A stretch of DNA of 64,000 bases from Aliidiomarina haloalkalitolerans (GTDB lineage: Bacteria; Pseudomonadota; Gammaproteobacteria; Enterobacterales; Alteromonadaceae): contig NZ_PIPI01000002.1 in assembly GCF_003987315.1 (NCBI RefSeq), positions 124,001 through 188,000 on the forward strand, given 5' to 3'. This document shows, piece by piece, positions 1 to 64,000 of the stretch; the stretch's first letter is position 1, and each line of letters begins with the position of its first letter. A program made the position numbers and the translations under genes. The notes under the pieces were generated by a model. It was given only the letters and a program-made list of their open reading frames with translations. It had not been told where the DNA came from and made no database searches.

Positions 1-261
1 TTCTAAGATACAGTGGTGGTTGGTTAGGACTAAACCGGTCGGCGAAACAAAGGTACCCGAACAACCGCCGACTTTGACTATCGCAGACGCTGGCGGAGGT
101 GACCATGGCGGTTGTTGCTCAGGTAACCACAGCCCTTCTTCTGCAACGACTGTGTGTGCGGTCACGATCGTACTGAGCCAAATCGCCAACAGAATAGCAG
201 CGGCACCGCAGACTTGAGCAGCTGCAGAAGCAAGCGATGGGCGTGTTCGGGCTAAATCCAT
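1..261 (-). CDS. S46-family secreted peptidase (DPP7/DPP11-like), 5' part only
   Basis: The first 87 codons of a gene that runs off the left edge of the window. The start is an ATG at 261, preceded on the minus strand by AGGAAAGGA. A basic N-terminus and a hydrophobic stretch (about residues 18-34) look like a signal peptide or anchor ending near the Ala-Glu-Glu at 40-42. Then come EEGLW (41-45) and GGCSGTFVSP...LTNHHC (65-84), the N-terminal hallmark of S46 dipeptidyl peptidases; a His of TNHHC is the catalytic histidine in that family. The Asp and Ser of the triad lie outside the window. The stretch between the Trp and GGC is about 20 residues, clearly shorter than the roughly 40 I know from DPP7-type enzymes. 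Divergent from purE. Confidence 0.75.
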   Translation of the reverse strand, partial: MDLARTRPSLASAAAQVCGAAAILLAIWLSTIVTAHTVVAEEGLWLPEQQPPWSPPPASAIVKVGGCSGTFVSPTGLVLTNHHCILE

Positions 262-395
262 GTCCTTTCCTAGCTGAGGTTGACCGCTTCAATTGTACGC
301 CAGTTTCGATGCGACCGGATTAAAATTACACATTTTTTTAACAGGCCTGTCGGCAGCCTTGTTTAGAATCCGTGCAAAAAACCCTCGGATGCTGC

Positions 396-401
396 TATAA
401 T
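396..401 (+). promoter_or_regulatory. Probable purE -10 box
   Basis: A perfect TATAAT followed by a GC-rich discriminator (CCGCGCC), 44 bases before the purE start. The -35 region at the proper distance (TGCAAA, 373-378) is weak. No clear PurR operator (ACGCAAACGTTTNCNT type) could be seen, so purine control here is undecided. Confidence 0.45.
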
Positions 402-444
402 CCGCGCCTTAATTTTTCCGCAACCGCTACTGCAGGAGCAAACC

Positions 445-933
445 ATGGCATCTGTGCTGATTTTAATGGGTTCAACCTCGGACTGGCCAGTCATGCAAGC
501 CGCAGCGCGCATGCTTGAAGATCTCGGTGTGCAATGGGAAGCGCGCGTCGTTTCTGCGCATCGCACGCCAGATTTATTAGCCACCACCATGCAAGAAGCC
601 GAGCAAAGCGATGTTCGCGTAGTGATTGCAGGCGCAGGCGGTGCTGCCCACTTGCCGGGCATGCTCGCAGCCTTTACGCATTTACCCGTATTTGGTGTTC
701 CAGTACCGAGCAAGCAATTAAAAGGCCTCGACAGTTTGCTTTCGATTGTGCAGATGCCCAAAGGCGTTGCCGTCGGCACCCTGGCAGTCGGCGAAGCGGG
801 TGCTGCAAATGCTGGCTTGCTTGCAGCACAAGTAATAGCAACCACCGAGCCGAGTGTTCGCGAAAAAGTGATCGCTTTCCGCCACGAACAACGTGAGAAA
901 GTTTTAGCCAATAGTAAGTTGGAGCTAAACTAA
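445..933 (+). CDS. purE: N5-carboxyaminoimidazole ribonucleotide mutase
   Basis: PurE (162 aa) converts N5-CAIR to CAIR in de novo purine synthesis, in the cytoplasm. The class I signatures are all visible: [10 protein letters not shown] near the N-terminus, VVSAHRTPD (about 36-44) with the catalytic His, [13 protein letters not shown] (about 60-72) and the [14 protein letters not shown] segment. The length is typical for the bacterial enzyme. The start is backed by GCAGGAGC seven bases upstream. It is followed by purK, the enzyme that makes its substrate, 45 bases downstream of its stop, as in the usual purEK operon. Confidence 0.97.
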
Positions 934-978
934 CCCCCTCTGCAGCAGACCATGAATAAGTTGGAGCGAGAGATAAGC

Positions 979-2064
979 ATGAAACTTCTGATTTTGGGCA
1001 ACGGTCAACTCGGGCAAATGCTGGCACAGAGCTGCATTCAACTGGGGCATGAAGTCCTTTTGGTGAATACTCGCAGCAACCAAGTTGTGCCCGCAGCTGC
1101 TCATGTTGCACTGCCTATGAGTATTGCTGAAGCCATGGAGTGGGCTGACGTCGTCAGTTGGGAGCATGAACAACTCGACCCTGAGCATGTCCAATTAGCT
1201 GCCGATAAACTACTTACCGATGCCGAGAAAATCAGACCACTGACGCACCGCCAGCTGGAAAAAGCCATGTGCGACTCGCTCGGTATTGCAACCGCGCCTT
1301 GGAATTCATACGACTCGCAAAGCTCATTCTTAGAAGCCATGACCGAGTGGCAACAAGCGGTCGTGATTAAGGCTTCATTTGGCGGTTACGATGGTAAAAG
1401 CCAGTGGCGATGGCACCCAGGTGACGACGTGCAAGCGTTAGTTTCGCAAGCCGGCCAACAACCGGGCATTATTGAAGCCATGATCCCGTTCAGCTGTGAG
1501 GTGTCGATTGTTGGCGCACGGGCACGCGACGGTCGAATTATTTGCTACCCCTTGGTTGAAAACGTTCATCGCCAAGGTATTTTAAGTCATACGTTTGCAG
1601 GCTTTCAGACGTTCCCTGCGCATCTGCAGCAAACTGCCGAAGCGGCTTTTCGTAAAATTACCGAACATTTAGGCTATGTTGGCACGTTAGCCATCGAGTT
1701 TTTTGTCGTCGGTGCAGGCGAGCAAGCCGAGTTACTGGTAAACGAAATTGCGCCGCGAGTACACAACTCCGGGCACTGGACTTTAACTGGCTGTAATGCG
1801 AGTCAATTTGACCTGCATATTCGCGCGCTCACGAACATGCCTTTCCCAGAGCTGTCGATGACGCCAACTCTCATGCTCAATGCCATTGGCTGCGAACAAG
1901 TACCACCGACACTGTGGCAGCACCCGCACAGTCAAGTGTACTGGTATGGCAAAGAGCCGCGTGTGGGCCGCAAAGTGGGCCATGTTAATTTCCGCGATAT
2001 CAGCGAACAGCAGGCTCATACCTTAGTTTCCGACTGGACAGAGGCGCTGCAACTGCTATCGTAG
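979..2064 (+). CDS. purK: N5-carboxyaminoimidazole ribonucleotide synthase
   Basis: PurK (361 aa from this start) is the ATP-grasp enzyme that carboxylates AIR to N5-CAIR using bicarbonate and ATP, feeding PurE. The N-terminus MKLLILGNGQLGQML matches the family start (nucleotide-binding GNGQLG). ATP-grasp features follow: VVIKASFGGYDGKSQW in the middle and VNEIAPRVHNSGHWT near residue 260. An in-frame ATG at 952 would add nine residues, but the family start and the GGAGCGAGAGA stretch favour 979. Expressed with purE. Confidence 0.95.
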   Translation: MKLLILGNGQLGQMLAQSCIQLGHEVLLVNTRSNQVVPAAAHVALPMSIAEAMEWADVVSWEHEQLDPEHVQLAADKLLTDAEKIRPLTHRQLEKAMCDSLGIATAPWNSYDSQSSFLEAMTEWQQAVVIKASFGGYDGKSQWRWHPGDDVQALVSQAGQQPGIIEAMIPFSCEVSIVGARARDGRIICYPLVENVHRQGILSHTFAGFQTFPAHLQQTAEAAFRKITEHLGYVGTLAIEFFVVGAGEQAELLVNEIAPRVHNSGHWTLTGCNASQFDLHIRALTNMPFPELSMTPTLMLNAIGCEQVPPTLWQHPHSQVYWYGKEPRVGRKVGHVNFRDISEQQAHTLVSDWTEALQLLS

Positions 2065-2094
2065 ACTTTCCCATGGTTGGAAAGAGTAACGATA

Positions 2095-3573
2095 GTGAGC
2101 AAAACTTATATCTTAGCCATCGATCAAGGCACGACTTCAAGTCGTGCCATGCTCTATAACGCCCGCTTACAAGTCGTCGGTCGCGGTCAGTTCGAATTTA
2201 AACAGTACTTCCCGGCCAATGGCTATGTCGAGCACGATCCTGAAGAAATTTGGCAAACCACCCTGCAAGCCTGCCGCCAAGCACTCACCGACGCCAACGT
2301 GCAAGCGCACGACGTGGCTGGCATCGGTATTACTAACCAGCGCGAGACCAGCGTGGTTTGGGACCTCAAAACTGGCAAGCCGATTCATCGCGCCATCGTT
2401 TGGCAAGACCGCCGCACCGCAGAGCAATGCCGTCAACTGCAACAAGCTAATCACGAACCATGGGTGCAAAAACGCACCGGTCTGCTCCTTGATCCCTACT
2501 TTTCGGCAACCAAAGTGGCTTGGATGCTGGACCATGTGAAAGGCGCTAGAGCGCGTGCTGAAGCGGGCGAGCTCGCCTTTGGTACCATCGACTGCTTTCT
2601 GCTGTGGCGTTTAACCAAAGGCCAAGTTCACGCCACCGACGCGACCAACGCCTCACGCACACAACTGATGAACCTCAGCTCCCGTCAATGGGACTCTGAG
2701 CTCTGCGAATTATTTGCCGTACCCATGGCCATGCTGCCAAGCATTGAAGACAATGCTCATCATTTCGGTGTGGCCGACAGTAGCTGGCTCGGTGCAGACA
2801 TTCCGATTACTGCCATGATTGGTGACCAACAAGGTGCTCTTGTCGGTCAGGCCTGTTTGGAACCTGGACACATTAAAAGCACCTATGGAACGGGCTGCTT
2901 TGCCCTCGTCAATACCGGGCAAGAGCAAGTTCATTCTGAGCATCGGTTACTGACCACGCTTGGTTATCAGCTCAACGGCCAACCTACTTATGCACTGGAA
3001 GGCAGTATTTTTATGGCCGGCGCCATTGTCCAATGGTTGCGGGACAAACTCGGCATTATCCAAACCGCAGCAGAAACTGAGCGACTGGCGGAAGGTGTCC
3101 CTTGTGACCAAAGCGAGCTTCTCATTCCTGCTTTTACCGGGCTTGGTGCGCCTTATTGGGACCCGGATGCGAGAGCTGCGATATTTGGCATGACTCGTGA
3201 CACTGGCAAAAAACAACTTGCCGCTGCTGCGCTACGCAGTGTCGCGTTGCAAACCCGCGACCTGTTGCAAGCCATGGTCGAAGACGGTCAGACCATTGAA
3301 ACCGTAAAGGTCGATGGCGGTATGACTGATAACGGTTGGTTTATGCAGGCCTTAGCCGACATTACCGGCTACACCGTACTGCGCGCCGATACAGCGGAAA
3401 TAACGGCGCGCGGAACAGCGTTTTTAGCTGGTTTAGAGGTCGGATTATTTAAGCAACTTCATGATCTACAACAACTTTGCCGCACAAAAGGGACATTCTC
3501 AGCCGAAATTACCTCAAATGAACGTGATAAACTCTACCAACGTTGGTTAGCAGCGGTGGCAAAAGTCAGGTAG
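2095..3573 (+). CDS. glpK: Glycerol kinase
   Basis: GlpK (492 aa) phosphorylates glycerol to glycerol-3-phosphate. The FGGY-kinase N-terminus YILAIDQGTTSSRAM is complete, with GITNQRET and IVWQDRRT at about 75-100, and the C-terminal ATPase part has VDGGMTDN. The start chosen is GTG at 2095 with GGAAAG ten bases upstream; an in-frame TTG at 2077 would add six residues. It sits 30 bases after purK and just before cdd, without glpF, glpD or glpR nearby, which is an unusual place for glycerol kinase. It may be co-transcribed with purEK and the deo genes. Confidence 0.95.
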   Translation: MSKTYILAIDQGTTSSRAMLYNARLQVVGRGQFEFKQYFPANGYVEHDPEEIWQTTLQACRQALTDANVQAHDVAGIGITNQRETSVVWDLKTGKPIHRAIVWQDRRTAEQCRQLQQANHEPWVQKRTGLLLDPYFSATKVAWMLDHVKGARARAEAGELAFGTIDCFLLWRLTKGQVHATDATNASRTQLMNLSSRQWDSELCELFAVPMAMLPSIEDNAHHFGVADSSWLGADIPITAMIGDQQGALVGQACLEPGHIKSTYGTGCFALVNTGQEQVHSEHRLLTTLGYQLNGQPTYALEGSIFMAGAIVQWLRDKLGIIQTAAETERLAEGVPCDQSELLIPAFTGLGAPYWDPDARAAIFGMTRDTGKKQLAAAALRSVALQTRDLLQAMVEDGQTIETVKVDGGMTDNGWFMQALADITGYTVLRADTAEITARGTAFLAGLEVGLFKQLHDLQQLCRTKGTFSAEITSNERDKLYQRWLAAVAKVR

Positions 3574-3610
3574 AATAACTCCCCTTTTTTGAAAATTAAT
3601 GAGAGTTGCT

Positions 3611-4057
3611 ATGCCAAACAGCGCCCCGCAAACAAGCGAAAGAAGCTTAAGCGAGCACGATTTAGTCGCTGCGGTGAAAGAAGCACAGAAACAAGCCTAC
3701 GCACCCTACTCGAACTTTCCAGTTGGTGCAGTGATTCGCACGGCTAGTGGTCAAATCTTTTCTGGCTGTAACGTCGAAAATGCGTCATATCCAGAGGGAA
3801 CCTGCGCCGAGGCGGGAGCCATCGCCAACATGGTCATGCATGGTGGCCGCGACATCGCGGAAATCTATGTCATTGGCAATGGTGACGGCTTGGTGTCACC
3901 CTGCGGTGGCTGTCGTCAACGCATTCGCGAGTTTTCTAACCCGAACACCACCATTCACATTTGCGGCCCAGAAGGGGTGCGCAAGGTCATTACTATCAGT
4001 GAATTGTTACCCTACTCGTTTGGGCCTGAGCACCTCATACCAAAACAGGCCGGTTAA
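3611..4057 (+). CDS. cdd: Cytidine deaminase (short homotetrameric type)
   Basis: Deaminates cytidine and deoxycytidine to uridine forms in pyrimidine salvage. The zinc site is complete: CAEAGAI (Cys and catalytic Glu, about 65-67) and PCGGCRQ (two Cys, about 98 and 101). At 148 aa it belongs to the short tetrameric class, not the 290-residue E. coli dimeric type. ATG 3611 has GAGAG five bases upstream; an ATG at 3599 would add four residues. It precedes deoC by ten bases, so it looks like the first gene of the cdd-deoCAB salvage set. Confidence 0.95.
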   Translation: MPNSAPQTSERSLSEHDLVAAVKEAQKQAYAPYSNFPVGAVIRTASGQIFSGCNVENASYPEGTCAEAGAIANMVMHGGRDIAEIYVIGNGDGLVSPCGGCRQRIREFSNPNTTIHICGPEGVRKVITISELLPYSFGPEHLIPKQAG

Positions 4058-4067
4058 GGAAGCACTT

Positions 4068-4904
4068 ATGACAGCACTCACCACGCGTCAACAACAAGCG
4101 GCGCAAGCGTTTTCATTATTGGATTTAACCAGTTTAACGGACCAAGAAACCGTTGCCGACATTCAAGCTTTGGTCGATAGCGCGAGTTGGCGAAATGCCG
4201 AGGGCGAGCGCATCCATGTTGCTGCTTTGTGTGTTTTTCCACGCTTTATTCCACTCGCTCGCAAGTTACTCGACGCCCAGGACCTTTACGCCGTAAGGAT
4301 CGCGACCGTCACCAATTTCCCCTTCGGCGGTGACGATATCGATATCGCCGTAAAAGAAACGCGCGCTGCAGTTGCCTACGGCGCTGACGAAGTTGACGTC
4401 GTGCTGCCATACCAAGCACTCATGCAAGGCGATCAAAAACTTGCTTTGCAGCTCATTCAAGCGTGTAAGGCGGAGTGTGGTAGCCATGCACAATTGAAAG
4501 TTATTTTGGAAACCGGCGAACTCAAAAGCGCCGAACTTATCGCGCTCGCAAGCCGCATTGCCATTCAAGGTGGTGCAGATTTCATTAAAACTTCAACGGG
4601 AAAAGTCCCGGAAAACGCAACCGCTGCAGCGGCGGCTATTATGGTGAATGAAATCGCTGCTTACGAGCAAAAACAAACCGAAGAAAAAGCAGCAGCGCAC
4701 GGTATTCATCGGATTGGCTTTAAGCCAGCTGGCGGTATTCGCACGCTCAATGACGCACTCGTGTACATGAACGCAATGAGCAATGCGGTTGGCAGCGATA
4801 GCTTGCATGCTAGCCGATTCCGCTTAGGGGCAAGTTCAGTACGAAGTAATTTAGTTGCCATCCTTGAAGGGAATGACGAAGCAACTGCTGCAGGAGGGTA
4901 TTAA
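4068..4904 (+). CDS. deoC: Deoxyribose-phosphate aldolase
   Basis: Cleaves 2-deoxyribose-5-phosphate to acetaldehyde and glyceraldehyde-3-phosphate (278 aa). The class I aldolase features of the E. coli type are present: ADEVDVVL (about 106-113), the Schiff-base lysine in DFIKTSTGK (Lys about 174) and the second lysine in GFKPAGGIR. The start at 4068 follows TAAGGAAG. The stop is one base before the deoA start, so the two are translationally coupled. An open frame upstream of 4068 is only the cdd region read in another frame. Confidence 0.96.
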
Positions 4905-4905
4905 G

Positions 4906-6240
4906 ATGTTGCCACAAGAAATTATCAAAGCAAAACGTGACGGAAAAACACTGACGCGTGAACAAATCGCTTATTTTGTTCAAGGCATTACCAACGGCAA
5001 AGTCACCAATGAACAAATCGGCGCTTTTGCCATGGCGGTCTATTTCAATGGTATGGCGATGCCAGAACGGGTGGCTTTAACTGAAGAAATGATGAACTCC
5101 GGTCGTGTTGTGTCATGGGATGGTTTTGATCTACCAGGCCCAATTGTTGACAAGCATTCGACCGGTGGTGTCAGCGACTCGGTCAGTCTTATGCTCGGTC
5201 CAATGGTTGCAGCGTGTGGCGGTTATGTGCCGATGATCGCAGGCCGTGGCTTAGGTCATACCGGCGGTACTTTAGATAAGTTTGAAAGTATTCCGGGTTA
5301 CAATATCCAGCCTTCGCAAGAAGATTTCCAACGCATTGTAAAAGAAATCGGCGTCGCCATTATTGGTCAAACCGCGGAAATAGCACCGGCTGATAAACGC
5401 TTCTATAGCATTCGCGACGTGACCGCAACGGTCGATTCGATTCCGTTAATTACCGCATCAATTCTGTCGAAAAAATTATCCGCTGGGCTCGAGTCACTAG
5501 CGATGGACGTGAAAACCGGTAACGGCGCATTCATGACCAGCCTCGACGACTCGCGAGCATTAGCGAATAGCATTGTCGCAGTTGCCAACGGCGCCGGTGT
5601 GAAGACTTCTGCTACCATTACCGATATGAACCAAGCACTCGGCGATACCGCTGGGAATGCGACCGAAATGCGGGAAGCAATCGAGTACTTAACCGGCGTA
5701 CGCCGCAACCCGCGCTTACACGAAGTAACCATGACCTTGTGTGGCCAAATGTTGTTACTCAGTGGCATTGCCCGCACGAAAGACGAGGCCGAATTCAAAC
5801 TGAACCAAGTTCTCGACAACGGCAAAGCGGCGGAAGTCTTTGGCAAGATGGTGCATGCCTTAGGTGGTCCAGCCGATTTCCTCGAAAATTGGCAAGGGTA
5901 CTTACCAAAAGCACCGGTTGTGATGCCGGTCTACGCCGACACACCCGGTTATATCAGTGAAGTTGCGACCCGTGAGCTTGGTTTGGTTGTCGTCACCCTT
6001 GGCGGTGGTCGTAGCAATCCGTCCGACGCAATTGACCATGCAGTTGGCTTGACTGATATACAGCAAATCGGAACTTACGTTGATAGTGAGCGCCCACTTG
6101 CATTCATTCATGCTCGGGACGAAGTCAGTGCAGCAGCGGCAGCTGTTGAATTGAAGGCATCGATTGCCTTAAGCGAAAACTTGCCTAAGCTTGATCCTGT
6201 GGTTTATGAGACAATTAGTCCAGAACAAGCGCAGATTTAG
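4906..6240 (+). CDS. deoA: Thymidine phosphorylase
   Basis: Phosphorolyses thymidine to thymine and deoxyribose-1-phosphate. 444 aa, close to the 440 of E. coli DeoA. The family signature is complete: [10 protein letters not shown], then [11 protein letters not shown] (about 81-91) and [17 protein letters not shown] (about 108-124). The AGGAGGG ribosome site lies at the end of deoC, so translation is coupled. Its product is converted by DeoB and then DeoC, both in this cluster. Confidence 0.97.
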
Positions 6241-6249
6241 GAGCGGGTT

Positions 6250-7482
6250 ATGGCACGTGCAATTATTCTGATGTTAGATTCGTTCGGTGTCGGCGCAGCT
6301 GCCGACGCCGAAGAATTTGGTGACGTCGGCGCCAATACATTCGGCCATATCGCCGACGCCTGCGCGCGTGGCGACGCTGATATCGGCCGCAAGGGGCCGT
6401 TGCACTTGCCAAACCTTGAGCGCCTAGGCCTCGGCTTGCTTGCTGAGGCTAGCTCGGGCAAGCGCCCACCCGGCTTTCATTTCAATGGTCCGGCCGAAGC
6501 CCTCTATGGTTTCGCACAGGAGCTCAGCCGGGGCAAAGACACGCCCAGCGGACATTGGGAAATAGCTGGTGTGCCAGTGTTGTTTGACTGGCACTACTTC
6601 CCTAACCGTGTGCCGACATTCCCAACAGACTTTATTGCTGAACTTGTCGAAAAAGGCAACTTGCCAGGAATTCTCGGTGATTGCCACGCATCGGGTACCG
6701 AAATTATCGCTCGTCTTGGTGCAGAGCACATGCAAACCGGTAAGCCGATTGTCTACACGTCGGCCGACAGCGTTTTACAAATCGCTGCGCATGAAGAGAG
6801 TTTTGGTCTCGACCGCCTATTAAAGCTCAGCGAACTCGCCCGTGAATTATTAGACCAACATGGATTACGCGTTGGTCGCGTCATTGCACGTCCTTTTGTC
6901 GGCGACCATGCCGATAATTTCAAGCGCACTGGCAACCGCCGCGATTATTCCGTACTACCTCCAGCACCAACCGTGCTCGACAAACTCGTTGCCGCCGGTG
7001 GCGAAGTCATCAGTATTGGCAAGATTGCCGATATTTATGCCCACCAAGGCATTACACAGAAAGTGAAAGCGAGTGGCAACGACGCTATTTTTGACGCAAC
7101 GCTTGATGCGATTCGTACAGCGCCAGCACAAAGCGTAATTTTTCCAAACTTTGTCGACTTTGATATGGAGTATGGGCACCGCCGTGATGTGGCAGGTTAT
7201 GCGCGTGCATTGGAGGCGTTCGACCGCCGATTGCCAGAGTTGTTTGCAGCATTACAGCCAGGCGACAGGGTGTTTATGGCCGCAGATCATGGCTGCGATC
7301 CAACTTGGCCGGGCACCGACCATACACGTGAATATATTCCTGTGATTTGCTTCGGACCAGACTTAAAACTACCGGCTGCTGGTGGCTTTATTGGTCGCCG
7401 CGACACCTTCGCCGATATCGGCCAAAGTATCGCGACGCACCTCGGTTTACCTGCGACCGACTACGGCTCGAGTTTCTTATAA
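6250..7482 (+). CDS. deoB: Phosphopentomutase
   Basis: Interconverts (deoxy)ribose-1- and 5-phosphates with Mn2+, linking DeoA to DeoC. The alkaline-phosphatase superfamily start [16 protein letters not shown] carries the metal-binding Asp; [10 protein letters not shown] holds the phosphorylated Thr (about 98), and AADHGCDP with DHTREYIP near the C-terminus supplies further metal ligands. 410 aa, the usual length. GGAGCGGG precedes the start. The 3' end overlaps the convergent S9 peptidase gene by 22 bases. No purine nucleoside phosphorylase (deoD) follows, unlike in E. coli. Confidence 0.97.
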
Positions 7483-9518
7483 CGTTCGAACCAGGCCAGC
7501 GCATGTTCAATCTTCATGATCATGCGCGATGGTCGACTCGAAACACCGTGCGATGCACCTGGCACACGCACCATGGCCGTGTCTACACCTAACAACTGTA
7601 ACGCTTGATAAAACTGTTCGGTGTCGGAGATTGGCGTCCGCCGGTCTTCTTCACCTGTGAACAATAATGTTGGCGTTGTCACATTTCCCACTAACGATAA
7701 CGGTGAACGTTGCCAGTAGTGCTCGTGCTCTTCCCAAGGCATGCCTGGGAACTGATTCGCAATTTGGCCAATATAACTGTCTGCAGTTAAGACCTTCGAC
7801 ACCCAGTTGATCACTGGATTGGTCGCCACCGCAGCATTAAAGCGATCGGTTAAGCCAATGGCGTAAGCTGTCGCAATTCCACCTGCGGAACCACCGGTAA
7901 TAAACAAGTTCGACTCGTCGATAAAGCCTTTTGCGATCAATGCATCGATACCTGACATGTGATCAGCAAAGTCATACGGTGACGAATAGTTGTTGTCGAG
8001 CAACATGGCGAAATCAGTGCCATACGATGTGCTGCCACGGTAGTTATTGTAGAAAACCACATAACCCGCTGCCGCGTAACGCTGCAACTCTGCCGCAAAA
8101 TAAGGGCCGTAAGCTAAGTGTGGACCGCCATGAATTTCAATCAGTAATGGATATTGTTTACTTGGATCGAAACCCGGCGGGGTGATGTACCAGCCATGAA
8201 TTTCCGTTTCATCGTAGCTCGATGCATATCGAAACTCATGCACTTGTCCTAAGTCGCGTTGGCTGAGCAAGTTCTCATTCAACGCCGTTAAAACTCGTTC
8301 ATTCCCACCTTGCCAAACACCGACGTTGCCCAAGCGATACGCCGTGCCGTGAGTAAATGCAATGACGCCATTACCTGAAGCTGAGAACATTCCGCCGAGA
8401 TAAGGCCGGCCATTACTACCGGTAGCAACATCGCGGACTAAGTCAGTTAGGCGACCACCACGGGCGGCAATTCGGGCGATTTTCAATTGGCCTTGATCTG
8501 CATACTGAAAAACGACCGTGTTGTTATTCAGCCAACTCGGTGATTCGATCGAGCGGTCGAAATCTGCAAGCAGCTCATTCACTTCTTGCGAACGCCAATC
8601 CATCACACGTAGTTTGGCATTTCGATATGGAACTGCCTCGCCCGAAGCGTGTAAAAACGCCAAGTAACGGCCATCTGGCGAAAACACTGGCTGTGATTGC
8701 CGCCCTGGCTCCGCAACTAATGCCGTCACATCACCCGTCGCTACAGTGACTTGATATAAGTTCGCTTCTAACGTGTGATATTCCCAGTCATCGCGACGAT
8801 TCGCTGAGAATACAATGGCGCTACTGTCTGGTGTCCACGCAAGTGTGCCACCATGATTATAAGGACCGTCCGTCAGCTGACGTGCCGCACCACCGTCGCT
8901 GCTGACCACGAACAACTGGCGATAAGCACTGTCGAGAAGACCACGGCCGTCGGCTTGGTAATAGGTTCGCTCCACGATAATCGCGGGCTCTGACCAACGC
9001 GCACCATCGGGACGTTTTGGCCGATACACACTGCGCGCGAAATCGGTTGCTGGCGCCAGCACTTCTTGGCTAAATGCAATGTGCTTACCGTCCGGCGACC
9101 AAGTTACATCGCTTGGCGCACGGCGTACATCAGTAATCCGTGCCGACTTGTCTTGTTCAAACCAATAAACATGCACTTGCGAAGAGCCCGAGCGGTTCGA
9201 AACAAACGCTAAACGTTTCCCATCAGGCGACCACTTTGGACTGCTGTACTGATACTCATCGGCAAACAAAGGTGAATGTTGACCCGACTTAATATCAACC
9301 AACCAAAGACTGCGCCCGGTACTGTCGGTCATAATGTCATTGCTATGGCGCACGTAAACAACGGATTTACCGTCTGGTGACACATGAACGTCATTCGCCC
9401 ACTCGAGGGCAAAAATGTCCTCGGGGCTAAATAAACGCGACTGCTCACTGGCTTGGGCCGTTGGTATCGCCCAGAGCAATACCAACCAGGCCGCCGCCAG
9501 ATATGCTTTTAGTTTCAT
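7461..9518 (-). CDS. Secreted S9 prolyl oligopeptidase-family peptidase
   Basis: A 685-aa exported peptidase. The signal peptide [19 protein letters not shown] is followed by a seven-bladed propeller region with TolB/PD40-like repeats ([41 protein letters not shown]) and a C-terminal alpha/beta hydrolase domain. The catalytic triad is readable as Ser544 (GGSAGG), Asp625 (GEEDRRTP) and His657 (GASHGV). This layout fits dipeptidyl or acylaminoacyl peptidases working in the periplasm; the exact specificity cannot be told. A GAGG ribosome site backs the start. It lies downstream of the esterase and osmC genes on the same strand. Confidence 0.92.
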
Positions 9519-9553
9519 TGTTTTGGCCTCTTCTTATTGTTGAAACTGGTACG

Positions 9554-10216
9554 TTAGGCAGGCACAACGCGCTGCAAAAACCGGCTAATATCTTGAATTT
9601 GTGGTGGGCAGACTTGATGTGCCATTGGATAAGTCTGGTAGGTCACGTCATAACCATGTTCGTTTAACCATTGCTGCGCCTGACGCCCGAGTACTTCCGG
9701 CACGACGGGATCTTGTGTGCCGTGTTGAACTAGAAACGGGGTTTTCTGTTGGGCAGCGCTTGGCTGCACCGACGCGTGCGTTGCTAAATAGGTCGACAAA
9801 CACATGACCCCTGCAAGCTTATGCTCCGTGGTTAAGGCCGCTTCATAGGCCACTGCACCACCTTGCGAAAATCCCGCTAAAAAGATTCGTTCTGCTGGAA
9901 TACCGCGCTCAATCTCGCGCTCGATTAATGCGACCGCCTGAGCTGCAGATGCACGCAGCTGCGTTTCGTCGACACTGCGCTCAATACTCATTTCCAAAAT
10001 GTCGTACCACGCCGGCATACGCATACCGCCATTGATAGTCACCGGAATTTTCGGTGCATGAGGAAAAACAAATCGCGCATGAACACCCGATGCCAACTGA
10101 ATATGCGGGACAATCGGTTCGAAGTCATGGCCATCGGCACCTAAGCCGTGCAACCAAATAACGGCAGCATTGGGGGATTGTTGCGGATTGACTTCAACGC
10201 AAGGTAACAAACTCAT
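9554..10216 (-). CDS. Carboxylesterase / phospholipase (alpha/beta hydrolase)
   Basis: A 220-aa cytoplasmic alpha/beta hydrolase of the EstB / YpfH / acyl-protein-thioesterase type (PF02230). The oxyanion motif WLHGLGADGHDF is near the N-terminus, and the nucleophile Ser117 sits in GFSQGG; Asp169 (GTQDPVVP) and His200 (MAHQVCP) complete the triad. It probably hydrolyses short-chain esters or lysophospholipids; the substrate is unknown. GAGGAAAT precedes the ATG. It begins 14 bases after the osmC-like gene, so the two are likely co-transcribed. Confidence 0.9.
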   Translation of the reverse strand: MSLLPCVEVNPQQSPNAAVIWLHGLGADGHDFEPIVPHIQLASGVHARFVFPHAPKIPVTINGGMRMPAWYDILEMSIERSVDETQLRASAAQAVALIEREIERGIPAERIFLAGFSQGGAVAYEAALTTEHKLAGVMCLSTYLATHASVQPSAAQQKTPFLVQHGTQDPVVPEVLGRQAQQWLNEHGYDVTYQTYPMAHQVCPPQIQDISRFLQRVVPA

Positions 10217-10230
10217 GATTTCCTCATTTC

Positions 10231-10644
10231 TTAATCAATTAATGATGTTGGAATTTCCAACTCTGCATTTAACAAAGTACGGTGTACGGGGCATTTATTG
10301 GCGATCTCGAGTAGGCGCTGACGCTGCTCGTCAGTTAAATCGCCGTCAATTTTAATGTGCCGTTCAAATTTATCCGCGCCTTTATCACCGCGCACATGAC
10401 GCAAGTCGACGGTTATTTTATCCACAGGCCATTCTTTGCGCTTGGCATACATGCGAAGGGTCATGGACGTACAAGCACCGAGTCCTGCTAACACCATTTC
10501 AAAGGGCGCAGGCCCTTCGTCTGCGCCGCCTAAAGACTCCGGCTCGTCAGCCAACCAACGATGGCGGTGAGTGGTAACCTGATTCGTATACGGAGCCATC
10601 TTCTCTTCGACGCGTACGCATCCTTCTTTTACTTCCGCACTCAT
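10231..10644 (-). CDS. OsmC/Ohr-family thiol peroxidase-like protein
   Basis: 137 aa from the ATG at 10644, which has GGAGTG upstream; an open frame extends further upstream but lacks a ribosome site. The OsmC-family fold is indicated by GPAPFEMVLAGLGACTSMT (first Cys about residue 53) and KCPVHRTL near the C-terminus (second Cys), the redox pair that reduces organic hydroperoxides in this family. Closest in style to the YhfA branch. First gene of a likely osmC-esterase-S9 peptidase run, divergent from the small heat shock gene. Confidence 0.88.
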   Translation of the reverse strand: MSAEVKEGCVRVEEKMAPYTNQVTTHRHRWLADEPESLGGADEGPAPFEMVLAGLGACTSMTLRMYAKRKEWPVDKITVDLRHVRGDKGADKFERHIKIDGDLTDEQRQRLLEIANKCPVHRTLLNAELEIPTSLID

Positions 10645-10721
10645 GTGAACACTCCAATTGACAAAAACTGCTAACAAGCTACCTGAGCCGACGCGAGCTT
10701 GCAAAAATTTTCCGATTAGCC

Positions 10722-10750
10722 CTTGAAAATCTGCGCAGCGATCATACATC
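10722..10750 (+). promoter_or_regulatory. Sigma32-like heat shock promoter of ibpA
   Basis: CTTGAAA (10722-10728) is a full sigma32 -35 core and is preceded by CC. After 14 bases comes CATACATC (10743-10750), a partial match to the CCCCATnT -10. Its place about 85 bases before a small heat shock gene supports the call. The -10 is imperfect. Confidence 0.6.
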
Positions 10751-10755
10751 TAGAG

Positions 10756-10826
10756 TGTAGGCAGCGGGTCTCAAAGAGAACGCTCACCCTACAATGTCAA
10801 CTAACTGTCATCGCTCAAATGAGGAT
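10756..10826 (+). promoter_or_regulatory. ROSE-like RNA thermometer in the ibpA leader
   Basis: Two stacked hairpins in the 5' leader. The first pairs TGTAGG (10756-10761) with CCTACA (10788-10793), with an inner AGCG/CGCT stem. The second pairs ATCGCTC (10810-10816) with GAGGAT (10821-10826) across a four-base loop, leaving one G unpaired, and it hides the Shine-Dalgarno GAGGA. UCGCU against AGGA with a bulged G is the U(U/C)GCU motif that defines ROSE thermometers of rhizobial and E. coli ibpA genes. Heat should melt it and free translation. Confidence 0.72.
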
Positions 10827-10834
10827 ACAAGACT

Positions 10835-11281
10835 ATGAATACAATCGATTTAACCCCACTTTATCGCAGCAGCGTAGGTTTCGACCGTTTAGCATCTATG
10901 CTCGACAACGCCCTTCGCGGCGACACTGGTACTGGAGGCTATCCTCCGTACAATATTGAAGCCACAAGTGAAAACCGCTACACCATTACCATTGCGGTTG
11001 CAGGCTTCACAGATAACGAATTAGACATTCAAGTAGAACGCGGTGTCTTAACCGTCCGCGGCAAGAAAGCAGCGGAAGATAAAGATCGCAACTACTTGTA
11101 CCAAGGCATTGCCGCGCGTTCGTTCGAGCGCAAGTTCAATCTTGCCGAGCACGTGGAAGTAACCGACGCAGAATTGAAAAATGGTTTATTGAATATTTAT
11201 CTGGTGAAAGAAATCCCAGAAGCCATGAAAGCTCGGAGCATTGCCATTAAAAATACCGATGCGCTTGAATACAAAAAGTAA
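10835..11281 (+). CDS. ibpA: Small heat shock protein, IbpA/Hsp20 family
   Basis: A 148-aa ATP-independent holdase chaperone that coats aggregating proteins in the cytoplasm. The N-terminus (DLTPLYRSSVGFDRL) matches IbpA. The alpha-crystallin domain covers about residues 37-128, with NRYTITIAVAGF, the VERGVLTVRGKK strand and the A-x-x-x-G-L-L signature (AELKNGLLNIYL). A short C-terminal extension carries an Ile-x-Ile-like stretch (SIAIK). Expression is probably double-controlled by a sigma32-like promoter and a ROSE-like thermometer just upstream. Confidence 0.95.
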   Translation: MNTIDLTPLYRSSVGFDRLASMLDNALRGDTGTGGYPPYNIEATSENRYTITIAVAGFTDNELDIQVERGVLTVRGKKAAEDKDRNYLYQGIAARSFERKFNLAEHVEVTDAELKNGLLNIYLVKEIPEAMKARSIAIKNTDALEYKK

Positions 11282-11296
11282 ATCGGTCATGACAAC

Positions 11297-11332
11297 GGAC
11301 TTCGGTGCTGGGTGAGAGCAGTACCGAAGTCC
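11297..11332 (+). terminator. Hairpin after ibpA
   Basis: GGACTTCGGT (11297-11306) pairs perfectly with ACCGAAGTCC (11323-11332) around a 16-base loop. No T-run follows directly, so on its own it is more an mRNA-stabilising 3' hairpin than a terminator; a proper terminator follows 16 bases later. Confidence 0.4.
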
Positions 11333-11347
11333 ACTCCCTGGATATAA

Positions 11348-11381
11348 GAAACCGGAGCCGTCACCAGCTCCGGTTTCTTTA
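11348..11381 (+). terminator. Intrinsic terminator between ibpA and the M17 peptidase gene
   Basis: GAAACCGGAGC (11348-11358) pairs with GCTCCGGTTTC (11367-11377), with an 8-base loop and then TTTATT. It ends the ibpA transcript and, from its symmetry, may also act on the convergent peptidase gene, whose stop is only 11 bases away. Confidence 0.8.
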
Positions 11382-11391
11382 TTGCAAAATC

Positions 11392-12945
11392 TTACTGGGC
11401 TGAGTAGATTTTCGCCCACTCGGCGAGCAACCGCACGCCATAACCAGTTGCACCCTCAGGGTGAATGCCGCTGCCACTTTGAATCATAGCATTACCGGCC
11501 ATATCGATATGAACCCACGGTGTATCGCCAGCGAAGTGCTGCAGGAAAATAGCACCCGCTTGAGCGCCCGGCGAACCGGTATTTTTCATATCAGCAATAC
11601 GGCTAGTGACTACGTTCCGATAGGGTTCTAATGGCAGTTGCCACACGAGTTCTTGGGTATTCTCACCAGCCACACGCAGCGTTTCGATAATGTCATCATG
11701 ATTACTGAAAATTGCTGAATACTCTGTGCCTAAGGCACCAACTTTTGCACCGGTTAAGGTTGCAATATCAGCGATTGCGCGCGGATTAAAGAACTCGCGT
11801 GCATACCAAATGCCATCAGCAAGAATGAGGCGGCCTTCCGCATCGGTGTTTGCCACTTCGATGGTCGTGCCATCACCAGCAGTAACCACATCACCTGGTA
11901 AAGTCGCTTCGCCAGAAATTGCATTCTGTGACAAAGGTACAACACCTACGACATTAATCGCTGCACGCTCACCTGCCAGCGCTTTGACTGCGCCAACCAC
12001 CGCAGCACCACCGGCTTTGTCGGTTTGCATTGCGAGGATTGATGCTGCAGCGGTTTTCAGGTTGTAACCGCCGGTATCAAAGGTATTCCCTTTACCAACA
12101 AACGCAATCGGCTGGTCGTCGCTGCCTTTCCAGTGCATCACAAGCAAGTGCGCCTTATGTTGGCTACCTTGCGAAACACTATACAGTGAGCCCATGCCCA
12201 GCTCTTTCACTTGCTCTGGACCGAGGATAGTTACTTCCACACCCAGTGGCTCCAGTTGTTGCCGAGCGATTTCTGCAAAACGAGCTGGGTAACCGTCAGA
12301 ACCTGGTAAGTTGGTTAACTCACGCGCCAAAAATACGCCTTCTGCCAACGCCCGCTTTGCAGCATATTGTTGCTCTGCGTCAGAATTTGTTACCACTTGC
12401 CAATGAACATTTTGGGCTGGACGAGCAGCCGGCTCACTCTTAAACCGGTCGAAACGATAATTCCGTAAATCGACGCCATGAGCCACCGCTGCGGTAATCC
12501 GAGCATTTTCAGTTGCTGAGTTAATTGCACGGGTATCGACAAGCACTGAATCGGCTTTGACGCGATTCAAATAAACCGAAAGCGCTGCGCCAATTTCCTC
12601 TGCAGTTGTCCGGGTTAAACTATCCGCTTGACCAACACCAACCAACACCAAACGCACTTCATCAAGGCCAACTGGTGCGATGATATCTAGTTGCTGCTTC
12701 GCTTTCCCAGTAAACTCTTGTGCCTGAATCGCACGATTTAACTGGTGCACTGTGTCTGCGCTTAAGCTAGTTGCCCAACCTTGCGCGGCAACATCACCTT
12801 CAAATTCAGGCAATAATAAAACACGAGTATCTGCATTCGCAGACTGATTTGAAAACGTAAACGTGGTGTTCAAGTACTCGGCTGATGCAGCTAGCGGCAA
12901 CATCATCATACTTACAACAGCCACAAAGCCACGCATGAGCTTCAT
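11392..12945 (-). CDS. Exported M17 leucyl aminopeptidase-family protein
   Basis: 517 aa. The N-terminus MKLMRGFVAVVSMMMLPLA ending at ASA-EY is a signal peptide, so this PepA-like enzyme should be periplasmic, unlike cytosolic PepA. The di-metal site is recognisable: VGKGNTFDTGGYNLK (Lys and Asp), MQTDKAGGAA (Asp) and NTDAEGRLILADG (Asp and Glu), the last being the M17 signature. The second motif differs from the usual FDSGG (FDTGG here), so activity is probable but not certain. GAGGAAAG precedes the start. Adds to the rich set of secreted peptidases in the window. Confidence 0.9.
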   Translation of the reverse strand: MKLMRGFVAVVSMMMLPLAASAEYLNTTFTFSNQSANADTRVLLLPEFEGDVAAQGWATSLSADTVHQLNRAIQAQEFTGKAKQQLDIIAPVGLDEVRLVLVGVGQADSLTRTTAEEIGAALSVYLNRVKADSVLVDTRAINSATENARITAAVAHGVDLRNYRFDRFKSEPAARPAQNVHWQVVTNSDAEQQYAAKRALAEGVFLARELTNLPGSDGYPARFAEIARQQLEPLGVEVTILGPEQVKELGMGSLYSVSQGSQHKAHLLVMHWKGSDDQPIAFVGKGNTFDTGGYNLKTAAASILAMQTDKAGGAAVVGAVKALAGERAAINVVGVVPLSQNAISGEATLPGDVVTAGDGTTIEVANTDAEGRLILADGIWYAREFFNPRAIADIATLTGAKVGALGTEYSAIFSNHDDIIETLRVAGENTQELVWQLPLEPYRNVVTSRIADMKNTGSPGAQAGAIFLQHFAGDTPWVHIDMAGNAMIQSGSGIHPEGATGYGVRLLAEWAKIYSAQ

Positions 12946-13053
12946 GTCACTTTCCTCTCTTTAGGTCGATTATGATTAGATGAACGATATTAAGGCTGCC
13001 TAATTTAGTCATGCGTTACAAGCAAAAGCCGATAAAGCAGCTGATTTCAGCGA

Positions 13054-15819
13054 CTACTTTGTGGCATTCGCAGGCACATAGTCATTTTGTAGCGCATTGA
13101 CACGTACGGCAGCACTGAAGAAATAACCTTGGAAAAGGTCGCAGCCTTGTTCTTGTAACGTATTAAACTGCTCTTTTGTTTCAACGCCTTCAGCCACAAC
13201 TTTCAATTGCAACGCATGACCTAAGGCAATAATGCTTTTGGTCACCTGCTTCTGAGACTTGTTTTTATTCATACTACGTACGAAAGACTGGTCGATTTTG
13301 ATTTGATCAATTGGCAGACGATATAAATAGTTGAGGTTAGAGTAACCGGTACCAAAATCGTCTAAGGCAAAACGCACGCCGATACTCTTCAATCGATTCA
13401 TTTTTTCAATAGCGCTTTCGGTGTTACCGAGCAACATCGATTCGGTAATTTCGATAATCAACTTGTCGGCTGGAGCACCAAACTGTTCGATGATTTCTTC
13501 AACCTGTTCAACGAAATTAGGTTCCCGAAGTTGTTTTACACTGACATTAACGGCCATCGTCCAATGTTGCCGGTCTGGATTTTTCGACCACTCGACAAGC
13601 TGTTTACAGGCCGTTCTTAACACCCATCGCCCAAGAATCAAAATATCGGCAGATTGTTCGGCAACACTAATAAAATCAACCGGACTAATCATCCCCTTCA
13701 CCGGATGCAACCAGCGCGACAAGGCTTCAACGCCATAGACTTGACCGTCTGCATCAACTTTGGGTTGATAGTAAAGCTCGATCTCTTCGCTCAATACAGC
13801 GCGATGCAACTCGCGCTGCAGTTGTAAGCGCGCTTGTAGCCGCTCTTCCATGGCCGAATTAAAGAATACCGCCGTGTTTCGACCCTGTGACTTGGCCTCG
13901 TACATGGCTTGGTCAGCTTGCTGGAGAATGCTTTCTACTGAGCTTGATTCCGGCGTTAAGATGGCAATACCGATACTTAAAGTGATATGAAAATCATCTT
14001 GATGGAGACGAATCGGCTCTGCGAAGACCTCCTGCAGTAGCTTGACTTGCTGATCGGCACGCTGCTGCGCCTGCTCTCGAGACATTCCGCAGTTCGGCAC
14101 AACAAAGATAAACTCATCAGCAAGAATGCGTGCTGCCAATTCGCCTTCGTCAAGGATGCGCGCTAAGCGTTCACCGACCAAATAGAGTGCATAATCGCCT
14201 TCAACTTGTCCGACGCTGTCATTTAATAGTTTGAAGTTATCAACGTCGATCGACAGCACATAACCAAACTGCCTTTTCTTACGCGCTTCAACTAGCGCTT
14301 CATGCAAGTGCTTGTGTAAAAACGCGCGGTTGGGTAGCGATGTGATTGGGTCGATATTCGTGAGTTCGTCGAGCTGTGTTTGTGCCTGCCGCTCTTGCGT
14401 GACATCAACCATAATCCCGTGCCAAACCACCCCATTTGACTCTTCATTTCCGGGTGACGAATGAATCACAATATGTTTGATCTCGCCTTCCACTAAAAAC
14501 CGACCTTCCCAGCGAAACGGTTTGCTCGCTGCGGTGGCTCGCTCTTCAAGTTCGATAAAGCGATTGAGATCGTCCGGATGCATCATACCAATAATGGACT
14601 CCATGGCTTGCTGCAGCGGCAAACCTTCTGGAATCGCAAAAATATCACGCACACGTTGGCTCAAATAAATAAAGTGACGAGGACCTTCATGGGTGAGAAG
14701 CACTTGGTAAACACCAGCAGGAATCATACTCGTCAACTGCGAGTAGCGGTTCAGTGATTTTACTAAGGCCGCCTGTCGAGTCAGAACTTCTTGCTCAGAC
14801 TCGCTAATAATCCGCTGCGCATAACGATACGAGTAATACACAGCAATACCGCAAAGCACTAATAATATTAGCGGTAATACCATACTTTGCAGCCATGCAA
14901 TCACCACTGAGCGTTTCGACTGCAAGACGACAATCACCTGTTGATATTCAGGTAGCGGCAATACGTATGCAGAATAACTCTGGAGGCCACGATGATCAGT
15001 ACCTGGGCGTAAATAGCTATAAAGCCCCGTCTGTTGTGAAAGGATAGGTCGAAGCGCTTCTGAAACGGGTTCTTGATACATCTCAAGCGGTTCATAGTGC
15101 TCTGGGCTAACTGGGTATAAATGCGTTAGGTAGCCATCATTCCGTACAAGTGCGATTTGCGTTCCCTCAGGCAAATCATCGCGGTTGAGGATGGCTAAGC
15201 TTTCGTCGGCACGAAATGCCACGGAAATGGCCCCGATCAGCCGCCCTTGTTGATTATAAAGCGGCTGACGCAATGGAATGACCCATTGCTGCAGTGGCTC
15301 AAAATAATAAGGACGACCAACCTGAAAGCTCGGATTGCTCATCATAAATAGATAATCTTGCAGAATGCCACCAGCTGCCGGCAGCGCCACCTCGCCCACT
15401 GTCATAGGAAAGTCAGCAGCAACAAACCTGCCTTGAGTGTCGAGCAGCGCCAAGCCTTCAACATTTAAATGATACGGTAACGCTTGTTGCAGCAACTCAG
15501 TGACATGAGTTTGAAAATCTTGGCGGGGTAGCGCAATAATTTGTCCACTTAACTGAGTTAAAAACTGCTCAATATTGCCCAAATTCGTTTCTAAATGCTG
15601 TTCTTGTAGCTCGGCATAATGCGCCAGCTCTTGCTCGTGCTGAGTGGTCGTCCGCAGCCACAAGGCGATGGATGTGATCAGAAAAACAAGCAGAATTAAC
15701 CAACTGACCGCCACGATCATCGGCCGCAACGAGCGAGTCCCCGTGCGCCGCGGAGACAAATGAAGGGTTGAGCCCCCTGCATCCAAGTTTGCATAAGGCC
15801 GTGGCTGGTTATCTCTCAC
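13054..15819 (-). CDS. Membrane-bound Cache-PAS-GGDEF-EAL signalling protein
   Basis: A 921-aa c-di-GMP protein. A transmembrane helix (about 34-53), a long periplasmic part that looks like a Cache sensor (about 60-300) and a second helix (about 308-327) precede PAS (about 370-470), GGDEF (about 490-650) and EAL (about 670-915) domains. The GGDEF signature is degenerate, ILADEF at about 566-571, so cyclase activity is unlikely. The EAL domain looks intact: VEALSRW (about 696), NVSVKQL, EITES, DDFGTGYSN, KIDQSFV and AEGVETKEQ, so I predict a phosphodiesterase tuned by a periplasmic signal. The start is a GTG with no clear ribosome site; a Met at about residue 34 is an alternative. Confidence 0.88.
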   Translation of the reverse strand: MRDNQPRPYANLDAGGSTLHLSPRRTGTRSLRPMIVAVSWLILLVFLITSIALWLRTTTQHEQELAHYAELQEQHLETNLGNIEQFLTQLSGQIIALPRQDFQTHVTELLQQALPYHLNVEGLALLDTQGRFVAADFPMTVGEVALPAAGGILQDYLFMMSNPSFQVGRPYYFEPLQQWVIPLRQPLYNQQGRLIGAISVAFRADESLAILNRDDLPEGTQIALVRNDGYLTHLYPVSPEHYEPLEMYQEPVSEALRPILSQQTGLYSYLRPGTDHRGLQSYSAYVLPLPEYQQVIVVLQSKRSVVIAWLQSMVLPLILLVLCGIAVYYSYRYAQRIISESEQEVLTRQAALVKSLNRYSQLTSMIPAGVYQVLLTHEGPRHFIYLSQRVRDIFAIPEGLPLQQAMESIIGMMHPDDLNRFIELEERATAASKPFRWEGRFLVEGEIKHIVIHSSPGNEESNGVVWHGIMVDVTQERQAQTQLDELTNIDPITSLPNRAFLHKHLHEALVEARKKRQFGYVLSIDVDNFKLLNDSVGQVEGDYALYLVGERLARILDEGELAARILADEFIFVVPNCGMSREQAQQRADQQVKLLQEVFAEPIRLHQDDFHITLSIGIAILTPESSSVESILQQADQAMYEAKSQGRNTAVFFNSAMEERLQARLQLQRELHRAVLSEEIELYYQPKVDADGQVYGVEALSRWLHPVKGMISPVDFISVAEQSADILILGRWVLRTACKQLVEWSKNPDRQHWTMAVNVSVKQLREPNFVEQVEEIIEQFGAPADKLIIEITESMLLGNTESAIEKMNRLKSIGVRFALDDFGTGYSNLNYLYRLPIDQIKIDQSFVRSMNKNKSQKQVTKSIIALGHALQLKVVAEGVETKEQFNTLQEQGCDLFQGYFFSAAVRVNALQNDYVPANATK

Positions 15820-15877
15820 CGATTTGAGCCCAACTTTAAGTATCTAAGTGACTTAACTTTAATCTTAAATTAGCCCT

Positions 15878-15900
15878 GTCGCAATGACGGCGACTTTTTT
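15878..15900 (+). terminator. Terminator-like hairpin in the divergent mrp leader region
   Basis: GTCGC (15878-15882), a 7-base loop, GCGAC (15890-15894), then six T. It looks like an intrinsic terminator reading rightward, yet no plus-strand gene ends here: the left neighbour is transcribed leftward. It could attenuate the mrp operon or end a short or antisense transcript. The stem is only five pairs. Confidence 0.4.
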
Positions 15901-16091
15901 ATCAAACGGGTACTCGTTTGACTGACTGAATAGGTTGATATACCTACTAAGGATTAATAAATGAATAACTTGGTACTATTAAGTGAGTTTTTCGGCAAAT
16001 ATTGAGCTAGATCAGCACTTTTGTGTCATGATCACATACAGTAACAACATTAACGAGAACTCGCCTTTTTAGCTAAGAAAAATAATTGCCT

Positions 16092-18920
16092 ATGCTACTG
16101 CTCATCCTCTTATTGCCCCTGCTATTTTTGCCGGGTCCACTCTTGCTGCGTCACGCGCCGCGGTGGGCTGTTGGGCTTGCGAGTTTACCGCCTCTTATTG
16201 CTTTTATTCTATTACTGCAGTTACTCCCCACTGTCATGCAAGGGCAGGTTCTCCTTTACCAGTTTGACTGGATTCCAGAGCTTGGCCTCAGCGTCGCACT
16301 GCGACTTGATGCGCTGTCGGCATTATTCGCATTACTGATTACCGGTATTGGTGTCACCGTGATGTATTACGCTCACCATTATTTTGCCGGTAAACCTGAA
16401 GCTGCTCGTTTTTATACCCTGATTCTTGCCTTCATGGCGGCAATGCTCGGTATCGTGCTCGCCGAGAACTTGATCTTGATGCTCATTTTTTGGGAGCTTA
16501 CGAGCCTCATTTCGTTTTTGCTCATCGGTTTCTATGGTAATAAACAAATTTCTCGGCGCGGTGCGCGTTTATCATTGTTCATCACTGGCGGTGGCGGTTT
16601 AGCACTGCTCGGCGGTATTATTTTAATTGGTCAAGTTGTCGGCAGTTACCAGCTCACCGATATTCTCGCAGCACGCGAGTTAATCCAAAACGATAGCCGT
16701 TTCCCGTGGATTCTTGGCTTGATATTGCTGGGTGCATTTACGAAGTCAGCGCAGTTCCCTTTTCATTTGTGGCTGCCCCATGCGATGTCAGCACCAACCC
16801 CTGTTTCTGCCTACCTGCATTCGGCCACCATGGTAAAAGCTGGGATCTTCTTGCTTATCCGTTTGTTCCCTGTGTTTAGTGGCCATGAAGCTTGGTTTTA
16901 TTGGGTTGCCGGAATTGGCGTGGTGACTTTGTTAGTCGGCTCGTTTGTTGCCATTTTCATGCACGACATGAAGGGCTTGCTAGCTTATTCAACCATTAGC
17001 CATTTGGGGCTTATTACATTGCTAATTGGCTTCGGTACCCATGGTGCCTTAACCGTCGCCCTCTTCCATTTAGTCAACCATGCACTCTTTAAAGCACCGT
17101 TGTTTATGATGGCTGGTGTAGTCGACAAGGCCGCGGGCACTCGTGATCTGCGGCAAGTGAATGGCATGGCCAAGCACTTTCCACTCCTGATGATATTGAG
17201 CTTTATTCCAACCGCTGCAATGGCTGGACTGCCCTATTTAAACGGCTACTTCAGTAAGAAACTGTTCATTGTTGAAAGCCTCAATGGCCCGCACTCAGGC
17301 ATGATTGCGACACTTATTCCAATTTTGGCAATTCTTGGCGCCGCTTTCTCGGTCGGCTATGCCTTGCGGTTATTCCACAATACCTTCTTCAATGGTAAGC
17401 CGGTCGATTTACCGAATTGGCCGCCGAAAAAACCTAGCAATTGGACTTATGCGCCACTCGTTTTTTTCGCTGCTGCGTGCGTCATTCTTGGCCTATGGCC
17501 AGAGCTTATGTTGCATGGACTCATTGCCGCCGCAGCAAATGCAGCGAATGTCAGTTCCGACTTATTAATTCCCGCCACAAGTGCGCCACATATCGTCAGC
17601 TATGACCTCTCGGTGATTCAAGACCATCCGTGGTTGTCGCTGATTTCGGCCGTGACCTTCCTCGGCGGTCTCGCTATGTATAGCGCACGAAAAACATTAT
17701 TCGCGTGGCATGCAAAGCTACCAAACTTAAATGCCAAAGATCATTTTGAAAAGCTGATGCAAACCCTGATTGGTTGGTCGCAAAATGCCGTTCACATGGT
17801 CGAAAATGGTTCCTTACAACGTTACGTTTTATATTTACTGGTGACCGCCTTGGTGTTCACCGGTTGGCCGTTAATTGGCTTAGATGTCTGGCGAGGCAAC
17901 CGCGAACTCATGCCCATCGACGCCATGACCGCAGGTGGGATTGTTTTGCTTGCAGCGATGGCATTAGCGGTCAGCTTCTTGCACCATCAACGTATTACAG
18001 CACTGCTGTTTACCGGTGCAACAGGCTTGTTTATTACCATTGGTTTTGCGCGCTTCTCTGCGCCAGACCTTGCGCTGACCCAGTTCTCAGTTGAAGTCAT
18101 GGCGATCATGATTATGATGTTGGCGCTTTCGTTTTTGCCGCAAACGTCACCGCATGAATCCAGTCGTTTCCGCTGGTCTCGCGACGTGATCATCGCCAGT
18201 ATCGCAGGCATTGGTGTTGCGTTGTTGAGCTTTGCGGTTATGACACGCCCGCAGTCATCAATCTCTGATTACTTCCTGGCCAACAGCGTATCCGGCGGCG
18301 GCGGCACCAACGTGGTCAACGTGATTCTGGTCGACTTCCGAGGCTTCGATACGCTCGGTGAAATCACGGTTCTGGCCATTGCAGCCCTCGCCGTATTCGC
18401 CTTGACCAGAAACTTGCGTTTGAAAGACCGACCGAACCATCAACAGAACGAATACTGGAATGGTTTTGCCGAGTCCCACCCGTTGTTTTTACGGGTTCTC
18501 GCACGACCCATTTTACCTATGGCCTTGTTAGTTTCTGCCTATATTTTCTTGCGCGGTCATAACCTTCCTGGCGGTGGTTTTATTGCCGGCTTAATCACTG
18601 CCGCAGCGCTGAGCTTACAGTATGTCGCCTGCGGTATTCGCTGGGCGCATGTGCGCATGTTGACTCAGTTCCGCCCTCTCGTTGGCGCTGGTTTATTGAT
18701 AGCCGGAACGACAGGAGTCGGCAGCCTTGTCTTTGGCAAACCGTTCCTGACCTCGTGGTTCGGGCATTTTGAATTACCCTTCATTGGAGAATTTGAACTT
18801 GCCACCGCGCTCCTGTTTGACTTAGGTGTGTATGTCACGGTCGTTGGTGCCACGTTATTAATTTTGGCCAACATGGGTCGCCTTATGACCATCCACGGCC
18901 CCGGCAAGGAGATTGGCTAA
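16092..18920 (+). CDS. mrpA: Mrp Na+/H+ antiporter subunit A fused to subunit B
   Basis: 942 aa, almost wholly membrane helices. The first 600 residues are a NuoL-like proton channel subunit with the conserved Glu of FWELTSLISF (about 135) and the Lys-rich AFTKSAQFPFHLWLPHAM and SAYLHSATMVKAG segments. Then come MbhD/DUF4040-like and MbhE-like parts (about 620-790), and a C-terminal MnhB domain (about 800-940; LPGGGFIAGL). The fused A-B form is known from proteobacterial Mrp operons. Start: ATG 16092; a TTG at 16086 is also in frame, and neither has a good ribosome site. The stop overlaps the mrpC start (TAATG). The complex exports Na+ for H+ and supports alkali and salt tolerance. Confidence 0.95.
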   Translation: MLLLILLLPLLFLPGPLLLRHAPRWAVGLASLPPLIAFILLLQLLPTVMQGQVLLYQFDWIPELGLSVALRLDALSALFALLITGIGVTVMYYAHHYFAGKPEAARFYTLILAFMAAMLGIVLAENLILMLIFWELTSLISFLLIGFYGNKQISRRGARLSLFITGGGGLALLGGIILIGQVVGSYQLTDILAARELIQNDSRFPWILGLILLGAFTKSAQFPFHLWLPHAMSAPTPVSAYLHSATMVKAGIFLLIRLFPVFSGHEAWFYWVAGIGVVTLLVGSFVAIFMHDMKGLLAYSTISHLGLITLLIGFGTHGALTVALFHLVNHALFKAPLFMMAGVVDKAAGTRDLRQVNGMAKHFPLLMILSFIPTAAMAGLPYLNGYFSKKLFIVESLNGPHSGMIATLIPILAILGAAFSVGYALRLFHNTFFNGKPVDLPNWPPKKPSNWTYAPLVFFAAACVILGLWPELMLHGLIAAAANAANVSSDLLIPATSAPHIVSYDLSVIQDHPWLSLISAVTFLGGLAMYSARKTLFAWHAKLPNLNAKDHFEKLMQTLIGWSQNAVHMVENGSLQRYVLYLLVTALVFTGWPLIGLDVWRGNRELMPIDAMTAGGIVLLAAMALAVSFLHHQRITALLFTGATGLFITIGFARFSAPDLALTQFSVEVMAIMIMMLALSFLPQTSPHESSRFRWSRDVIIASIAGIGVALLSFAVMTRPQSSISDYFLANSVSGGGGTNVVNVILVDFRGFDTLGEITVLAIAALAVFALTRNLRLKDRPNHQQNEYWNGFAESHPLFLRVLARPILPMALLVSAYIFLRGHNLPGGGFIAGLITAAALSLQYVACGIRWAHVRMLTQFRPLVGAGLLIAGTTGVGSLVFGKPFLTSWFGHFELPFIGEFELATALLFDLGVYVTVVGATLLILANMGRLMTIHGPGKEIG

Positions 18921-19258
18921 TGGAAATATTGGTCGCCATTCTATTAGGTGTTTTAACGGCAAGCGGCGTGTTTTTAATTTTACGAGCCCGCACATTCTCA
19001 GTGGTGCTCGGATTAACCTTGCTGTCACACGCAGTCAATTTATTCTTATTCAGCATGGGGCGACTGCACACGAATGCACCCGCAGTCATCGGTGAAGCCG
19101 CACAACATGCTGACCCACTACCACAGGCGTTAGTACTCACTGCAATTGTGATTGGCTTTGCCATGACTGCGTTCGTTGTCGTCTTGGCACTGCGCTCCGT
19201 GCTTGAGTTAAAGAATGACCATGTCGATGGCGTCGATAAAAATGAGGAGCCGATTTAA
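18920..19258 (+). CDS. mrpC: Mrp antiporter subunit C
   Basis: 112 aa, three predicted helices, NuoK-like. Recognised by the LRARTFSVVLGLTLLSHAVN segment and DPLPQALVLTAIVIGFAMTA, the MnhC/NuoK core. It starts inside the mrpA stop codon and ends two bases before mrpD, so it is translated as part of the same chain. A membrane subunit next to the ion-translocating A and D subunits. Confidence 0.95.
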   Translation: MEILVAILLGVLTASGVFLILRARTFSVVLGLTLLSHAVNLFLFSMGRLHTNAPAVIGEAAQHADPLPQALVLTAIVIGFAMTAFVVVLALRSVLELKNDHVDGVDKNEEPI

Positions 19259-19260
19259 CC

Positions 19261-20781
19261 ATGCACCTCATGATTTTACCGATACTCATTCCGCTATTTT
19301 TTGGTGCCTTGCTGACCGTATTGCATGCATTGAATATCAAAGATCAACGCGGGCTCAGCTTACTCGCAGCGAGCGCTCAAGTCGTTGTTGCTATCGTTTT
19401 GCTAAACCTAGCAATGGATGGCAATTACAGTGTTTACCAGCTCGGAAACTGGCAAGCACCTTTTGGTATCGTGTTGGTATTAGACCAACTCAGCGCTCTC
19501 ATGTTGGTGATGATCTCAACACTTAGCGTATTTTGCATTGCCTACGCCACGACCGGCCGCAAGAAGACGCACGACCAAGCTGGCGCGCACTTCCATGCAC
19601 TGATTCAGTTTCAGTTGCTCGGCTTGAATGGTGCGGTCCTAACTGGTGACATGTTCAACCTATTCGTCTTTTTTGAAATACTACTCATTGCATCATACGC
19701 CTTGCTCTTGCATGGCGGTGGTCGTGCCCGTAGTCGTGCAGGCCTGCGTTACGTCATTATCAACCTGGTCGGTTCGGCATTATTCCTCATCGCTTTAGGC
19801 GTACTTTACGGTATTACCGGTACCCTAAACATGGCCGACATGGCATTACGCATTAATGCTTTACCTGCGAGTGAGTTACCCTTTATTCACGCTGCGGGCG
19901 CGTTACTGCTCATCGTGTTTGGTATCAAAGCAGCCATGCTGCCGTTACTGTTCTGGTTACCGCGCGCGTATGCAGCCGCCGCAGCGCCGATAGCTGCGCT
20001 GTTCGCAATCATGACCAAAATTGGCATTTATGCCATTATTCGCGTGTTTTATTTGGTTTTTCAAAACGATACAGGTCTGAATGAACAAATTTTCCAATGG
20101 CTCTGGCCGCTTGCACTGGCAACACTAGCGTTTGGTGCTGTGGGCGCACTCGGTGCTTGGAGCTTGCGAGGCCTGACCGCATGGATGGTGATCGTTTCTG
20201 TTGGGACTCTATTAGCGAGCGTCGCTCAGCATTCACAGCCAAGCTTAGCTGCGGCCTTATTCTACTTACTGCACACAACATTACTCACCGCGGTCTTCTT
20301 TCTTTTGGCGGATATTTTTCACCACTACCGTCCAGGGCCACGCGACTACTTTGTCACCGGCCCGCGTAGCCAAGACCGAATTTTGCTGGGTGGCCTGTAT
20401 TTCATGGCAGCTGTGGCCTTTGCCGGCTTACCACCACTGTCTGGGTTTATCAGTAAGTTCTGGATTCTTCAGAGTACCAGTTCGCCTTGGGCTTATGCGT
20501 TATTCTGGCCAATCTTGCTGGTGTCGAGCCTGATTATTATCATTGCTTTAAGTCGTGGCGGAAGTGCACTTTTATGGCGGCAAAACAAACAGCCCGCCAC
20601 CACCGTGCGGGCTCCGCTATTAGCCACCGGTATTGTCATGACCATGCTACTCGGTAGCATACTCCTGAGTGTTTTTGCGCAACCGATTATGATGTTTACG
20701 CAAAGCACCGCAGCACAAATACTCGCACCTGAACGCTACATTGAAGCTGTATTAGGAGGCCTTACTGATGCAAACAACTAA
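19261..20781 (+). CDS. mrpD: Mrp antiporter subunit D
   Basis: 506 aa, about 14 helices, NuoM/N-like. The conserved Glu is visible in FNLFVFFEILLIASYALL (about residue 137) and the lysine helix in FGIKAAMLPLLFWLPRAYA (about 221). GAGGAG precedes the ATG. Its 3' end overlaps mrpE by 14 bases. With MrpA it forms the likely proton and sodium path of the complex. Confidence 0.95.
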   Translation: MHLMILPILIPLFFGALLTVLHALNIKDQRGLSLLAASAQVVVAIVLLNLAMDGNYSVYQLGNWQAPFGIVLVLDQLSALMLVMISTLSVFCIAYATTGRKKTHDQAGAHFHALIQFQLLGLNGAVLTGDMFNLFVFFEILLIASYALLLHGGGRARSRAGLRYVIINLVGSALFLIALGVLYGITGTLNMADMALRINALPASELPFIHAAGALLLIVFGIKAAMLPLLFWLPRAYAAAAAPIAALFAIMTKIGIYAIIRVFYLVFQNDTGLNEQIFQWLWPLALATLAFGAVGALGAWSLRGLTAWMVIVSVGTLLASVAQHSQPSLAAALFYLLHTTLLTAVFFLLADIFHHYRPGPRDYFVTGPRSQDRILLGGLYFMAAVAFAGLPPLSGFISKFWILQSTSSPWAYALFWPILLVSSLIIIIALSRGGSALLWRQNKQPATTVRAPLLATGIVMTMLLGSILLSVFAQPIMMFTQSTAAQILAPERYIEAVLGGLTDANN

Positions 20782-21277
20782 GCGTCACCCCAAAAAACTG
20801 CTGCCGCACCCGCGTTTTAGTATTTTCTTATTGGTGCTTTGGTTGCTCATGAATGAAAGTTTGGCTATTGCCCATATCGTGCTAGGTCTTGGTTTAGCCT
20901 GGATTATTCCGTTTAGCTCACAGCAATTTTGGCTCGAGCAATCAAGCGTACATCACCCGACCATGGTCGTTCGCTATGCTTGGCGTTTAGCGGTCGATAT
21001 CGCTCGTTCCAATGTTGCTGTGGCGATTCGCATTCTGCGCGGCGCCAAAGGCTTGCAGCCGGCGTTTATCGACTACCCACTGACTGTTCAACATGACTTT
21101 GCCATTACAATTTTGGCCAGTACGATTTCCCTCACCCCTGGCACCGTGTCTGCGCATATCAGTAAAGACAAAAAGCATTTACTCATTCATGTCTTACATT
21201 TAGACAATGAAGAACAGCTTCGACATGATATCTATACCCGCTACGAACAACCACTGAAGGAGATTTTCGAATGCTAG
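20768..21277 (+). CDS. mrpE: Mrp antiporter subunit E
   Basis: 169 aa MnhE-family protein: two N-terminal helices (LLVLWLLMNESLAIAHIVLG) followed by a cytoplasmic domain with AISIT-like residues (ILASTISLTPGTVSAHI), typical for MnhE. GGAGG lies inside the mrpD tail. It overlaps mrpF by 7 bases. Confidence 0.93.
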   Translation: MQTTKRHPKKLLPHPRFSIFLLVLWLLMNESLAIAHIVLGLGLAWIIPFSSQQFWLEQSSVHHPTMVVRYAWRLAVDIARSNVAVAIRILRGAKGLQPAFIDYPLTVQHDFAITILASTISLTPGTVSAHISKDKKHLLIHVLHLDNEEQLRHDIYTRYEQPLKEIFEC

Positions 21278-21540
21278 CTCACGCCGTGACCATCGCGCTG
21301 GCGCTATTCTCCATCGCGATCTTATTCACCCTATATCGACTCATTGTTGGTCCCGACGTGGTCGACCGCATTCTTGCCCTCGACACCATGGCGGTCAATC
21401 TCATCGCTGTCATTGTCCTCACCGGCATTCGCATGGGCAGTAATATTCTGTTTGAAGCAGCATTACTGATTGCCTTAATGGGTTTTGTCAGCACCGTCGC
21501 TTTAACGCGCTATTTAATGCGCGGCGATCTAATCGAGTAA
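21271..21540 (+). CDS. mrpF: Mrp antiporter subunit F
   Basis: 89 aa, three helices. The MnhF signature LYRLIVGPDVVDRILALDTM is present at about residues 21-40. AAGGAG precedes the ATG, which overlaps the end of mrpE. A small subunit needed for complex assembly in characterised Mrp systems. Confidence 0.95.
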   Translation: MLAHAVTIALALFSIAILFTLYRLIVGPDVVDRILALDTMAVNLIAVIVLTGIRMGSNILFEAALLIALMGFVSTVALTRYLMRGDLIE

Positions 21541-21547
21541 ACAGATT

Positions 21548-21874
21548 ATGATGATCTTAGAAGCAGTCATTAGTTTGTTCTTGGTGGTTGGCGCTTTAAT
21601 TGCGCTCATCGGCACGATTGGCCTTGCTCGCCTGCCGGACATTTATACCCGCTTACATGGCCCAGCCAAGGCCAGCACACTGGGCGTGGGTGCGACTTTA
21701 TTTGGCTCGTTCTTGTATTTTACCTTCTTTACCGAAGGCGTGAGTATGCAAGAAGCGTTGATCACCGCCTTCTTGTTTGTGACCGCACCGGTTAGCGCAA
21801 ACATGATCGCCAAAGCTGCCCTACACCGGCGGGTGAAGTGCAGCGAAAACACGCAAAATAAGCCGTTCGACTAG
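21548..21874 (+). CDS. mrpG: Mrp antiporter subunit G
   Basis: 108 aa, three helices, MnhG/PhaG family, recognised by GTIGLARLPDIYTRLHGPAKASTLG split over about residues 26-50. Last gene of the six-gene mrp operon (AB, C, D, E, F, G). Two ATG codons in tandem (21548, 21551); the ribosome site is weak and coupling to mrpF, 7 bases upstream, is likely. The stop codon is shared as CTAG with the convergent gene. Confidence 0.94.
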   Translation: MMILEAVISLFLVVGALIALIGTIGLARLPDIYTRLHGPAKASTLGVGATLFGSFLYFTFFTEGVSMQEALITAFLFVTAPVSANMIAKAALHRRVKCSENTQNKPFD

Positions 21875-22545
21875 TTTTTCTGCAAACTAATTTGCCAGGT
21901 GTAACGCGTCTGCTGCCACATTCGAGCAGCGACGGCAAAGTACAGGGACATGAACAGGGCAAAGAACCACTCGATTATGTTTTCGCCCTGCGACGCCCAA
22001 ATCACCCCACTCGTGTTAATCGCCAAACTGATCATCGCCAAAAGCCAACATACAGCAATAAACGACAGCTGCACTTGCATGAGTTTACGTAGCTTACTGA
22101 CTGCTTCGCCACCATACTTGTGCAGCGCATTAATCGACAACATCTGTGCAAGCACAGTACCAGCAAAATAAATGATCACCCCATGACGGCGCATAAAGCG
22201 ATTAAAGTCACCGTCGGTGCCGAGGTAGTTCACATAAAGAATTAAAAACAACGCACCAATGGCTCCAATCAGAAAAATAGCCTTGTGGCTGCGGCCTGTC
22301 AGCTGTTGCAACCAAATGCTCTGCAAGTACCAAAAGAGTACGAGCAACATCGCCAAGGGCATCATTAGCCCACGAAACAAGAAAATCGCGTCACCCATAC
22401 GAGCAGCCCGACTAATGGTGGTGCAGCCTTCTAAGTAGGGAATACAGACATGCGCAACGCCTTGGTAAAGCCCAATAAAATAAGCACCGTGCACGGCAAT
22501 AATCGGAATAATGAAAACGGTCCATGCCAGATGTTTCGGTTGCAT
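21871..22545 (-). CDS. Six-helix membrane protein, function unknown
   Basis: 224 aa with about six hydrophobic helices. Visible features: an N-terminal helix, then CIPYLEGCTTISRAAR (about 33-48), which with FLFRGLMMP recalls the Frag1/DRAM/Sfk1-type family (PF10277), and a GTDGDFNRFMRRHG loop. I can offer that family only as a tentative match. It is convergent with mrpG and shares its stop bases; nothing else ties it to the antiporter. Confidence 0.75.
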   Translation of the reverse strand: MQPKHLAWTVFIIPIIAVHGAYFIGLYQGVAHVCIPYLEGCTTISRAARMGDAIFLFRGLMMPLAMLLVLFWYLQSIWLQQLTGRSHKAIFLIGAIGALFLILYVNYLGTDGDFNRFMRRHGVIIYFAGTVLAQMLSINALHKYGGEAVSKLRKLMQVQLSFIAVCWLLAMISLAINTSGVIWASQGENIIEWFFALFMSLYFAVAARMWQQTRYTWQISLQKN

Positions 22546-22675
22546 AGAATGGCCTCATGTATAGCGCGTCAACAATTGAATAAATAATAACCAGTTCCAT
22601 CATCGATATTCAAATCGACACTGGTCATAAAGCACGCAACTAACTTAGGGTTCACTGTGTAGCGCTGATTTTCAC

Positions 22676-22704
22676 TAGACATTAAAGCGCAAATTCCCTA
22701 CAAT
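22676..22704 (+). promoter_or_regulatory. Promoter of tRNA-Arg
   Basis: TAGACA (22676-22681), a 17-base spacer and TACAAT (22699-22704), followed by a GC-rich discriminator CCCCGCC. One mismatch from consensus in each box; the GC-rich discriminator is typical of stringently controlled stable RNA promoters. The tRNA begins 28 bases after the -10. Confidence 0.75.
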
Positions 22705-22732
22705 CCCCGCCTGCATTTCAAGCACAGAATTT

Positions 22733-22809
<77 letters not shown>

Positions 22810-22818
22810 GTACAAAAG

Positions 22819-22843
22819 AAACCACCCTCGCGGTGGTTTTTTT
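22819..22843 (+). terminator. Intrinsic terminator after tRNA-Arg
   Basis: AAACCACC (22819-22826), a short loop, GGTGGTTT (22832-22839) and a run of T. Well placed ten bases after the CCA end. Confidence 0.85.
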
Positions 22844-22865
22844 GTGCTTGTGTGTCCGAAGGTGA

Positions 22866-22957
22866 GAACCTCTTCAGGTTCGACAAAACGGCAGGAAGCC
22901 GTTTTGGACGTGCGAGCAACGCGAGTGCGCCCGCAGGGTGAGCGCCATGGATGGCGC
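22866..22957 (+). other. Structured spacer between tRNA-Arg and its duplicated 3' end
   Basis: Three perfect hairpins in 92 bases: GAACCT-CTTC-AGGTTC (22866-22881), AAAACGGC-aggaa-GCCGTTTT (22885-22905) and GCGCCAT-GG-ATGGCGC (22942-22957). Open frames across it on both strands look like artefacts. It may be a structured RNA or a repeat-family insert; it lies after the terminator, so whether it is transcribed is unknown. Confidence 0.5.
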
Positions 22958-22962
22958 GAATC

Positions 22963-22981
22963 AATCCTCTCGGGCGCGCCA
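22963..22981 (+). repeat. 19-bp duplicate of the tRNA-Arg 3' end
   Basis: AATCCTCTCGGGCGCGCCA here is identical to the last 19 bases of the tRNA (22791-22809), including the CCA. The two copies are 172 bases apart start to start. Such copies mark integration sites at tRNA genes or rtT-type repeats like that of E. coli tyrT. Confidence 0.85.
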
Positions 22982-23016
22982 AAACGGCTGAGGCCCGATC
23001 TAATCCTTGGAAGTCA

Positions 23017-24330
23017 TCATCCGTGCAAAAATCGCGTAACTTTACCCAGACAAGTAAGTGTCCGCTCGGCGATTATTTCCCCGACCTCCTGATCAAAAAA
23101 CTCATTCGCTTCCCTGAGAGTCTTATTTAACGCTAACTCTATCTTTTCGTCTAAAGCAGTCATGATAGTTAGTGTTAGTTCCTCATCTATCCCCTGTTTT
23201 TTGCCATGCTCTGGCCAGTGTCTTGGTAGAATTTCGCTCCATTTGTAGTGGGTATTCTTGCTATGAACTTTCATTGCCATCTTTATTTTCTTTGGCTGGA
23301 TGTTCCCTTGCCCGAAATAGGGGTAAGCGCTCAACACATCATAGAAGGGCGTAAGTCGATACCCATTCTGATTGAGTGCAATACTGAAGTTCTTGCCATG
23401 CCCATCAATCGCGGCAAGCAACCAAAATACGATTTGCACCCGCAAAAATTCGAGCCTATCTTCATACGCGTTGCTTGAACCGGATAGCAAATCCATAACT
23501 TGCTGAGAGCTCGACCCACCCTTCTCTTCATATTTTGAGCCACTCACTTTCCCTAATGCCTGACAAATATCCTCCTGAGGAAGTCGGATAATAGCGTCTT
23601 CTTCGATTTTGCGATCAAAGCGCTCCACCACCAGTACCTTCTGGTCTTCAAATTGCTCAATGTTGCAGACGGCGACATTCATCCCCAAGTTTTTCATAAA
23701 CCTCTGGCAGAACCATTCGTTGTCTACACTCGAGGGTAAATCTATTCCTAGGCTTTCGTGATGAAGAATGGGTGGCTTGAATATATGTGTCGTTGGCGTC
23801 GAGCCGTGTGGTCGACACCACTTCCCATTCCACTGCGTGAGTGCGGTTTTTTCCTGAGCTCCAGCAAGAGAAATTCTGAAGTCGGAATCTGAGTGCATAC
23901 CCAGAATTTTTTCAAGGCGAGTTTCTCTAATCATTTGTGCCACTTCGTGTTCAGACAATGGCGTGAGTGACAGTGATGGCATTTCACCTGTCGCAGGCTC
24001 GTCTGTAAATGTAAGTGCACCGACACAGTCCTTTCCGACGCTAGCCAACAAATCGAAAGGTTTGGCGCTTTCTGCACCCAAGCGGTCTTTAATTTGCTCT
24101 CGGATAGCGGCTGAATCCGGCAGCAAATTATCAAAATAAGCATGAACAGCATCGTCCACTATTTCCGCACGTTGCATAGGTAAGCTGAGGGAGATAGCAC
24201 GAGACCCCTCCACTTCTAACCATTCTGGAGCGTACTTAAAGCTCATGCGCCCTTTCTTCAAGTACAACTTACCCACGGGAAATCCGTTCATGGAGCAATA
24301 GAGTGTTCGCGTATGTGATTTTCGGCCCAT
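23017..24330 (-). CDS. hipA: HipA-family serine/threonine kinase toxin
   Basis: 437 aa, nearly the length of E. coli HipA (440), whose known target is glutamyl-tRNA synthetase; phosphorylation there causes growth arrest and persistence. The layout is the same: an N-terminal subdomain with LPMQ-type and YFDNLLPDS segments, ISLAGAQEKTAL with the autophosphorylated Ser (154 here), VVERFDR, catalytic Asp309 in AAIDGHGKNFSI, and the Mg-binding Asp of FYDVLSAYP (331). All key residues are intact, so it should be an active kinase. The start overlaps the hipB stop (TAATG). The pair follows the tRNA 3'-end duplicate. Confidence 0.94.
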   Translation of the reverse strand: MGRKSHTRTLYCSMNGFPVGKLYLKKGRMSFKYAPEWLEVEGSRAISLSLPMQRAEIVDDAVHAYFDNLLPDSAAIREQIKDRLGAESAKPFDLLASVGKDCVGALTFTDEPATGEMPSLSLTPLSEHEVAQMIRETRLEKILGMHSDSDFRISLAGAQEKTALTQWNGKWCRPHGSTPTTHIFKPPILHHESLGIDLPSSVDNEWFCQRFMKNLGMNVAVCNIEQFEDQKVLVVERFDRKIEEDAIIRLPQEDICQALGKVSGSKYEEKGGSSSQQVMDLLSGSSNAYEDRLEFLRVQIVFWLLAAIDGHGKNFSIALNQNGYRLTPFYDVLSAYPYFGQGNIQPKKIKMAMKVHSKNTHYKWSEILPRHWPEHGKKQGIDEELTLTIMTALDEKIELALNKTLREANEFFDQEVGEIIAERTLTCLGKVTRFLHG

Positions 24331-24596
24331 TAGAACCCCAACGATTTTTTCGCGAGTGGCGTGTTCAGAGTGGCTACTTCATTCTTAAGCCGATTACCGA
24401 TACTAAATTCTAAATCAAGAGCCGCACATAGTTTGATAAGCATATCGACTGAGACCTTCTCAGGCTTCGTTTCATAGTTAGAAATATCTCTTTGATATAC
24501 GCCGATACGTAAAGCCAAATCGGCCTGAGTCCAGCTTTTGGACTTTCTGGTGTCTTTAATGATGGCGCCTAGATCTTTTGACGTGTTAATTTTCAT
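24330..24596 (-). CDS. hipB: HipB-family XRE antitoxin and autorepressor
   Basis: 88 aa, the same length as E. coli HipB, from the ATG at 24596, which has GAGG upstream; a longer frame to 24623 lacks a ribosome site and would run into operator DNA. The helix-turn-helix spans about residues 9-63 (WTQADLALRIGVYQRDISNYE). As in E. coli it should neutralise HipA and repress the operon through the three operator sites just upstream. The tail ends with KKSLGF. Confidence 0.93.
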   Translation of the reverse strand: MKINTSKDLGAIIKDTRKSKSWTQADLALRIGVYQRDISNYETKPEKVSVDMLIKLCAALDLEFSIGNRLKNEVATLNTPLAKKSLGF

Positions 24597-24606
24597 ATCA
24601 GCCTCG

Positions 24607-24624
24607 TATACCGAATTCTGCATA
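24607..24624 (-). promoter_or_regulatory. HipB operator site 3 (one mismatch)
   Basis: TATAC-N8-GCATA, one base off the inverted repeat of the other two sites. It lies 10 bases before the hipB start. Exactly 27 bases from the start of the next site. Confidence 0.6.
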
Positions 24625-24633
24625 AATATTAAA

Positions 24634-24651
24634 TATACGCATAAGTGTATA
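24634..24651 (-). promoter_or_regulatory. HipB operator site 2
   Basis: TATACGCATAAGTGTATA, a perfect TATAC-N8-GTATA inverted repeat with the same half-site length and spacing as the E. coli HipB operator TATCC-N8-GGATA. Confidence 0.8.
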
Positions 24652-24660
24652 AATCAATAT

Positions 24661-24678
24661 TATACATAAAGCAGTATA
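24661..24678 (-). promoter_or_regulatory. HipB operator site 1 overlapping the -10 box
   Basis: TATACATAAAGCAGTATA, a perfect TATAC-N8-GTATA inverted repeat. A minus-strand TATAAT (24659-24664) overlaps it, so a repressor bound here would block the promoter. No good -35 could be fixed. Confidence 0.8.
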
Positions 24679-24751
24679 AATCAAGTTTATCACTGATACT
24701 GACTGGCATTCATTGAAAACTTACATTGGTGAGATGACGCTAGAGTTCGTT

Positions 24752-25369
24752 CTAATATACTGCACCGTTAGAATATTTTTGATCACTCTGCTGTGCACAA
24801 GGCCCTTTCCACTGCTCTAGCTGCGCTTCGGTAACACCTTTTAATATGTACCTTCCTTTCGGGGTTAGAAATTCATACATAATAACCGTACCGTTGGTGA
24901 GCTCAATTTCACCGAACTCCTGATTGCCAATGGTAAGAACGTCACCGATACAGTAGAAGGCTTTTTCAATGCCCTTATCATCCCGCAGTTTTTCAGCATA
25001 ATATTCGAAAATTCCATCGAAGAAGCGATTAGTCGGAGAGAAAGCAACCCCAGGTGTGCATATTTGTGAGCGACTCGCGCATGCTTGATACCTAGTTGAT
25101 TCCGTCATTTGTCGCCAAACATAAACTGCGTCGAATGGTGTGTAGAAGTATGGACTCGAGTAATAATATAGGTCTATATACGGGGCAATTATGTAGTTTT
25201 TCCCTAGCACAGTTTGAAAAATCGTGTGACTTTCCAAAGTCACCGGTGCGAAACGTTGTTGCAGCCAAAATCGCGAACTATCCGCAAATTTAAACAGCAA
25301 ATTCGAAGCTAGAAATAGCAGATAAGCGATTACAACGAATGTCAAAAAAGGCGGTAACGGGTTCTTCAC
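24752..25369 (-). CDS. Membrane-anchored protein of unknown function
   Basis: 205 aa that I do not recognise. One N-terminal helix (FLTFVVIAYLLFLASNLLF, about residues 8-26) is followed by a soluble, probably periplasmic domain rich in Tyr and Phe (IDLYYYSSPYFYTPFDAVYVW) with four Cys (CASRSQIC, YCIG, PCAQQ), possibly disulphide-bonded. The second half could be beta-rich. It lies between hipB and the DnaJ-CTD-like gene, in a stretch without housekeeping genes. No ribosome site worth naming. Confidence 0.7.
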   Translation of the reverse strand: MKNPLPPFLTFVVIAYLLFLASNLLFKFADSSRFWLQQRFAPVTLESHTIFQTVLGKNYIIAPYIDLYYYSSPYFYTPFDAVYVWRQMTESTRYQACASRSQICTPGVAFSPTNRFFDGIFEYYAEKLRDDKGIEKAFYCIGDVLTIGNQEFGEIELTNGTVIMYEFLTPKGRYILKGVTEAQLEQWKGPCAQQSDQKYSNGAVY

Positions 25370-25619
25370 TTTATCAAGCTTCCTTGTGTTTCGTCCGCCA
25401 CGATCATCGAAGCCAGACTTGTCTGTTAGTTAAACTACACCAATGTTGGCATTATTCAAACTCCAAAGGATTCATGCACTCAGTGTGGATTATCAGAAGC
25501 ACAGCGTCTATGATTCCTTAGCTTGTGTCACCTGAATCTCTTCCGAGAGGTGTTTCACAAGAAATCGGCCCAGTGTGATGGCGGGCAATAGTCATTAACC
25601 GAAAAGTTACGAGGGTTCG

Positions 25620-26348
25620 ATGTCGATTCTAGGTGGTATCTGGAGGGCGGTTCTTTCTCTATTTCTGGTTGCAGCAACACTGAATTCTTGGCATCAGATT
25701 AGTTCTGAGCGAGAACTTGCTCATACCCAAATTGAAAAGTATCAACAACTTAAGACTAATTCTGTCGTTAAGCCAATCACGTTCAATTCGGAATATTTCT
25801 GGCGTGAAGTGTCTGACGGCCAAATCCGCTATGAGTTACATTTTGATTACCGTGACACACAAGGTCACGCACGCACGGGCATCGTTGCAACTTACTCGCT
25901 GCCGCAAGACTTTGATGACCAGCTTGTCCATTTCCTGAGCAACGATAGCCGCATTCATGCGCTCGACCTTGACCTGACCATTGCCGAAAAGACTGCTGAG
26001 TACGAAGAGAAAGTCAGTGATGCTTGGTTCAGTTTCGGGTTAATACTACTCATAACTTTGTTTTGTTTTGCGGGCATGTGGATGAGCCTCGGTCGCGTTC
26101 CGCGAACAGATTCAGACTTCCTCGCCCTTGATACTGAGCAAACGATAAAGTTACGCCGCAGCATAGCGCGTGCAGGTGGGAGTGTGCTTGTCACCACCCC
26201 GCGCGGCAAGCTGAGCTTGAAAATCCCGCCGGGTAGCTGCACTGGAAAGGTTCTACGTGTAAAAGGGCATGGGCACCAAAGCGATTTTGATGAGCGCGTG
26301 TTTGGTGATGCCTATTTTAAATTGCATGTGAGCCGCTGGCCCTGGTGA
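25620..26348 (+). CDS. Two-helix membrane protein with a DnaJ C-terminal-like domain
   Basis: 242 aa. Helix 1 (about 5-22), an extracytoplasmic loop of about 110 residues that resembles DUF3592 (a strand-rich FRYE-type layout with YELHFDYRDTQGHART), helix 2 (about 134-155), then a cytoplasmic tail. The tail, GGSVLVTTPRGKLSLKIPPG followed by GKVLRVKGHGH and GDAYFKLHV (about 188-238), reads like the second substrate-binding domain of DnaJ/CbpA. No J domain (HPD) or zinc finger is present. I infer a membrane-tethered client-binding or adaptor role; that is speculation. TGTCG follows an ACGAGGG ribosome site. Confidence 0.72.
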   Translation: MSILGGIWRAVLSLFLVAATLNSWHQISSERELAHTQIEKYQQLKTNSVVKPITFNSEYFWREVSDGQIRYELHFDYRDTQGHARTGIVATYSLPQDFDDQLVHFLSNDSRIHALDLDLTIAEKTAEYEEKVSDAWFSFGLILLITLFCFAGMWMSLGRVPRTDSDFLALDTEQTIKLRRSIARAGGSVLVTTPRGKLSLKIPPGSCTGKVLRVKGHGHQSDFDERVFGDAYFKLHVSRWPW

Positions 26349-26382
26349 TTGTTTTGACGCTGTTCAACAAACATAGCGCAAC

Positions 26383-26435
26383 AAAAAAGCCTCTCCTGAA
26401 TAATCCAACGCTGCATTTGTGGTTCTACTCAGGAG
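26383..26435 (-). terminator. Possible terminator of rhlE
   Basis: Read on the minus strand: CTCCTGA, a 29-base loop, TCAGGAG, then AGGC and six T. The loop is long, so efficiency is uncertain. Confidence 0.45.
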
Positions 26436-26446
26436 ATTACGAGAAA

Positions 26447-27646
26447 CTAAGCCCGTGGCTTGCGCCGCGGTGGCCGTTGCGCTTTTACCGGGGCTGGTGT
26501 TTTACCATTTAGCTCAACTTTCGCGAATCCGTCGAGTTGACGGCGCTCAATGGCCTGCCCAATTAGTTTTTCAATGGCTTTGAGCGCTTTAAATTCTTCG
26601 TCGGTGACTAATGAGATTGCATGGCCAACTTGCCCTGCGCGGCCGGTGCGGCCAATCCGATGTACATAGTCTTCGGCAACTTGCGGCAAGTCATAGTTAA
26701 TCACATACGGTAGTTTTTCAATATCGAGTCCGCGTGCGGCGATATCAGTAGCCACCAACACCTGTACATTACCCGCTTTGAAATCAGACAATGCTTTCGT
26801 GCGCGCGCCTTGGCTTTTGTTGCCATGAATGGCTGCGGCTAAAAAGCCGTCTTTATCAAGCTGTTTTACCAACCGGTTTGCGCCGTGTTTGGTGCGCGAA
26901 AAGACGATGACCTGTGGGAGATTCAAATTGCGCAGTAACTGCATGAGCATGCGCGGTTTTTCACTTTTCTGCGCAGCATACATAATCTGTTCAATTCGTT
27001 CCGCAGTTGTATTCGGTGGTGCCACGGAAATTTCGACTGGGCTATTTACTAAACTTTTTGCCAAGGTTCGAATGTCATTCGAAAACGTTGCCGAGAACAT
27101 TAAAGTTTGTCGCTTGGCTGGCAGAAACTTAATAATTTTCTTAATGTCGTGAATAAAACCCATGTCGAGCATGCGGTCTGCTTCGTCGAGCACTAACATC
27201 TCAAGGTTCGGGAAGCGAATGGCATTTTGCTGGTATAAGTCCAACAATCGCCCAGGTGTGGCCACGAGGATATCAACGCCTTTGCGCAGCTTCATCATTT
27301 GCGGGTTGATTTTCACGCCACCAAAAACCACTGCATAATTGAGCGGTAAATCGGCACCATAAGTGGCAACGCTCTCGCCGACTTGGGCAGCGAGCTCACG
27401 CGTTGGGGTTAAGATAAGAACCCGTGCTGTGTTGGCTTTCGCTCGCTCGCCATCTTTCAACATTTCTAAAATCGGTAACGTAAAACCAGCTGTTTTTCCT
27501 GTCCCTGTTTGCGCGGCAGCCATTACATCATTGCCTGCAAGTACTGCAGGAATGGCTTGGGCTTGAATGGGTGTAGGTTCGATATAACCTTGGCGGGTCA
27601 GGGCAGTAAGAATTTCTGGGCAAAGTCCGAGTTCAGCAAAAGTCAT
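26447..27646 (-). CDS. rhlE: DEAD-box RNA helicase RhlE
   Basis: 399 aa. The helicase core is complete: the Q motif with [32 protein letters not shown] (in [13 protein letters not shown]), SATF, then [20 protein letters not shown] and [10 protein letters not shown] in domain 2. RhlE-type features are [19 protein letters not shown] at the start and a short basic C-terminus (RPPRRKPRA). It unwinds RNA in ribosome assembly or cold adaptation. The ribosome site is weak. Confidence 0.9.
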
Positions 27647-27814
27647 GTATAAATTGGCATCTCAATAAGGGAAAGAACGCCTATTCTACCTCAGACCGCC
27701 CTATACCGCATTGTATTTAGCTGTTTAGCATAAAGACAAACGTGCGTTTTAATGCGAATGTCACACGATTCTGATAATCTTAACGAATTATTTTGAACGG
27801 ATAACGAAGCTTTT

Positions 27815-29857
27815 ATGTTGCAATTTTCTTCTTTTTCAATGAATTCGAAACACTTAGCCGTTGCCACGCTGGCGTTAGCAGTTACTGCAGGCTGTACGCC
27901 TTCTGAGCCAACCACTGCGAGCAACGAAGTAGCTCATCATGAGCGTCGCGCGCTGTTAATCAGTATCGACTCCCTAAATGAAGCTATTTTGCGCGACACA
28001 CTGACCGCAGAACAAGTCCCGAATTTTTATCAGCTATTCGATTTTGGCGCATGTACCGAGTTCGCTCAGCCGGCCTTTCCTTCTGTGACTGCCGCTGGTC
28101 ATGCCGCATTATGGACCGGAACTTACGGTGACATCAGTCAGATTACCGGTAACACCTCGCATCGTTTACCTCGCGACCAAAATACCGTTATGTCGCTAGT
28201 TTCTGGCTATGACGCCGACAATTCTTCCGCTGAACCGATTTGGATTACCGCAGCCCTTAATGGTCGCTCGGTGGGCGGTCATCACGTCACACAAGCACCT
28301 CGTATTCCCGGTTTTCCCGCTCGTGTTGGTGCCCAAAGTGCCCAAGCGCTTGCTGACCAAGAACGCATTGCTCAGGCCTACCAGCTCGACAATATCACCG
28401 TCATGAATGGCTACAACATTCAGGTCAATGGCGACGCTGCCCTGTCTGCTGCCGATGTTGAATGGCTTGCGGACGACGCCGAATGGCAGAACATTGCCGC
28501 GCTCGATGTTGATATCGCAGCGGCACAAGTTGAGCCACGTTATTTCCGTTGGCAAAATCGCGCTGGTCAATTTTACGGGGTTTTCTACGGTGAATCTGAC
28601 TACGACCGCGTTGCAGTGAACACAACACCGAACGCCGACGGTGCCATTATTGCGTTCGCCCATCCCGTTGAAGACACCGCTCCTCAGGGCCGAGCATTAG
28701 CCCGCCATTTTTCTGAGCCACTGAAAGTGTCCGCCGAGCAAGGTGATACCTTTTTGCGATTACGCCTTTTTGAGGCAGCCGCAGACGGAAGCGACTTTGT
28801 CCTGTACCACCCAGCCATGCATGTCATGGATATTAATAATCTCGCAATGCGCGAGCGCTACAACAATGAAGTACGCGGTTGGTTTGGGAACTCGTCAACG
28901 CGCCTATATAGCCGTGGCGGCCTTGGAACGCCACTCTTTCAAAATGGCGACGGCACGGCAGAAGCGCGTTACTTAGAAACGGCTGAGTTGGCAACGAAGC
29001 TGTTCAACAAAGGTTCTGCGTTCTTTTGGAATGAGCTTGGTGTTGACCTCTTGGTCGACTACTTCCCTCTCGCAGACTCTATTGATCACACTATTTCCGG
29101 TTATTTAGCGAGTGATTCACCCGCTTACAATCCTGAAATAGCTGCCCGTGCTCGCGATCTTCGGACGCGAACGTGGCAATTAGTCGATATTCGCCTCGGT
29201 CATTTAATGACACTCACACGCGGCGAAGACAGTGCGCTATTTGTTGGTGGTGACCATGGCATGCGTCCAAGTTGGCGCGAGTTTTTACCGAACGTGTTAA
29301 TGCAAGAAGCGGGCTTACAATTCCTCGATGAAAACGGCATGGTGGATCTGTCACGTTCGGTTGCTGTTTCACCAAATGCCTATTGGATTAGCGTGAACAG
29401 TACTGAGTATCGTGGCGGCATTGTCGAAGACGCCGATAAAGACGAAGTGATAGCGAAGATTGTCGCCGCTCTCGAAGGTTTAACTGACGAAAATGGTGAG
29501 CGGGTTGTCGAACGCGTGTATATCGCTAGCGAGCACCCGGAGCTCGGCATTGGTGGTGCTGCCGGTGGTGATGTCTATTGGGAAACCGTTCGCGGCTACA
29601 GTCCTAGTCGCAATGTTCGCGGCGAATCATCAGTAAATGCCAATGGGCGGATTTCGGCTGGCCACTCGCATGCATCCACGAGCCCAGACATGTACACGGT
29701 TACCTGTGCATACGGCCAGCACTTCCCTGCTCGCCGCATCCCTGGCTCCCGCCTTATCGACATGGCACCAACGGTGGCTGATTATTTAGGTATTCCTGCG
29801 CCGAAACATGCGGTCGGTCAGTCGCTCTATCCGGCGCTGCGTGGACAGTCGGAATAA
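27815..29857 (+). CDS. Exported type I phosphodiesterase / alkaline phosphatase-superfamily protein
   Basis: 680 aa. A signal sequence ends in LAVTAGC, an imperfect lipobox (Thr at -3), so lipoprotein status is open. Metal and nucleophile residues of PF01663 (nucleotide pyrophosphatase/phosphodiesterase) can be read: Asp52 (ISIDSLNE), Thr92 in FPSVTAAGHA, DSIDHTISGY, GGDHGMRP and a late SAGHSHAS. The enzyme should hydrolyse phosphodiester or phosphomonoester bonds in the periplasm or at the surface; the substrate is unknown. Start 27815 has GGATAACGAAG upstream; Met 9 is an alternative. Confidence 0.88.
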   Translation: MLQFSSFSMNSKHLAVATLALAVTAGCTPSEPTTASNEVAHHERRALLISIDSLNEAILRDTLTAEQVPNFYQLFDFGACTEFAQPAFPSVTAAGHAALWTGTYGDISQITGNTSHRLPRDQNTVMSLVSGYDADNSSAEPIWITAALNGRSVGGHHVTQAPRIPGFPARVGAQSAQALADQERIAQAYQLDNITVMNGYNIQVNGDAALSAADVEWLADDAEWQNIAALDVDIAAAQVEPRYFRWQNRAGQFYGVFYGESDYDRVAVNTTPNADGAIIAFAHPVEDTAPQGRALARHFSEPLKVSAEQGDTFLRLRLFEAAADGSDFVLYHPAMHVMDINNLAMRERYNNEVRGWFGNSSTRLYSRGGLGTPLFQNGDGTAEARYLETAELATKLFNKGSAFFWNELGVDLLVDYFPLADSIDHTISGYLASDSPAYNPEIAARARDLRTRTWQLVDIRLGHLMTLTRGEDSALFVGGDHGMRPSWREFLPNVLMQEAGLQFLDENGMVDLSRSVAVSPNAYWISVNSTEYRGGIVEDADKDEVIAKIVAALEGLTDENGERVVERVYIASEHPELGIGGAAGGDVYWETVRGYSPSRNVRGESSVNANGRISAGHSHASTSPDMYTVTCAYGQHFPARRIPGSRLIDMAPTVADYLGIPAPKHAVGQSLYPALRGQSE

Positions 29858-29893
29858 ACTAACCAATAGCTGTAAACTTGGCTCATGGTCATA

Positions 29894-29917
29894 GCGATGC
29901 GCTGCTACAGCGCATCG
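29894..29917. other. Perfect hairpin around the ABC ATPase stop codon
   Basis: CGATGCGCTG (29895-29904) and CAGCGCATCG (29908-29917) form a 10-bp stem with a three-base loop; the loop is exactly the TAG stop of the minus-strand ATPase gene. No T-run follows on either strand, so it is not a classic terminator; it may protect the mRNA 3' end. Confidence 0.6.
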
Positions 29918-30594
29918 ACTATGCGACCATCCACTAAATTGATTGTGCGATCACACTGCGCCGATAAACGCGGATCGTGAGTGACTAAGAGCACTGCACA
30001 GTCATGCTCACTTTGGATTTTCCGAAACAAGGCAAAAACCTCTTCTGCCGATTTTGAGTCAAGATTACCGGTCGGTTCATCAGCCAACAATAACGCCGGA
30101 TTAGTTGCAAGCGCACGAGCAATGGCCACCCGTTGTTGCTGGCCGCCTGATAACTGATTCGGCCGACGATCGCTTAACTTCTCCAAACCCACCGCGGCTA
30201 GTAATGCTCGCGCTCGGTCACGAGCTTCGTTGTCGGGTTTACCCTGGTGCAGCATCAATGGCATCAGGACGTTGTCTAAAGCAGAGAATGCCTGAATTAA
30301 ATGGTGGAACTGGAAAACAAATCCCAAGGCACGCCCACGTAACTGGGTACGCTCGAGATCATCCATTGCACTTGTCGCCTGGCCATGGAGGTATAGCTCA
30401 CCTGAGGTTGGCTGATCGAGCAAGCCCATGATATTTAACAGGGTACTTTTGCCTGAACCCGAGGGGCCAACAAGGGCCGTAAAGTCGTCGACCGACAACG
30501 TTAGGTTAATGCCGTGGAGAACTTCAACTTCGTTCGGCATGCCAATGTTATATGATTTTTTCAGTGCCTTGAGACGCATGATTTCGTTAGACAT
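29905..30594 (-). CDS. ABC transporter ATPase, MacB/LolD type
   Basis: 229 aa from the ATG at 30594, which has GGAGG nine bases upstream. Walker [11 protein letters not shown]-loop VFQFHHLI, signature LSGGQQQR, Walker [15 protein letters not shown] and the switch HDPR. The TGNLDS form is typical of the MacB/LolD/FtsE group that drives mechanotransmission rather than bulk transport. Overlaps the permease gene by 8 bases. Last gene of a three-gene exporter operon. Confidence 0.93.
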
Positions 30595-31798
30595 AACGAA
30601 TAGCCTCCACAGGGTCGAGTTGCGCTGCTCTGCGCGCAGGTATCGCCGCCGCAATCACGCCGGTTATCGTTGCCAAGCTGACGGCTGCAACAATTAGCGA
30701 CTGCGCGACGGGAATATAAAACAACCCGGGGCCAAAGGTATTAAACACCCACACCAACGCATAACTGGCTGCAACACCAAAAATCGACCCAAAAAGTCCA
30801 AATAAAGCGCCCTGCAACAAAAAGACACGCAAAATTTGCTGTTGGCTGGCACCCGTCGCACGCAATATGCCAATCTCACGGGTGCGTTGCACAACACTTA
30901 CCGATAAGACGCTCGCAATACCAAACGCCACCGAGATGCCGACAAAAACAATGATCATATTGGTCGACAAGCTCTGTGCACTCAAAGCATTCATCAATTG
31001 TGAATTCGTCATTATCCAGCTTTCGGAACGTAGCTGCGTCAAGCGACCTATACTTTGGGCGATACTTTCGGCGGTAAAAATGTCAGCAACACGCAGATCA
31101 ATAACGGTTACGCCGCCAATCAGCCCAAGCATAGACTGCGCTTGGCGCAAGTCTAAATAGACGTAACGGGCGTCTAATTCACGTACGCCAAGCTCGAAAA
31201 TACCAGCAATATTCACCACGCGACTTTCTTGCTGGCCCGTGTCGAGCCTTATTTTGCTGCCAACACGAACACCTAAATCCTGGGCCAACTGGGAGCCTAT
31301 CAGTACCTCATCAGCACCGATGCTTAACCGCCCGCTGACCATGTAGTCTTGCAGTGGGACAATTTGCTGATAGCGTTCCAAAGTAATTCCAACTAAAGCA
31401 ACTGATGAAATCGCCTCACCACGCAATACGAGAGCCGGACCTGAAACAATGGGTGACACAGCGGTTAATTCAGTACGTTCGTCGAGGGCAGCAACAATTT
31501 GTTGCCAGTTATTAATACTTCGTAATCGCTGCGCTCGCTTGTCTTCATTCACAAATTGCACGACACCCTCTGGGACCGGTACAAGCCGATTCACTTCATC
31601 TGGCTGTAAGAGGCGTATGTGCGCTTGGGTACCTAGGGTTCGTTCAATGACATTTGCTTGCAGACCTTGAATGAGAGCACTGACAAAAACGATGACAGCA
31701 ACGCCGACAGCGACACCTATAGTAATCATGAAGGTCTGCATTCGCCCTTCGCGAAGAAAGGCAATGGCAATCACCCATTCGGTCCAGAGTTTGTTCAT
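30587..31798 (-). CDS. ABC transporter permease, MacB/FtsX family
   Basis: 403 aa. One N-terminal helix (TFMITIGVAVGVAVIVFVSAL), a large periplasmic domain (about 50-270) and three C-terminal helices with the FtsX core, including EIGILRATGASQQQILRVFLLQG. This is the four-helix layout of MacB/LolC-E permeases. The start overlaps the end of the adaptor gene by 4 bases (31795-31798). With the ATPase and adaptor it should form an envelope exporter for an unknown substrate. Confidence 0.92.
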   Translation of the reverse strand: MNKLWTEWVIAIAFLREGRMQTFMITIGVAVGVAVIVFVSALIQGLQANVIERTLGTQAHIRLLQPDEVNRLVPVPEGVVQFVNEDKRAQRLRSINNWQQIVAALDERTELTAVSPIVSGPALVLRGEAISSVALVGITLERYQQIVPLQDYMVSGRLSIGADEVLIGSQLAQDLGVRVGSKIRLDTGQQESRVVNIAGIFELGVRELDARYVYLDLRQAQSMLGLIGGVTVIDLRVADIFTAESIAQSIGRLTQLRSESWIMTNSQLMNALSAQSLSTNMIIVFVGISVAFGIASVLSVSVVQRTREIGILRATGASQQQILRVFLLQGALFGLFGSIFGVAASYALVWVFNTFGPGLFYIPVAQSLIVAAVSLATITGVIAAAIPARRAAQLDPVEAIRYV

Positions 31799-32952
31799 CG
31801 CGAACTCTGCACTCGAATCCGTTGCCCTGCCTCAAGTTCATTCAGCGCGGTCATGATGACCTGATCGCCCGGCTCGAGCCCCCTGAGAATTTCGGTCTGG
31901 GTTAAACCACGTAGTCCTAATTCAACTGTTTGCCACTCAGTCTGTCTATCCCGTACGACCAGCACTTGGGCTCTAGCACCGGTATTGTGTTGCAATGCTT
32001 CGTTTGGAATAACCAGAGTTGCTGAGCGCCGTGCCGTCTCAATACTAACCGACACGGTCAGGTCTTGCCGCAGAAAGTCGCTTTCATCAGAAACTTGCAG
32101 ACGCACTTCGATTGTTCCCCGCTCGGGGTCAACTGCAGGTGCGATGAAGGTCAGAGATGCAGGGAAGGGTTTCTCAGGATAAGCGTCAGCAATAATCACT
32201 GCTGATTGCTGTAGGGCGAGTTGCCCCAGATTGCGCTCATCGAGTTGGGCGCGCACTTCCAGTACGCCATCAAGTGCGACAGTTAGCAGCGTTTGGCCGG
32301 GCTGAGCGATATCTCCGGTCTCAACAAAGCGAGTTAATATGACACCTGCGCTTGGAGCACGAATGATGGTCTTGTCTCGTTGCGCTTGTAACTGCGCCAG
32401 CTCAGCTTGTAAACGCTGTTCTTCGGTGCCACCAACGGCCAAGGCAGCCAATTGTAACTGTGCATTAGTGTGGTTGATTCGTGCTAAACGCTCGAGGCGT
32501 TGGGCTTGTTCATAGGCTTCTTCGGCAAGCAAATTAGCTTGCCACAATTCAAGGCGACGCTTGCTCTCGCGCTCGGATTGTGTCAATTCAATAGTCGCAC
32601 GCTCAAGCTCGACCTCAGCTTGCGGCCGCTGCTTAGAACTTAATTCATTGAGTGCGGTTTGCACTTGACGGAGTTGTGCGTCGATGGTTTCGGCGCGCAA
32701 CTCGAACAATACATCGCCCGCCTCAACTCGATCACCCTCAGTGACATGGCGAGTGACGATCATACCCGCCACTTCCGTGCCAACGTGCAAACGCGCTTGA
32801 TTCATTACTCGGCCTGAAGCGACCACGGTTTGTACCAGTGGAGCTGACTGCATGAGATGGACTTGCACGACAGGACCTTGCCATTTTTGGAAAGTGAAAT
32901 AGCCCACAACGATCAAGAAGCTTCCAAGCAATATTACTTTAGTTTTCGACAT
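31795..32952 (-). CDS. Periplasmic adaptor (HlyD/MacA family) of the ABC exporter
   Basis: 385 aa from the ATG at 32952, with TAGGTG upstream; a GTG three codons earlier is also possible. N-terminal anchor helix (VILLGSFLIVVGYFTF), a barrel-lipoyl half (VGTEVAGMIVTRHVTEGDRV), a long coiled coil (about 110-200, rich in Gln, Glu and Leu), the second lipoyl half (TIIRAPSAGVILTRFVETGD) and beta-barrel domains. First gene of the adaptor-permease-ATPase operon. No outer membrane channel gene is nearby, so TolC is presumably encoded elsewhere. Confidence 0.9.
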   Translation of the reverse strand: MSKTKVILLGSFLIVVGYFTFQKWQGPVVQVHLMQSAPLVQTVVASGRVMNQARLHVGTEVAGMIVTRHVTEGDRVEAGDVLFELRAETIDAQLRQVQTALNELSSKQRPQAEVELERATIELTQSERESKRRLELWQANLLAEEAYEQAQRLERLARINHTNAQLQLAALAVGGTEEQRLQAELAQLQAQRDKTIIRAPSAGVILTRFVETGDIAQPGQTLLTVALDGVLEVRAQLDERNLGQLALQQSAVIIADAYPEKPFPASLTFIAPAVDPERGTIEVRLQVSDESDFLRQDLTVSVSIETARRSATLVIPNEALQHNTGARAQVLVVRDRQTEWQTVELGLRGLTQTEILRGLEPGDQVIMTALNELEAGQRIRVQSSR

Positions 32953-33061
32953 GGCGCGCACCTACATTTCCCTCGCAACAGACGCTATGCATTATAGTCA
33001 CAGGATCTCTCGCGCGGCTAGGCACGCACTACGAACGAAATGTCGCGGCTTGTGCAGTTAC

Positions 33062-34651
33062 TTAAGCCCCTTGCTCGCGCAAGTAATCCTCGTAAGTTCC
33101 AGAGAAGTTGCGCATGCCAGAGGCTGTTAGTTCAATAATCCGTGATGCGATCGAGGAAACAAATTCACGGTCATGGCTGACGAACAATAAAGTGCCGTCA
33201 TAATGCTCAAGCGCGAGGTTCAGCGCTTCAATCGATTCCATGTCGAGGTGGTTCGTAGGTTCATCCATAATCAATATATTCGGGCGCTGCATCATTAATT
33301 TACCAAAAATCATGCGGCCTTTTTCACCACCAGACAAGATCGTCACTGGCTTCTTAATATCATCTTGGGAGAATAACATCCGCCCCAATACGCCACGAAT
33401 GGCTTGCTCGTCGTGATGCGGTTGCTTCCACTGGCTCATCCAATCAAAGACAGTGATTTTCTCTTTAAACCAGTCCGAATGATCCTGGGCGTAATAGCCA
33501 ATATTCACATTCTCCGACCATTTAATCAGACCACTGTCGGCTTGGTATTGACCCATTAAACATTTCAGCAGAGTTGTTTTACCAATACCGTTCGCACCGA
33601 GAATCGCGACCTTTTCACCCACTTCGATCATGGCACTGATATTCTTCAATACCTGCAATTCATCGAATGACTTCGACACGTCTTCAAGCTCTAACGCGAG
33701 GCGATATAACTTCTTCTCTTGTTCGAAGCGAATATATGGACTAACTCGGCTTGACGCTTTCACTTCAGCTAGCTGGATTTTATCAATTTGCTTGGCGCGC
33801 GATGTCGCTTGTTTTGCTTTCGAAGCGTTTGCTGAGAAACGGCTGACAAACTGCTGCAGCTCAGCAATCTTTTCTTTCTTCTTAGCATTTTCATTCAAGA
33901 GTTGTTCGCGAGCCTGAGTGGCGGCAAACATATATTGCTCGTAGTTACCTGGGTAGACACGCAATTCACCATAATCAATATCGGCCATATGCGTGCACAC
34001 CGAGTTCAAGAAATGACGATCATGGGAAATAATAATCATGGTCGATTGACGTTGGTTTAAAACGTCTTCTAACCATCGAATGGTATTGATATCGAGGTTG
34101 TTGGTCGGTTCATCGAGTAACATGATGTCCGGCTCAGAAAACAGCACCTGCGCCAATAAAACACGGAGCTTTAAGCCCGGTGCTATTTCACTCATTAAGC
34201 CATAGTGTTGCTCGAGTGGAATACCAACACCGATCAGTAATTCTCCGGCGCGTGACTCGGCGGTATAACCGTCCATTTCGGCAAATGCGACTTCTAATTC
34301 CGCCACCCGCATGCCGTCTTCTTCACTCATTTCTGCCATTGCATAAATGCGATCGCGCTCGGCCTTTACTTGCCACAATTCTTCATGACCCATAATCACC
34401 GTATCGACCACGCTAAATTGTTCATAAGCAAATTGGTCTTGCCGCAGTTTACCCACGCGCATATTCGGTTCAATCGACACATTACCCGTCGATGGCTCTT
34501 GCTCACCGCTTAAAATGCGCATAAAAGTCGACTTACCGCAGCCATTAGCGCCAATTAAGCCGTAGCGATTACCTTCACCAAACTTAACAGAGATATTTTC
34601 AAAAAGAGGTTTAGCACCAAATTGCATGGTGATATTTGCAGCAGAAATCAC
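33062..34651 (-). CDS. ybiT: ABC-F ATPase YbiT
   Basis: 529 aa, collinear with E. coli YbiT (530) by memory of that sequence: [19 protein letters not shown] at the start, Walker [10 protein letters not shown] and GANGIGKTT, a YbiT-style degenerate first signature ([12 protein letters not shown]), second signature LSGGEKGRM, and DEPTNNLD / DEPTNHLD. The linker between the two cassettes ([20 protein letters not shown]) is the P-site tRNA interaction motif region. ABC-F proteins act on the ribosome and do not transport. GTG start. Confidence 0.95.
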
Positions 34652-34745
34652 GATTTAATACCCGAACAAAAAATAGGCGCGTAATCTACGTGTTTTACCG
34701 CCAAATTACAAAGAATAACGCCAATGATTTTACTTTCTGGCGGTT

Positions 34746-36137
34746 TTAGACGATTCGCGCTCGAAAGCGGCGACCTTTCAGTTTGTCTTGACCTAAAATT
34801 GCCAACGCTTGCTTTGCTTTATTACGACGCACAGCGACATAACTCACTTGGCTTTGGACACTGATTTTACCGACACTGGCAAAATCGATACGGTCATCGC
34901 GAGTTAACGCACCAACGATGTCACCCGGTCGCAGTTTGTCCTTTTTCCCCGCCAAAATTTGAACTGTCGACATCAATGCAGGCTCAGGGCTTTCTGGGTT
35001 GGCTTGAGCGGCAGGTAAAGGCGTGAGTGCAACGTGTTGCTTTAGCGCGTCTTTTAATAAATTAAACTTATAGGCGTCAGCTTCAGTGACGAGAGTTATC
35101 GCTAAACCTTTTTCACCCGCCCGGCCAGTACGTCCAATACGGTGAATATGTGTCTCTGCATCGTGAGCTAAATTAACGTTCACCACCATGTCTAGCGCTT
35201 TAATATCCAAACCACGCGCTGCAACGTCAGTTGCAACAAGAATACGAACACTTTGATTATTAAACAGCATCAAGGTTTGCTCGCGCTCTCTTTGTTCGAG
35301 ATCGCCGTGTAACGCCATCACACTAAATTGATGGTTCTTCAATAACGTATACAGGTCGTGAGTTTCGCGCTTCGTGTTGCAAAAGAGAATCGCGTTGTTC
35401 GGCCGTTGCTCAAGCAACAACTGAAGCACCGCATCTTCACGTTGCGAAGGATTAATTTGATAAAAAACCTGCTCAATGACGTCGTCAACTCGCTCTTCGG
35501 ACACAACAACCTTTTTCGGCATGCGCATTAATTTCTTAGCCAGTGACTCAATTTGCACTGGGAACGTGGCGCTAAATAAGAGCGTTTGACGCTTACTTGG
35601 CATGGCGCCGACGATTTTATCCAGCTCTTCTTGGAAGCCCATATCAAGCATGCGATCTGCTTCATCTAACACCAAGGTACGCAACTGCGTGAAATCAAGG
35701 CGTTGCTGCCCAAGATGATCAAGCACACGACCGGGAGTTCCGACGATAATGTGCGCACCATGCTGCAGAGACTGTATTTGCGCTCGCGCAGGAACGCCAC
35801 CGCACAAGGTAAGCACTTTTAGATTGGCTAGGTTACGGGCTAAGCGGCGGATTTCTTCAGCAACTTGTTCAGCCAACTCACGAGTCGGACACAGAACGAC
35901 GCCCTGAATGCAATAGGCAGCTACATCCACGCTAGCTAACAGCCCAAGCGCAAACGCGGCGGTTTTACCCGAGCCAGTTTGTGCCTGCGCAATCACATCC
36001 TCACCCGCCAAGATTAATGGCAGACTTTGCGCCTGAACCGGCGTCATTTGCGAATATTCAAGCGTCTCGAGTGTTGCGAGCTGTTGCTTTGAAAGAGGGA
36101 GTGACGAAAATTGTACTGATGTGTCTGCAGCGTGCAT
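34746..36137 (-). CDS. dbpA: ATP-dependent RNA helicase DbpA
   Basis: 463 aa. DEAD-box core with [55 protein letters not shown] and [10 protein letters not shown]. The C-terminal RNA recognition domain specific for 23S rRNA hairpin 92 is present (KDKLRPGDIVGALT, about 383-396, to KGRRFRARIV). It acts in 50S subunit assembly. Slightly longer than E. coli DbpA (457). Confidence 0.95.
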   Translation of the reverse strand: MHAADTSVQFSSLPLSKQQLATLETLEYSQMTPVQAQSLPLILAGEDVIAQAQTGSGKTAAFALGLLASVDVAAYCIQGVVLCPTRELAEQVAEEIRRLARNLANLKVLTLCGGVPARAQIQSLQHGAHIIVGTPGRVLDHLGQQRLDFTQLRTLVLDEADRMLDMGFQEELDKIVGAMPSKRQTLLFSATFPVQIESLAKKLMRMPKKVVVSEERVDDVIEQVFYQINPSQREDAVLQLLLEQRPNNAILFCNTKRETHDLYTLLKNHQFSVMALHGDLEQREREQTLMLFNNQSVRILVATDVAARGLDIKALDMVVNVNLAHDAETHIHRIGRTGRAGEKGLAITLVTEADAYKFNLLKDALKQHVALTPLPAAQANPESPEPALMSTVQILAGKKDKLRPGDIVGALTRDDRIDFASVGKISVQSQVSYVAVRRNKAKQALAILGQDKLKGRRFRARIV

Positions 36138-36237
36138 GAGCCTTTGTCCAAACAGGCCCGTGGCCCGAAACTAAAAAGGCATTATACCTGATTGCGGCTC
36201 ATCACGCTGAAAAACTGTACGCTCAGCACATAAGTCA

Positions 36238-36891
36238 TTAGCCAACCGGCAAGTGACCCGTTTTCACATAGATAATAGTTTCTTGCTCAACATAGGGCGT
36301 GTGCTGGCTTAGGTGTGGACTGCGTAGCCATGTTCCAGCTGGATAGCGACCATGCTCGTCAATAAACTCGCCACTCAACACCAGTATTTCCTCGCCACCG
36401 AAGTGTCGATGTGGCTTAAACACTTCCCCGGCGGGCCATTTCACCAGTGCACAGTGTTCGGTTTCGAAACTATGGAGCGGCATCACTTGCAAGCCGCCTT
36501 GCCCCGGTAACCACGGAGTTTGATTGGTGTTAATGCGAACCGTTTCTAAGTCTTGGTGAGCAAATTGATGCAATTTCACAAATAATGTACAGCCCTCGCG
36601 ACTGAACGGTGCATGGTGAGAGCCTGGTGGGTTGCGGATATAGGTGCCCGCAGGATAGTCACCATTCTCATCAGAAAACACCCCTTCGAGTACGAATATT
36701 TCTTCGCCAAGTGGATGTTCGTGAGTGTTAAATGCGGCACCAGCTGCGTAGCGGACAATGCTAGTCGCCCGTCCCCGCTCGGCTTCTTCGCGCTCTAAAA
36801 GTTTGCGCTCAACACCGACAGCTGGACTGGCTTGCCACTGTTCCTCGGCATTGCGTACAACAACTTTCTTGGCGAAATCCATATTTAACAT
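36238..36891 (-). CDS. Bicupin protein of the ChrR-like cupin type
   Basis: 217 aa from the ATG at 36891 (AAGGTGG upstream). Two tandem cupin domains: the first with FNTHEHPLGEEIFVLEG and GTYIRNPPGSHH (about 60-95), the second with FKPHRHFGGEEILVLSG and GTWLRSPHLSQH (about 155-200). Each carries the His-x-His...Glu...His metal set. It resembles the cupin part of ChrR anti-sigma factors, but no zinc-binding anti-sigma half or partner ECF sigma gene is here. Enzyme or sensor; function unknown. Confidence 0.85.
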   Translation of the reverse strand: MLNMDFAKKVVVRNAEEQWQASPAVGVERKLLEREEAERGRATSIVRYAAGAAFNTHEHPLGEEIFVLEGVFSDENGDYPAGTYIRNPPGSHHAPFSREGCTLFVKLHQFAHQDLETVRINTNQTPWLPGQGGLQVMPLHSFETEHCALVKWPAGEVFKPHRHFGGEEILVLSGEFIDEHGRYPAGTWLRSPHLSQHTPYVEQETIIYVKTGHLPVG

Positions 36892-36936
36892 GACACCACC
36901 TTTGCTCATTCTCAATTACGACAAAAATATTGAACA

Positions 36937-38022
36937 CTAGATACTGGTATCGAACTCGTTTTGATCAATGTCCGCTAAACAGGCCATTAAGTGCTCGCGC
37001 CAATACTCAGGCGAGTGCGCCATGGCGCTGCGACCAACACTAATTTCACAAACCGAGTAATCGGGGTTTGCGTTACGCGGTTTGGACAACACTAAAATGC
37101 CGTGGTTGTGTAAATAACGCTTGGTTGCGGCAATCACTGCTGCGTGGCTGTGCGCTATATGAAGATGAAACATCGCACCTTGAGGCTGTTGTGGGTTCAC
37201 TGCAACCCCTGGAACGGTTGCCAACAGTGGGCCTAATCGCTGGGCATAAGTCACCGCATCACTGATTGACGCCAAGTTCTCCTCGAGACCTTGTTCAGCA
37301 GCGAGTATGTAAGGATAAAACGAAATTAAATTACCCCCTGCGCGGCGATTCCAAATCCGAGCCTCGGCAATAAAATCTTCTTCGCCGGCCAAGATAGCAC
37401 CCGCTATCCCGCCCAAGTCTTTATACAAACTGACATAAACAGAATCGGCCAACGCAGCAATCTCAGTCAGTGATTTGTGATAATACGCCGGACATTGCCA
37501 CAATCGAGCGCCATCGAAGTGTACGGCAATGTTATGTTGGCGTGCCCACTCTGACTGCGTCACAAGCTCATTCCACTCCGGGAGTTGACCACCGATTTCC
37601 CGCATTGGCAGCTCTAAAAGCACTGCCGCTAATTGTTCTGAGTCGAGTGCTTGCAGGTCATCGAGTTGAATCGGTCGCTCAACGTGTCCAGTTAACACTG
37701 CTTGCAAGCCCCATAACTTTTGCATGCTGTCTTGTTCATGCAGCATTAAGTGCGAAGTTGGGTGCAATGCGACAGCTAAACGTTGGCTGCGTTCGCTATA
37801 AATTCTTAAAGCTAAAGGCTGAGCCAGTGTGCCACTGGCAAGAAATAGCGCGGCAGGTTTACCGAGCATACGCGCTATTTTTTGCTCGAATTCCGCGATT
37901 AAATCACCGCTACCATACACATCAGCGGTTGCACCCTCGGCTCGCTGAGCAAGCTGACTGAGCAATTCCGCCATACTTTTCTGTGGGTGACGTAAAATAG
38001 AGGCTTGAAAGGGTGTTTTCAT
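36937..38022 (-). CDS. PLP-dependent beta-eliminating lyase (threonine aldolase-like)
   Basis: 361 aa fold-type I PLP enzyme of the L-threonine aldolase / beta-eliminating lyase family (PF01212). The PLP lysine is Lys201 in SLYKDLGGIAG, and Asp170 in VHFDGARLW should bind the pyridine nitrogen. YGSGDLIAEFEQKIA at about 36-50 is the family N-terminal motif, and ASGTLAQ binds phosphate. The substrate cannot be fixed from sequence. The ATG is three bases after the tspO stop, so translation is coupled. Confidence 0.88.
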   Translation of the reverse strand: MKTPFQASILRHPQKSMAELLSQLAQRAEGATADVYGSGDLIAEFEQKIARMLGKPAALFLASGTLAQPLALRIYSERSQRLAVALHPTSHLMLHEQDSMQKLWGLQAVLTGHVERPIQLDDLQALDSEQLAAVLLELPMREIGGQLPEWNELVTQSEWARQHNIAVHFDGARLWQCPAYYHKSLTEIAALADSVYVSLYKDLGGIAGAILAGEEDFIAEARIWNRRAGGNLISFYPYILAAEQGLEENLASISDAVTYAQRLGPLLATVPGVAVNPQQPQGAMFHLHIAHSHAAVIAATKRYLHNHGILVLSKPRNANPDYSVCEISVGRSAMAHSPEYWREHLMACLADIDQNEFDTSI

Positions 38023-38025
38023 GAG

Positions 38026-38526
38026 TTACAAAATGCCTGGATTTAATTGCCAAATCGTAAAGTTTAACACCGCGGCAAAACTAACCCACGCCAAATATGG
38101 CACTAAAAGCAGCGCAGCAATCCGGTTCAAACGCCAAAACTGCACAATTGTGACAATTATGGCGAGCCATAAAAATATGATCTCAATAAAACTGACTGCG
38201 CCCAAATACCACGCAAAGAACAACCAACTCCACAGCATATTCAGCGCCAGCTGTGTAAAGTTAGCTTGATGTGCACGTTTACTAACAGTAGAAAACCCAT
38301 ATTCACGCCATACTAACCAACTTGCAATCGCCATCATGGTGTACAGGGTTATCCACACGGGACCGAACAACCAACCCGGAGGCGCCCAACTAGGCACCGC
38401 AAGCTCGGCATAAAAGTTTGGTGCGTTTAGTGAGCCTAAGCTTCCAACCGCAGCAACAACAAACAGTAAAGCTAGCCATGCAAACAAGCCTAAAACTTGT
38501 TGTGAAGTGGTTTTATTAACGGTCAT
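38026..38526 (-). CDS. tspO: TspO/MBR family membrane protein
   Basis: 166 aa with five helices. The TspO signature is visible as VPSWAPPGWLFGPVWITLYT (about 42-61), with LALNMLWSWLFF later. TspO proteins bind porphyrins and cholesterol-like ligands and are linked to tetrapyrrole or oxidative stress responses. AAGGAG precedes the ATG. Sits between ychJ and the PLP lyase on the same strand. Confidence 0.92.
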   Translation of the reverse strand: MTVNKTTSQQVLGLFAWLALLFVVAAVGSLGSLNAPNFYAELAVPSWAPPGWLFGPVWITLYTMMAIASWLVWREYGFSTVSKRAHQANFTQLALNMLWSWLFFAWYLGAVSFIEIIFLWLAIIVTIVQFWRLNRIAALLLVPYLAWVSFAAVLNFTIWQLNPGIL

Positions 38527-38569
38527 GGAAAACTCCTTATTAGCGGTTGTTTTCGTTTAAAGCCCTGGC

Positions 38570-38941
38570 CTATGCGCCATAATCACCCTGCAGATAAAAC
38601 CATTGGTCGTTTTCGAGCACAAAGTCCGACTTTTCTTCCAAAATGCCGAGTTCACCACCAATACGATAATATGCCCGGAAATGGACAAAACCATTATCGT
38701 CGCGCTGCCAAGAGTCGATCACTTCAAGCTTCACCCATTGTGGATTATCGTTAAGGTCGAGTGAAGGGCGTGTGCGCGGGTGCCACGTTGCCAATAGATA
38801 GTCAGTTAACCCTAGTGCAAAAGCACTAAAACGCGATCGCATCAGTTGCTCTGGTGTCGTCGCTTGCGCACCGTTATGCAGTCGTCCGCAACAAGCTGAA
38901 TAGTTTTGTGACAGCCCACATGGGCAAGGTTTAGATTGCAT
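38570..38941 (-). CDS. ychJ: YchJ-family (UPF0225) SEC-C motif protein
   Basis: 123 aa from ATG 38941; a TTG at 38956 adds five residues. An N-terminal zinc-binding SEC-C motif (PCPCGLSQNYSACCG) is followed by the NTF2-like YchJ domain with LMRSRFSAFALGLTDYL and TWHPRTRP. E. coli YchJ has a second SEC-C motif at its C-terminus; this protein ends before it. Function unknown. Confidence 0.88.
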   Translation of the reverse strand: MQSKPCPCGLSQNYSACCGRLHNGAQATTPEQLMRSRFSAFALGLTDYLLATWHPRTRPSLDLNDNPQWVKLEVIDSWQRDDNGFVHFRAYYRIGGELGILEEKSDFVLENDQWFYLQGDYGA

Positions 38942-39119
38942 TTGGCTTTGTTCCAATTAAGCACAATATCTCAAAGATCGTCTAGCACTACTTATTTACT
39001 TCACTCCTAGTCGATTTTGAATAGACGGCGGCGCACCCAATTTATCTGATTTTTAATGTTCTTTTTCGTTAGAATACACGTACACAAACTCATCGTCTCG
39101 AATTGAACTGGAAGTACTT

Positions 39120-40238
39120 ATGTTAAAGCGTATGATCCTCATGTTGATTGCAACCTCCATCCTGTTTGGTTTGATTTTTGGTTACAAAGCGGTTGGCAAT
39201 TATTTCATGAATGACTTCTTTGATAATATGCCAACGCCTCCAGCGACGATTACCGCAAGCGACGTTCAACTTGACGACTGGTTTGACTCAATCCCAGCAA
39301 TCGGCAACTTCCGGCCTGTCAATGGCACAACTATTCCAGCGCAAATTGATGGCGAGGTGATTGCAATTCGTTTCGAAAATGGTGATGTGGTCGAACAAGG
39401 ACAAGCGCTATTTGTGTTGGACTCCCGTGTTGAACAAGCAGAGCGCGAGCGCCTTGCGGCTGCGCTGAGTATCGCAGAAACAGAAGCCGCTCGCCTTGAG
39501 CCACTCTTTGCACGACAAGAAGTATCGGAGTCTGAGCTCCGTCGCCAACAAAGCCAAGTAGCGCAAGCCCGAGCTGCGCTCGCTATGCAAGACGCCATGT
39601 TAGAGCGCAAAACAATTAGGGCACCATTCACCGGTGTCGTTGGTTTGCGACAAGTCAATCTTGGCCAGTATGTCACTCCAGGTACTGAGCTCGTTAGCAT
39701 TCAGTCTTTCGACCCAATCTATTTGAACTTCACATTACCAGAGCGTTTTCTCAGTGAAGTCGAGCGCGGTCAGTCGATCTCAGCAGAGGTGGACGCTTTT
39801 TCTGGTCAAGAATTTAAAGGCGAAATCCGCGCCATTGAACCATCCGTTCGTGAATCCACAAGAACCATCCAAGTCCAAGCGCAATTTGAGAATCCTGAGC
39901 ATCAGCTACGAGCGGGCATGTTCGCGCGTGTTCGAATTGACAGTGAAGAGTCTCGCGAAGTGCTCATGATTCCACGTACAGCTATTCAATTTAATCCGTT
40001 TGGGAATATTGTTTTTATTCTTGTTGAAGAGGACGACGAATTAGTTGTGCAGCAACGTCTCGTACGCACTGGACAGAGCCGCGGCGACATGGTCGAAATT
40101 TTGGAAGGGCTTGAGCTTGGTGACCGCGTCGCCTCATCAGGTCTACTGAAACTGCGCAATGGCTCGGTCGTAAAAATTAGCGATGACCCCGACTTACAGC
40201 CGTCTGCCAGTACCAATCCGCAACCGGCAAATCGTTAA
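39120..40238 (+). CDS. RND efflux periplasmic adaptor (MFP)
   Basis: 372 aa. N-terminal anchor helix (LIATSILFGLIFGYKA) without a lipobox, then lipoyl half (IDGEVIAIRFENGDVVEQGQ), a short coiled coil (about 95-155, Glu/Ala/Arg-rich), the second lipoyl half (TIRAPFTGVVGLRQVNLGQY) and the barrel domains. It belongs to the MexH/AcrA-like adaptor class. The permease gene follows 12 bases after its stop. No TolC-like gene follows. Confidence 0.92.
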   Translation: MLKRMILMLIATSILFGLIFGYKAVGNYFMNDFFDNMPTPPATITASDVQLDDWFDSIPAIGNFRPVNGTTIPAQIDGEVIAIRFENGDVVEQGQALFVLDSRVEQAERERLAAALSIAETEAARLEPLFARQEVSESELRRQQSQVAQARAALAMQDAMLERKTIRAPFTGVVGLRQVNLGQYVTPGTELVSIQSFDPIYLNFTLPERFLSEVERGQSISAEVDAFSGQEFKGEIRAIEPSVRESTRTIQVQAQFENPEHQLRAGMFARVRIDSEESREVLMIPRTAIQFNPFGNIVFILVEEDDELVVQQRLVRTGQSRGDMVEILEGLELGDRVASSGLLKLRNGSVVKISDDPDLQPSASTNPQPANR

Positions 40239-40250
40239 GCGAGGTTGGTC

Positions 40251-43200
40251 ATGAAGTTTACTGATATTTTTATCCGCAAGCCGGTTTTAGCAACCGTTAT
40301 TAGCCTACTAATTCTGCTCATTGGTATTCGTGCGGCGCTCGATTTGAACGTCCGTCAGTTTCCTGAAATCCGCAATGCTGCAGTGACCGTGACGACTCAG
40401 TACATCGGTGCGGATGCAGACTTGATCCAAGGCTTTATTACCACCCCTCTTGAACGTGAAATAGCCGCAGCAGAGGGCATCGACTATATCGTTTCAAGTT
40501 CCAGTGCGGGTATGAGCACGATTCAAGCTTTTTTGCGTCTTGATTACGACCCCAATGACGCGCTCACGCAAATCGCTGCCGAAGTAAACAAAATGCGCTC
40601 CGATCTTCCAGAGGATGCTCTCGACCCTGTCGTGCAGTTATCGGTAGGTCAAGATGTTGCCGCTATGTATTTGTCATTCTACAGTGACATCCTCGACTCC
40701 AACCAAATTACTGACTATCTCGTTCGTGTCATCGAACCGCAGTTATCCACCATTGCTGGTGTTCAACGTGCAGAGATACTAGGTGCCCAAACGTTTGCGA
40801 TGCGCATCTGGCTGGACTCCCAACGGATGGCAGCGCGAGATATTACTGGCTCTGATGTCATTCGATCACTACAAGCCAACAACGTCCTTTCCACACTAGG
40901 CCGAACCAAGGGTAGTATGGTTGCTATCGACTTAGTTGCGGATACCGACTTGCGCAGCCTGGAAGAATTTCGCGACTTAATTGTTCGTGCAGACAACGGC
41001 TCGGTCGTGCGTATTAGTGACATTGCTGAGGTCGAGCTAGGCTCGGAGAATTACGAAGCGTCCGCGATTTATAATGGCGAACAAGCAACCTTCATTGGCG
41101 TTGAAATCGCCCCAGATGCAAATGCGCTTGACGTGATAGCTGAAGTGCGCCGAGTTTGGGATCGCGATATCATTCCGCAACTGCCGCAAGGGCTCGAAGC
41201 AAGTATTTCCTATGACTCAACCGAGTACATCGAGAACGCGATAGACGAAGTGCTCGTCACTATTTTACTTGCGTTAGTCATTGTTCTCGCGGTGATTTAT
41301 GCATTTCTCGGGTCGCTGCGCTCAGTCATCATCCCCGCCGTTGCAGTACCACTATCATTGATTGGTACTTTCATGGCTATGTTGGCACTCGGCTTTTCGA
41401 TAAACCTGCTCACGCTGCTCGCTATGGTTTTAGCCATCGGCATTGTCGTCGACGATGCCATTATTATGCTCGAAAACATTCAGCGGCACATCGAAAATGG
41501 CATGTCGCGCATGGAAGCCTCTTTGCTCGGCGCACGCCAGCTCACAGGCCCAGTCATTGTCATGTCGACAACACTGGTCGCTGTATTTGTGCCCATCGGA
41601 TTTATTGGTGGATTAACCGGTACCTTATTCGTCGAGTTCGCGTTCACTTTAGCAAGCACTGTCATACTGTCCGGAGTCGTTGCCTTAACATTAAGCCCAA
41701 TGATGTGCTCGCGTATGCTTCGTTCGCGTGATGAAGGCAAGCGACCTCGCTTCGAGAAGTGGTTAGATGAACGCTTTAATAGGCTCAAAGAAGGTTATCA
41801 ACGCAAACTGCATAGCGCATTAAATACCAAAGCTGTACTCGCTGTATTCGGCGGTATAATTTTAGTGTCCTGTTACTTTTTGTTTATCACGAGTAACTCA
41901 GAACTAGAACCTCAAGAGGACCTCGGCTTCGTTTTCGCAATTAGTCAGGCAGACAGTTACGCAACTCTCGACTATATCGAGCGCAACAGTGCTCAGTTTG
42001 CCAAATTAGAACGCGATGTCGACGAAATTGACATGGCTTTTGTTATCAATGGCATGCTTGGTCCTGGGAGTGTTGGAACAGGTTTAGGTCTCGTCCCGTG
42101 GTCTCAGCGGGAACGCTCGACTCAACAAGTTTTAGAAGAAAATATTCAACCATTTATTGAAGGTATACCTGGGCTGCGAGTATTTGCCTTAATACCACCA
42201 TCGCTGCCAAGCCCAGGGGGTGGACTGCCAGTCGAATTTGTTATCAGTTCGACCCAACCGCTCGAGAACCTTCAAGAAATTGCCAATGAAATCATGGCTG
42301 AAGCCATGGAGTCTGGTCGCTTTATCATGCTGGACAATAACTTGCGAATTGATCGACCACGGCAGACGGTGCAAGTCGACCGCGCTAAAGCGGCGCTCAT
42401 GGGTGTCGAAATGAGCCAAATTTCTGCCGATCTAGCAGCGATGTTAGCGGGCCCCTTTGTTGGTCGTTTCGCCCTGGAAAATCGATCGTATCGGGTCATT
42501 CCTCAAGTTCAACGAAGTGAACGGCTCACCCCAGACCAATTAACTCATTTCTATACACGCAACCGCGACGGCGAGTTGGTGCCTATGTCGGCACTCGTGG
42601 ACTTGCAAGAGTCGGTTCAACCGCAACAATTGAATCGTTTTCAACAATTAAATGCCGTGACAATTAGTGGTGTGCCTCGACCAGGCGTGTCGCTGGGCGA
42701 AGCGTTATCCATACTCGACAATATTGCCGTTCAGCGAATTCCTGCTGGGGTCGTCATTGATTATGCAGGCCAATCACGACAATTCAAAAGCGAAGGTCAG
42801 CAACTACTAGTCACCTTCTTTTTTGCATTAGTGATTATTTTTCTGGTACTTGCCGCACAATTTGAAAGTTTCCGCGACTCAATCATTGTGCTCGTCACAG
42901 TCCCCATGAGTATTTGCGGTGCACTGATCTTTGTTAGTTTAGGGTTTGCGTCCTTAAATATTTATACGCAAGTCGGACTAGTAACCTTAATCGGCTTAAT
43001 TGCGAAACATGGAATTCTTATTGTTGAGTTTGCCAATAAACTGCAGGAAGAAGGACGTAGTAAGCGCGAAGCAATCGAAGAGGCATCGGCTATTCGCCTG
43101 CGCCCAATACTCATGACAACCGCCGCAACTGTGCTTGCAACTGTACCGCTGTTAATTGCGAGTGGACCGGGCGGCGCATCACGATTTGCGATGGGTTTGA

Positions 43201-43307
43201 TTATTGCGAGTGGCATGACAATCGGCACGTTATTTACTTTATATGTGCTACCAGCCATGTATTTATACTTAGCAAAAGATCGGGCGGCCGCAGGCATCGA
43301 CACCTAG
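40251..43307 (+). CDS. RND family efflux permease (HAE-1 type)
   Basis: 1018 aa from ATG 40251, with GAGG six bases upstream. Begins FTDIFIRKPVLATVISLLI, typical for HAE-1 pumps. TM4 carries the proton-relay aspartates (AIGIVVDDAIIMLENI, about 405), and the late TM10-12 region has GLIAKHGILIVEFAN with the conserved Lys. Two large periplasmic loops. It should expel drugs or other hydrophobic compounds using the proton gradient together with the adaptor just upstream. Confidence 0.95.
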   Translation: MKFTDIFIRKPVLATVISLLILLIGIRAALDLNVRQFPEIRNAAVTVTTQYIGADADLIQGFITTPLEREIAAAEGIDYIVSSSSAGMSTIQAFLRLDYDPNDALTQIAAEVNKMRSDLPEDALDPVVQLSVGQDVAAMYLSFYSDILDSNQITDYLVRVIEPQLSTIAGVQRAEILGAQTFAMRIWLDSQRMAARDITGSDVIRSLQANNVLSTLGRTKGSMVAIDLVADTDLRSLEEFRDLIVRADNGSVVRISDIAEVELGSENYEASAIYNGEQATFIGVEIAPDANALDVIAEVRRVWDRDIIPQLPQGLEASISYDSTEYIENAIDEVLVTILLALVIVLAVIYAFLGSLRSVIIPAVAVPLSLIGTFMAMLALGFSINLLTLLAMVLAIGIVVDDAIIMLENIQRHIENGMSRMEASLLGARQLTGPVIVMSTTLVAVFVPIGFIGGLTGTLFVEFAFTLASTVILSGVVALTLSPMMCSRMLRSRDEGKRPRFEKWLDERFNRLKEGYQRKLHSALNTKAVLAVFGGIILVSCYFLFITSNSELEPQEDLGFVFAISQADSYATLDYIERNSAQFAKLERDVDEIDMAFVINGMLGPGSVGTGLGLVPWSQRERSTQQVLEENIQPFIEGIPGLRVFALIPPSLPSPGGGLPVEFVISSTQPLENLQEIANEIMAEAMESGRFIMLDNNLRIDRPRQTVQVDRAKAALMGVEMSQISADLAAMLAGPFVGRFALENRSYRVIPQVQRSERLTPDQLTHFYTRNRDGELVPMSALVDLQESVQPQQLNRFQQLNAVTISGVPRPGVSLGEALSILDNIAVQRIPAGVVIDYAGQSRQFKSEGQQLLVTFFFALVIIFLVLAAQFESFRDSIIVLVTVPMSICGALIFVSLGFASLNIYTQVGLVTLIGLIAKHGILIVEFANKLQEEGRSKREAIEEASAIRLRPILMTTAATVLATVPLLIASGPGGASRFAMGLIIASGMTIGTLFTLYVLPAMYLYLAKDRAAAGIDT

Positions 43308-43423
43308 AATTACTTTTTCTGGAGAAGATAGACTTTATATTTAAAGTTTCAGTGAAGTAATGATCTTATTAGCCGATATCGGTCTATTATAAGGATAGTG
43401 TCGTTACCCCTGAGGTTTTGGAA

Positions 43424-44047
43424 ATGAACAAAATTAGTCAAATTGAGGTCATCATGCGCATCTGTGCCGCAGTGGTCCTGTACCTTGCACTTATAGCTTC
43501 ACCACATATCACAATGGCCGCAGACGATACCGATGGCTCATTATTTCAGAGCAGTCCGAACGGCTGCCTAGCGCCGTTAGACCAGTCGATGCGAGCGTTG
43601 CACTCAGCGGACCAACACAACTTGTGCGAATTAAGCAAAGGTAAAGTCGTCATGGTCGTAAATACGGCCAGCCAATGTGGCTTTACAGGGCAGTTTGCTG
43701 ATTTAGAGAACCTGTATCAAACCTACCAAGACCAAGGCTTAGTTATATTCGGCTTCCCGTCTGACAGCTTCCGCCAAGAATACGAAGACGAAGAGGCAAC
43801 CGCTGAAGTCTGTTTCCGCAACTTTGGAGTGTCCTTTCCAATGATGGCAACCACAGCCGTTCGTGGTGACGACGCTAATTCAGTTTTTGCAGCCTTGCAC
43901 TCGGCTACCGGCCAAGCGCCGCGCTGGAACTTTCACAAGTACATTATTTCTGCCGACGGCCAAACAATTTCTAGTTTTGGCAGCCGCGTAAATCCAAGTT
44001 CCACAGAAATTACTGAAGTGATCGAAGCGGCATTAGCTGCACGCTAG
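43424..44047 (+). CDS. Exported glutathione peroxidase-like protein
   Basis: 207 aa. A signal peptide (CAAVVLYLALIASPHITMA) is followed by the GPx fold: VVMVVNTASQCGFTGQF with the peroxidatic Cys (about 85), then GFPSDSFRQEYEDE where most GPx proteins have FPCNQFGGQEPG, and WNFHKYIISADG near the end. The usual catalytic Gln is thus replaced. The start could also be ATG 43454, which has GAGG five bases upstream and gives a compact signal peptide. Likely a thiol peroxidase in the periplasm. Confidence 0.85.
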   Translation: MNKISQIEVIMRICAAVVLYLALIASPHITMAADDTDGSLFQSSPNGCLAPLDQSMRALHSADQHNLCELSKGKVVMVVNTASQCGFTGQFADLENLYQTYQDQGLVIFGFPSDSFRQEYEDEEATAEVCFRNFGVSFPMMATTAVRGDDANSVFAALHSATGQAPRWNFHKYIISADGQTISSFGSRVNPSSTEITEVIEAALAAR

Positions 44048-44065
44048 ATTTTCAAAGGGTGTCAT

Positions 44066-44095
44066 GCCTGCAAGTCGTTTCCGCTTGCAGGCTTT
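44066..44095 (+). terminator. Terminator after the glutathione peroxidase-like gene
   Basis: GCCTGCAAG (44066-44074) pairs with CTTGCAGGC (44084-44092) around a 9-base loop, followed by TTTA. The T-run is short. Confidence 0.6.
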
Positions 44096-44182
44096 ACCGG
44101 TTGTCTATAAAGTAGACGACTGCAAGGTCACTCAACCAATTCATTCAAGGCGGGCCTTAGCACATGGATTCTCGAGGCACGC

Positions 44183-45394
44183 ATGGAACGACAAAAGCTC
44201 TTCGCAGCACAGCCAATTTATACTCGCGAAAATCAAATTTTCGCCTATGAACTCCTTTATCGTCATGATTCCGGTCTCTCTGCATTAGACATCGGCGAAG
44301 AAGTTGCGACAAGCGAACTCATCTATAATCTATGTACTGGGATTGCCGAGCACGTCGAGCATTTTCAGCATCCTGTCTGTATCAATGTCACTGCTGACTT
44401 TCTACTTTCCAAAGCATTTCTGCCCATTGATCCGCAATTTGTCATTATTGAACTAGTCGAGCGCATTATTCCCGACCAAGCCTTCATTGAGGCCGTTCAA
44501 GCCTGGGTTGACAAGGGTTTTCGATTCGCGCTGGACGACTTTGATTTTCAACCAGAATGGCTGCCACTTTTAAAGTTAGCCTCAATCGTAAAAGTCGATA
44601 TTGAAAAAGTCACATTAGCGGAAGTCAGTCGGCAGTTCCGTCAGTTGCAATTGCCGAATTTGCTTTGGCTTGCTGAACGTGTTGAAGACCAATTTGAATA
44701 TCAGTCCTACAAAAATTTAGGGTTTCATCTTTTTCAAGGGTATTTCCTTGCCAAACCGCAAATGATTCGCGGTCATAAAGTGCCTCGAGGTGCAATTGAG
44801 TTTGCCAATATTATCGACCATTTATTTCGTCCAGAGCCTGATATCGAAGCCCTCACTGCCGCACTGAAGAGCGACGCCGCACTGGTGACGAAGTTACTGC
44901 GAATTGCCAATAGCCCCTACTACGGTAGCGCAAAGAAAATTGAGTCCGTGAAAGAGATTATCTTGCTCATTGGGATCGAGCCCTTGCGCAAATGGGTGCT
45001 ATTGATTTCCTGCTTAGAAGCTAGTGATTCCGCACATGCTCGATTTATTTTAGAACGCGCCTTTATCTGTTCAGACTTGGCCCACGCTCATCTAGATAAG
45101 GCAAATGCAAACCGCGCCTTTCTCACCGGTTTACTGTCTGGATGCGACTTGCTCTTGGGCGTCAATAAAGAAGTCTTCATACCCGAACTGCAAGTCGCGC
45201 CTGAAATAAAAAGCGCTGTGCTCGAATATCAAGGGGAATTAGGCAGCTTACTCCGTCAAATCGAAGACTTTGAATTCAAAACCCTGATGAAAAAGCCGCA
45301 TGAGTTTAATCTGTCTTATACCAAGAGCTATCAGAATTCGACACAACAAGTGCAAGCACTTATGCGCCTGATCAAGCCAAGGAATTTAGAATAA
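44183..45394 (+). CDS. EAL-HDOD signalling protein (YuxH-like)
   Basis: 403 aa. The EAL-like domain (about 1-195) is degenerate: AYELLYRH replaces EALLRW and the DDFDFQPEW motif lacks the usual DDFGTG, so it should not cleave c-di-GMP. The HDOD domain (about 200-400) has LKSDAALVTKLLRIANSPYYG and the LIGIEPLRKWVLLIS helix. Proteins with this layout act as regulators of motility and biofilm by protein interaction. GAGGC precedes the ATG. Confidence 0.88.
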   Translation: MERQKLFAAQPIYTRENQIFAYELLYRHDSGLSALDIGEEVATSELIYNLCTGIAEHVEHFQHPVCINVTADFLLSKAFLPIDPQFVIIELVERIIPDQAFIEAVQAWVDKGFRFALDDFDFQPEWLPLLKLASIVKVDIEKVTLAEVSRQFRQLQLPNLLWLAERVEDQFEYQSYKNLGFHLFQGYFLAKPQMIRGHKVPRGAIEFANIIDHLFRPEPDIEALTAALKSDAALVTKLLRIANSPYYGSAKKIESVKEIILLIGIEPLRKWVLLISCLEASDSAHARFILERAFICSDLAHAHLDKANANRAFLTGLLSGCDLLLGVNKEVFIPELQVAPEIKSAVLEYQGELGSLLRQIEDFEFKTLMKKPHEFNLSYTKSYQNSTQQVQALMRLIKPRNLE

Positions 45395-45469
45395 GCCAGA
45401 CAAAAAGGTTATTTGCTGTCCATTCATTTCAGACTTAAGCTTAACCAAGACATAGGCTGGAGTTTGGAC

Positions 45470-46171
45470 ATGCAAGCAGCGGTGAAACAATATCAAATCG
45501 GCAATTTAAGCTTGGAGTTAGAAAGTCGCCCCGGTGTATTCCCGCCCAGCGCTCATGGTCAATACTTTGCGCAATCCATTCTATTTCGGCCGCACACAAC
45601 AGTTCTCGATATTGGTACCGGCGCTGGCATTTTAGCGGTAACTGCGGCACTGCACGGCGCCCAAGTCACAGCGACCGACGTTGTACCTGCGTCGCTTGAG
45701 CTCACGCAGGCAAATGCAATCAGAAATGGTGTTTTTATCGATGTTCAGCACGGTCCTTTCTTTGCCAATTTAACGGGATCGTTTGACCAAATCGTGGCGA
45801 ACTTACCACAAGAAATCGTCGTGCCTGAGAAAGAAAAACTCAGCGCTGATGACGCCATTGCTATTGATGGTGGTGAGCGCGGTAATCATTTACTGATTGC
45901 CCTGCTCGAGCAAGCGCCTCGCCATATGCATAAACACTCAGAGCTCTGGCTACCCGTTCATACCTTAAGTGATTTTCAAGATACATTGCGTGCTGCTCTG
46001 ACCAACTTTAATGTCCGCATTCATGCCATTGGTGATTTGCCTGTGAAACCTTTTGTGACACAAAATATCGATTTCTATCGAGAGTTGAATGAGCAAGGCG
46101 TCATTCGCATTTTTAATCAGCAAGGCACATGGTATTCGCAAGTTTGGGTGGTTGTTTTGACCAAGCGTTAA
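45470..46171 (+). CDS. SAM-dependent methyltransferase
   Basis: 233 aa from the ATG at 45470 with GGAG seven bases upstream; earlier in-frame starts lack a ribosome site. The Rossmann-type class I fold has motif I VLDIGTGAGILAV (about 48-60), motif II TATDVVPASL and a VANLPQE motif in the place of the NPPY of HemK/PrmC. The N-terminus (RPGVFPPSAHGQYFA) also recalls that group. Substrate unknown. The stop overlaps the convergent gene in TTAA. Confidence 0.82.
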   Translation: MQAAVKQYQIGNLSLELESRPGVFPPSAHGQYFAQSILFRPHTTVLDIGTGAGILAVTAALHGAQVTATDVVPASLELTQANAIRNGVFIDVQHGPFFANLTGSFDQIVANLPQEIVVPEKEKLSADDAIAIDGGERGNHLLIALLEQAPRHMHKHSELWLPVHTLSDFQDTLRAALTNFNVRIHAIGDLPVKPFVTQNIDFYRELNEQGVIRIFNQQGTWYSQVWVVVLTKR

Positions 46172-48420
46172 ACTGACTCGGTACCGTTCGAACGACTGAA
46201 AGCAATAAAGTCGGCAAGTGGCAATGCTCGTGCAAACAAATAACCTTGATAGTATTTACAGCCGAGTTGTCGCAAAAACTCATATTGTTCCTGTGTTTCT
46301 ACACCTTCAGCGATGACATCCATATCGAGTTCGCGCGCTAACGCAAAAACAAGTTTGGCGATGGCCGCGTCTTGAGTGTGTTTTAACATGTCGCGGACGA
46401 ATCGCAAGTCCAGCTTAATTTCTTGAATGGGTAATGACTTCAAATAGGCAAGTGACGAGTAGCCGGTACCAAAATCATCCAATGAGAAGCTAACGCCAGC
46501 GGCTCGCAGAGCGTGCATGCATTCCGTGACTGTCTGGGTATCCTTGATCATTGAGCTTTCGGTCAACTCAATACATAAGCGCTGCGGTGGTATCTGTTTT
46601 GCGGCTAACAAAGCAATGACTTCCGCAACAAAACCATCTTCATACATTTGTTCGACACTGATATTTACTGACACTGGGTAGTCAAAGCCATGAGCTTCTA
46701 ATTCGTGAATTGCGTTACAGGCAGCGTCCAGTACACACCGACCAATGCCAACAATCAGCTTGGTTTCTTCAGCAAATTCAATAAATTCACTTGGGCTTAA
46801 CAAGCCTCGATACGGATGCTGCCAACGCACAAGTGCCTCACAACCGACAACTTCACCAAGCCCATTCATTTGCGGCTGAAAATAAACCACAAACTGCCCT
46901 TCGTCGATGGCATCACGTAGCTCGTCATAGAGTGCCGCCCGAGCGATCGCGTCAGCTTGAATTTGCGGTTGATAATATTCAACCAAGTTCCTGCCTTTAG
47001 CTTTTGCTGCATGCAAGGCCATTTCACTGAGCGTCAGCAATTCTTCAACTGAATTGGCTTGGTTTAAATAAATCACGCCGACACTGACTGAGCCATGATA
47101 AACATGACCAGCGATACGATATGGTTCGTTTAGAGCTTGGTAAATACTCTCAATGCGCCGCGCAATTTCGAAATCGGCTTTATCTGCATGATGCGAACGT
47201 AAACACACAAGAAATTGGTCACCTGCCAACCTTGCGACGAGTTCGTTGGGCTCCAGTAATTGACGAATACGCTCAGCTGTTTCGATTAAAACACGGTCGC
47301 CAAATTCTCGACCTAGGTTATCATTACTACGTTTAAAATGATCAAGGTCGAGGAACAGCATCGCGCCATGCCCAATACCAAGTGAGCTTGATGGCTCCTC
47401 ACTAAAATTTGTTAGGTAGCGCACAAACATTGCCCGATTTGGCAAGCCGGTCAGCTCGTCAAAATAGGCTAAACGTTCGACTTGTTGCTCAGTTTCCTTA
47501 CGCGCTAATGTTCCAGCGATTAAATCGGCAATCAACACCAAAGACTCGAGAATTCGCGCATCACGAAATAACCTCTGCGAACCATGCACCGCAATAATCG
47601 CGCCATAGTTCTTCGCTAAGCTTTGCACTCTGACGACTAGCGCAGAGCTTTGTTCCGTTGCGTATTCCGGCAGCTTCTCTGGGGCAACCCGAAATACCTT
47701 CCGCTGCTTCTCTTCTATAAGTTTGGTCACGGCAGCTGGCGGTTCGTGTAAAAATTCTAATACTGAAAAGTCGAGTAACTCAGAAATCTGATTCAAGGAG
47801 CTTGTAATCGTCTTGTCGACACTGTCCGTGGGCAAGTTAATGAAACGAACTGCAAGCTTCGCAACCAACTCACGCAATCGATGGGAGTCATTCGAATACT
47901 TACGCTGTATCGCACCAGCTATGATTTCACCGACGACTTGTAGCAATGTCACTTGCTCTTGCGGCCAGCGGTACGGCTGTTTCGTTAAATCAATACCGAA
48001 CATGCCCAATAGGGAGTTTTCACTGGGTAAAGGCACCATTATCAGCGCTCGAATACCTTGAGGCTCTAGCAACGCCCGTTCAGGGCTGTGCTCTGGTAAT
48101 TCAAGAACATCTGCAATGGGAATGGAGTGGCCTGCATACCAGCTCTCGATCCAGGTATCGAAGCCCGTCATGGGAATATTTTTTAAATCTTGAATAACGG
48201 GCTGAATACCATCGGCACACCATTCGTAGGTATTGTCAGCAAATTCGAGATGATCGCTAAATTCAAAAATGTAGCTGCGATCCGCGTGAAAGAAGGAACC
48301 AATTTTGGCGAGAGATTCAATAATCGTTTGATCGATTTCGGTAACTTTAGTCGCAACGAAGCGCGCGGAAATTCGCGCTATCATTCTTGCAAATGACAAT
48401 CGATGCTCAGTTTCAGACAT
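46168..48420 (-). CDS. Cytoplasmic GAF-GAF-GGDEF-EAL protein
   Basis: 750 aa without membrane helices. Two GAF-like sensor domains (about 10-165 and 185-315) precede GGDEF (about 325-480) and EAL (about 490-745). The GGDEF signature is LAGDQF (about 398-403), so it is degenerate. The EAL domain is intact (CEALVRWQHP, NISVEQM, ELTESS, DDFGTGYSSLAYL, IKLDLRFV, AEGVETQEQ). It likely works as a phosphodiesterase tuned by a cytoplasmic ligand. GGAAC precedes the start. Confidence 0.88.
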   Translation of the reverse strand: MSETEHRLSFARMIARISARFVATKVTEIDQTIIESLAKIGSFFHADRSYIFEFSDHLEFADNTYEWCADGIQPVIQDLKNIPMTGFDTWIESWYAGHSIPIADVLELPEHSPERALLEPQGIRALIMVPLPSENSLLGMFGIDLTKQPYRWPQEQVTLLQVVGEIIAGAIQRKYSNDSHRLRELVAKLAVRFINLPTDSVDKTITSSLNQISELLDFSVLEFLHEPPAAVTKLIEEKQRKVFRVAPEKLPEYATEQSSALVVRVQSLAKNYGAIIAVHGSQRLFRDARILESLVLIADLIAGTLARKETEQQVERLAYFDELTGLPNRAMFVRYLTNFSEEPSSSLGIGHGAMLFLDLDHFKRSNDNLGREFGDRVLIETAERIRQLLEPNELVARLAGDQFLVCLRSHHADKADFEIARRIESIYQALNEPYRIAGHVYHGSVSVGVIYLNQANSVEELLTLSEMALHAAKAKGRNLVEYYQPQIQADAIARAALYDELRDAIDEGQFVVYFQPQMNGLGEVVGCEALVRWQHPYRGLLSPSEFIEFAEETKLIVGIGRCVLDAACNAIHELEAHGFDYPVSVNISVEQMYEDGFVAEVIALLAAKQIPPQRLCIELTESSMIKDTQTVTECMHALRAAGVSFSLDDFGTGYSSLAYLKSLPIQEIKLDLRFVRDMLKHTQDAAIAKLVFALARELDMDVIAEGVETQEQYEFLRQLGCKYYQGYLFARALPLADFIAFSRSNGTESV

Positions 48421-48519
48421 GCGTTCCCATCGTCGTTATTCCGTTCTTTTTTAACAGTATAGGTCGAATATGCCGGAACTGTGCAACTTTGTATACGACA
48501 AATAATGTCGCAGCTAACT

Positions 48520-49380
48520 CTATACTTTTTTCGCTTTCGGAATACGTTTCTTGGCTTTCTCCCAAGCCTTGGCGTCTGGCTTGCGGCGCTGCCCGAATGC
48601 CTTCGTTGCTTTTGGCTTCGGCTTTGGTTTTTGTTTCTTCTGCGCAGGTGCAGCCGTCGACGAGGATTCAGAAGTAGCAGCAAGTAACGTCTGCAACTCC
48701 GACTCGGTCAAGTCTCGCCATTCGCCACTGGCAAGTTTACCCAGTGAAACATTCATAATTCGCACGCGCTCAAGCTTTTTAACTTGATAGTCAAAATGCT
48801 CACACATGCGGCGAATTTGTCGATTAAGCCCCTGCACTAGAATAATCTTGAAGACAAAATTCGACAGTTTCTCAACTTTACAACGCTTGGTTACGGTTCC
48901 TAGAATAGGCACACCACTGCGCATACCCTGAATAAATTCAGCGGTAACCGGTCGGTTAACCGTCACGATGTATTCTTTTTCGTGATTGTTCCCAGCCCGT
49001 AAAATTTTATTCACTAGGTCACCATTACTGGTCAAAAATAGTAACCCTTGCGAGTCTTTGTCGAGGCGGCCAATGGGAAAAATACGTTTATCGTGGCCAA
49101 TAAAATCAACTAAATTAGCTGGCTCAGCAGGATCTGTGGTACTTACAATACCAACGGGTTTATTCAATGCAATAAACACAAAGCCGTCTTTGTTTTGGGT
49201 TTCAATGCGTTTGCCATTCACACGTACGTCGTCGTTTGCGGTGACCTTTTGCCCCATCTCTGCTGGGCGTCCATTAATGGTCACTGCACCGCTTTCAATG
49301 TAACGGTCCGCCTCTCGGCGCGAACACATGCCGCTGTCACTAATAAATTTATTCAGTCGAACTTCAGTATCTGCAGTCAT
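48520..49380 (-). CDS. rluF: 23S rRNA pseudouridine(2604) synthase RluF
   Basis: 286 aa. S4 RNA-binding domain ([22 protein letters not shown]) then the pseudouridine synthase domain with [14 protein letters not shown] (catalytic Asp) and [15 protein letters not shown]; both match E. coli RluF closely, including [10 protein letters not shown]. The last 45 residues are a low-complexity basic tail ([13 protein letters not shown]...). ATG 49380 is the family start; an open frame continues ten codons upstream. Confidence 0.95.
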
Positions 49381-49766
49381 TGTAAAATCACGTAGCCTCT
49401 CGTTGAGCAAAGAATACTATATCTTGATTAAATCGACACGGTATCTAGCTCTCATTCTGAGCCTGAAAGCTCAACAACAAACCAAAGATCTGTATGATTT
49501 TTGAGCTAAACCCAATAAGGAAATCGCCTTACGAGTATTAAATTTGTCGGCGGTTTTCATCTAACCCCATGTTTCTATGATGAAACTTCGGAGTACCTCC
49601 GATTCTTTCTGCATCACTTTCAGTAAATGCTTTTTCTCACGAAACAATCAAGGATATAATGCACCTTCATTAAATCAACTGACTACGATCTCAGTGCGGC
49701 AGTCCGGCGATGTGTTCAGCATTAACAACGTCAACTGTTTACCGCTGAATCCAAACAAAGACGCCT
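49381..49766. other. Intergenic region upstream of the Na/Pi carrier gene
   Basis: 386 bases between two divergent genes without a convincing gene. A 69-codon open frame within it has no ribosome site and no recognisable content. It holds one small perfect palindrome (TCGGAG-tac-CTCCGA, 49588-49602) and a probable -10 box for the carrier gene. No Pho box could be seen. Confidence 0.6.
49655..49660 (+). promoter_or_regulatory. Probable -10 box of the Na/Pi carrier gene
   Basis: Perfect TATAAT, 107 bases before the ATG. The -35 region (TTTTCT, 49632-49637, 17-base spacing) is poor, so an activator may help. Confidence 0.45.
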
Positions 49767-51500
49767 ATGTCCTATTCAATTTTTGATTTTCTACAGTTAA
49801 TTGGTTCATTGGGTATTTTCATCTTTGGTATGAAAATCTTCAGTGAAGGTTTACAGAAAATTGCCGGCAGTAAGCTTAAAGGCATTTTAAGCGGCATGAC
49901 TCGTAACCGCGCTACTGGCGTAGTAACCGGTTTCGCAACCACCGCAATTACTCAATCGTCAACAACCACAACCGTTATGGCGGTCAGCTTCGTTAACGCT
50001 GGCTTACTTACGTTTGTGCAGTCGACCGGTGTGATCATGGGTGCCAATATTGGTACGACGATCACGGCCTGGATGGTGGCCCTCTTCGGATTCAAAGTCC
50101 AAATTACCCCGATAGCTCTCGCAATTATCGGGGTATTTTTTGCCTTCTTGTTCTCTCGTAACAACCGACTGCGCAATATCGCAGAAGCCATGGTGGGCTT
50201 TGGTATCTTGTTTATCGGCCTTGAATTTATCAAAGGTGCCGTGCCGGATATTAACTCAAATCCGGAAATGTTTGCGTTTTTAGATAGCTTTACCGATTAC
50301 GGTTATCTGTCACTGCTGCTATTTGTCGTAGTCGGAACCATCCTGACCCTGCTGACGCAGTCATCATCTGCTGCGACCGCCATCACATTAGTTATGCTGG
50401 TCGAGGGTTGGATTTCCTTCCCCATTGCCGCTGCCATGATTCTTGGCGAAAACATCGGTACAACAGTGACAGCGAATTTAGCCGCCCTTGTCGGTAATGT
50501 GCACGCAAAGAGGGCCGCGAGGTTCCATTTCTTCTTCAATGTGATTGGCGTCATTTGGATGCTGGCATTGATTTACCCATTCCTCCACATGATGGACTGG
50601 GCGATTCAATTAGGAACCGGTTCTGACGTTTCAGTTATGTCAGGTGCTGTTGAATCAAGATCGAACGGAGCTCTTGCACTCTCCTTGTTCCATACGTCGT
50701 TTAACGTCATTAACGTCTTACTATTATTTGCGTTTGTGCCAATGATTGTGCGCTTTGTTGAATACATTCAACCAGACCGCGGTGGCGAAGACGATGAATA
50801 TCACTTGCGCTATATCAGTGCGGGCGTCATGACTTCACCCGGTTTGTCAGTTGACCAAGCACACAAAGAAGTTCAGCAGTTTACTGACGTCATCGAAAAG
50901 ATGCATGAAGCGGTGAATGAACTTATGTTCTCGGCCGACGCTGACAAACCCAAGTTGCTCGACAAAATTCAGAAGTACGAAGAGCTCACGGACGAGATGG
51001 AAATCGAGATCTCTGACTATCTCGTGCGAATTAGCGAAAATACGACGCTCGAGCATTGGTTAACTGAACGCATTCGCTTTATGCAAACCATGGTTAATGA
51101 TCTTGAGCGGGTCGCGGATATTTTCTACCAGATTTCGCGCTTGACCGAACGCATGGGTGAAGTGAAGGACAACTGGCCAGAAAGTGCTACAGCTGAAATG
51201 GCAACCATGATGAGTGCGATTCACAATGCGATTCACACTATGCAACGCAATGCTGCTCGTGAGCCAGAACAGGTGAAATTAGACGAAGCGATCGCTGTTG
51301 AAAACGAAGTCGACCGCATTCGTGACGAATGTCGTGACAACCACTACAACCGCCTTGAAAAGGGCGAGTACGCCACCCGTTCTGGTGTTGTGTTCATTGA
51401 CGTTTTGAATCGCTTAGAGCGAATTGGCGATCACATCTTGAATGTCAATGAATCAGCCGCTGGCCGTCGGTTAAAAGCCATGCGAATTGATGGCGAGTAG
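49767..51500 (+). CDS. Na/Pi cotransporter family protein with PhoU-like tail
   Basis: 577 aa. About nine N-terminal helices hold the two inverted Na/Pi-cotransporter repeats (PF02690), each with a QSS motif: TTAITQSSTTTTVM (about 57-70) and LTQSSSAATAITLVM (about 196-210). The cytoplasmic part from about residue 350 is a PhoU-like helical domain (EKMHEAVNELM, ERVADIFYQISRL). Imports phosphate with sodium; such YjbB/NptA-like proteins may also export it. The EVE-domain gene follows 3 bases after the stop. Confidence 0.92.
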   Translation: MSYSIFDFLQLIGSLGIFIFGMKIFSEGLQKIAGSKLKGILSGMTRNRATGVVTGFATTAITQSSTTTTVMAVSFVNAGLLTFVQSTGVIMGANIGTTITAWMVALFGFKVQITPIALAIIGVFFAFLFSRNNRLRNIAEAMVGFGILFIGLEFIKGAVPDINSNPEMFAFLDSFTDYGYLSLLLFVVVGTILTLLTQSSSAATAITLVMLVEGWISFPIAAAMILGENIGTTVTANLAALVGNVHAKRAARFHFFFNVIGVIWMLALIYPFLHMMDWAIQLGTGSDVSVMSGAVESRSNGALALSLFHTSFNVINVLLLFAFVPMIVRFVEYIQPDRGGEDDEYHLRYISAGVMTSPGLSVDQAHKEVQQFTDVIEKMHEAVNELMFSADADKPKLLDKIQKYEELTDEMEIEISDYLVRISENTTLEHWLTERIRFMQTMVNDLERVADIFYQISRLTERMGEVKDNWPESATAEMATMMSAIHNAIHTMQRNAAREPEQVKLDEAIAVENEVDRIRDECRDNHYNRLEKGEYATRSGVVFIDVLNRLERIGDHILNVNESAAGRRLKAMRIDGE

Positions 51501-51503
51501 TCT

Positions 51504-51962
51504 GTGGCCTATTGGTTAATGAAAACCGAGCCGGATGAGTGCAGCATTGACGATTTTGCTGCCAGTCCGGCCACCACCATTCGCTGGGATGGCGTGCGGA
51601 ATTACCAAGCACGTAATTTTATCCGCGACATGGAAATAGGTGATCGGGTCTTCATTTACCACTCAAGCTGCAAGAAAATTGGTATTGCTGGTGTCGTCGA
51701 AGTAACGACACCAGCCTATCCAGACCCCACTCAATTCAATCCTGAATCACCTTATTACGACCCTAAAAGCACTCAAGACAAACCACGCTGGGATGCAATT
51801 GACCTTCGTTTTGTCTCCAAATTCGACAATGTGCTGAGCTTGGACAAATTGAAGAACCTCACTGCCTTAAGCGAAAATCCATTAATTCGTATGGGCAATC
51901 GCCTGTCTGTTATTCCTTTTACTGAAAGCGAATGGCGCGGCGTATCTAATCTTATAAAATAA
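51504..51962 (+). CDS. EVE domain-containing protein
   Basis: 152 aa, GTG start, 3 bases after the carrier stop. The EVE/PUA-like fold is shown by YWLMKTEPDECSIDDF at the start, the TIRWDGVRNYQARNFIRDM stretch and IYHSSCKKIGIAGVVEV. EVE domains bind modified bases in DNA or RNA in characterised cases; the job here is unknown. Translation is probably coupled to the carrier gene. Confidence 0.9.
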   Translation: MAYWLMKTEPDECSIDDFAASPATTIRWDGVRNYQARNFIRDMEIGDRVFIYHSSCKKIGIAGVVEVTTPAYPDPTQFNPESPYYDPKSTQDKPRWDAIDLRFVSKFDNVLSLDKLKNLTALSENPLIRMGNRLSVIPFTESEWRGVSNLIK

Positions 51963-52128
51963 GGCTCCGATGGGCGATTGAGCTTGGCGTTCATGCCTAT
52001 TTCATTAGCGCTTTATCGCAAATACCCCCCTCAAGTCATCACAATTCAGCCTTGCTGCGTATATTGTTCAGAGTTGATTCATTTTCTCTCGATTTGTTTT
52101 ACGCTTTTAACATCGGACTGGGGTTTTC

Positions 52129-54204
52129 ATGACTGTTTTCCAGAACACTATTCGGTACTTCGTCGCTATCATTCTGGCGACATTTGTGATGACTGCCAAT
52201 GCGAGCGAGTCCGAAATTGTCGAGCAGCCGCATCTGCGTGCGCAACTGATTGCCGAATACAGCCAAGTTGAAGCCGGGCAGACCTTCGACGTCGCTGTCA
52301 AACTGGTTCCTGACGCAGGCTGGCACACGTATTGGATTAATCCCGGCGACTCTGGGTTAGCAACTGTCATCAATTGGCAGTTACCAGAAGGTGTGAGTGT
52401 CGGCTCAATTCAATGGCCAATTGCTGAGAAGTATAATATTGGCCATCTTTCTAATTATGGCTTTGAGGGCGATACCTATTTACTCTCGACCATCTCTATT
52501 AGTGACTCATATGCGGCAGCGACTCTACCGATAACCGCTGAAGTCGACTGGTTAGTGTGCGAAGAGTACTGCATTCCCGGTTCAGCAACCTTGAGCATCG
52601 AGCTCGATGTAGGTTCGCCTCAGCGAGCAGCGAGTCACATCGACGTGTTCTCGACAGCACGCAACAATTTACCAGAGACCGCTGACTGGCAAGCCTACTT
52701 CGACATCCAAGATCGCCAAGTCACGATTATTGTGAACAATGAACAGGCCGCTAGTCTCGACAACGGTTCGCTATACGCTTTCATCGGTGCCACTGAGTTG
52801 GTGGAACATCAACCGCCAGGGTCGATTCAAAGTACCGAGTCTGAGCTCATTATTCGTCGCGACCTTAATACCTATTTCCATGACTATCCAGAGCACTTCC
52901 CTCTGCTTTTGGTCAATGATAAGCGCGCAGTGCAACTAGAGGTTCACGTTGCTGAGCAAAGTGCTGCTAGCGTTAATGCCGGCTCAATAACCTCAGAGCC
53001 ATCATCATTAAACCTAACAACGGTTTTATTATTCGCATTAGCTGGTGGTTTTATCCTCAACTTAATGCCCTGTGTTTTCCCTGTCTTGTCATTAAAAGCG
53101 CTGCATTTAGCCGATCATCGGGACCATGCGCGACGTGATGCACTATGGTATACCGCTGGTGTCATCATGACTTTCGTATTGATAGCGGCCGTTCTCATTG
53201 CATTACGCGCGACCGGCGCTGCTTTAGGATGGGGATTTCAGTTACAAAACCCGATTCTCATTGGTTTACTCGCCCTGCTCTTTGTCGCTATCGCCCTAAA
53301 TTTGTCCGGTGTATTTCAAATTGGCACGTCACTCATGCGCTTAGGCCAAGGTCAGCAACAACAAAGCTCATTTGCGACCGGTGTTCTTGCCGTCGTCATC
53401 GCTAGCCCATGCACTGCGCCATTCATGGGAATCGCACTCGGGTTTGCGATTATCCAGCCCGCGCCCATTGCCTTGACTATCTTTGCCGCATTAGGACTCG
53501 GTATGGCATTGCCATTCTTGTTGCTTGGATTTTTCCCTCTGGTCGCCCGTTGGCTACCTAAACCAGGGGCTTGGATGAACACCTTCAAAGAGTGGATGGC
53601 CATTCCCATGTACCTCACAACTGTGTGGTTATTGTGGGTATTTGGGCGTCAAGCAGGTATCGATAGCCTTGCGCTGCTATTGGTTGCTTTAATTCTATTT
53701 GCAACCGCGCTATGGACATGGGGTAAAGGACAACTGCAGCCGAGCAGTAAGGGTCGCCAAATGGCGCTAAGTTGGTTGTTTATCGCAGTCACTGCCTTCA
53801 TTTTTACCATCGCTATCCAAAACCAACAGGTTGGTGAGCGGTCAGCGCCAACTTCGCAACAGTGGCAAGCTTGGACACCTGAATTACAGCGCGAACTACA
53901 AGAGACGCAACCTGTTTTTGTCAATATGACGGCAGACTGGTGCATTACTTGCTTGGCAAATGAGCGGGTCGCACTTGAAACCGAAGCAACGCGAGCACTT
54001 TTTGCCGAACATGAAATTCGCTACTTGAAAGGCGATTGGACCTTACAAGATCCTAGAATTACAGAGTATTTAGCCAATTATCAACGCAATGGCGTTCCCC
54101 TATATGTCCTTTATTGGCCAGGACAAGAACCCAAAGTGTTACCACAGATATTAACCAACAGCATCGTCCGTGAAGCTGTTGAACAAGCCAAGCAATCAAT
54201 TTAA
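52129..54204 (+). CDS. DsbD/ScsB-like thiol:disulphide reductase
   Basis: 691 aa. Signal peptide (IILATFVMTANA), a periplasmic N-terminal domain with Cys pair VCEEYC (about 145-150), eight helices with the membrane cysteines LMPCVFPV (about 315) and IASPCTAPF (about 427), and a C-terminal thioredoxin domain with DWCITC (about 605-610). Electrons pass from cytosolic thioredoxin through the membrane to periplasmic partners. The N-terminal domain is of the larger ScsB type rather than that of E. coli DsbD. Followed by a secreted redoxin that may be its client. Confidence 0.92.
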   Translation: MTVFQNTIRYFVAIILATFVMTANASESEIVEQPHLRAQLIAEYSQVEAGQTFDVAVKLVPDAGWHTYWINPGDSGLATVINWQLPEGVSVGSIQWPIAEKYNIGHLSNYGFEGDTYLLSTISISDSYAAATLPITAEVDWLVCEEYCIPGSATLSIELDVGSPQRAASHIDVFSTARNNLPETADWQAYFDIQDRQVTIIVNNEQAASLDNGSLYAFIGATELVEHQPPGSIQSTESELIIRRDLNTYFHDYPEHFPLLLVNDKRAVQLEVHVAEQSAASVNAGSITSEPSSLNLTTVLLFALAGGFILNLMPCVFPVLSLKALHLADHRDHARRDALWYTAGVIMTFVLIAAVLIALRATGAALGWGFQLQNPILIGLLALLFVAIALNLSGVFQIGTSLMRLGQGQQQQSSFATGVLAVVIASPCTAPFMGIALGFAIIQPAPIALTIFAALGLGMALPFLLLGFFPLVARWLPKPGAWMNTFKEWMAIPMYLTTVWLLWVFGRQAGIDSLALLLVALILFATALWTWGKGQLQPSSKGRQMALSWLFIAVTAFIFTIAIQNQQVGERSAPTSQQWQAWTPELQRELQETQPVFVNMTADWCITCLANERVALETEATRALFAEHEIRYLKGDWTLQDPRITEYLANYQRNGVPLYVLYWPGQEPKVLPQILTNSIVREAVEQAKQSI

Positions 54205-54223
54205 AACAACGAGGAAATTAGCC

Positions 54224-54850
54224 ATGAACTTCAAAACTAAACCGTTTGTTCGTAAAGCCTTTCTCGGCTTAGCTGGAGCTCTCTTAGCAACAACGGCGTT
54301 CGCAAATCCTGAAGTCGGTCAGCCAGCGCCAGGGTTTAATGTCATTGATACTCAGGGTGAAACTCATACCCTCGAGCAATATCAAGGCTCTGTTGTCGTG
54401 TTAGAGTGGACCAATCATGACTGTCCATTCGTCGTGAAACATTATGCAACGGAAAACATGCAATCATTACAGCGGGAAATGAACGAACAGGATGTTGTTT
54501 GGTTGACCGTCATTTCGTCTGCCCCTGGAACGCAAGGACACGTCAGCCCAGAGCAAGCGGATGAGCTCACGAGCAACCGTAATGCGGCGCCGGCTGCAGT
54601 CTTACTCGATGAAGACGGCACTATGGGTCGTGCTTATGCTGCACGAGTCACCCCACATATGTACGTCATTGATGCTGATGGTATCTTGCAGTACGCAGGC
54701 GGTATCGACAGTATCCCAACGGCAAACCATGACGACGTTGCGCGTGCAGAACCCTATTTTGCCAATGCAGCACGCGCTGTTTTAGCCGGTGAAACACCAG
54801 AGCGCCAAGTAACTCGTCCATATGGCTGCACCGTGAAATACGCCGACTAA
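54224..54850 (+). CDS. Secreted thioredoxin/peroxiredoxin-like protein
   Basis: 208 aa, GAGGAA ribosome site, ATG at 54224. The signal peptide ends at ATTAFA. Redoxin fold with VGQPAPGF, VVVLEWTNHDCPFVVKHY (active Cys about 70; CPFV replaces a CxxC) and VTPHMYVID with the cis-Pro. A second Cys near the end (GCTVKY) could be the resolving residue. It lies 19 bases after the DsbD/ScsB-like gene, suggesting it is reduced by it. Convergent with the motB-like gene, sharing bases CTAA. Confidence 0.86.
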   Translation: MNFKTKPFVRKAFLGLAGALLATTAFANPEVGQPAPGFNVIDTQGETHTLEQYQGSVVVLEWTNHDCPFVVKHYATENMQSLQREMNEQDVVWLTVISSAPGTQGHVSPEQADELTSNRNAAPAAVLLDEDGTMGRAYAARVTPHMYVIDADGILQYAGGIDSIPTANHDDVARAEPYFANAARAVLAGETPERQVTRPYGCTVKYAD

Positions 54851-55611
54851 CTTTCGTCGGCGACACTCAGAACTAATGTCACGCGCCGGTTTTGCCGGCG
54901 CCCTTCTTCACTATCGTTGCTTGCTAACGGCTGACTATCGGCAAAGCCAACCGCCCTTAAGCGCTCGGGAGCGACCCCTTCGCTAATCAAATAGCGCACC
55001 ACAAAACTGGCTCGAGCTGCCGACAGCTCCCAGTTGCTAGGAAACCGTTCTGTACTAATTGGCACCGTGTCCGTATGGCCTTCGACGCTAATACTATGGC
55101 CACCGCGTTGCAGCACGGCGACAACGGGTTTCATTAGCTCCGCTGCCTGTTCATCGGCAAAGTGCGCTTCGCCACTGCGAAACAAAATTTGATCATTCAA
55201 ACGGATATTGAGTGTGCCTGGCGTGGTCGTGATATCGACTAAGTCACCAAAGCCAGCTTCGTTAAACTCACCGGTTAAACGATTGCCGAGTGTCGTCAGT
55301 TCACTCTCAGTCGCGGTTTCAGGGTCTAAGCCGAACGCTTGTAACAAGGCACTTTTCTGCGAAATAACTTCGCGCTCTGCCGGCGTCCCGGAAAAATCGG
55401 CGTTGGCTAAAAGAACAACAAATAGAACCAACAGTAATGTTAGCAAATCCATGTAGGTGGTAACCCAAGTCTCTTCCTCTGGCTCGGGTGGATCGTTTAA
55501 TCCAGCGAACTCTTTGCGCTGTTTGACAAAGTTTTGGCTCAGAGTTCGATCCGCCAGCATTTTCTCTGCTTTCTCGGCGGCTAGTTGAGGGTTACGACTA
55601 CCAAATCTCAC
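54847..55611 (-). CDS. MotB-like stator protein with OmpA domain
   Basis: 254 aa. A single N-terminal helix (MDLLTLLLVLFVVLLANADF, about 54-73) carries Asp55, the proton or sodium-binding residue position of MotB/PomB. A plug-like linker follows, then an OmpA-type peptidoglycan-binding domain (ISVEGHTDTVPIS, ERLRAVGFADSQPL, RRQNRRVTLVLS). No flagellar genes are near. It overlaps the motA-like gene by 4 bases. Confidence 0.9.
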   Translation of the reverse strand: MRFGSRNPQLAAEKAEKMLADRTLSQNFVKQRKEFAGLNDPPEPEEETWVTTYMDLLTLLLVLFVVLLANADFSGTPAEREVISQKSALLQAFGLDPETATESELTTLGNRLTGEFNEAGFGDLVDITTTPGTLNIRLNDQILFRSGEAHFADEQAAELMKPVVAVLQRGGHSISVEGHTDTVPISTERFPSNWELSAARASFVVRYLISEGVAPERLRAVGFADSQPLASNDSEEGRRQNRRVTLVLSVADES

Positions 55612-56480
55612 TGCCCGCCTCCCGACTGAAACGGACTATTGCGCGGAGCCGATTGCTTCTCAGCAGTGTTCGGGTTTATCCCCCCATTATTGCCGTTCGC
55701 GCCCACACCATTGAGCTTCAGTTCATCTTCGACATGCGCAAAGAAGGTCGTCAGGTATTCGCGGATATATGCCGGGCTGCGGCCTTTGGCAATCAACAAT
55801 ACACCTTCTCGAATCATGTTCATCAATTGCACACGGCGCTCGGTGCGACGCTCAAACTTAATTGCAATCGGTTTAAAAAATAGATTCGCGAGCGCAACAC
55901 CATAAAGTGTTGTTAACAACGCAAAGGCCATGTCAGCACCAATTTGCGCCATGCTGCTGTCGCCCATACCTTGCAGCATATTCACAAGCCCGACAAGGGT
56001 GCCGAGCATACCGAATGCCGGTGCAAAAACGGCCATGGTTCGATAGATCTGCGCCTCAGCGCGCTCACGAATTTTCATTTTGAGAATTCGCCATTCTAAA
56101 AGCTCAGCAATGTCTTCTATCGGCGTATTGTTAATAATCAGCTCAAGTCCAGTGCGCAAAAATGGGTTCTTAACCTGCTCAAGTTGGTTTTCTGCATGCA
56201 CCAAATTACCCTGCATCAGTTGCCGGGCCACCGTGACCAACTCTGCTTGATCGTCTTTCGCATAGAGCTTCTCATTGCGTAGGACAATCCATAAGATTTT
56301 GAAGACATTAACCACTTCGCGCAGTGGGTAGGCTAGAAGTGTTGCCGCGAATGTGCCACCCAGGACAATTGCTAGGCCAGGCAAATTCACGAAAGCCCAA
56401 GCGTCTTGTGCCGTCAGGAAAATTGCAAAAAAGACGATAGCAATACCGGACAACATTCCGAGTAAGGTTGATAAATTCAT
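55608..56480 (-). CDS. MotA-like stator protein
   Basis: 290 aa from the ATG at 56480 (AAGGAA upstream). Four helices, with the family segments LVGLVNMLQGM and MAFALLTTLYGVALANLFFKPIA, and a cytoplasmic domain with LELIINNTPIEDIAELLE between helices 2 and 3, as in MotA/PomA. The 20 C-terminal residues are Gly/Asn/Pro-rich. Pairs with the MotB-like protein as an ion-driven stator, for a flagellar motor encoded elsewhere or a non-flagellar use. Confidence 0.88.
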   Translation of the reverse strand: MNLSTLLGMLSGIAIVFFAIFLTAQDAWAFVNLPGLAIVLGGTFAATLLAYPLREVVNVFKILWIVLRNEKLYAKDDQAELVTVARQLMQGNLVHAENQLEQVKNPFLRTGLELIINNTPIEDIAELLEWRILKMKIRERAEAQIYRTMAVFAPAFGMLGTLVGLVNMLQGMGDSSMAQIGADMAFALLTTLYGVALANLFFKPIAIKFERRTERRVQLMNMIREGVLLIAKGRSPAYIREYLTTFFAHVEDELKLNGVGANGNNGGINPNTAEKQSAPRNSPFQSGGGQ

Positions 56481-56610
56481 GGCAGTTCCTTGTCTTGCAA
56501 CAACTTGTACTCCAACAGTTAGTAATCCAACTGCGAACGCGAGGTGAGGCAATCAAATATTAGTATTGTTTTATTTATCGGCAGAATTGTTTCGATCTAA
56601 ACGTACAGAA

Positions 56611-56644
56611 AATAAAAATACCGCAATAGGAGTATCGCGGTATT
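56611..56644 (-). terminator. Intrinsic terminator of the Vgb-like / CxxCH operon
   Basis: On the minus strand AATACCGC, a 12-base loop, GCGGTATT and then TTTATTTT. Strong and correctly placed 43 bases after the last stop codon. Confidence 0.85.
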
Positions 56645-56686
56645 GATCTCAATCACGGATGACCTTGAGTCGAGTGGACAAGTGCC

Positions 56687-57256
56687 TTATTCAGGCTGGA
56701 TTGACAAGGTGTAAGCAGCGTCGCCAAGCGGCGAGTCATCATCGTCAGCTGCAACTGCGGCTGCAAATACTGAAAAAATACCTTGTTCAGCTGGTGCTTG
56801 CCAGCGCACGCGCCAAACAACCTTCATTTCGCCGCTTTGCTCGTCTTGTGTGCTCGAAGTCGGCTCAGTATGGCCCAGATAGTCAATGCCATCATGACTA
56901 ACGACCTCTTGGTGCTCCAATGCTGTGAACCGCCCTGAGTCACCCTCTCTATTTACGATAATTACTTGAAAGCCTCCGACCTTCGCCTCCGGGTCGAGTA
57001 ATTGCAATTTCAGCTCGTAAACAGCATTCGGCTCTATTGTTTGCGGCCAACCATGCAAAGTTAATCCGCTGAGGTGGCTAGCGTCGGGCCCAGCAAAATG
57101 ACAAGTACTACAATCCGGCTGCTGGCCACCACCAAGCATTGCGCCTGTATGACCGGGAGGCGGACCTTCTGGAAAAGCATGAGCCGCCCCAGCATACACG
57201 ATTGCATAAACTGTGACGGCTAGAGCACCGCAGAGCTTATAAGGAAAACGCATCAC
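56687..57256 (-). CDS. Secreted choice-of-anchor V-like protein with a CxxCH motif
   Basis: 189 aa. Signal peptide ending near AHA, then FPEGPPPGHTGAMLGG and DCSTCHFAG (CSTCH about 49-53), which reads like a c-type haem site in a short N-terminal extension. The remainder (GWPQTIEPNAVYELKLQLLD, VGGFQVIIVNREG, WRVRWQAPAEQGIFSVF) looks like an immunoglobulin-like Reeler/choice-of-anchor V domain. It should be periplasmic or at the cell surface. ATGA overlap with the Vgb-like gene upstream. Function unknown. Confidence 0.82.
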   Translation of the reverse strand: MMRFPYKLCGALAVTVYAIVYAGAAHAFPEGPPPGHTGAMLGGGQQPDCSTCHFAGPDASHLSGLTLHGWPQTIEPNAVYELKLQLLDPEAKVGGFQVIIVNREGDSGRFTALEHQEVVSHDGIDYLGHTEPTSSTQDEQSGEMKVVWRVRWQAPAEQGIFSVFAAAVAADDDDSPLGDAAYTLSIQPE

Positions 57257-58254
57257 TCTGTTTTAATCCGGGCTTGTCCAATGGTATTCATATCGGTACC
57301 GAACCAAATACTATTGGAGTCCTCATCGTAAACCATATGGCGAACCGTGCCTGCGCCGCTTGGTACCGAGAATTGTTCGCTCCACGTTTGATTACGGGTA
57401 TCAAATGCAACAAAGAGGTTTGGCTGCACGCCGGTTTCGACAATCCAAAAACGATCGTCGGAGTCCATTGCCACGGCATAAGGGCGAGAACGGTCTAATG
57501 ACGGCGCTTGCCACTCAGCAACCTCTCCTGTAACAGGGTTATATTGGCCAATGTAACCTGCTGCATAATCGGCAAACCAAATATTGCCCACGGAGTCAGC
57601 CGCTAAACGGCGTGAACGCGTAACCTCACGGGGTAAGTCAATTTCCACGAGCTCATTGTCAATGACCGTGAGTAGTTGATTCGTGCCCAGTGTCACCGCC
57701 CATGGTTGGTCATTGACGACTATGATGCCGTATGGACGCGCGCGCGGTGTTGTCACCTCATACATGGTGAACTGTTCTGATTCCGTATCAAAATAGCCGA
57801 TACGGTTGCCTCCTTGCTCAGTGAACCAAATATTACCTAGGCTATCCCAGTCCATGGTGTGCACGTCACGTGGCCCATCACCTGGTGGATAGTATTTGCT
57901 GATTTCACCGGTTTCTGGGTCGAGGAAGCCAAGATGACTAGCACGATTACCCGCATACCAAGCGCCACGGTGATCAGAAATGACAGTGTGAGGTCCAGCG
58001 CCGTCATCGAGGTCATACTTTTTAAACTCCCCGGTTGACGGGGTCAGCATGCCAACATAATGGGTACGCTGGCCAACAAACCAAATTTGATCTGGCCCAC
58101 CAACCCAAGGGTCGCGGGAACGAGGCCCTTCATAGGGCACTTCCCATTCCTCAATATCCAGTTTGACCGTGTTTGCACTATGATGGTCTGCAACCACTGG
58201 CAGGGTCACTAGCCCCGCCGCAAAAATCGATGTCATTAATAATTTATGTAACAT
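57253..58254 (-). CDS. Exported Vgb-like beta-propeller (streptogramin-lyase family)
   Basis: 333 aa. Signal peptide (MLHKLLMTSIFAAGLVTLP ending at VVA) and a seven-bladed propeller with repeated NIWFTEQGGNRIGYFD, NIWFADYAAGYIGQYN and RFWIVETGV blades. This is the virginiamycin B lyase superfamily; most exported members are not antibiotic lyases. GGAGGAG precedes the ATG. Co-transcribed with the CxxCH protein; I infer a shared envelope role, perhaps sensing or redox. Confidence 0.86.
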   Translation of the reverse strand: MLHKLLMTSIFAAGLVTLPVVADHHSANTVKLDIEEWEVPYEGPRSRDPWVGGPDQIWFVGQRTHYVGMLTPSTGEFKKYDLDDGAGPHTVISDHRGAWYAGNRASHLGFLDPETGEISKYYPPGDGPRDVHTMDWDSLGNIWFTEQGGNRIGYFDTESEQFTMYEVTTPRARPYGIIVVNDQPWAVTLGTNQLLTVIDNELVEIDLPREVTRSRRLAADSVGNIWFADYAAGYIGQYNPVTGEVAEWQAPSLDRSRPYAVAMDSDDRFWIVETGVQPNLFVAFDTRNQTWSEQFSVPSGAGTVRHMVYDEDSNSIWFGTDMNTIGQARIKTE

Positions 58255-58388
58255 GAAAACTCCTCCAATTACCTTTGGTGTCTGGAACGTTTTTTTACTG
58301 ATGCTTTAACTATATGTAATTTTCCGTGAAATGAACTTAAATAAAACGTAAATTGAGCACACCTCGTCGCATTGTTTAGGAGTTACCC

Positions 58389-59009
58389 ATGAAATTGTAC
58401 GAAATGGCAATTGCGCCCAACCCTCGTCGTGTGCGCATGTTTTTAGCTGAAAAGGGACTGCTTGACCAAGTTGAGCGGGTCGAAATCGATTTGCAAAAAG
58501 GCGAGAATCTAACGCCAGAGTTCCGCAGTAAAAACCCGATGACTAAGGTACCCGTGCTCGAAACTGACGATGGCACCTGTATCGCCGAAACCATGGCAAT
58601 TTGTCGTTTCGTCGAAAGCTCGCACCCCGAAACCATTACCTTACTTGGTGATAGCCCGAAAGAGGTTGCGCTCATTGAGCAATGGTTGCGTTGGATTGAC
58701 TTCTATCTATTTATGCCAACCGGCATGGCATTCCAGCACGGCAGCGGATATTTCAAAGACCGCATGAAGTGCTTCCCTGAGTGGGGTGCCGATTGCAAAG
58801 AAAAAGTCGCAAAATTCTTCGACTTCTTAAATGAACAACTGCAGGGGCAAGAGTATTTGTGCTGCGGCAAATTCACTTGTGCCGATATTAACGCTTACAC
58901 TTCCGTGCAGTTTGCCAAAGTTGTGGGCGTTCGTGTCGATAAAGACAAGCATCCACACCTACAAGCCTGGCATGACCGCATTGATAGCCGCGAATCTGCA
59001 AAAGCCTAA
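58389..59009 (+). CDS. Glutathione S-transferase family protein
   Basis: 206 aa. Thioredoxin-like N-domain (MKLYEMAIAPNPRRVRMFL, FRSKNPMTKVPVLE, CIAETMAICRF) and helical C-domain (CADINAYTSVQFA, about 165-178). Pro-Asn-Pro replaces the usual Ser/Cys active site of beta/theta GSTs, so conjugation activity is uncertain. TAGGAG ribosome site. Stands alone. Confidence 0.9.
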   Translation: MKLYEMAIAPNPRRVRMFLAEKGLLDQVERVEIDLQKGENLTPEFRSKNPMTKVPVLETDDGTCIAETMAICRFVESSHPETITLLGDSPKEVALIEQWLRWIDFYLFMPTGMAFQHGSGYFKDRMKCFPEWGADCKEKVAKFFDFLNEQLQGQEYLCCGKFTCADINAYTSVQFAKVVGVRVDKDKHPHLQAWHDRIDSRESAKA

Positions 59010-59026
59010 ACTGCTCGCCATACAGC

Positions 59027-59069
59027 CACCTTGCTTCGATGAATCGCAAAGTCTCGAGGCAAGGTGTTT
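59027..59069 (+). terminator. Possible terminator after the GST gene
   Basis: CACCTTGC (59027-59034) pairs with GCAAGGTG (59059-59066) followed by TTT. The loop is 24 bases; it may fold further. The convergent YeiH-like gene ends inside it. Confidence 0.4.
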
Positions 59070-60018
59070 ACAGCATGATCCACCAAAGTGAGCTGATCGA
59101 CACAAATAGCCATAAAAGTATGGCCAACAGCATTGGCTTGAATCCCGCTTTACGAATTGTATTGAGGGACATCGAGGCACCGATTAGATACAAACAAACC
59201 ACTAAGACCCGCTTAGCAGAATCAAACGCTACCTCGTACACTGGCGCTCCTTGCGGCAGAAACTCAGCGATCAGTATTGCCAACACATAGAAGACAATGA
59301 AGAGCGGGACGGTGGGTAATTTTGACTGCACATCGACGTTGCGGCGCCTTTGCATGTGCTGATAAACCAATGCGGTTATGAGCACCATGGGGACAATCGC
59401 CAGCGCTCGCGTTAACTTTACCGTGGTCGCGACAATTAACGCTTCATCACCATACACTTCCGCCGCACCAACGACTGATGACGTATCGTGAATAGCTATG
59501 GCAGCCCAGACGCCAAAATCATACTGGCTCAGACCGAGCCATTGGCCTAAGGGTGGGAATACGAGTAAAGCCAAAGCATTCAAAATAAACACACAGCCGA
59601 GCGCAACAGCAATTTGCTCGGCACGGGCTTGAATCGTCGGCGCCATGGCAGCAATGGCACTGCCACCACAGATAGCCGTACCTGAGCCAATGAGTGTCGC
59701 ACTGCGATTATCCAAACGTAATAACTTGGCGAACCCGAGCGCTAAACCGAGCGTAACAACGACATAAAAAATGATGAGTATTAGGTTCTCACCACTCGTT
59801 CTTGCGGCAACCTCTAAATTGACACCGAAGCCGAGGCCGACGATGGAAATTGCTAATAGCTTTTTCACGATCGCCCCAACGTTTACATGACTTGGCACCC
59901 AGCCAAGCAATGCTGCAGTAATACCAAGCACGAGAGCCAAGGGTGAGCTGATCAGTGGCGTGAGGCACAAGAGCCCAACAAATAGAAACACGATATGTTT
60001 GAGCGCAATAACTTGCAT
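59068..60018 (-). CDS. YeiH/UPF0324 family putative sulphate exporter
   Basis: 316 aa from ATG 60018 (TAGGAAA upstream), about nine helices. The family signature is present as GTAICGGSAIAAMAP (about 98-112) and WAAIAIHDTSSVVGAA (about 157-172). The exporter label comes from the family name; the physiological substrate has not been shown for most members. Divergent from the GSG-repeat gene. Confidence 0.9.
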   Translation of the reverse strand: MQVIALKHIVFLFVGLLCLTPLISSPLALVLGITAALLGWVPSHVNVGAIVKKLLAISIVGLGFGVNLEVAARTSGENLILIIFYVVVTLGLALGFAKLLRLDNRSATLIGSGTAICGGSAIAAMAPTIQARAEQIAVALGCVFILNALALLVFPPLGQWLGLSQYDFGVWAAIAIHDTSSVVGAAEVYGDEALIVATTVKLTRALAIVPMVLITALVYQHMQRRRNVDVQSKLPTVPLFIVFYVLAILIAEFLPQGAPVYEVAFDSAKRVLVVCLYLIGASMSLNTIRKAGFKPMLLAILLWLFVSISSLWWIML

Positions 60019-60199
60019 GCACAGATTTCCTAAATGCGGCGAGAATTGCCGCAATATTAGCACCTTATGAATTTAATGCGAATGCTTGCCGGGAATAGCA
60101 ACTTCAACGATACTTAATTCCTCGTTGCTAGACGGTACCGCTGACTACAAAATTGCCAAGTCAGCGGAATTCTATCCCTCCAAAAATAGGGGTTTTACG

Positions 60200-61099
60200 A
60201 TGAAGAACAAATTCCTGCTCCCAGCATTGAGCGTATTACTCTGCTCAACAGCAGCTTATGCCGATACGCCCTGCAAGATGTCAAAAGATGTGACTCTCGA
60301 ACTGACAAGTGCAGATATTCAAGAATTTCAAGTTAGCCTCGGTCCCGATGGCCTCGACTTAGAAGGGCACGCCAGCAATCAAGGCGAGCTGCGCGTTCGT
60401 TATTGTGCGTCTGACCAAAACCGCTTGGATGCGCTTGAAGCCAAAACCAGTCAGCGCGGTCATCAATTAATGTTAGAGCTCGACCACGGTGGTCGCAGTA
60501 ATGTCTTTCGCACCGGCCTTTTTCGCAGTTCGGATTATGGCTATTTCCAGATTCAAGGTCGCGTTCCCGAGTCATGGACTATCGACGTCACGGTTGGATC
60601 AGGCAAAGCTGAAATCGAAAATGTCGCAGCGGTTAGTGCCGTTGTGGGCAGCGGTGAGCTTGAGGTTGACCAGGTTCGCGGCCTAGTTTCCGCTCAAGTT
60701 GGCAGTGGTAAAGTTGACATCGAACGCGCAGGGCAAGTGCAAATTGGCGCAATTGGCAGTGGCCGAGCTGAAATCGATCATGTTTCCAACGATGTCGAAG
60801 TTGGCAGTATCGGTAGCGGACGTCTCGAGGCAGATAACGTCAAAGGCGATGTTTCGATTCAAAGTATCGGCAGTGGTCGCGCAGCGCTAGAAGATATTGG
60901 CGGTAACGTCACGGTTCGCAGCATTGGCTCTGGTCGGCTCACAGCAAAAGACATTGAGGGAAATGTTTTAGTGCATACGAGTGGTTCAGGGGCAATTACC
61001 GTGACCAATGTTGCCGGTGATTTCACCTTGCGCAGTAAAGGCTCTGGTAAAGTCAGTCACACCAATGTTAGTGGTACAGTGAGCGTGCCTAACCGTTAA
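60200..61099 (+). CDS. Exported GSG-repeat beta-solenoid protein (DUF4097-like)
   Basis: 299 aa. Signal peptide MKNKFLLPALSVLLCSTAAYA, a mixed N-domain (about 22-130) with two Cys, then nine repeats of about 19 residues from about 135 to 297, each with Gly-Ser-Gly followed by a short strand: VGSGKAEIENV, VGSGELEVDQV, VGSGKVDIERA, IGSGRAEIDHV, IGSGRLEADNV and so on. The pattern fits a beta-solenoid of the putative auto-transporter adhesin head (DUF2807/DUF4097) type. Probably periplasmic or at the surface. An earlier in-frame start lacks a signal peptide. Its stop overlaps the permease start (TAATG). Confidence 0.85.
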   Translation: MKNKFLLPALSVLLCSTAAYADTPCKMSKDVTLELTSADIQEFQVSLGPDGLDLEGHASNQGELRVRYCASDQNRLDALEAKTSQRGHQLMLELDHGGRSNVFRTGLFRSSDYGYFQIQGRVPESWTIDVTVGSGKAEIENVAAVSAVVGSGELEVDQVRGLVSAQVGSGKVDIERAGQVQIGAIGSGRAEIDHVSNDVEVGSIGSGRLEADNVKGDVSIQSIGSGRAALEDIGGNVTVRSIGSGRLTAKDIEGNVLVHTSGSGAITVTNVAGDFTLRSKGSGKVSHTNVSGTVSVPNR

Positions 61100-62265
61100 T
61101 GAGACAGCTCCGGCGGACGTTTGCCAAGGTCAGCGAAGATCGACTACTTGTCTTTCTCTTGCTGACCTTTCCTTTACTGCTTGTGCTTAGCCCGCTGTCG
61201 TCGGCAAAATTACCGGCGCACATTCTCGCGTTGGTTCATATCGATACCTTGTTAGCGCTAACTGGCTTAATGTTGCTCAGTCGTGGTATCGAAGACAGTG
61301 GCTACTTCCAACGTTTGAACGATTGGTTCTTGGCTCGGCGCTATTCAGAACGGCGCCTAGTCGCTTGGCTAGTGGTTTACTCTGCTGGGCTTGCTGCGAT
61401 TATCACCAACGACGTCGCACTATTTATTGTCGTTCCAATAGCTGTATTACTCTGCCGTTCCTTGCAATTGCCGTTACTTCGCGTGGTGATATTCCTCGCC
61501 CTTGCGGTGAATGCTGGCTCGGCCGCGAGTCCCATTGGTAACCCGCAAAATTTGTTGTTGTGGCAATCGGGGGGCCTGTCATTTATCGAATTTACCGCCT
61601 ACCTCTTGCCATTAGGTTTACTGTTCTTGGGCACTGTACTTGTGTTTGTCTACTTTGCCTTTGGTTCACAACTGCCGGCTCCTGCAAAAGCAGCGCAAGA
61701 CACAGTCGTTGGTGTGCAGCGACGACGTCTATTTTGGGGTTCGTTGCTAGGCTATCCGATTTTTATCGCCGCACTCGAGCTCAATGTCGCGCTCCTTGGC
61801 GTCATTGCTATTATTGCGGCTTATGGCGTGCGGAACCGACCGATCTTGTTGGGAATAGACTGGCAATTGCTGCTGGTATTTACGCTCATGTTTATCAATC
61901 TAGGCCTTTTTGCCCAACTACCGTTAACACACGCTGTGTTACAAGTGTTTCAGGCTTTACCCGAAGGCTCCTATGTTGGTTCTGCATTGCTTTCCCAGTT
62001 TATCTCCAACGTCCCAGCGACGATCTATTTACAGTCAGCGCTACTACAAGACTCTCCTCAATTGTGGCTCGCAGTTGCTTACGGCGTCAATGTCGGCGGC
62101 TTTGGTTTCATTCTTGGCTCAATGGCCAACCTCATTGCGTTACGTCTAGTACGAAAGTCACTAGCGCCGCAACAATCCACTTGGGGTGAGTTCCATCGCT
62201 GGAGTGTGCCGGTTTTTATCATCAGCCTTGTCGGCAGCTATCTGCTTTTAACATTCATCAGGTGA
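61099..62265 (+). CDS. SLC13/ArsB/NhaD-like permease
   Basis: 388 aa, about eleven helices. The ion-transporter superfamily signature is readable: AAIITNDVALFIVVPIAVL (about 100-118) and NAGSAASPIGNPQNLLLW (about 146-163), with an inverted repeat at QFISNVPATIYL and GGFGFILGSMANLIALRL. Such proteins move dicarboxylates, arsenite or Na+/H+; the substrate cannot be told. The start overlaps the GSG-repeat gene stop, so the two are translated together. Confidence 0.88.
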   Translation: MRQLRRTFAKVSEDRLLVFLLLTFPLLLVLSPLSSAKLPAHILALVHIDTLLALTGLMLLSRGIEDSGYFQRLNDWFLARRYSERRLVAWLVVYSAGLAAIITNDVALFIVVPIAVLLCRSLQLPLLRVVIFLALAVNAGSAASPIGNPQNLLLWQSGGLSFIEFTAYLLPLGLLFLGTVLVFVYFAFGSQLPAPAKAAQDTVVGVQRRRLFWGSLLGYPIFIAALELNVALLGVIAIIAAYGVRNRPILLGIDWQLLLVFTLMFINLGLFAQLPLTHAVLQVFQALPEGSYVGSALLSQFISNVPATIYLQSALLQDSPQLWLAVAYGVNVGGFGFILGSMANLIALRLVRKSLAPQQSTWGEFHRWSVPVFIISLVGSYLLLTFIR

Positions 62266-62342
62266 CCACAATTCAACATAGTGGTTCGCCCGTGAATCTG
62301 CTATAAAAGGCCTAAATAATCATTGCTATGAAGGAGCATGAT

Positions 62343-64000
62343 GTGTATTCGTTCTCGTTAAAACAACTGACTTGGCTGGCTGTGCCATTTGCACTTATCG
62401 CCTGTTCACCACAAGCACCGGCGCCCGCCGAAACCCCACTGTCCGAACATACTCGTGTGCTCACCCCGACCATCGACCAACATAGCTTTGCGAATAGTAA
62501 TCAAGTCCATACACCGCATTTGCATTTGAGCTTACAAGTCGACTTTAATCAGAAAAAACTCACCGGTTATGCGGAGTACGATCTGAGTTTTCGTGATGCA
62601 CGCGCGACCGAAGTGGTCTTTGATACTGAACAATTAAACATTTATGGCGTAGAGCAACACATTCATGGTGACTGGCACGATACAACTTTTGCGCTCGGCC
62701 AGCGTGACCCCATTTTAGGGACGCCTTTAACCGTTCGTGTCACCGCAGGCGCGGAGAAAGTCCGCATTCATTACTCCAGTTCGCCACAAGCAACCGGGCT
62801 CGACTGGGTTGACCCGGTTGGCACTGCGGGCGGTCAATACCCATTTTTGTACAGCCAATCACAACCGCACTACGCGCGTACTTGGATTCCCATTCAGGAC
62901 ACGCCAACGGAGCGCTTAACCTTCACCGGCGAATTGTATACGCCACCGTATTTAATTGGCTTGATGGGCGCGAACAACCCGCCAAATCCAGAGCGAACCG
63001 GCTATTACGAGTTCCGCAGTGAACAACCAATTCCATCGTATTTGATGGCTATTGCCGTCGGCGATCTCGACTTTTACGCACTCAACGACCGTATGGCAAT
63101 TTATGCCGAGCCTTCTGTGCTCGCCGACGCAGTCGCCGAATTTGCCTACACGACTGATATGATGGCGGTGACCGAATCACTCTTTGGCCCTTTTGCTTGG
63201 GATCGTTACGACCAACTAGTTCTGCCTCCAAGCTTCCCATTTGGTGGCATGGAAAACCCCCAGTTAGCGTTCTTAACGCCAACAGTTATTGCCGGCGACC
63301 AGAGCCTCGTCAGTCTCATTGCTCACGAGCTTGCTCATTCTTGGTCGGGTAATTTAGTCACCAATGCGACTTGGCGCGATTTGTGGTTAAACGAAGGCTT
63401 TACGTCGTACGTCGAAAATCGAATCATGGAAGCGGTATATGGTGAAGAGCGAGCACTCATGGAGCGAATGCTAGATGCGCAGTCACTGCTTGTATCGCTA
63501 CCGAACCTAACCGAGCGCCAGCAAGTCTTGCATATTGAATTGGAGCAGCGTGACCCGGACACGGCATTTACCTCCATTCCGTACATCAAAGCCCAGTTAT
63601 TTCTCTTTTTCTTAGAAGAGCGTTTTGGCCGTGAACGTTTTGACCCGTTCGTCCGTCAGTACTTCGCCGACTATAGTTTTGCAACGATTACGACAGCTGA
63701 GTTTGTCGAGTATCTACAAGCGAATCTACTCGCCCTCGAGCCTAACTTAGTTAGCATTGCCGAAGTTGAAGAATGGCTCTACTCGCCAGGCTTACCAGAG
63801 TCGGCACCGACTCCAGAAGTTGCCGCTTTTGATCGTGTGGCTGCTGCTCAGGAGCGCTGGTTTGCCGGCGAAAACATCGACATTAGCAACTGGTCGATTC
63901 ATGAGCGAGCCTACTTTTTGTCGCAACTACCAGACGACGTATCACAACAAGACCTAGCGCGCATGGACGCAGAGTTCGAACTGACGAATACGCGCAATAA
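62343..64000 (+). CDS. M1 family aminopeptidase, lipoprotein, 5' part only
   Basis: 552 full codons to the window edge with no stop. The GTG at 62343 has AAGGAG six bases upstream; an in-frame ATG at 62328 (five codons earlier) lacks one. The lipobox LIAC (about 20-23) marks a lipoprotein. M1 features are GGMENPQLAF (about 301-310), the zinc motif HELAHSW (about 329-335) and WLNEGFTSYVE (about 351-361) with the third ligand. The LTA4H-like C-terminal domain begins near residue 400. It probably trims peptides in the periplasm. Confidence 0.92.
   Translation, partial: MYSFSLKQLTWLAVPFALIACSPQAPAPAETPLSEHTRVLTPTIDQHSFANSNQVHTPHLHLSLQVDFNQKKLTGYAEYDLSFRDARATEVVFDTEQLNIYGVEQHIHGDWHDTTFALGQRDPILGTPLTVRVTAGAEKVRIHYSSSPQATGLDWVDPVGTAGGQYPFLYSQSQPHYARTWIPIQDTPTERLTFTGELYTPPYLIGLMGANNPPNPERTGYYEFRSEQPIPSYLMAIAVGDLDFYALNDRMAIYAEPSVLADAVAEFAYTTDMMAVTESLFGPFAWDRYDQLVLPPSFPFGGMENPQLAFLTPTVIAGDQSLVSLIAHELAHSWSGNLVTNATWRDLWLNEGFTSYVENRIMEAVYGEERALMERMLDAQSLLVSLPNLTERQQVLHIELEQRDPDTAFTSIPYIKAQLFLFFLEERFGRERFDPFVRQYFADYSFATITTAEFVEYLQANLLALEPNLVSIAEVEEWLYSPGLPESAPTPEVAAFDRVAAAQERWFAGENIDISNWSIHERAYFLSQLPDDVSQQDLARMDAEFELTNTRN

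Follow-up and report, generated by a model that had tools for sequence, protein, structure and literature searches.

A hairpin-rich unit behind tRNA-Arg very probably belongs with E. coli RtT to a widespread family of tRNA-linked RNAs

We identified, behind a tRNA-Arg gene in the window (the whole stretch of DNA analysed, 64,000 nucleotides), a hairpin-rich unit of about 100 bases that is followed by a perfect repeat of the tRNA's 19 terminal bases. Judged by its covariance-model matches, the unit is one of a large structured-RNA family located behind tRNA genes in this class and in at least one other class of the phylum, and the E. coli RtT/RttR RNA of the tyrT operon is a divergent member of this family. 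The best explanation, to which we assign a probability of roughly 45%, is a tRNA-linked RtT-family RNA that would be released by read-through and would titrate CsrA.

Layout and fold of the locus

The features of the locus are listed below, with their coordinates in the window.

22733-22809, plus strand: tRNA-Arg(CCG), CCA encoded (ARAGORN; Rfam tRNA 69.3 bits)
22791-22809, plus strand: last 19 bases of tRNA-Arg, AATCCTCTCGGGCGCGCCA, the source of the copy (sequence comparison)
22819-22843, plus strand: terminator-like stem-loop with T run, between tRNA-Arg and the unit (sequence, RNA fold)
22850-22862, plus strand: left arm GTGTGTCCGAAGG, antisense in part to the 3' end of the tRNA; can pair with the copy (fold)
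22861-22962, plus strand: unit core, match to covariance model R1, GGTGAGAACCT...GGTTCGAC...GCGAATC (99.1 bits, the window sequence being one of the 12 training rows)
22867-22880: hairpin AACCT/AGGTT
22884-22906, plus strand: hairpin 1, CAAAACGGC-AGGAA-GCCGTTTTG, loop containing GGA (fold)
22928-22940, plus strand: hairpin 3, CGCCC-GCA-GGGTG (fold)
22942-22957, plus strand: hairpin 4, GCGCC-AUGGAU-GGCGC, hexaloop with GGA (fold)
22963-22981, plus strand: exact 19-base copy of the tRNA-Arg 3' end, AATCCTCTCGGGCGCGCCA
23017-24330, minus strand: hipA (HipA_C 174 bits, Couple_hipA 88 bits)
24330-24623, minus strand: hipB (HTH_3)

The order is therefore tRNA-Arg, T-run stem-loop, unit, tail copy and then hipA and hipB on the minus strand, with 35 bases from the tail copy to the hipA stop. 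The source of the copy corresponds to positions 58-76 of tRNA-Arg by our own count, from the T-loop to CCA. An earlier note on this DNA had reported an exact recurrence of these 19 bases 172 bases downstream, and this is confirmed: the two AATCCTCTCGGGCGCGCCA copies are identical, lie 172 bases apart from start to start with 153 bases between them, and have a negligible probability of arising by chance. No further copy with up to 4 mismatches was found on either strand of the window. The stem of the terminator-like hairpin spans 22819-22839, and in a pattern scan it was detected on the minus strand alone.

The hairpins noted earlier between the tail copies are present, but the number given, three, was too low. 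Two shorter hairpins lie between hairpin 1 and hairpin 4, and the 85-base core (22878-22962) adopts a closed four-hairpin fold, closed by GUUC/GAAU. As RNA, the stretch 22842-22981 folds with z of -4.4 on the plus and -3.6 on the minus strand, and the core alone with z of -3.0 and -4.5, none of 200 shuffles being as stable on either strand in either case; the fold is strong on both strands, and thus energy alone cannot tell the strand. When 22842-22981 is folded by itself, the left arm pairs otherwise than with the copy. R1 detects a single unit in the window and no tandem array. The motif AAAACGGC, which sits in the 5' arm of hairpin 1, occurs again, as the earlier note had described, directly behind the tail copy (22981-22988); there it overlaps the last A of the copy and is possibly the remnant of a next unit.

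Distribution of the family and its linkage to tRNA genes

The covariance model R1 was built from 12 units, E. coli not among them. In the order it matched 154 of 394 genomes (E ≤0.01), in the class 166 of 369 (E ≤0.001), and in a draw from the phylum 83 of 299, 59 of these 83 lying outside the window's class and mostly under one family label (f220). The earlier suggestion that the spacer might recur after other tRNA genes is borne out, with one clear R1 match in the window's own genome and many in other genomes; copy numbers are lower bounds, as at most 10-14 candidates per genome were scored and the best matches of each search listed.

The loci that we fetched hold 343 R1 matches. More than half (191) lie less than 250 nt behind a tRNA on the same strand, 34 at 250-1500 nt and 6 farther away, while for 87 no tRNA was found upstream in more than 600 nt of available sequence, and for 25 none in a short flank. 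The 191 closely preceding tRNAs are chiefly Ser (73), Arg (46), Lys (23), Glu (19) and Gln (18), with a few Pro, Tyr, Val, Ala and Trp. We counted 57 tandem arrays, a number that includes repeats from overlapping loci (L087/L134, L107/L197); their spacing is mostly 160-190 bases, and the longest comprises nine units at 168 bases.

A search with the combined sequence of tRNA and unit returned 30 loci. R1 was run on 15 of the 24 inspected and matched 11, nine of which follow an intact tRNA-Arg(CCG) (the window genome, G006, G015, G032, G046, G030, G020, G026 and G031). The remaining two, in G001 and G012, lie behind a displaced tRNA 3' part, at the far end of stretches of about 36 and 29 kb that follow the tRNA and have integrase matches. 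A 19-base pattern gave 24 stretches in genome contigs, with a tRNA recognised by ARAGORN in five and most others taken as chance, and an exact 38-base pattern gave no match in viral contigs. In the window's own genome, a related unit behind tRNA-Gly (L002:1348-1620) repeats both part of the tRNA-Gly end and a terminator-like stem, and its central hairpins match R1 weakly on the opposite strand.

Among the alternatives to an RNA with a host function, the one that survives best is a selfish hairpin, a REP- or MITE-like non-autonomous DNA element that thrives behind tRNAs and captures the tRNA tail with each insertion or expansion there; we regard this as rather unlikely. The 87 matches with no upstream tRNA and the 57 arrays speak for it, as does a core-only match (model positions 22-91) inside an hsdM gene, between the HsdM_N and N6_Mtase parts. 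This core (L022:204-271) lacks a tRNA tail and has the same flanks as another (L012:1521-1588; domains checked in L022), suggesting that the core is apparently capable of independent movement. Genome G540 has at least 11 matches, seven of those listed having nearly equal scores on one contig, and the four loci inspected there (L246-L249) share similar ends and have no tRNA near, perhaps representing a dispersed repeat form of the family. An rtT-like sequence inside BIMEs has been reported, according to excerpts of PMC2965389. Against this reading, several genera have the unit at the same tRNA, and the covariation of the unit points to RNA, as set out below. The unit resembles REPs and BIMEs in being hairpin-rich, partly dispersed and, in the same excerpts, overlapping with rtT; it differs, in a comparison made by dispersal only, in that more than half of its matches are tRNA-linked, and in its tail copy and multi-hairpin RNA consensus.

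Covariation of the stems

Returning to the reading as an RNA, we found that 95.1% of stem cells pair in two alignments of the family, and that 709 of 3114 and 642 of 3075 cells have changed on both sides, numbers reached by none of 500 shuffles each. Alignment A4 took matches at E ≤0.01, and A2 and A3 at 0.001. A control with slid partners gave nothing comparable. G-U cells outnumber C-A cells by 625 to 62, and by 210 to 37 outside the closing helix, although both counts lean that way because the alignments were fitted to the model structure, which credits G-U over C-A. The G-U excess points to an RNA of the tRNA strand, and we consider it likely that the unit acts as RNA. Excerpts of two papers report expression of relatives, namely RtT-family RNAs with Northern signals in A. 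pleuropneumoniae, there upstream of tRNA genes (PMC4986893), and an RtT sRNA of Thioalkalivibrio whose level rises in the cold (PMC8092127).

Relation to E. coli RtT

The resemblance to the rtT repeat that had been drawn from layout holds as homology: R1, which was built without E. coli, finds three units of the E. coli tyrT operon (E 0.0017-0.0077), and the Rfam RtT model (RF00391) in turn passes units that R1 had found. The Rfam model scores four E. coli tyrT-operon units at 132.9-137.5 bits and exceeds its cut-off on L077 (53.1), L177 (55.1 and 50.3) and L240 (51.0), that is on 3 of 39 loci tested apart from E. coli. Both loops contain GGA in L077 and L240; in L177, the two units above the cut-off contain it in hairpin 4 and not in hairpin 1. 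On the window unit the model reaches 15.1 bits vs a cut-off of 45, with the whole model aligned and the motifs in order. The order GATGAGAACC / GGTTCGA / CCCG.AGGG / AATCC is kept in the window unit, which reads GGTGAGAACC. The window unit and RtT are thus very probably of the same family; as far as the models reach, the window unit lies outside RtT as Rfam bounds it and is linked to it through shared relatives, and the Rfam RtT covers a small part of the wider family.

Like RtT/RttR, the window unit lies behind a tRNA, belongs to a pattern of units of about 175 bases with GATGAGAA...GGTTCGA followed by hairpins, closes with the 19 terminal tRNA bases, and has a left segment that pairs with that end (E. 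coli control L065). Unlike it, the window unit follows tRNA-Arg, is single, stands behind a terminator-like stem and has GGA loops. RtT was described in 1991 by Bosl and Kersten, as cited in the part of PMC4986893 that we drew on. The wider family would explain hairpin units behind many tRNAs that are beyond the reach of the Rfam RtT model. To our knowledge, RtT is still without a settled function.

The tail copy and the left arm match the adjacent tRNA

We compared the ends of 212 distinct unit sequences that lie no more than 1500 nt from a tRNA on the same strand (of 214 that qualified, two were left out for short flanks). At least 15 of the 19 tail bases of the adjacent tRNA are carried by 129 of these units, and all 19 by 75. 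Tails of tRNAs for other amino acids reached 15 of 19 in 81 of 4240 trials; for different tRNAs that carry the same amino acid, the count was 1598 of 4180. Conversely, where fetched loci have a tail copy within 350 bases, an R1 unit lies in between in 82 of 87 cases; the five others include the window's own locus (L001), which stood outside the R1 set, and L218, which looks like a unit. In two loci from two genera (L061, L063) the tRNA has the form CTATCGGGTGCGCCA and the copy has the same form, which suggests that tRNA and copy may evolve in concert. The tail copy is part of the design of the unit and not a scar.

The left arm, defined as the stretch before GATGAGAACC, is likewise fitted to its own tRNA. 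Its duplex with the 3' end of its own tRNA is strictly the best of 21 in 122 of 212 units, where about 10 are expected, with an energy of -15.3 kcal/mol to the own tail vs -10.7 to others; in the window, the duplex of GTGTGTCCGAAGG reaches -20.6 kcal/mol. Against the copy the values are -14.3 for the own and -10.8 for controls, and 53 of 212 units pair better with their own copy than with any of the 30 controls. In the 83 units with a decayed copy, the left arm retains -15.2 against the tRNA tail vs -12.1 against the copy. Changes in the left arm comprise 28 wobble and 20 non-wobble transitions, an excess too weak to serve as proof of RNA pairing, and we rejected it as such. We also considered whether the left arm derives from the 5' strand of the tRNA acceptor stem: six of 35 units with a clear match to that strand also carry the exact complement of positions 73-76. 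The left arm may have originated as an antisense or as a minihelix, both being candidates.

These fits raise a second alternative, in which the left arm pairs with the 3' end of the tRNA precursor and the sense copy competes for it, so that the maturation of the tRNA or the stringent response would be adjusted, a role that has been proposed for E. coli RtT. The preference for the own tRNA, even where the copy has decayed, is as this antisense control would have it. The arm is however weak in many units, for example -8.7 for tRNA-Lys vs -6.0 for other tails, and the pairing could be a leftover of the unit's origin, and we consider such control quite unlikely.

GGA loops and a possible link to CsrA

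The reading that we prefer, a read-through RNA titrating CsrA, draws on the loops of hairpins 1 and 4. GGA occurs in the loop of hairpin 1 in 182 and of hairpin 4 in 174 of 192 cluster representatives (k-mer clusters of 307 distinct units), while the stems vary; loop shuffles gave 24% and 28%, respectively. Both loops keep GGA in 172 of the 192, an upper estimate inflated by how the units were found, as the loci were mostly fetched for a high R1 score among the best matches listed. GGA is rarer in low-scoring units: of the 37 matches below 45 bits, two were cut off, and the other 35 had it in 22 and 16 cases, which indicates that the rate is inflated by model bias. The commonest loops of hairpin 4 are AGGAT, AGGGAT, ATGGAT and AGGAC, with a closing pair that is mostly C-G. 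Both loops contain GGA in 92 of 123 units with a tRNA and a good copy, in 68 of 82 with a tRNA and a poor copy and in 90 of 102 without a tRNA; GGA is as common without a tRNA, and thus the loops are independent of the tRNA context. The E. coli units have GAA/GCA or other loops and not GGA, so that CsrA binding cannot be the function of the whole family.

The consensus of CsrA ligands from SELEX is RUACARGGAUGU; of 55 ligands, 51 had GGA in a hairpin loop, usually a hexaloop, and most stems had no more than four pairs, as given in excerpts of PMC7652899. Compared with this consensus, hairpin 4 of the window fits 7 of 8 positions of CARGGAUG and 7 of the full 12, with U for R and with ACA and the final GU missing, and in hairpin 1, which has a stem of nine pairs, GGA alone fits. 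The window unit is like CsrB, CsrC and RsmX, Y, Z and W in its GGA-bearing hairpin loops, which include a hexaloop with a closing C-G pair; it differs in its position behind a tRNA, in having two GGA hairpins per unit, in the partial fit to the consensus and in scoring above cut-off with none of the Rfam Csr/Rsm families (RsmW 16.4 vs 52, RsmY 12.4 vs 57). Because the loop fit is partial, the prediction that the unit binds CsrA is a tentative one, which we rate as less likely than not.

Bacteria of this kind almost all have csrA. We found it in 64 of 65 unit-bearing genomes of a hand-picked set, the search in genome G860 finding none, and this is weak evidence since the gene is near-universal. 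Transcription of the unit is a further consideration. In 89 of 146 cases, among them the locus in the window, a T run separates the tRNA from the first unit, and a scan for promoter-like sites between tRNA and unit flagged none, so that read-through must be assumed. A literature search turned up no paper that links RtT with CsrA among the texts and excerpts it returned, and the part of PMC4986893 available mentions CsrA once, in its introduction.

We propose the following mechanism. The unit would be transcribed by read-through from the tRNA promoter, and the tRNA-processing machinery would trim it at its tRNA-like CCA end. The two GGA hairpins could then bind and titrate CsrA/RsmA, coupling tRNA transcription, and with it growth rate and stringent control, to the Csr network. 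Recombination with the tRNA may keep the copy identical to it, and as a side effect the copy might give tRNA-specific islands, here perhaps the hipBA cassette, a second landing site. CsrA titration is our best guess for the members that bear GGA. If it is correct, each read-through tRNA transcript would release GGA hairpins and so tie tRNA synthesis to the Csr network. The broader proposition that RtT, rather than being a peculiarity of enterics, is just one tip of a widely distributed family of CsrA sponges coupled to tRNAs, the E. coli version having lost its GGA loops, appears to us unlikely. Once RtT is viewed as a widespread RNA family with covarying stems and GGA loops, CsrA binding becomes cheaply testable.

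hipBA and insertions at the tail copy

The 3' ends of tRNA genes are classic attachment cores. Two alternatives build on this role, and the evidence on them comes chiefly from 16 congeners, in 13 of which another sequence, island-like by our own reading, stands directly at the full tRNA-Arg.

In G001, a sequence beginning with TCAAAGGC follows the tRNA, and the tRNA 3' part, a terminator-like stem, the unit and the copy are located about 36 kb further on. Behind that copy TCAAAGGC also opens a second element, which extends for 3 kb and terminates in a longer 3' part of tRNA-Arg. This cassette (L270:8932-11970) contains HipA and HipB genes and one gene without a Pfam match, and a search for an integrase of its own gave no match. 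The G001 junctions, as read from their sequence, are those expected after insertion into the 19-base copy. G006 has the same left junction, with TCAAAGGC behind its copy. It is plausible that the hipBA genes of the window likewise arrived through the copy. The earlier idea that hipBA was delivered via an attachment site has some merit in view of the G001 cassette, which lies exactly at a copy, but the window has no right-hand site, and a short-word BLAST search for a third copy of the tail core bounding the hipBA cargo found none.

The first of the two alternatives sees the copy as a decoy: selection would keep a spare tRNA 3' end so that islands spare the real tRNA. In its favour, TCAAAGGC, which stands behind the tRNA CCA in several congeners, follows the copy in G001 and G006, and the right end of the G001 cassette is a tRNA part longer than the 19-base copy, as integration into the copy predicts. 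Protection would however bring little gain, since tyrosine integrases restore the tRNA anyway, and the conserved hairpins and GGA loops are left unexplained. The full tRNA is occupied in the 13 congeners mentioned. The junction is known from two genomes only, in one of which (G006) the right end was not found within 19 kb, and the genes behind the G006 copy look to us like a potassium-transport operon. Overall, we judge a decoy to be very unlikely.

The second alternative, that the unit itself is the remains of an integrated element, perhaps the carrier of hipBA, with the copy as its right attachment site, is highly improbable, and as a pure integration scar it was rejected, because related units follow many tRNAs, each with the tail of its own tRNA, and stand behind tRNA-Arg in other genera too. 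It would account for the G001 cassette and for the HipA homologues near tRNA-Arg in five congeners (G001, G004, G008, G011 and G016; 38-42% identical to that of the window in G001, G004, G008 and G016). It would also fit the HipA_C matches 5-10 kb away in G006, G007 and G015, and the stretch 22985-26450 of the window, up to a helicase gene, which has no DNA match in the 16 congeners except for hipA stretches in G009 and G010. Against it, hipBA lies beyond the copy and not between tRNA and copy, and none of the five integrase matches of the window genome is on the window's contig. Comparison with congeners that lack hipBA at the locus, as the earlier note had proposed, was partly informative: unit and copy stand in G006 and G015 with no adjoining hipBA, but the hipA search, which covered congeners, gave HipA_C matches about 9.6 and 5.4 kb downstream of the copy.

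The locus resembles tRNA genomic islands, as described in excerpts on Islander (PMC4383910) and on a HipAB island in Shewanella (PMC8978831), in its copy of a tRNA 3' end with hipBA beside it, and differs from them in that the unit is without genes of its own, occurs at many tRNAs and in many genomes, and has hipBA beyond the copy. Copies of tRNA ends can be mistaken for island scars and can themselves be landing sites. Finally, in five congeners (L274, L276, L278, L283 and L285) we observed a truncated tRNA-Arg, of approximately bases 1-50, about 94 bases upstream of the full gene, as if the complete tRNA had been brought by an island.
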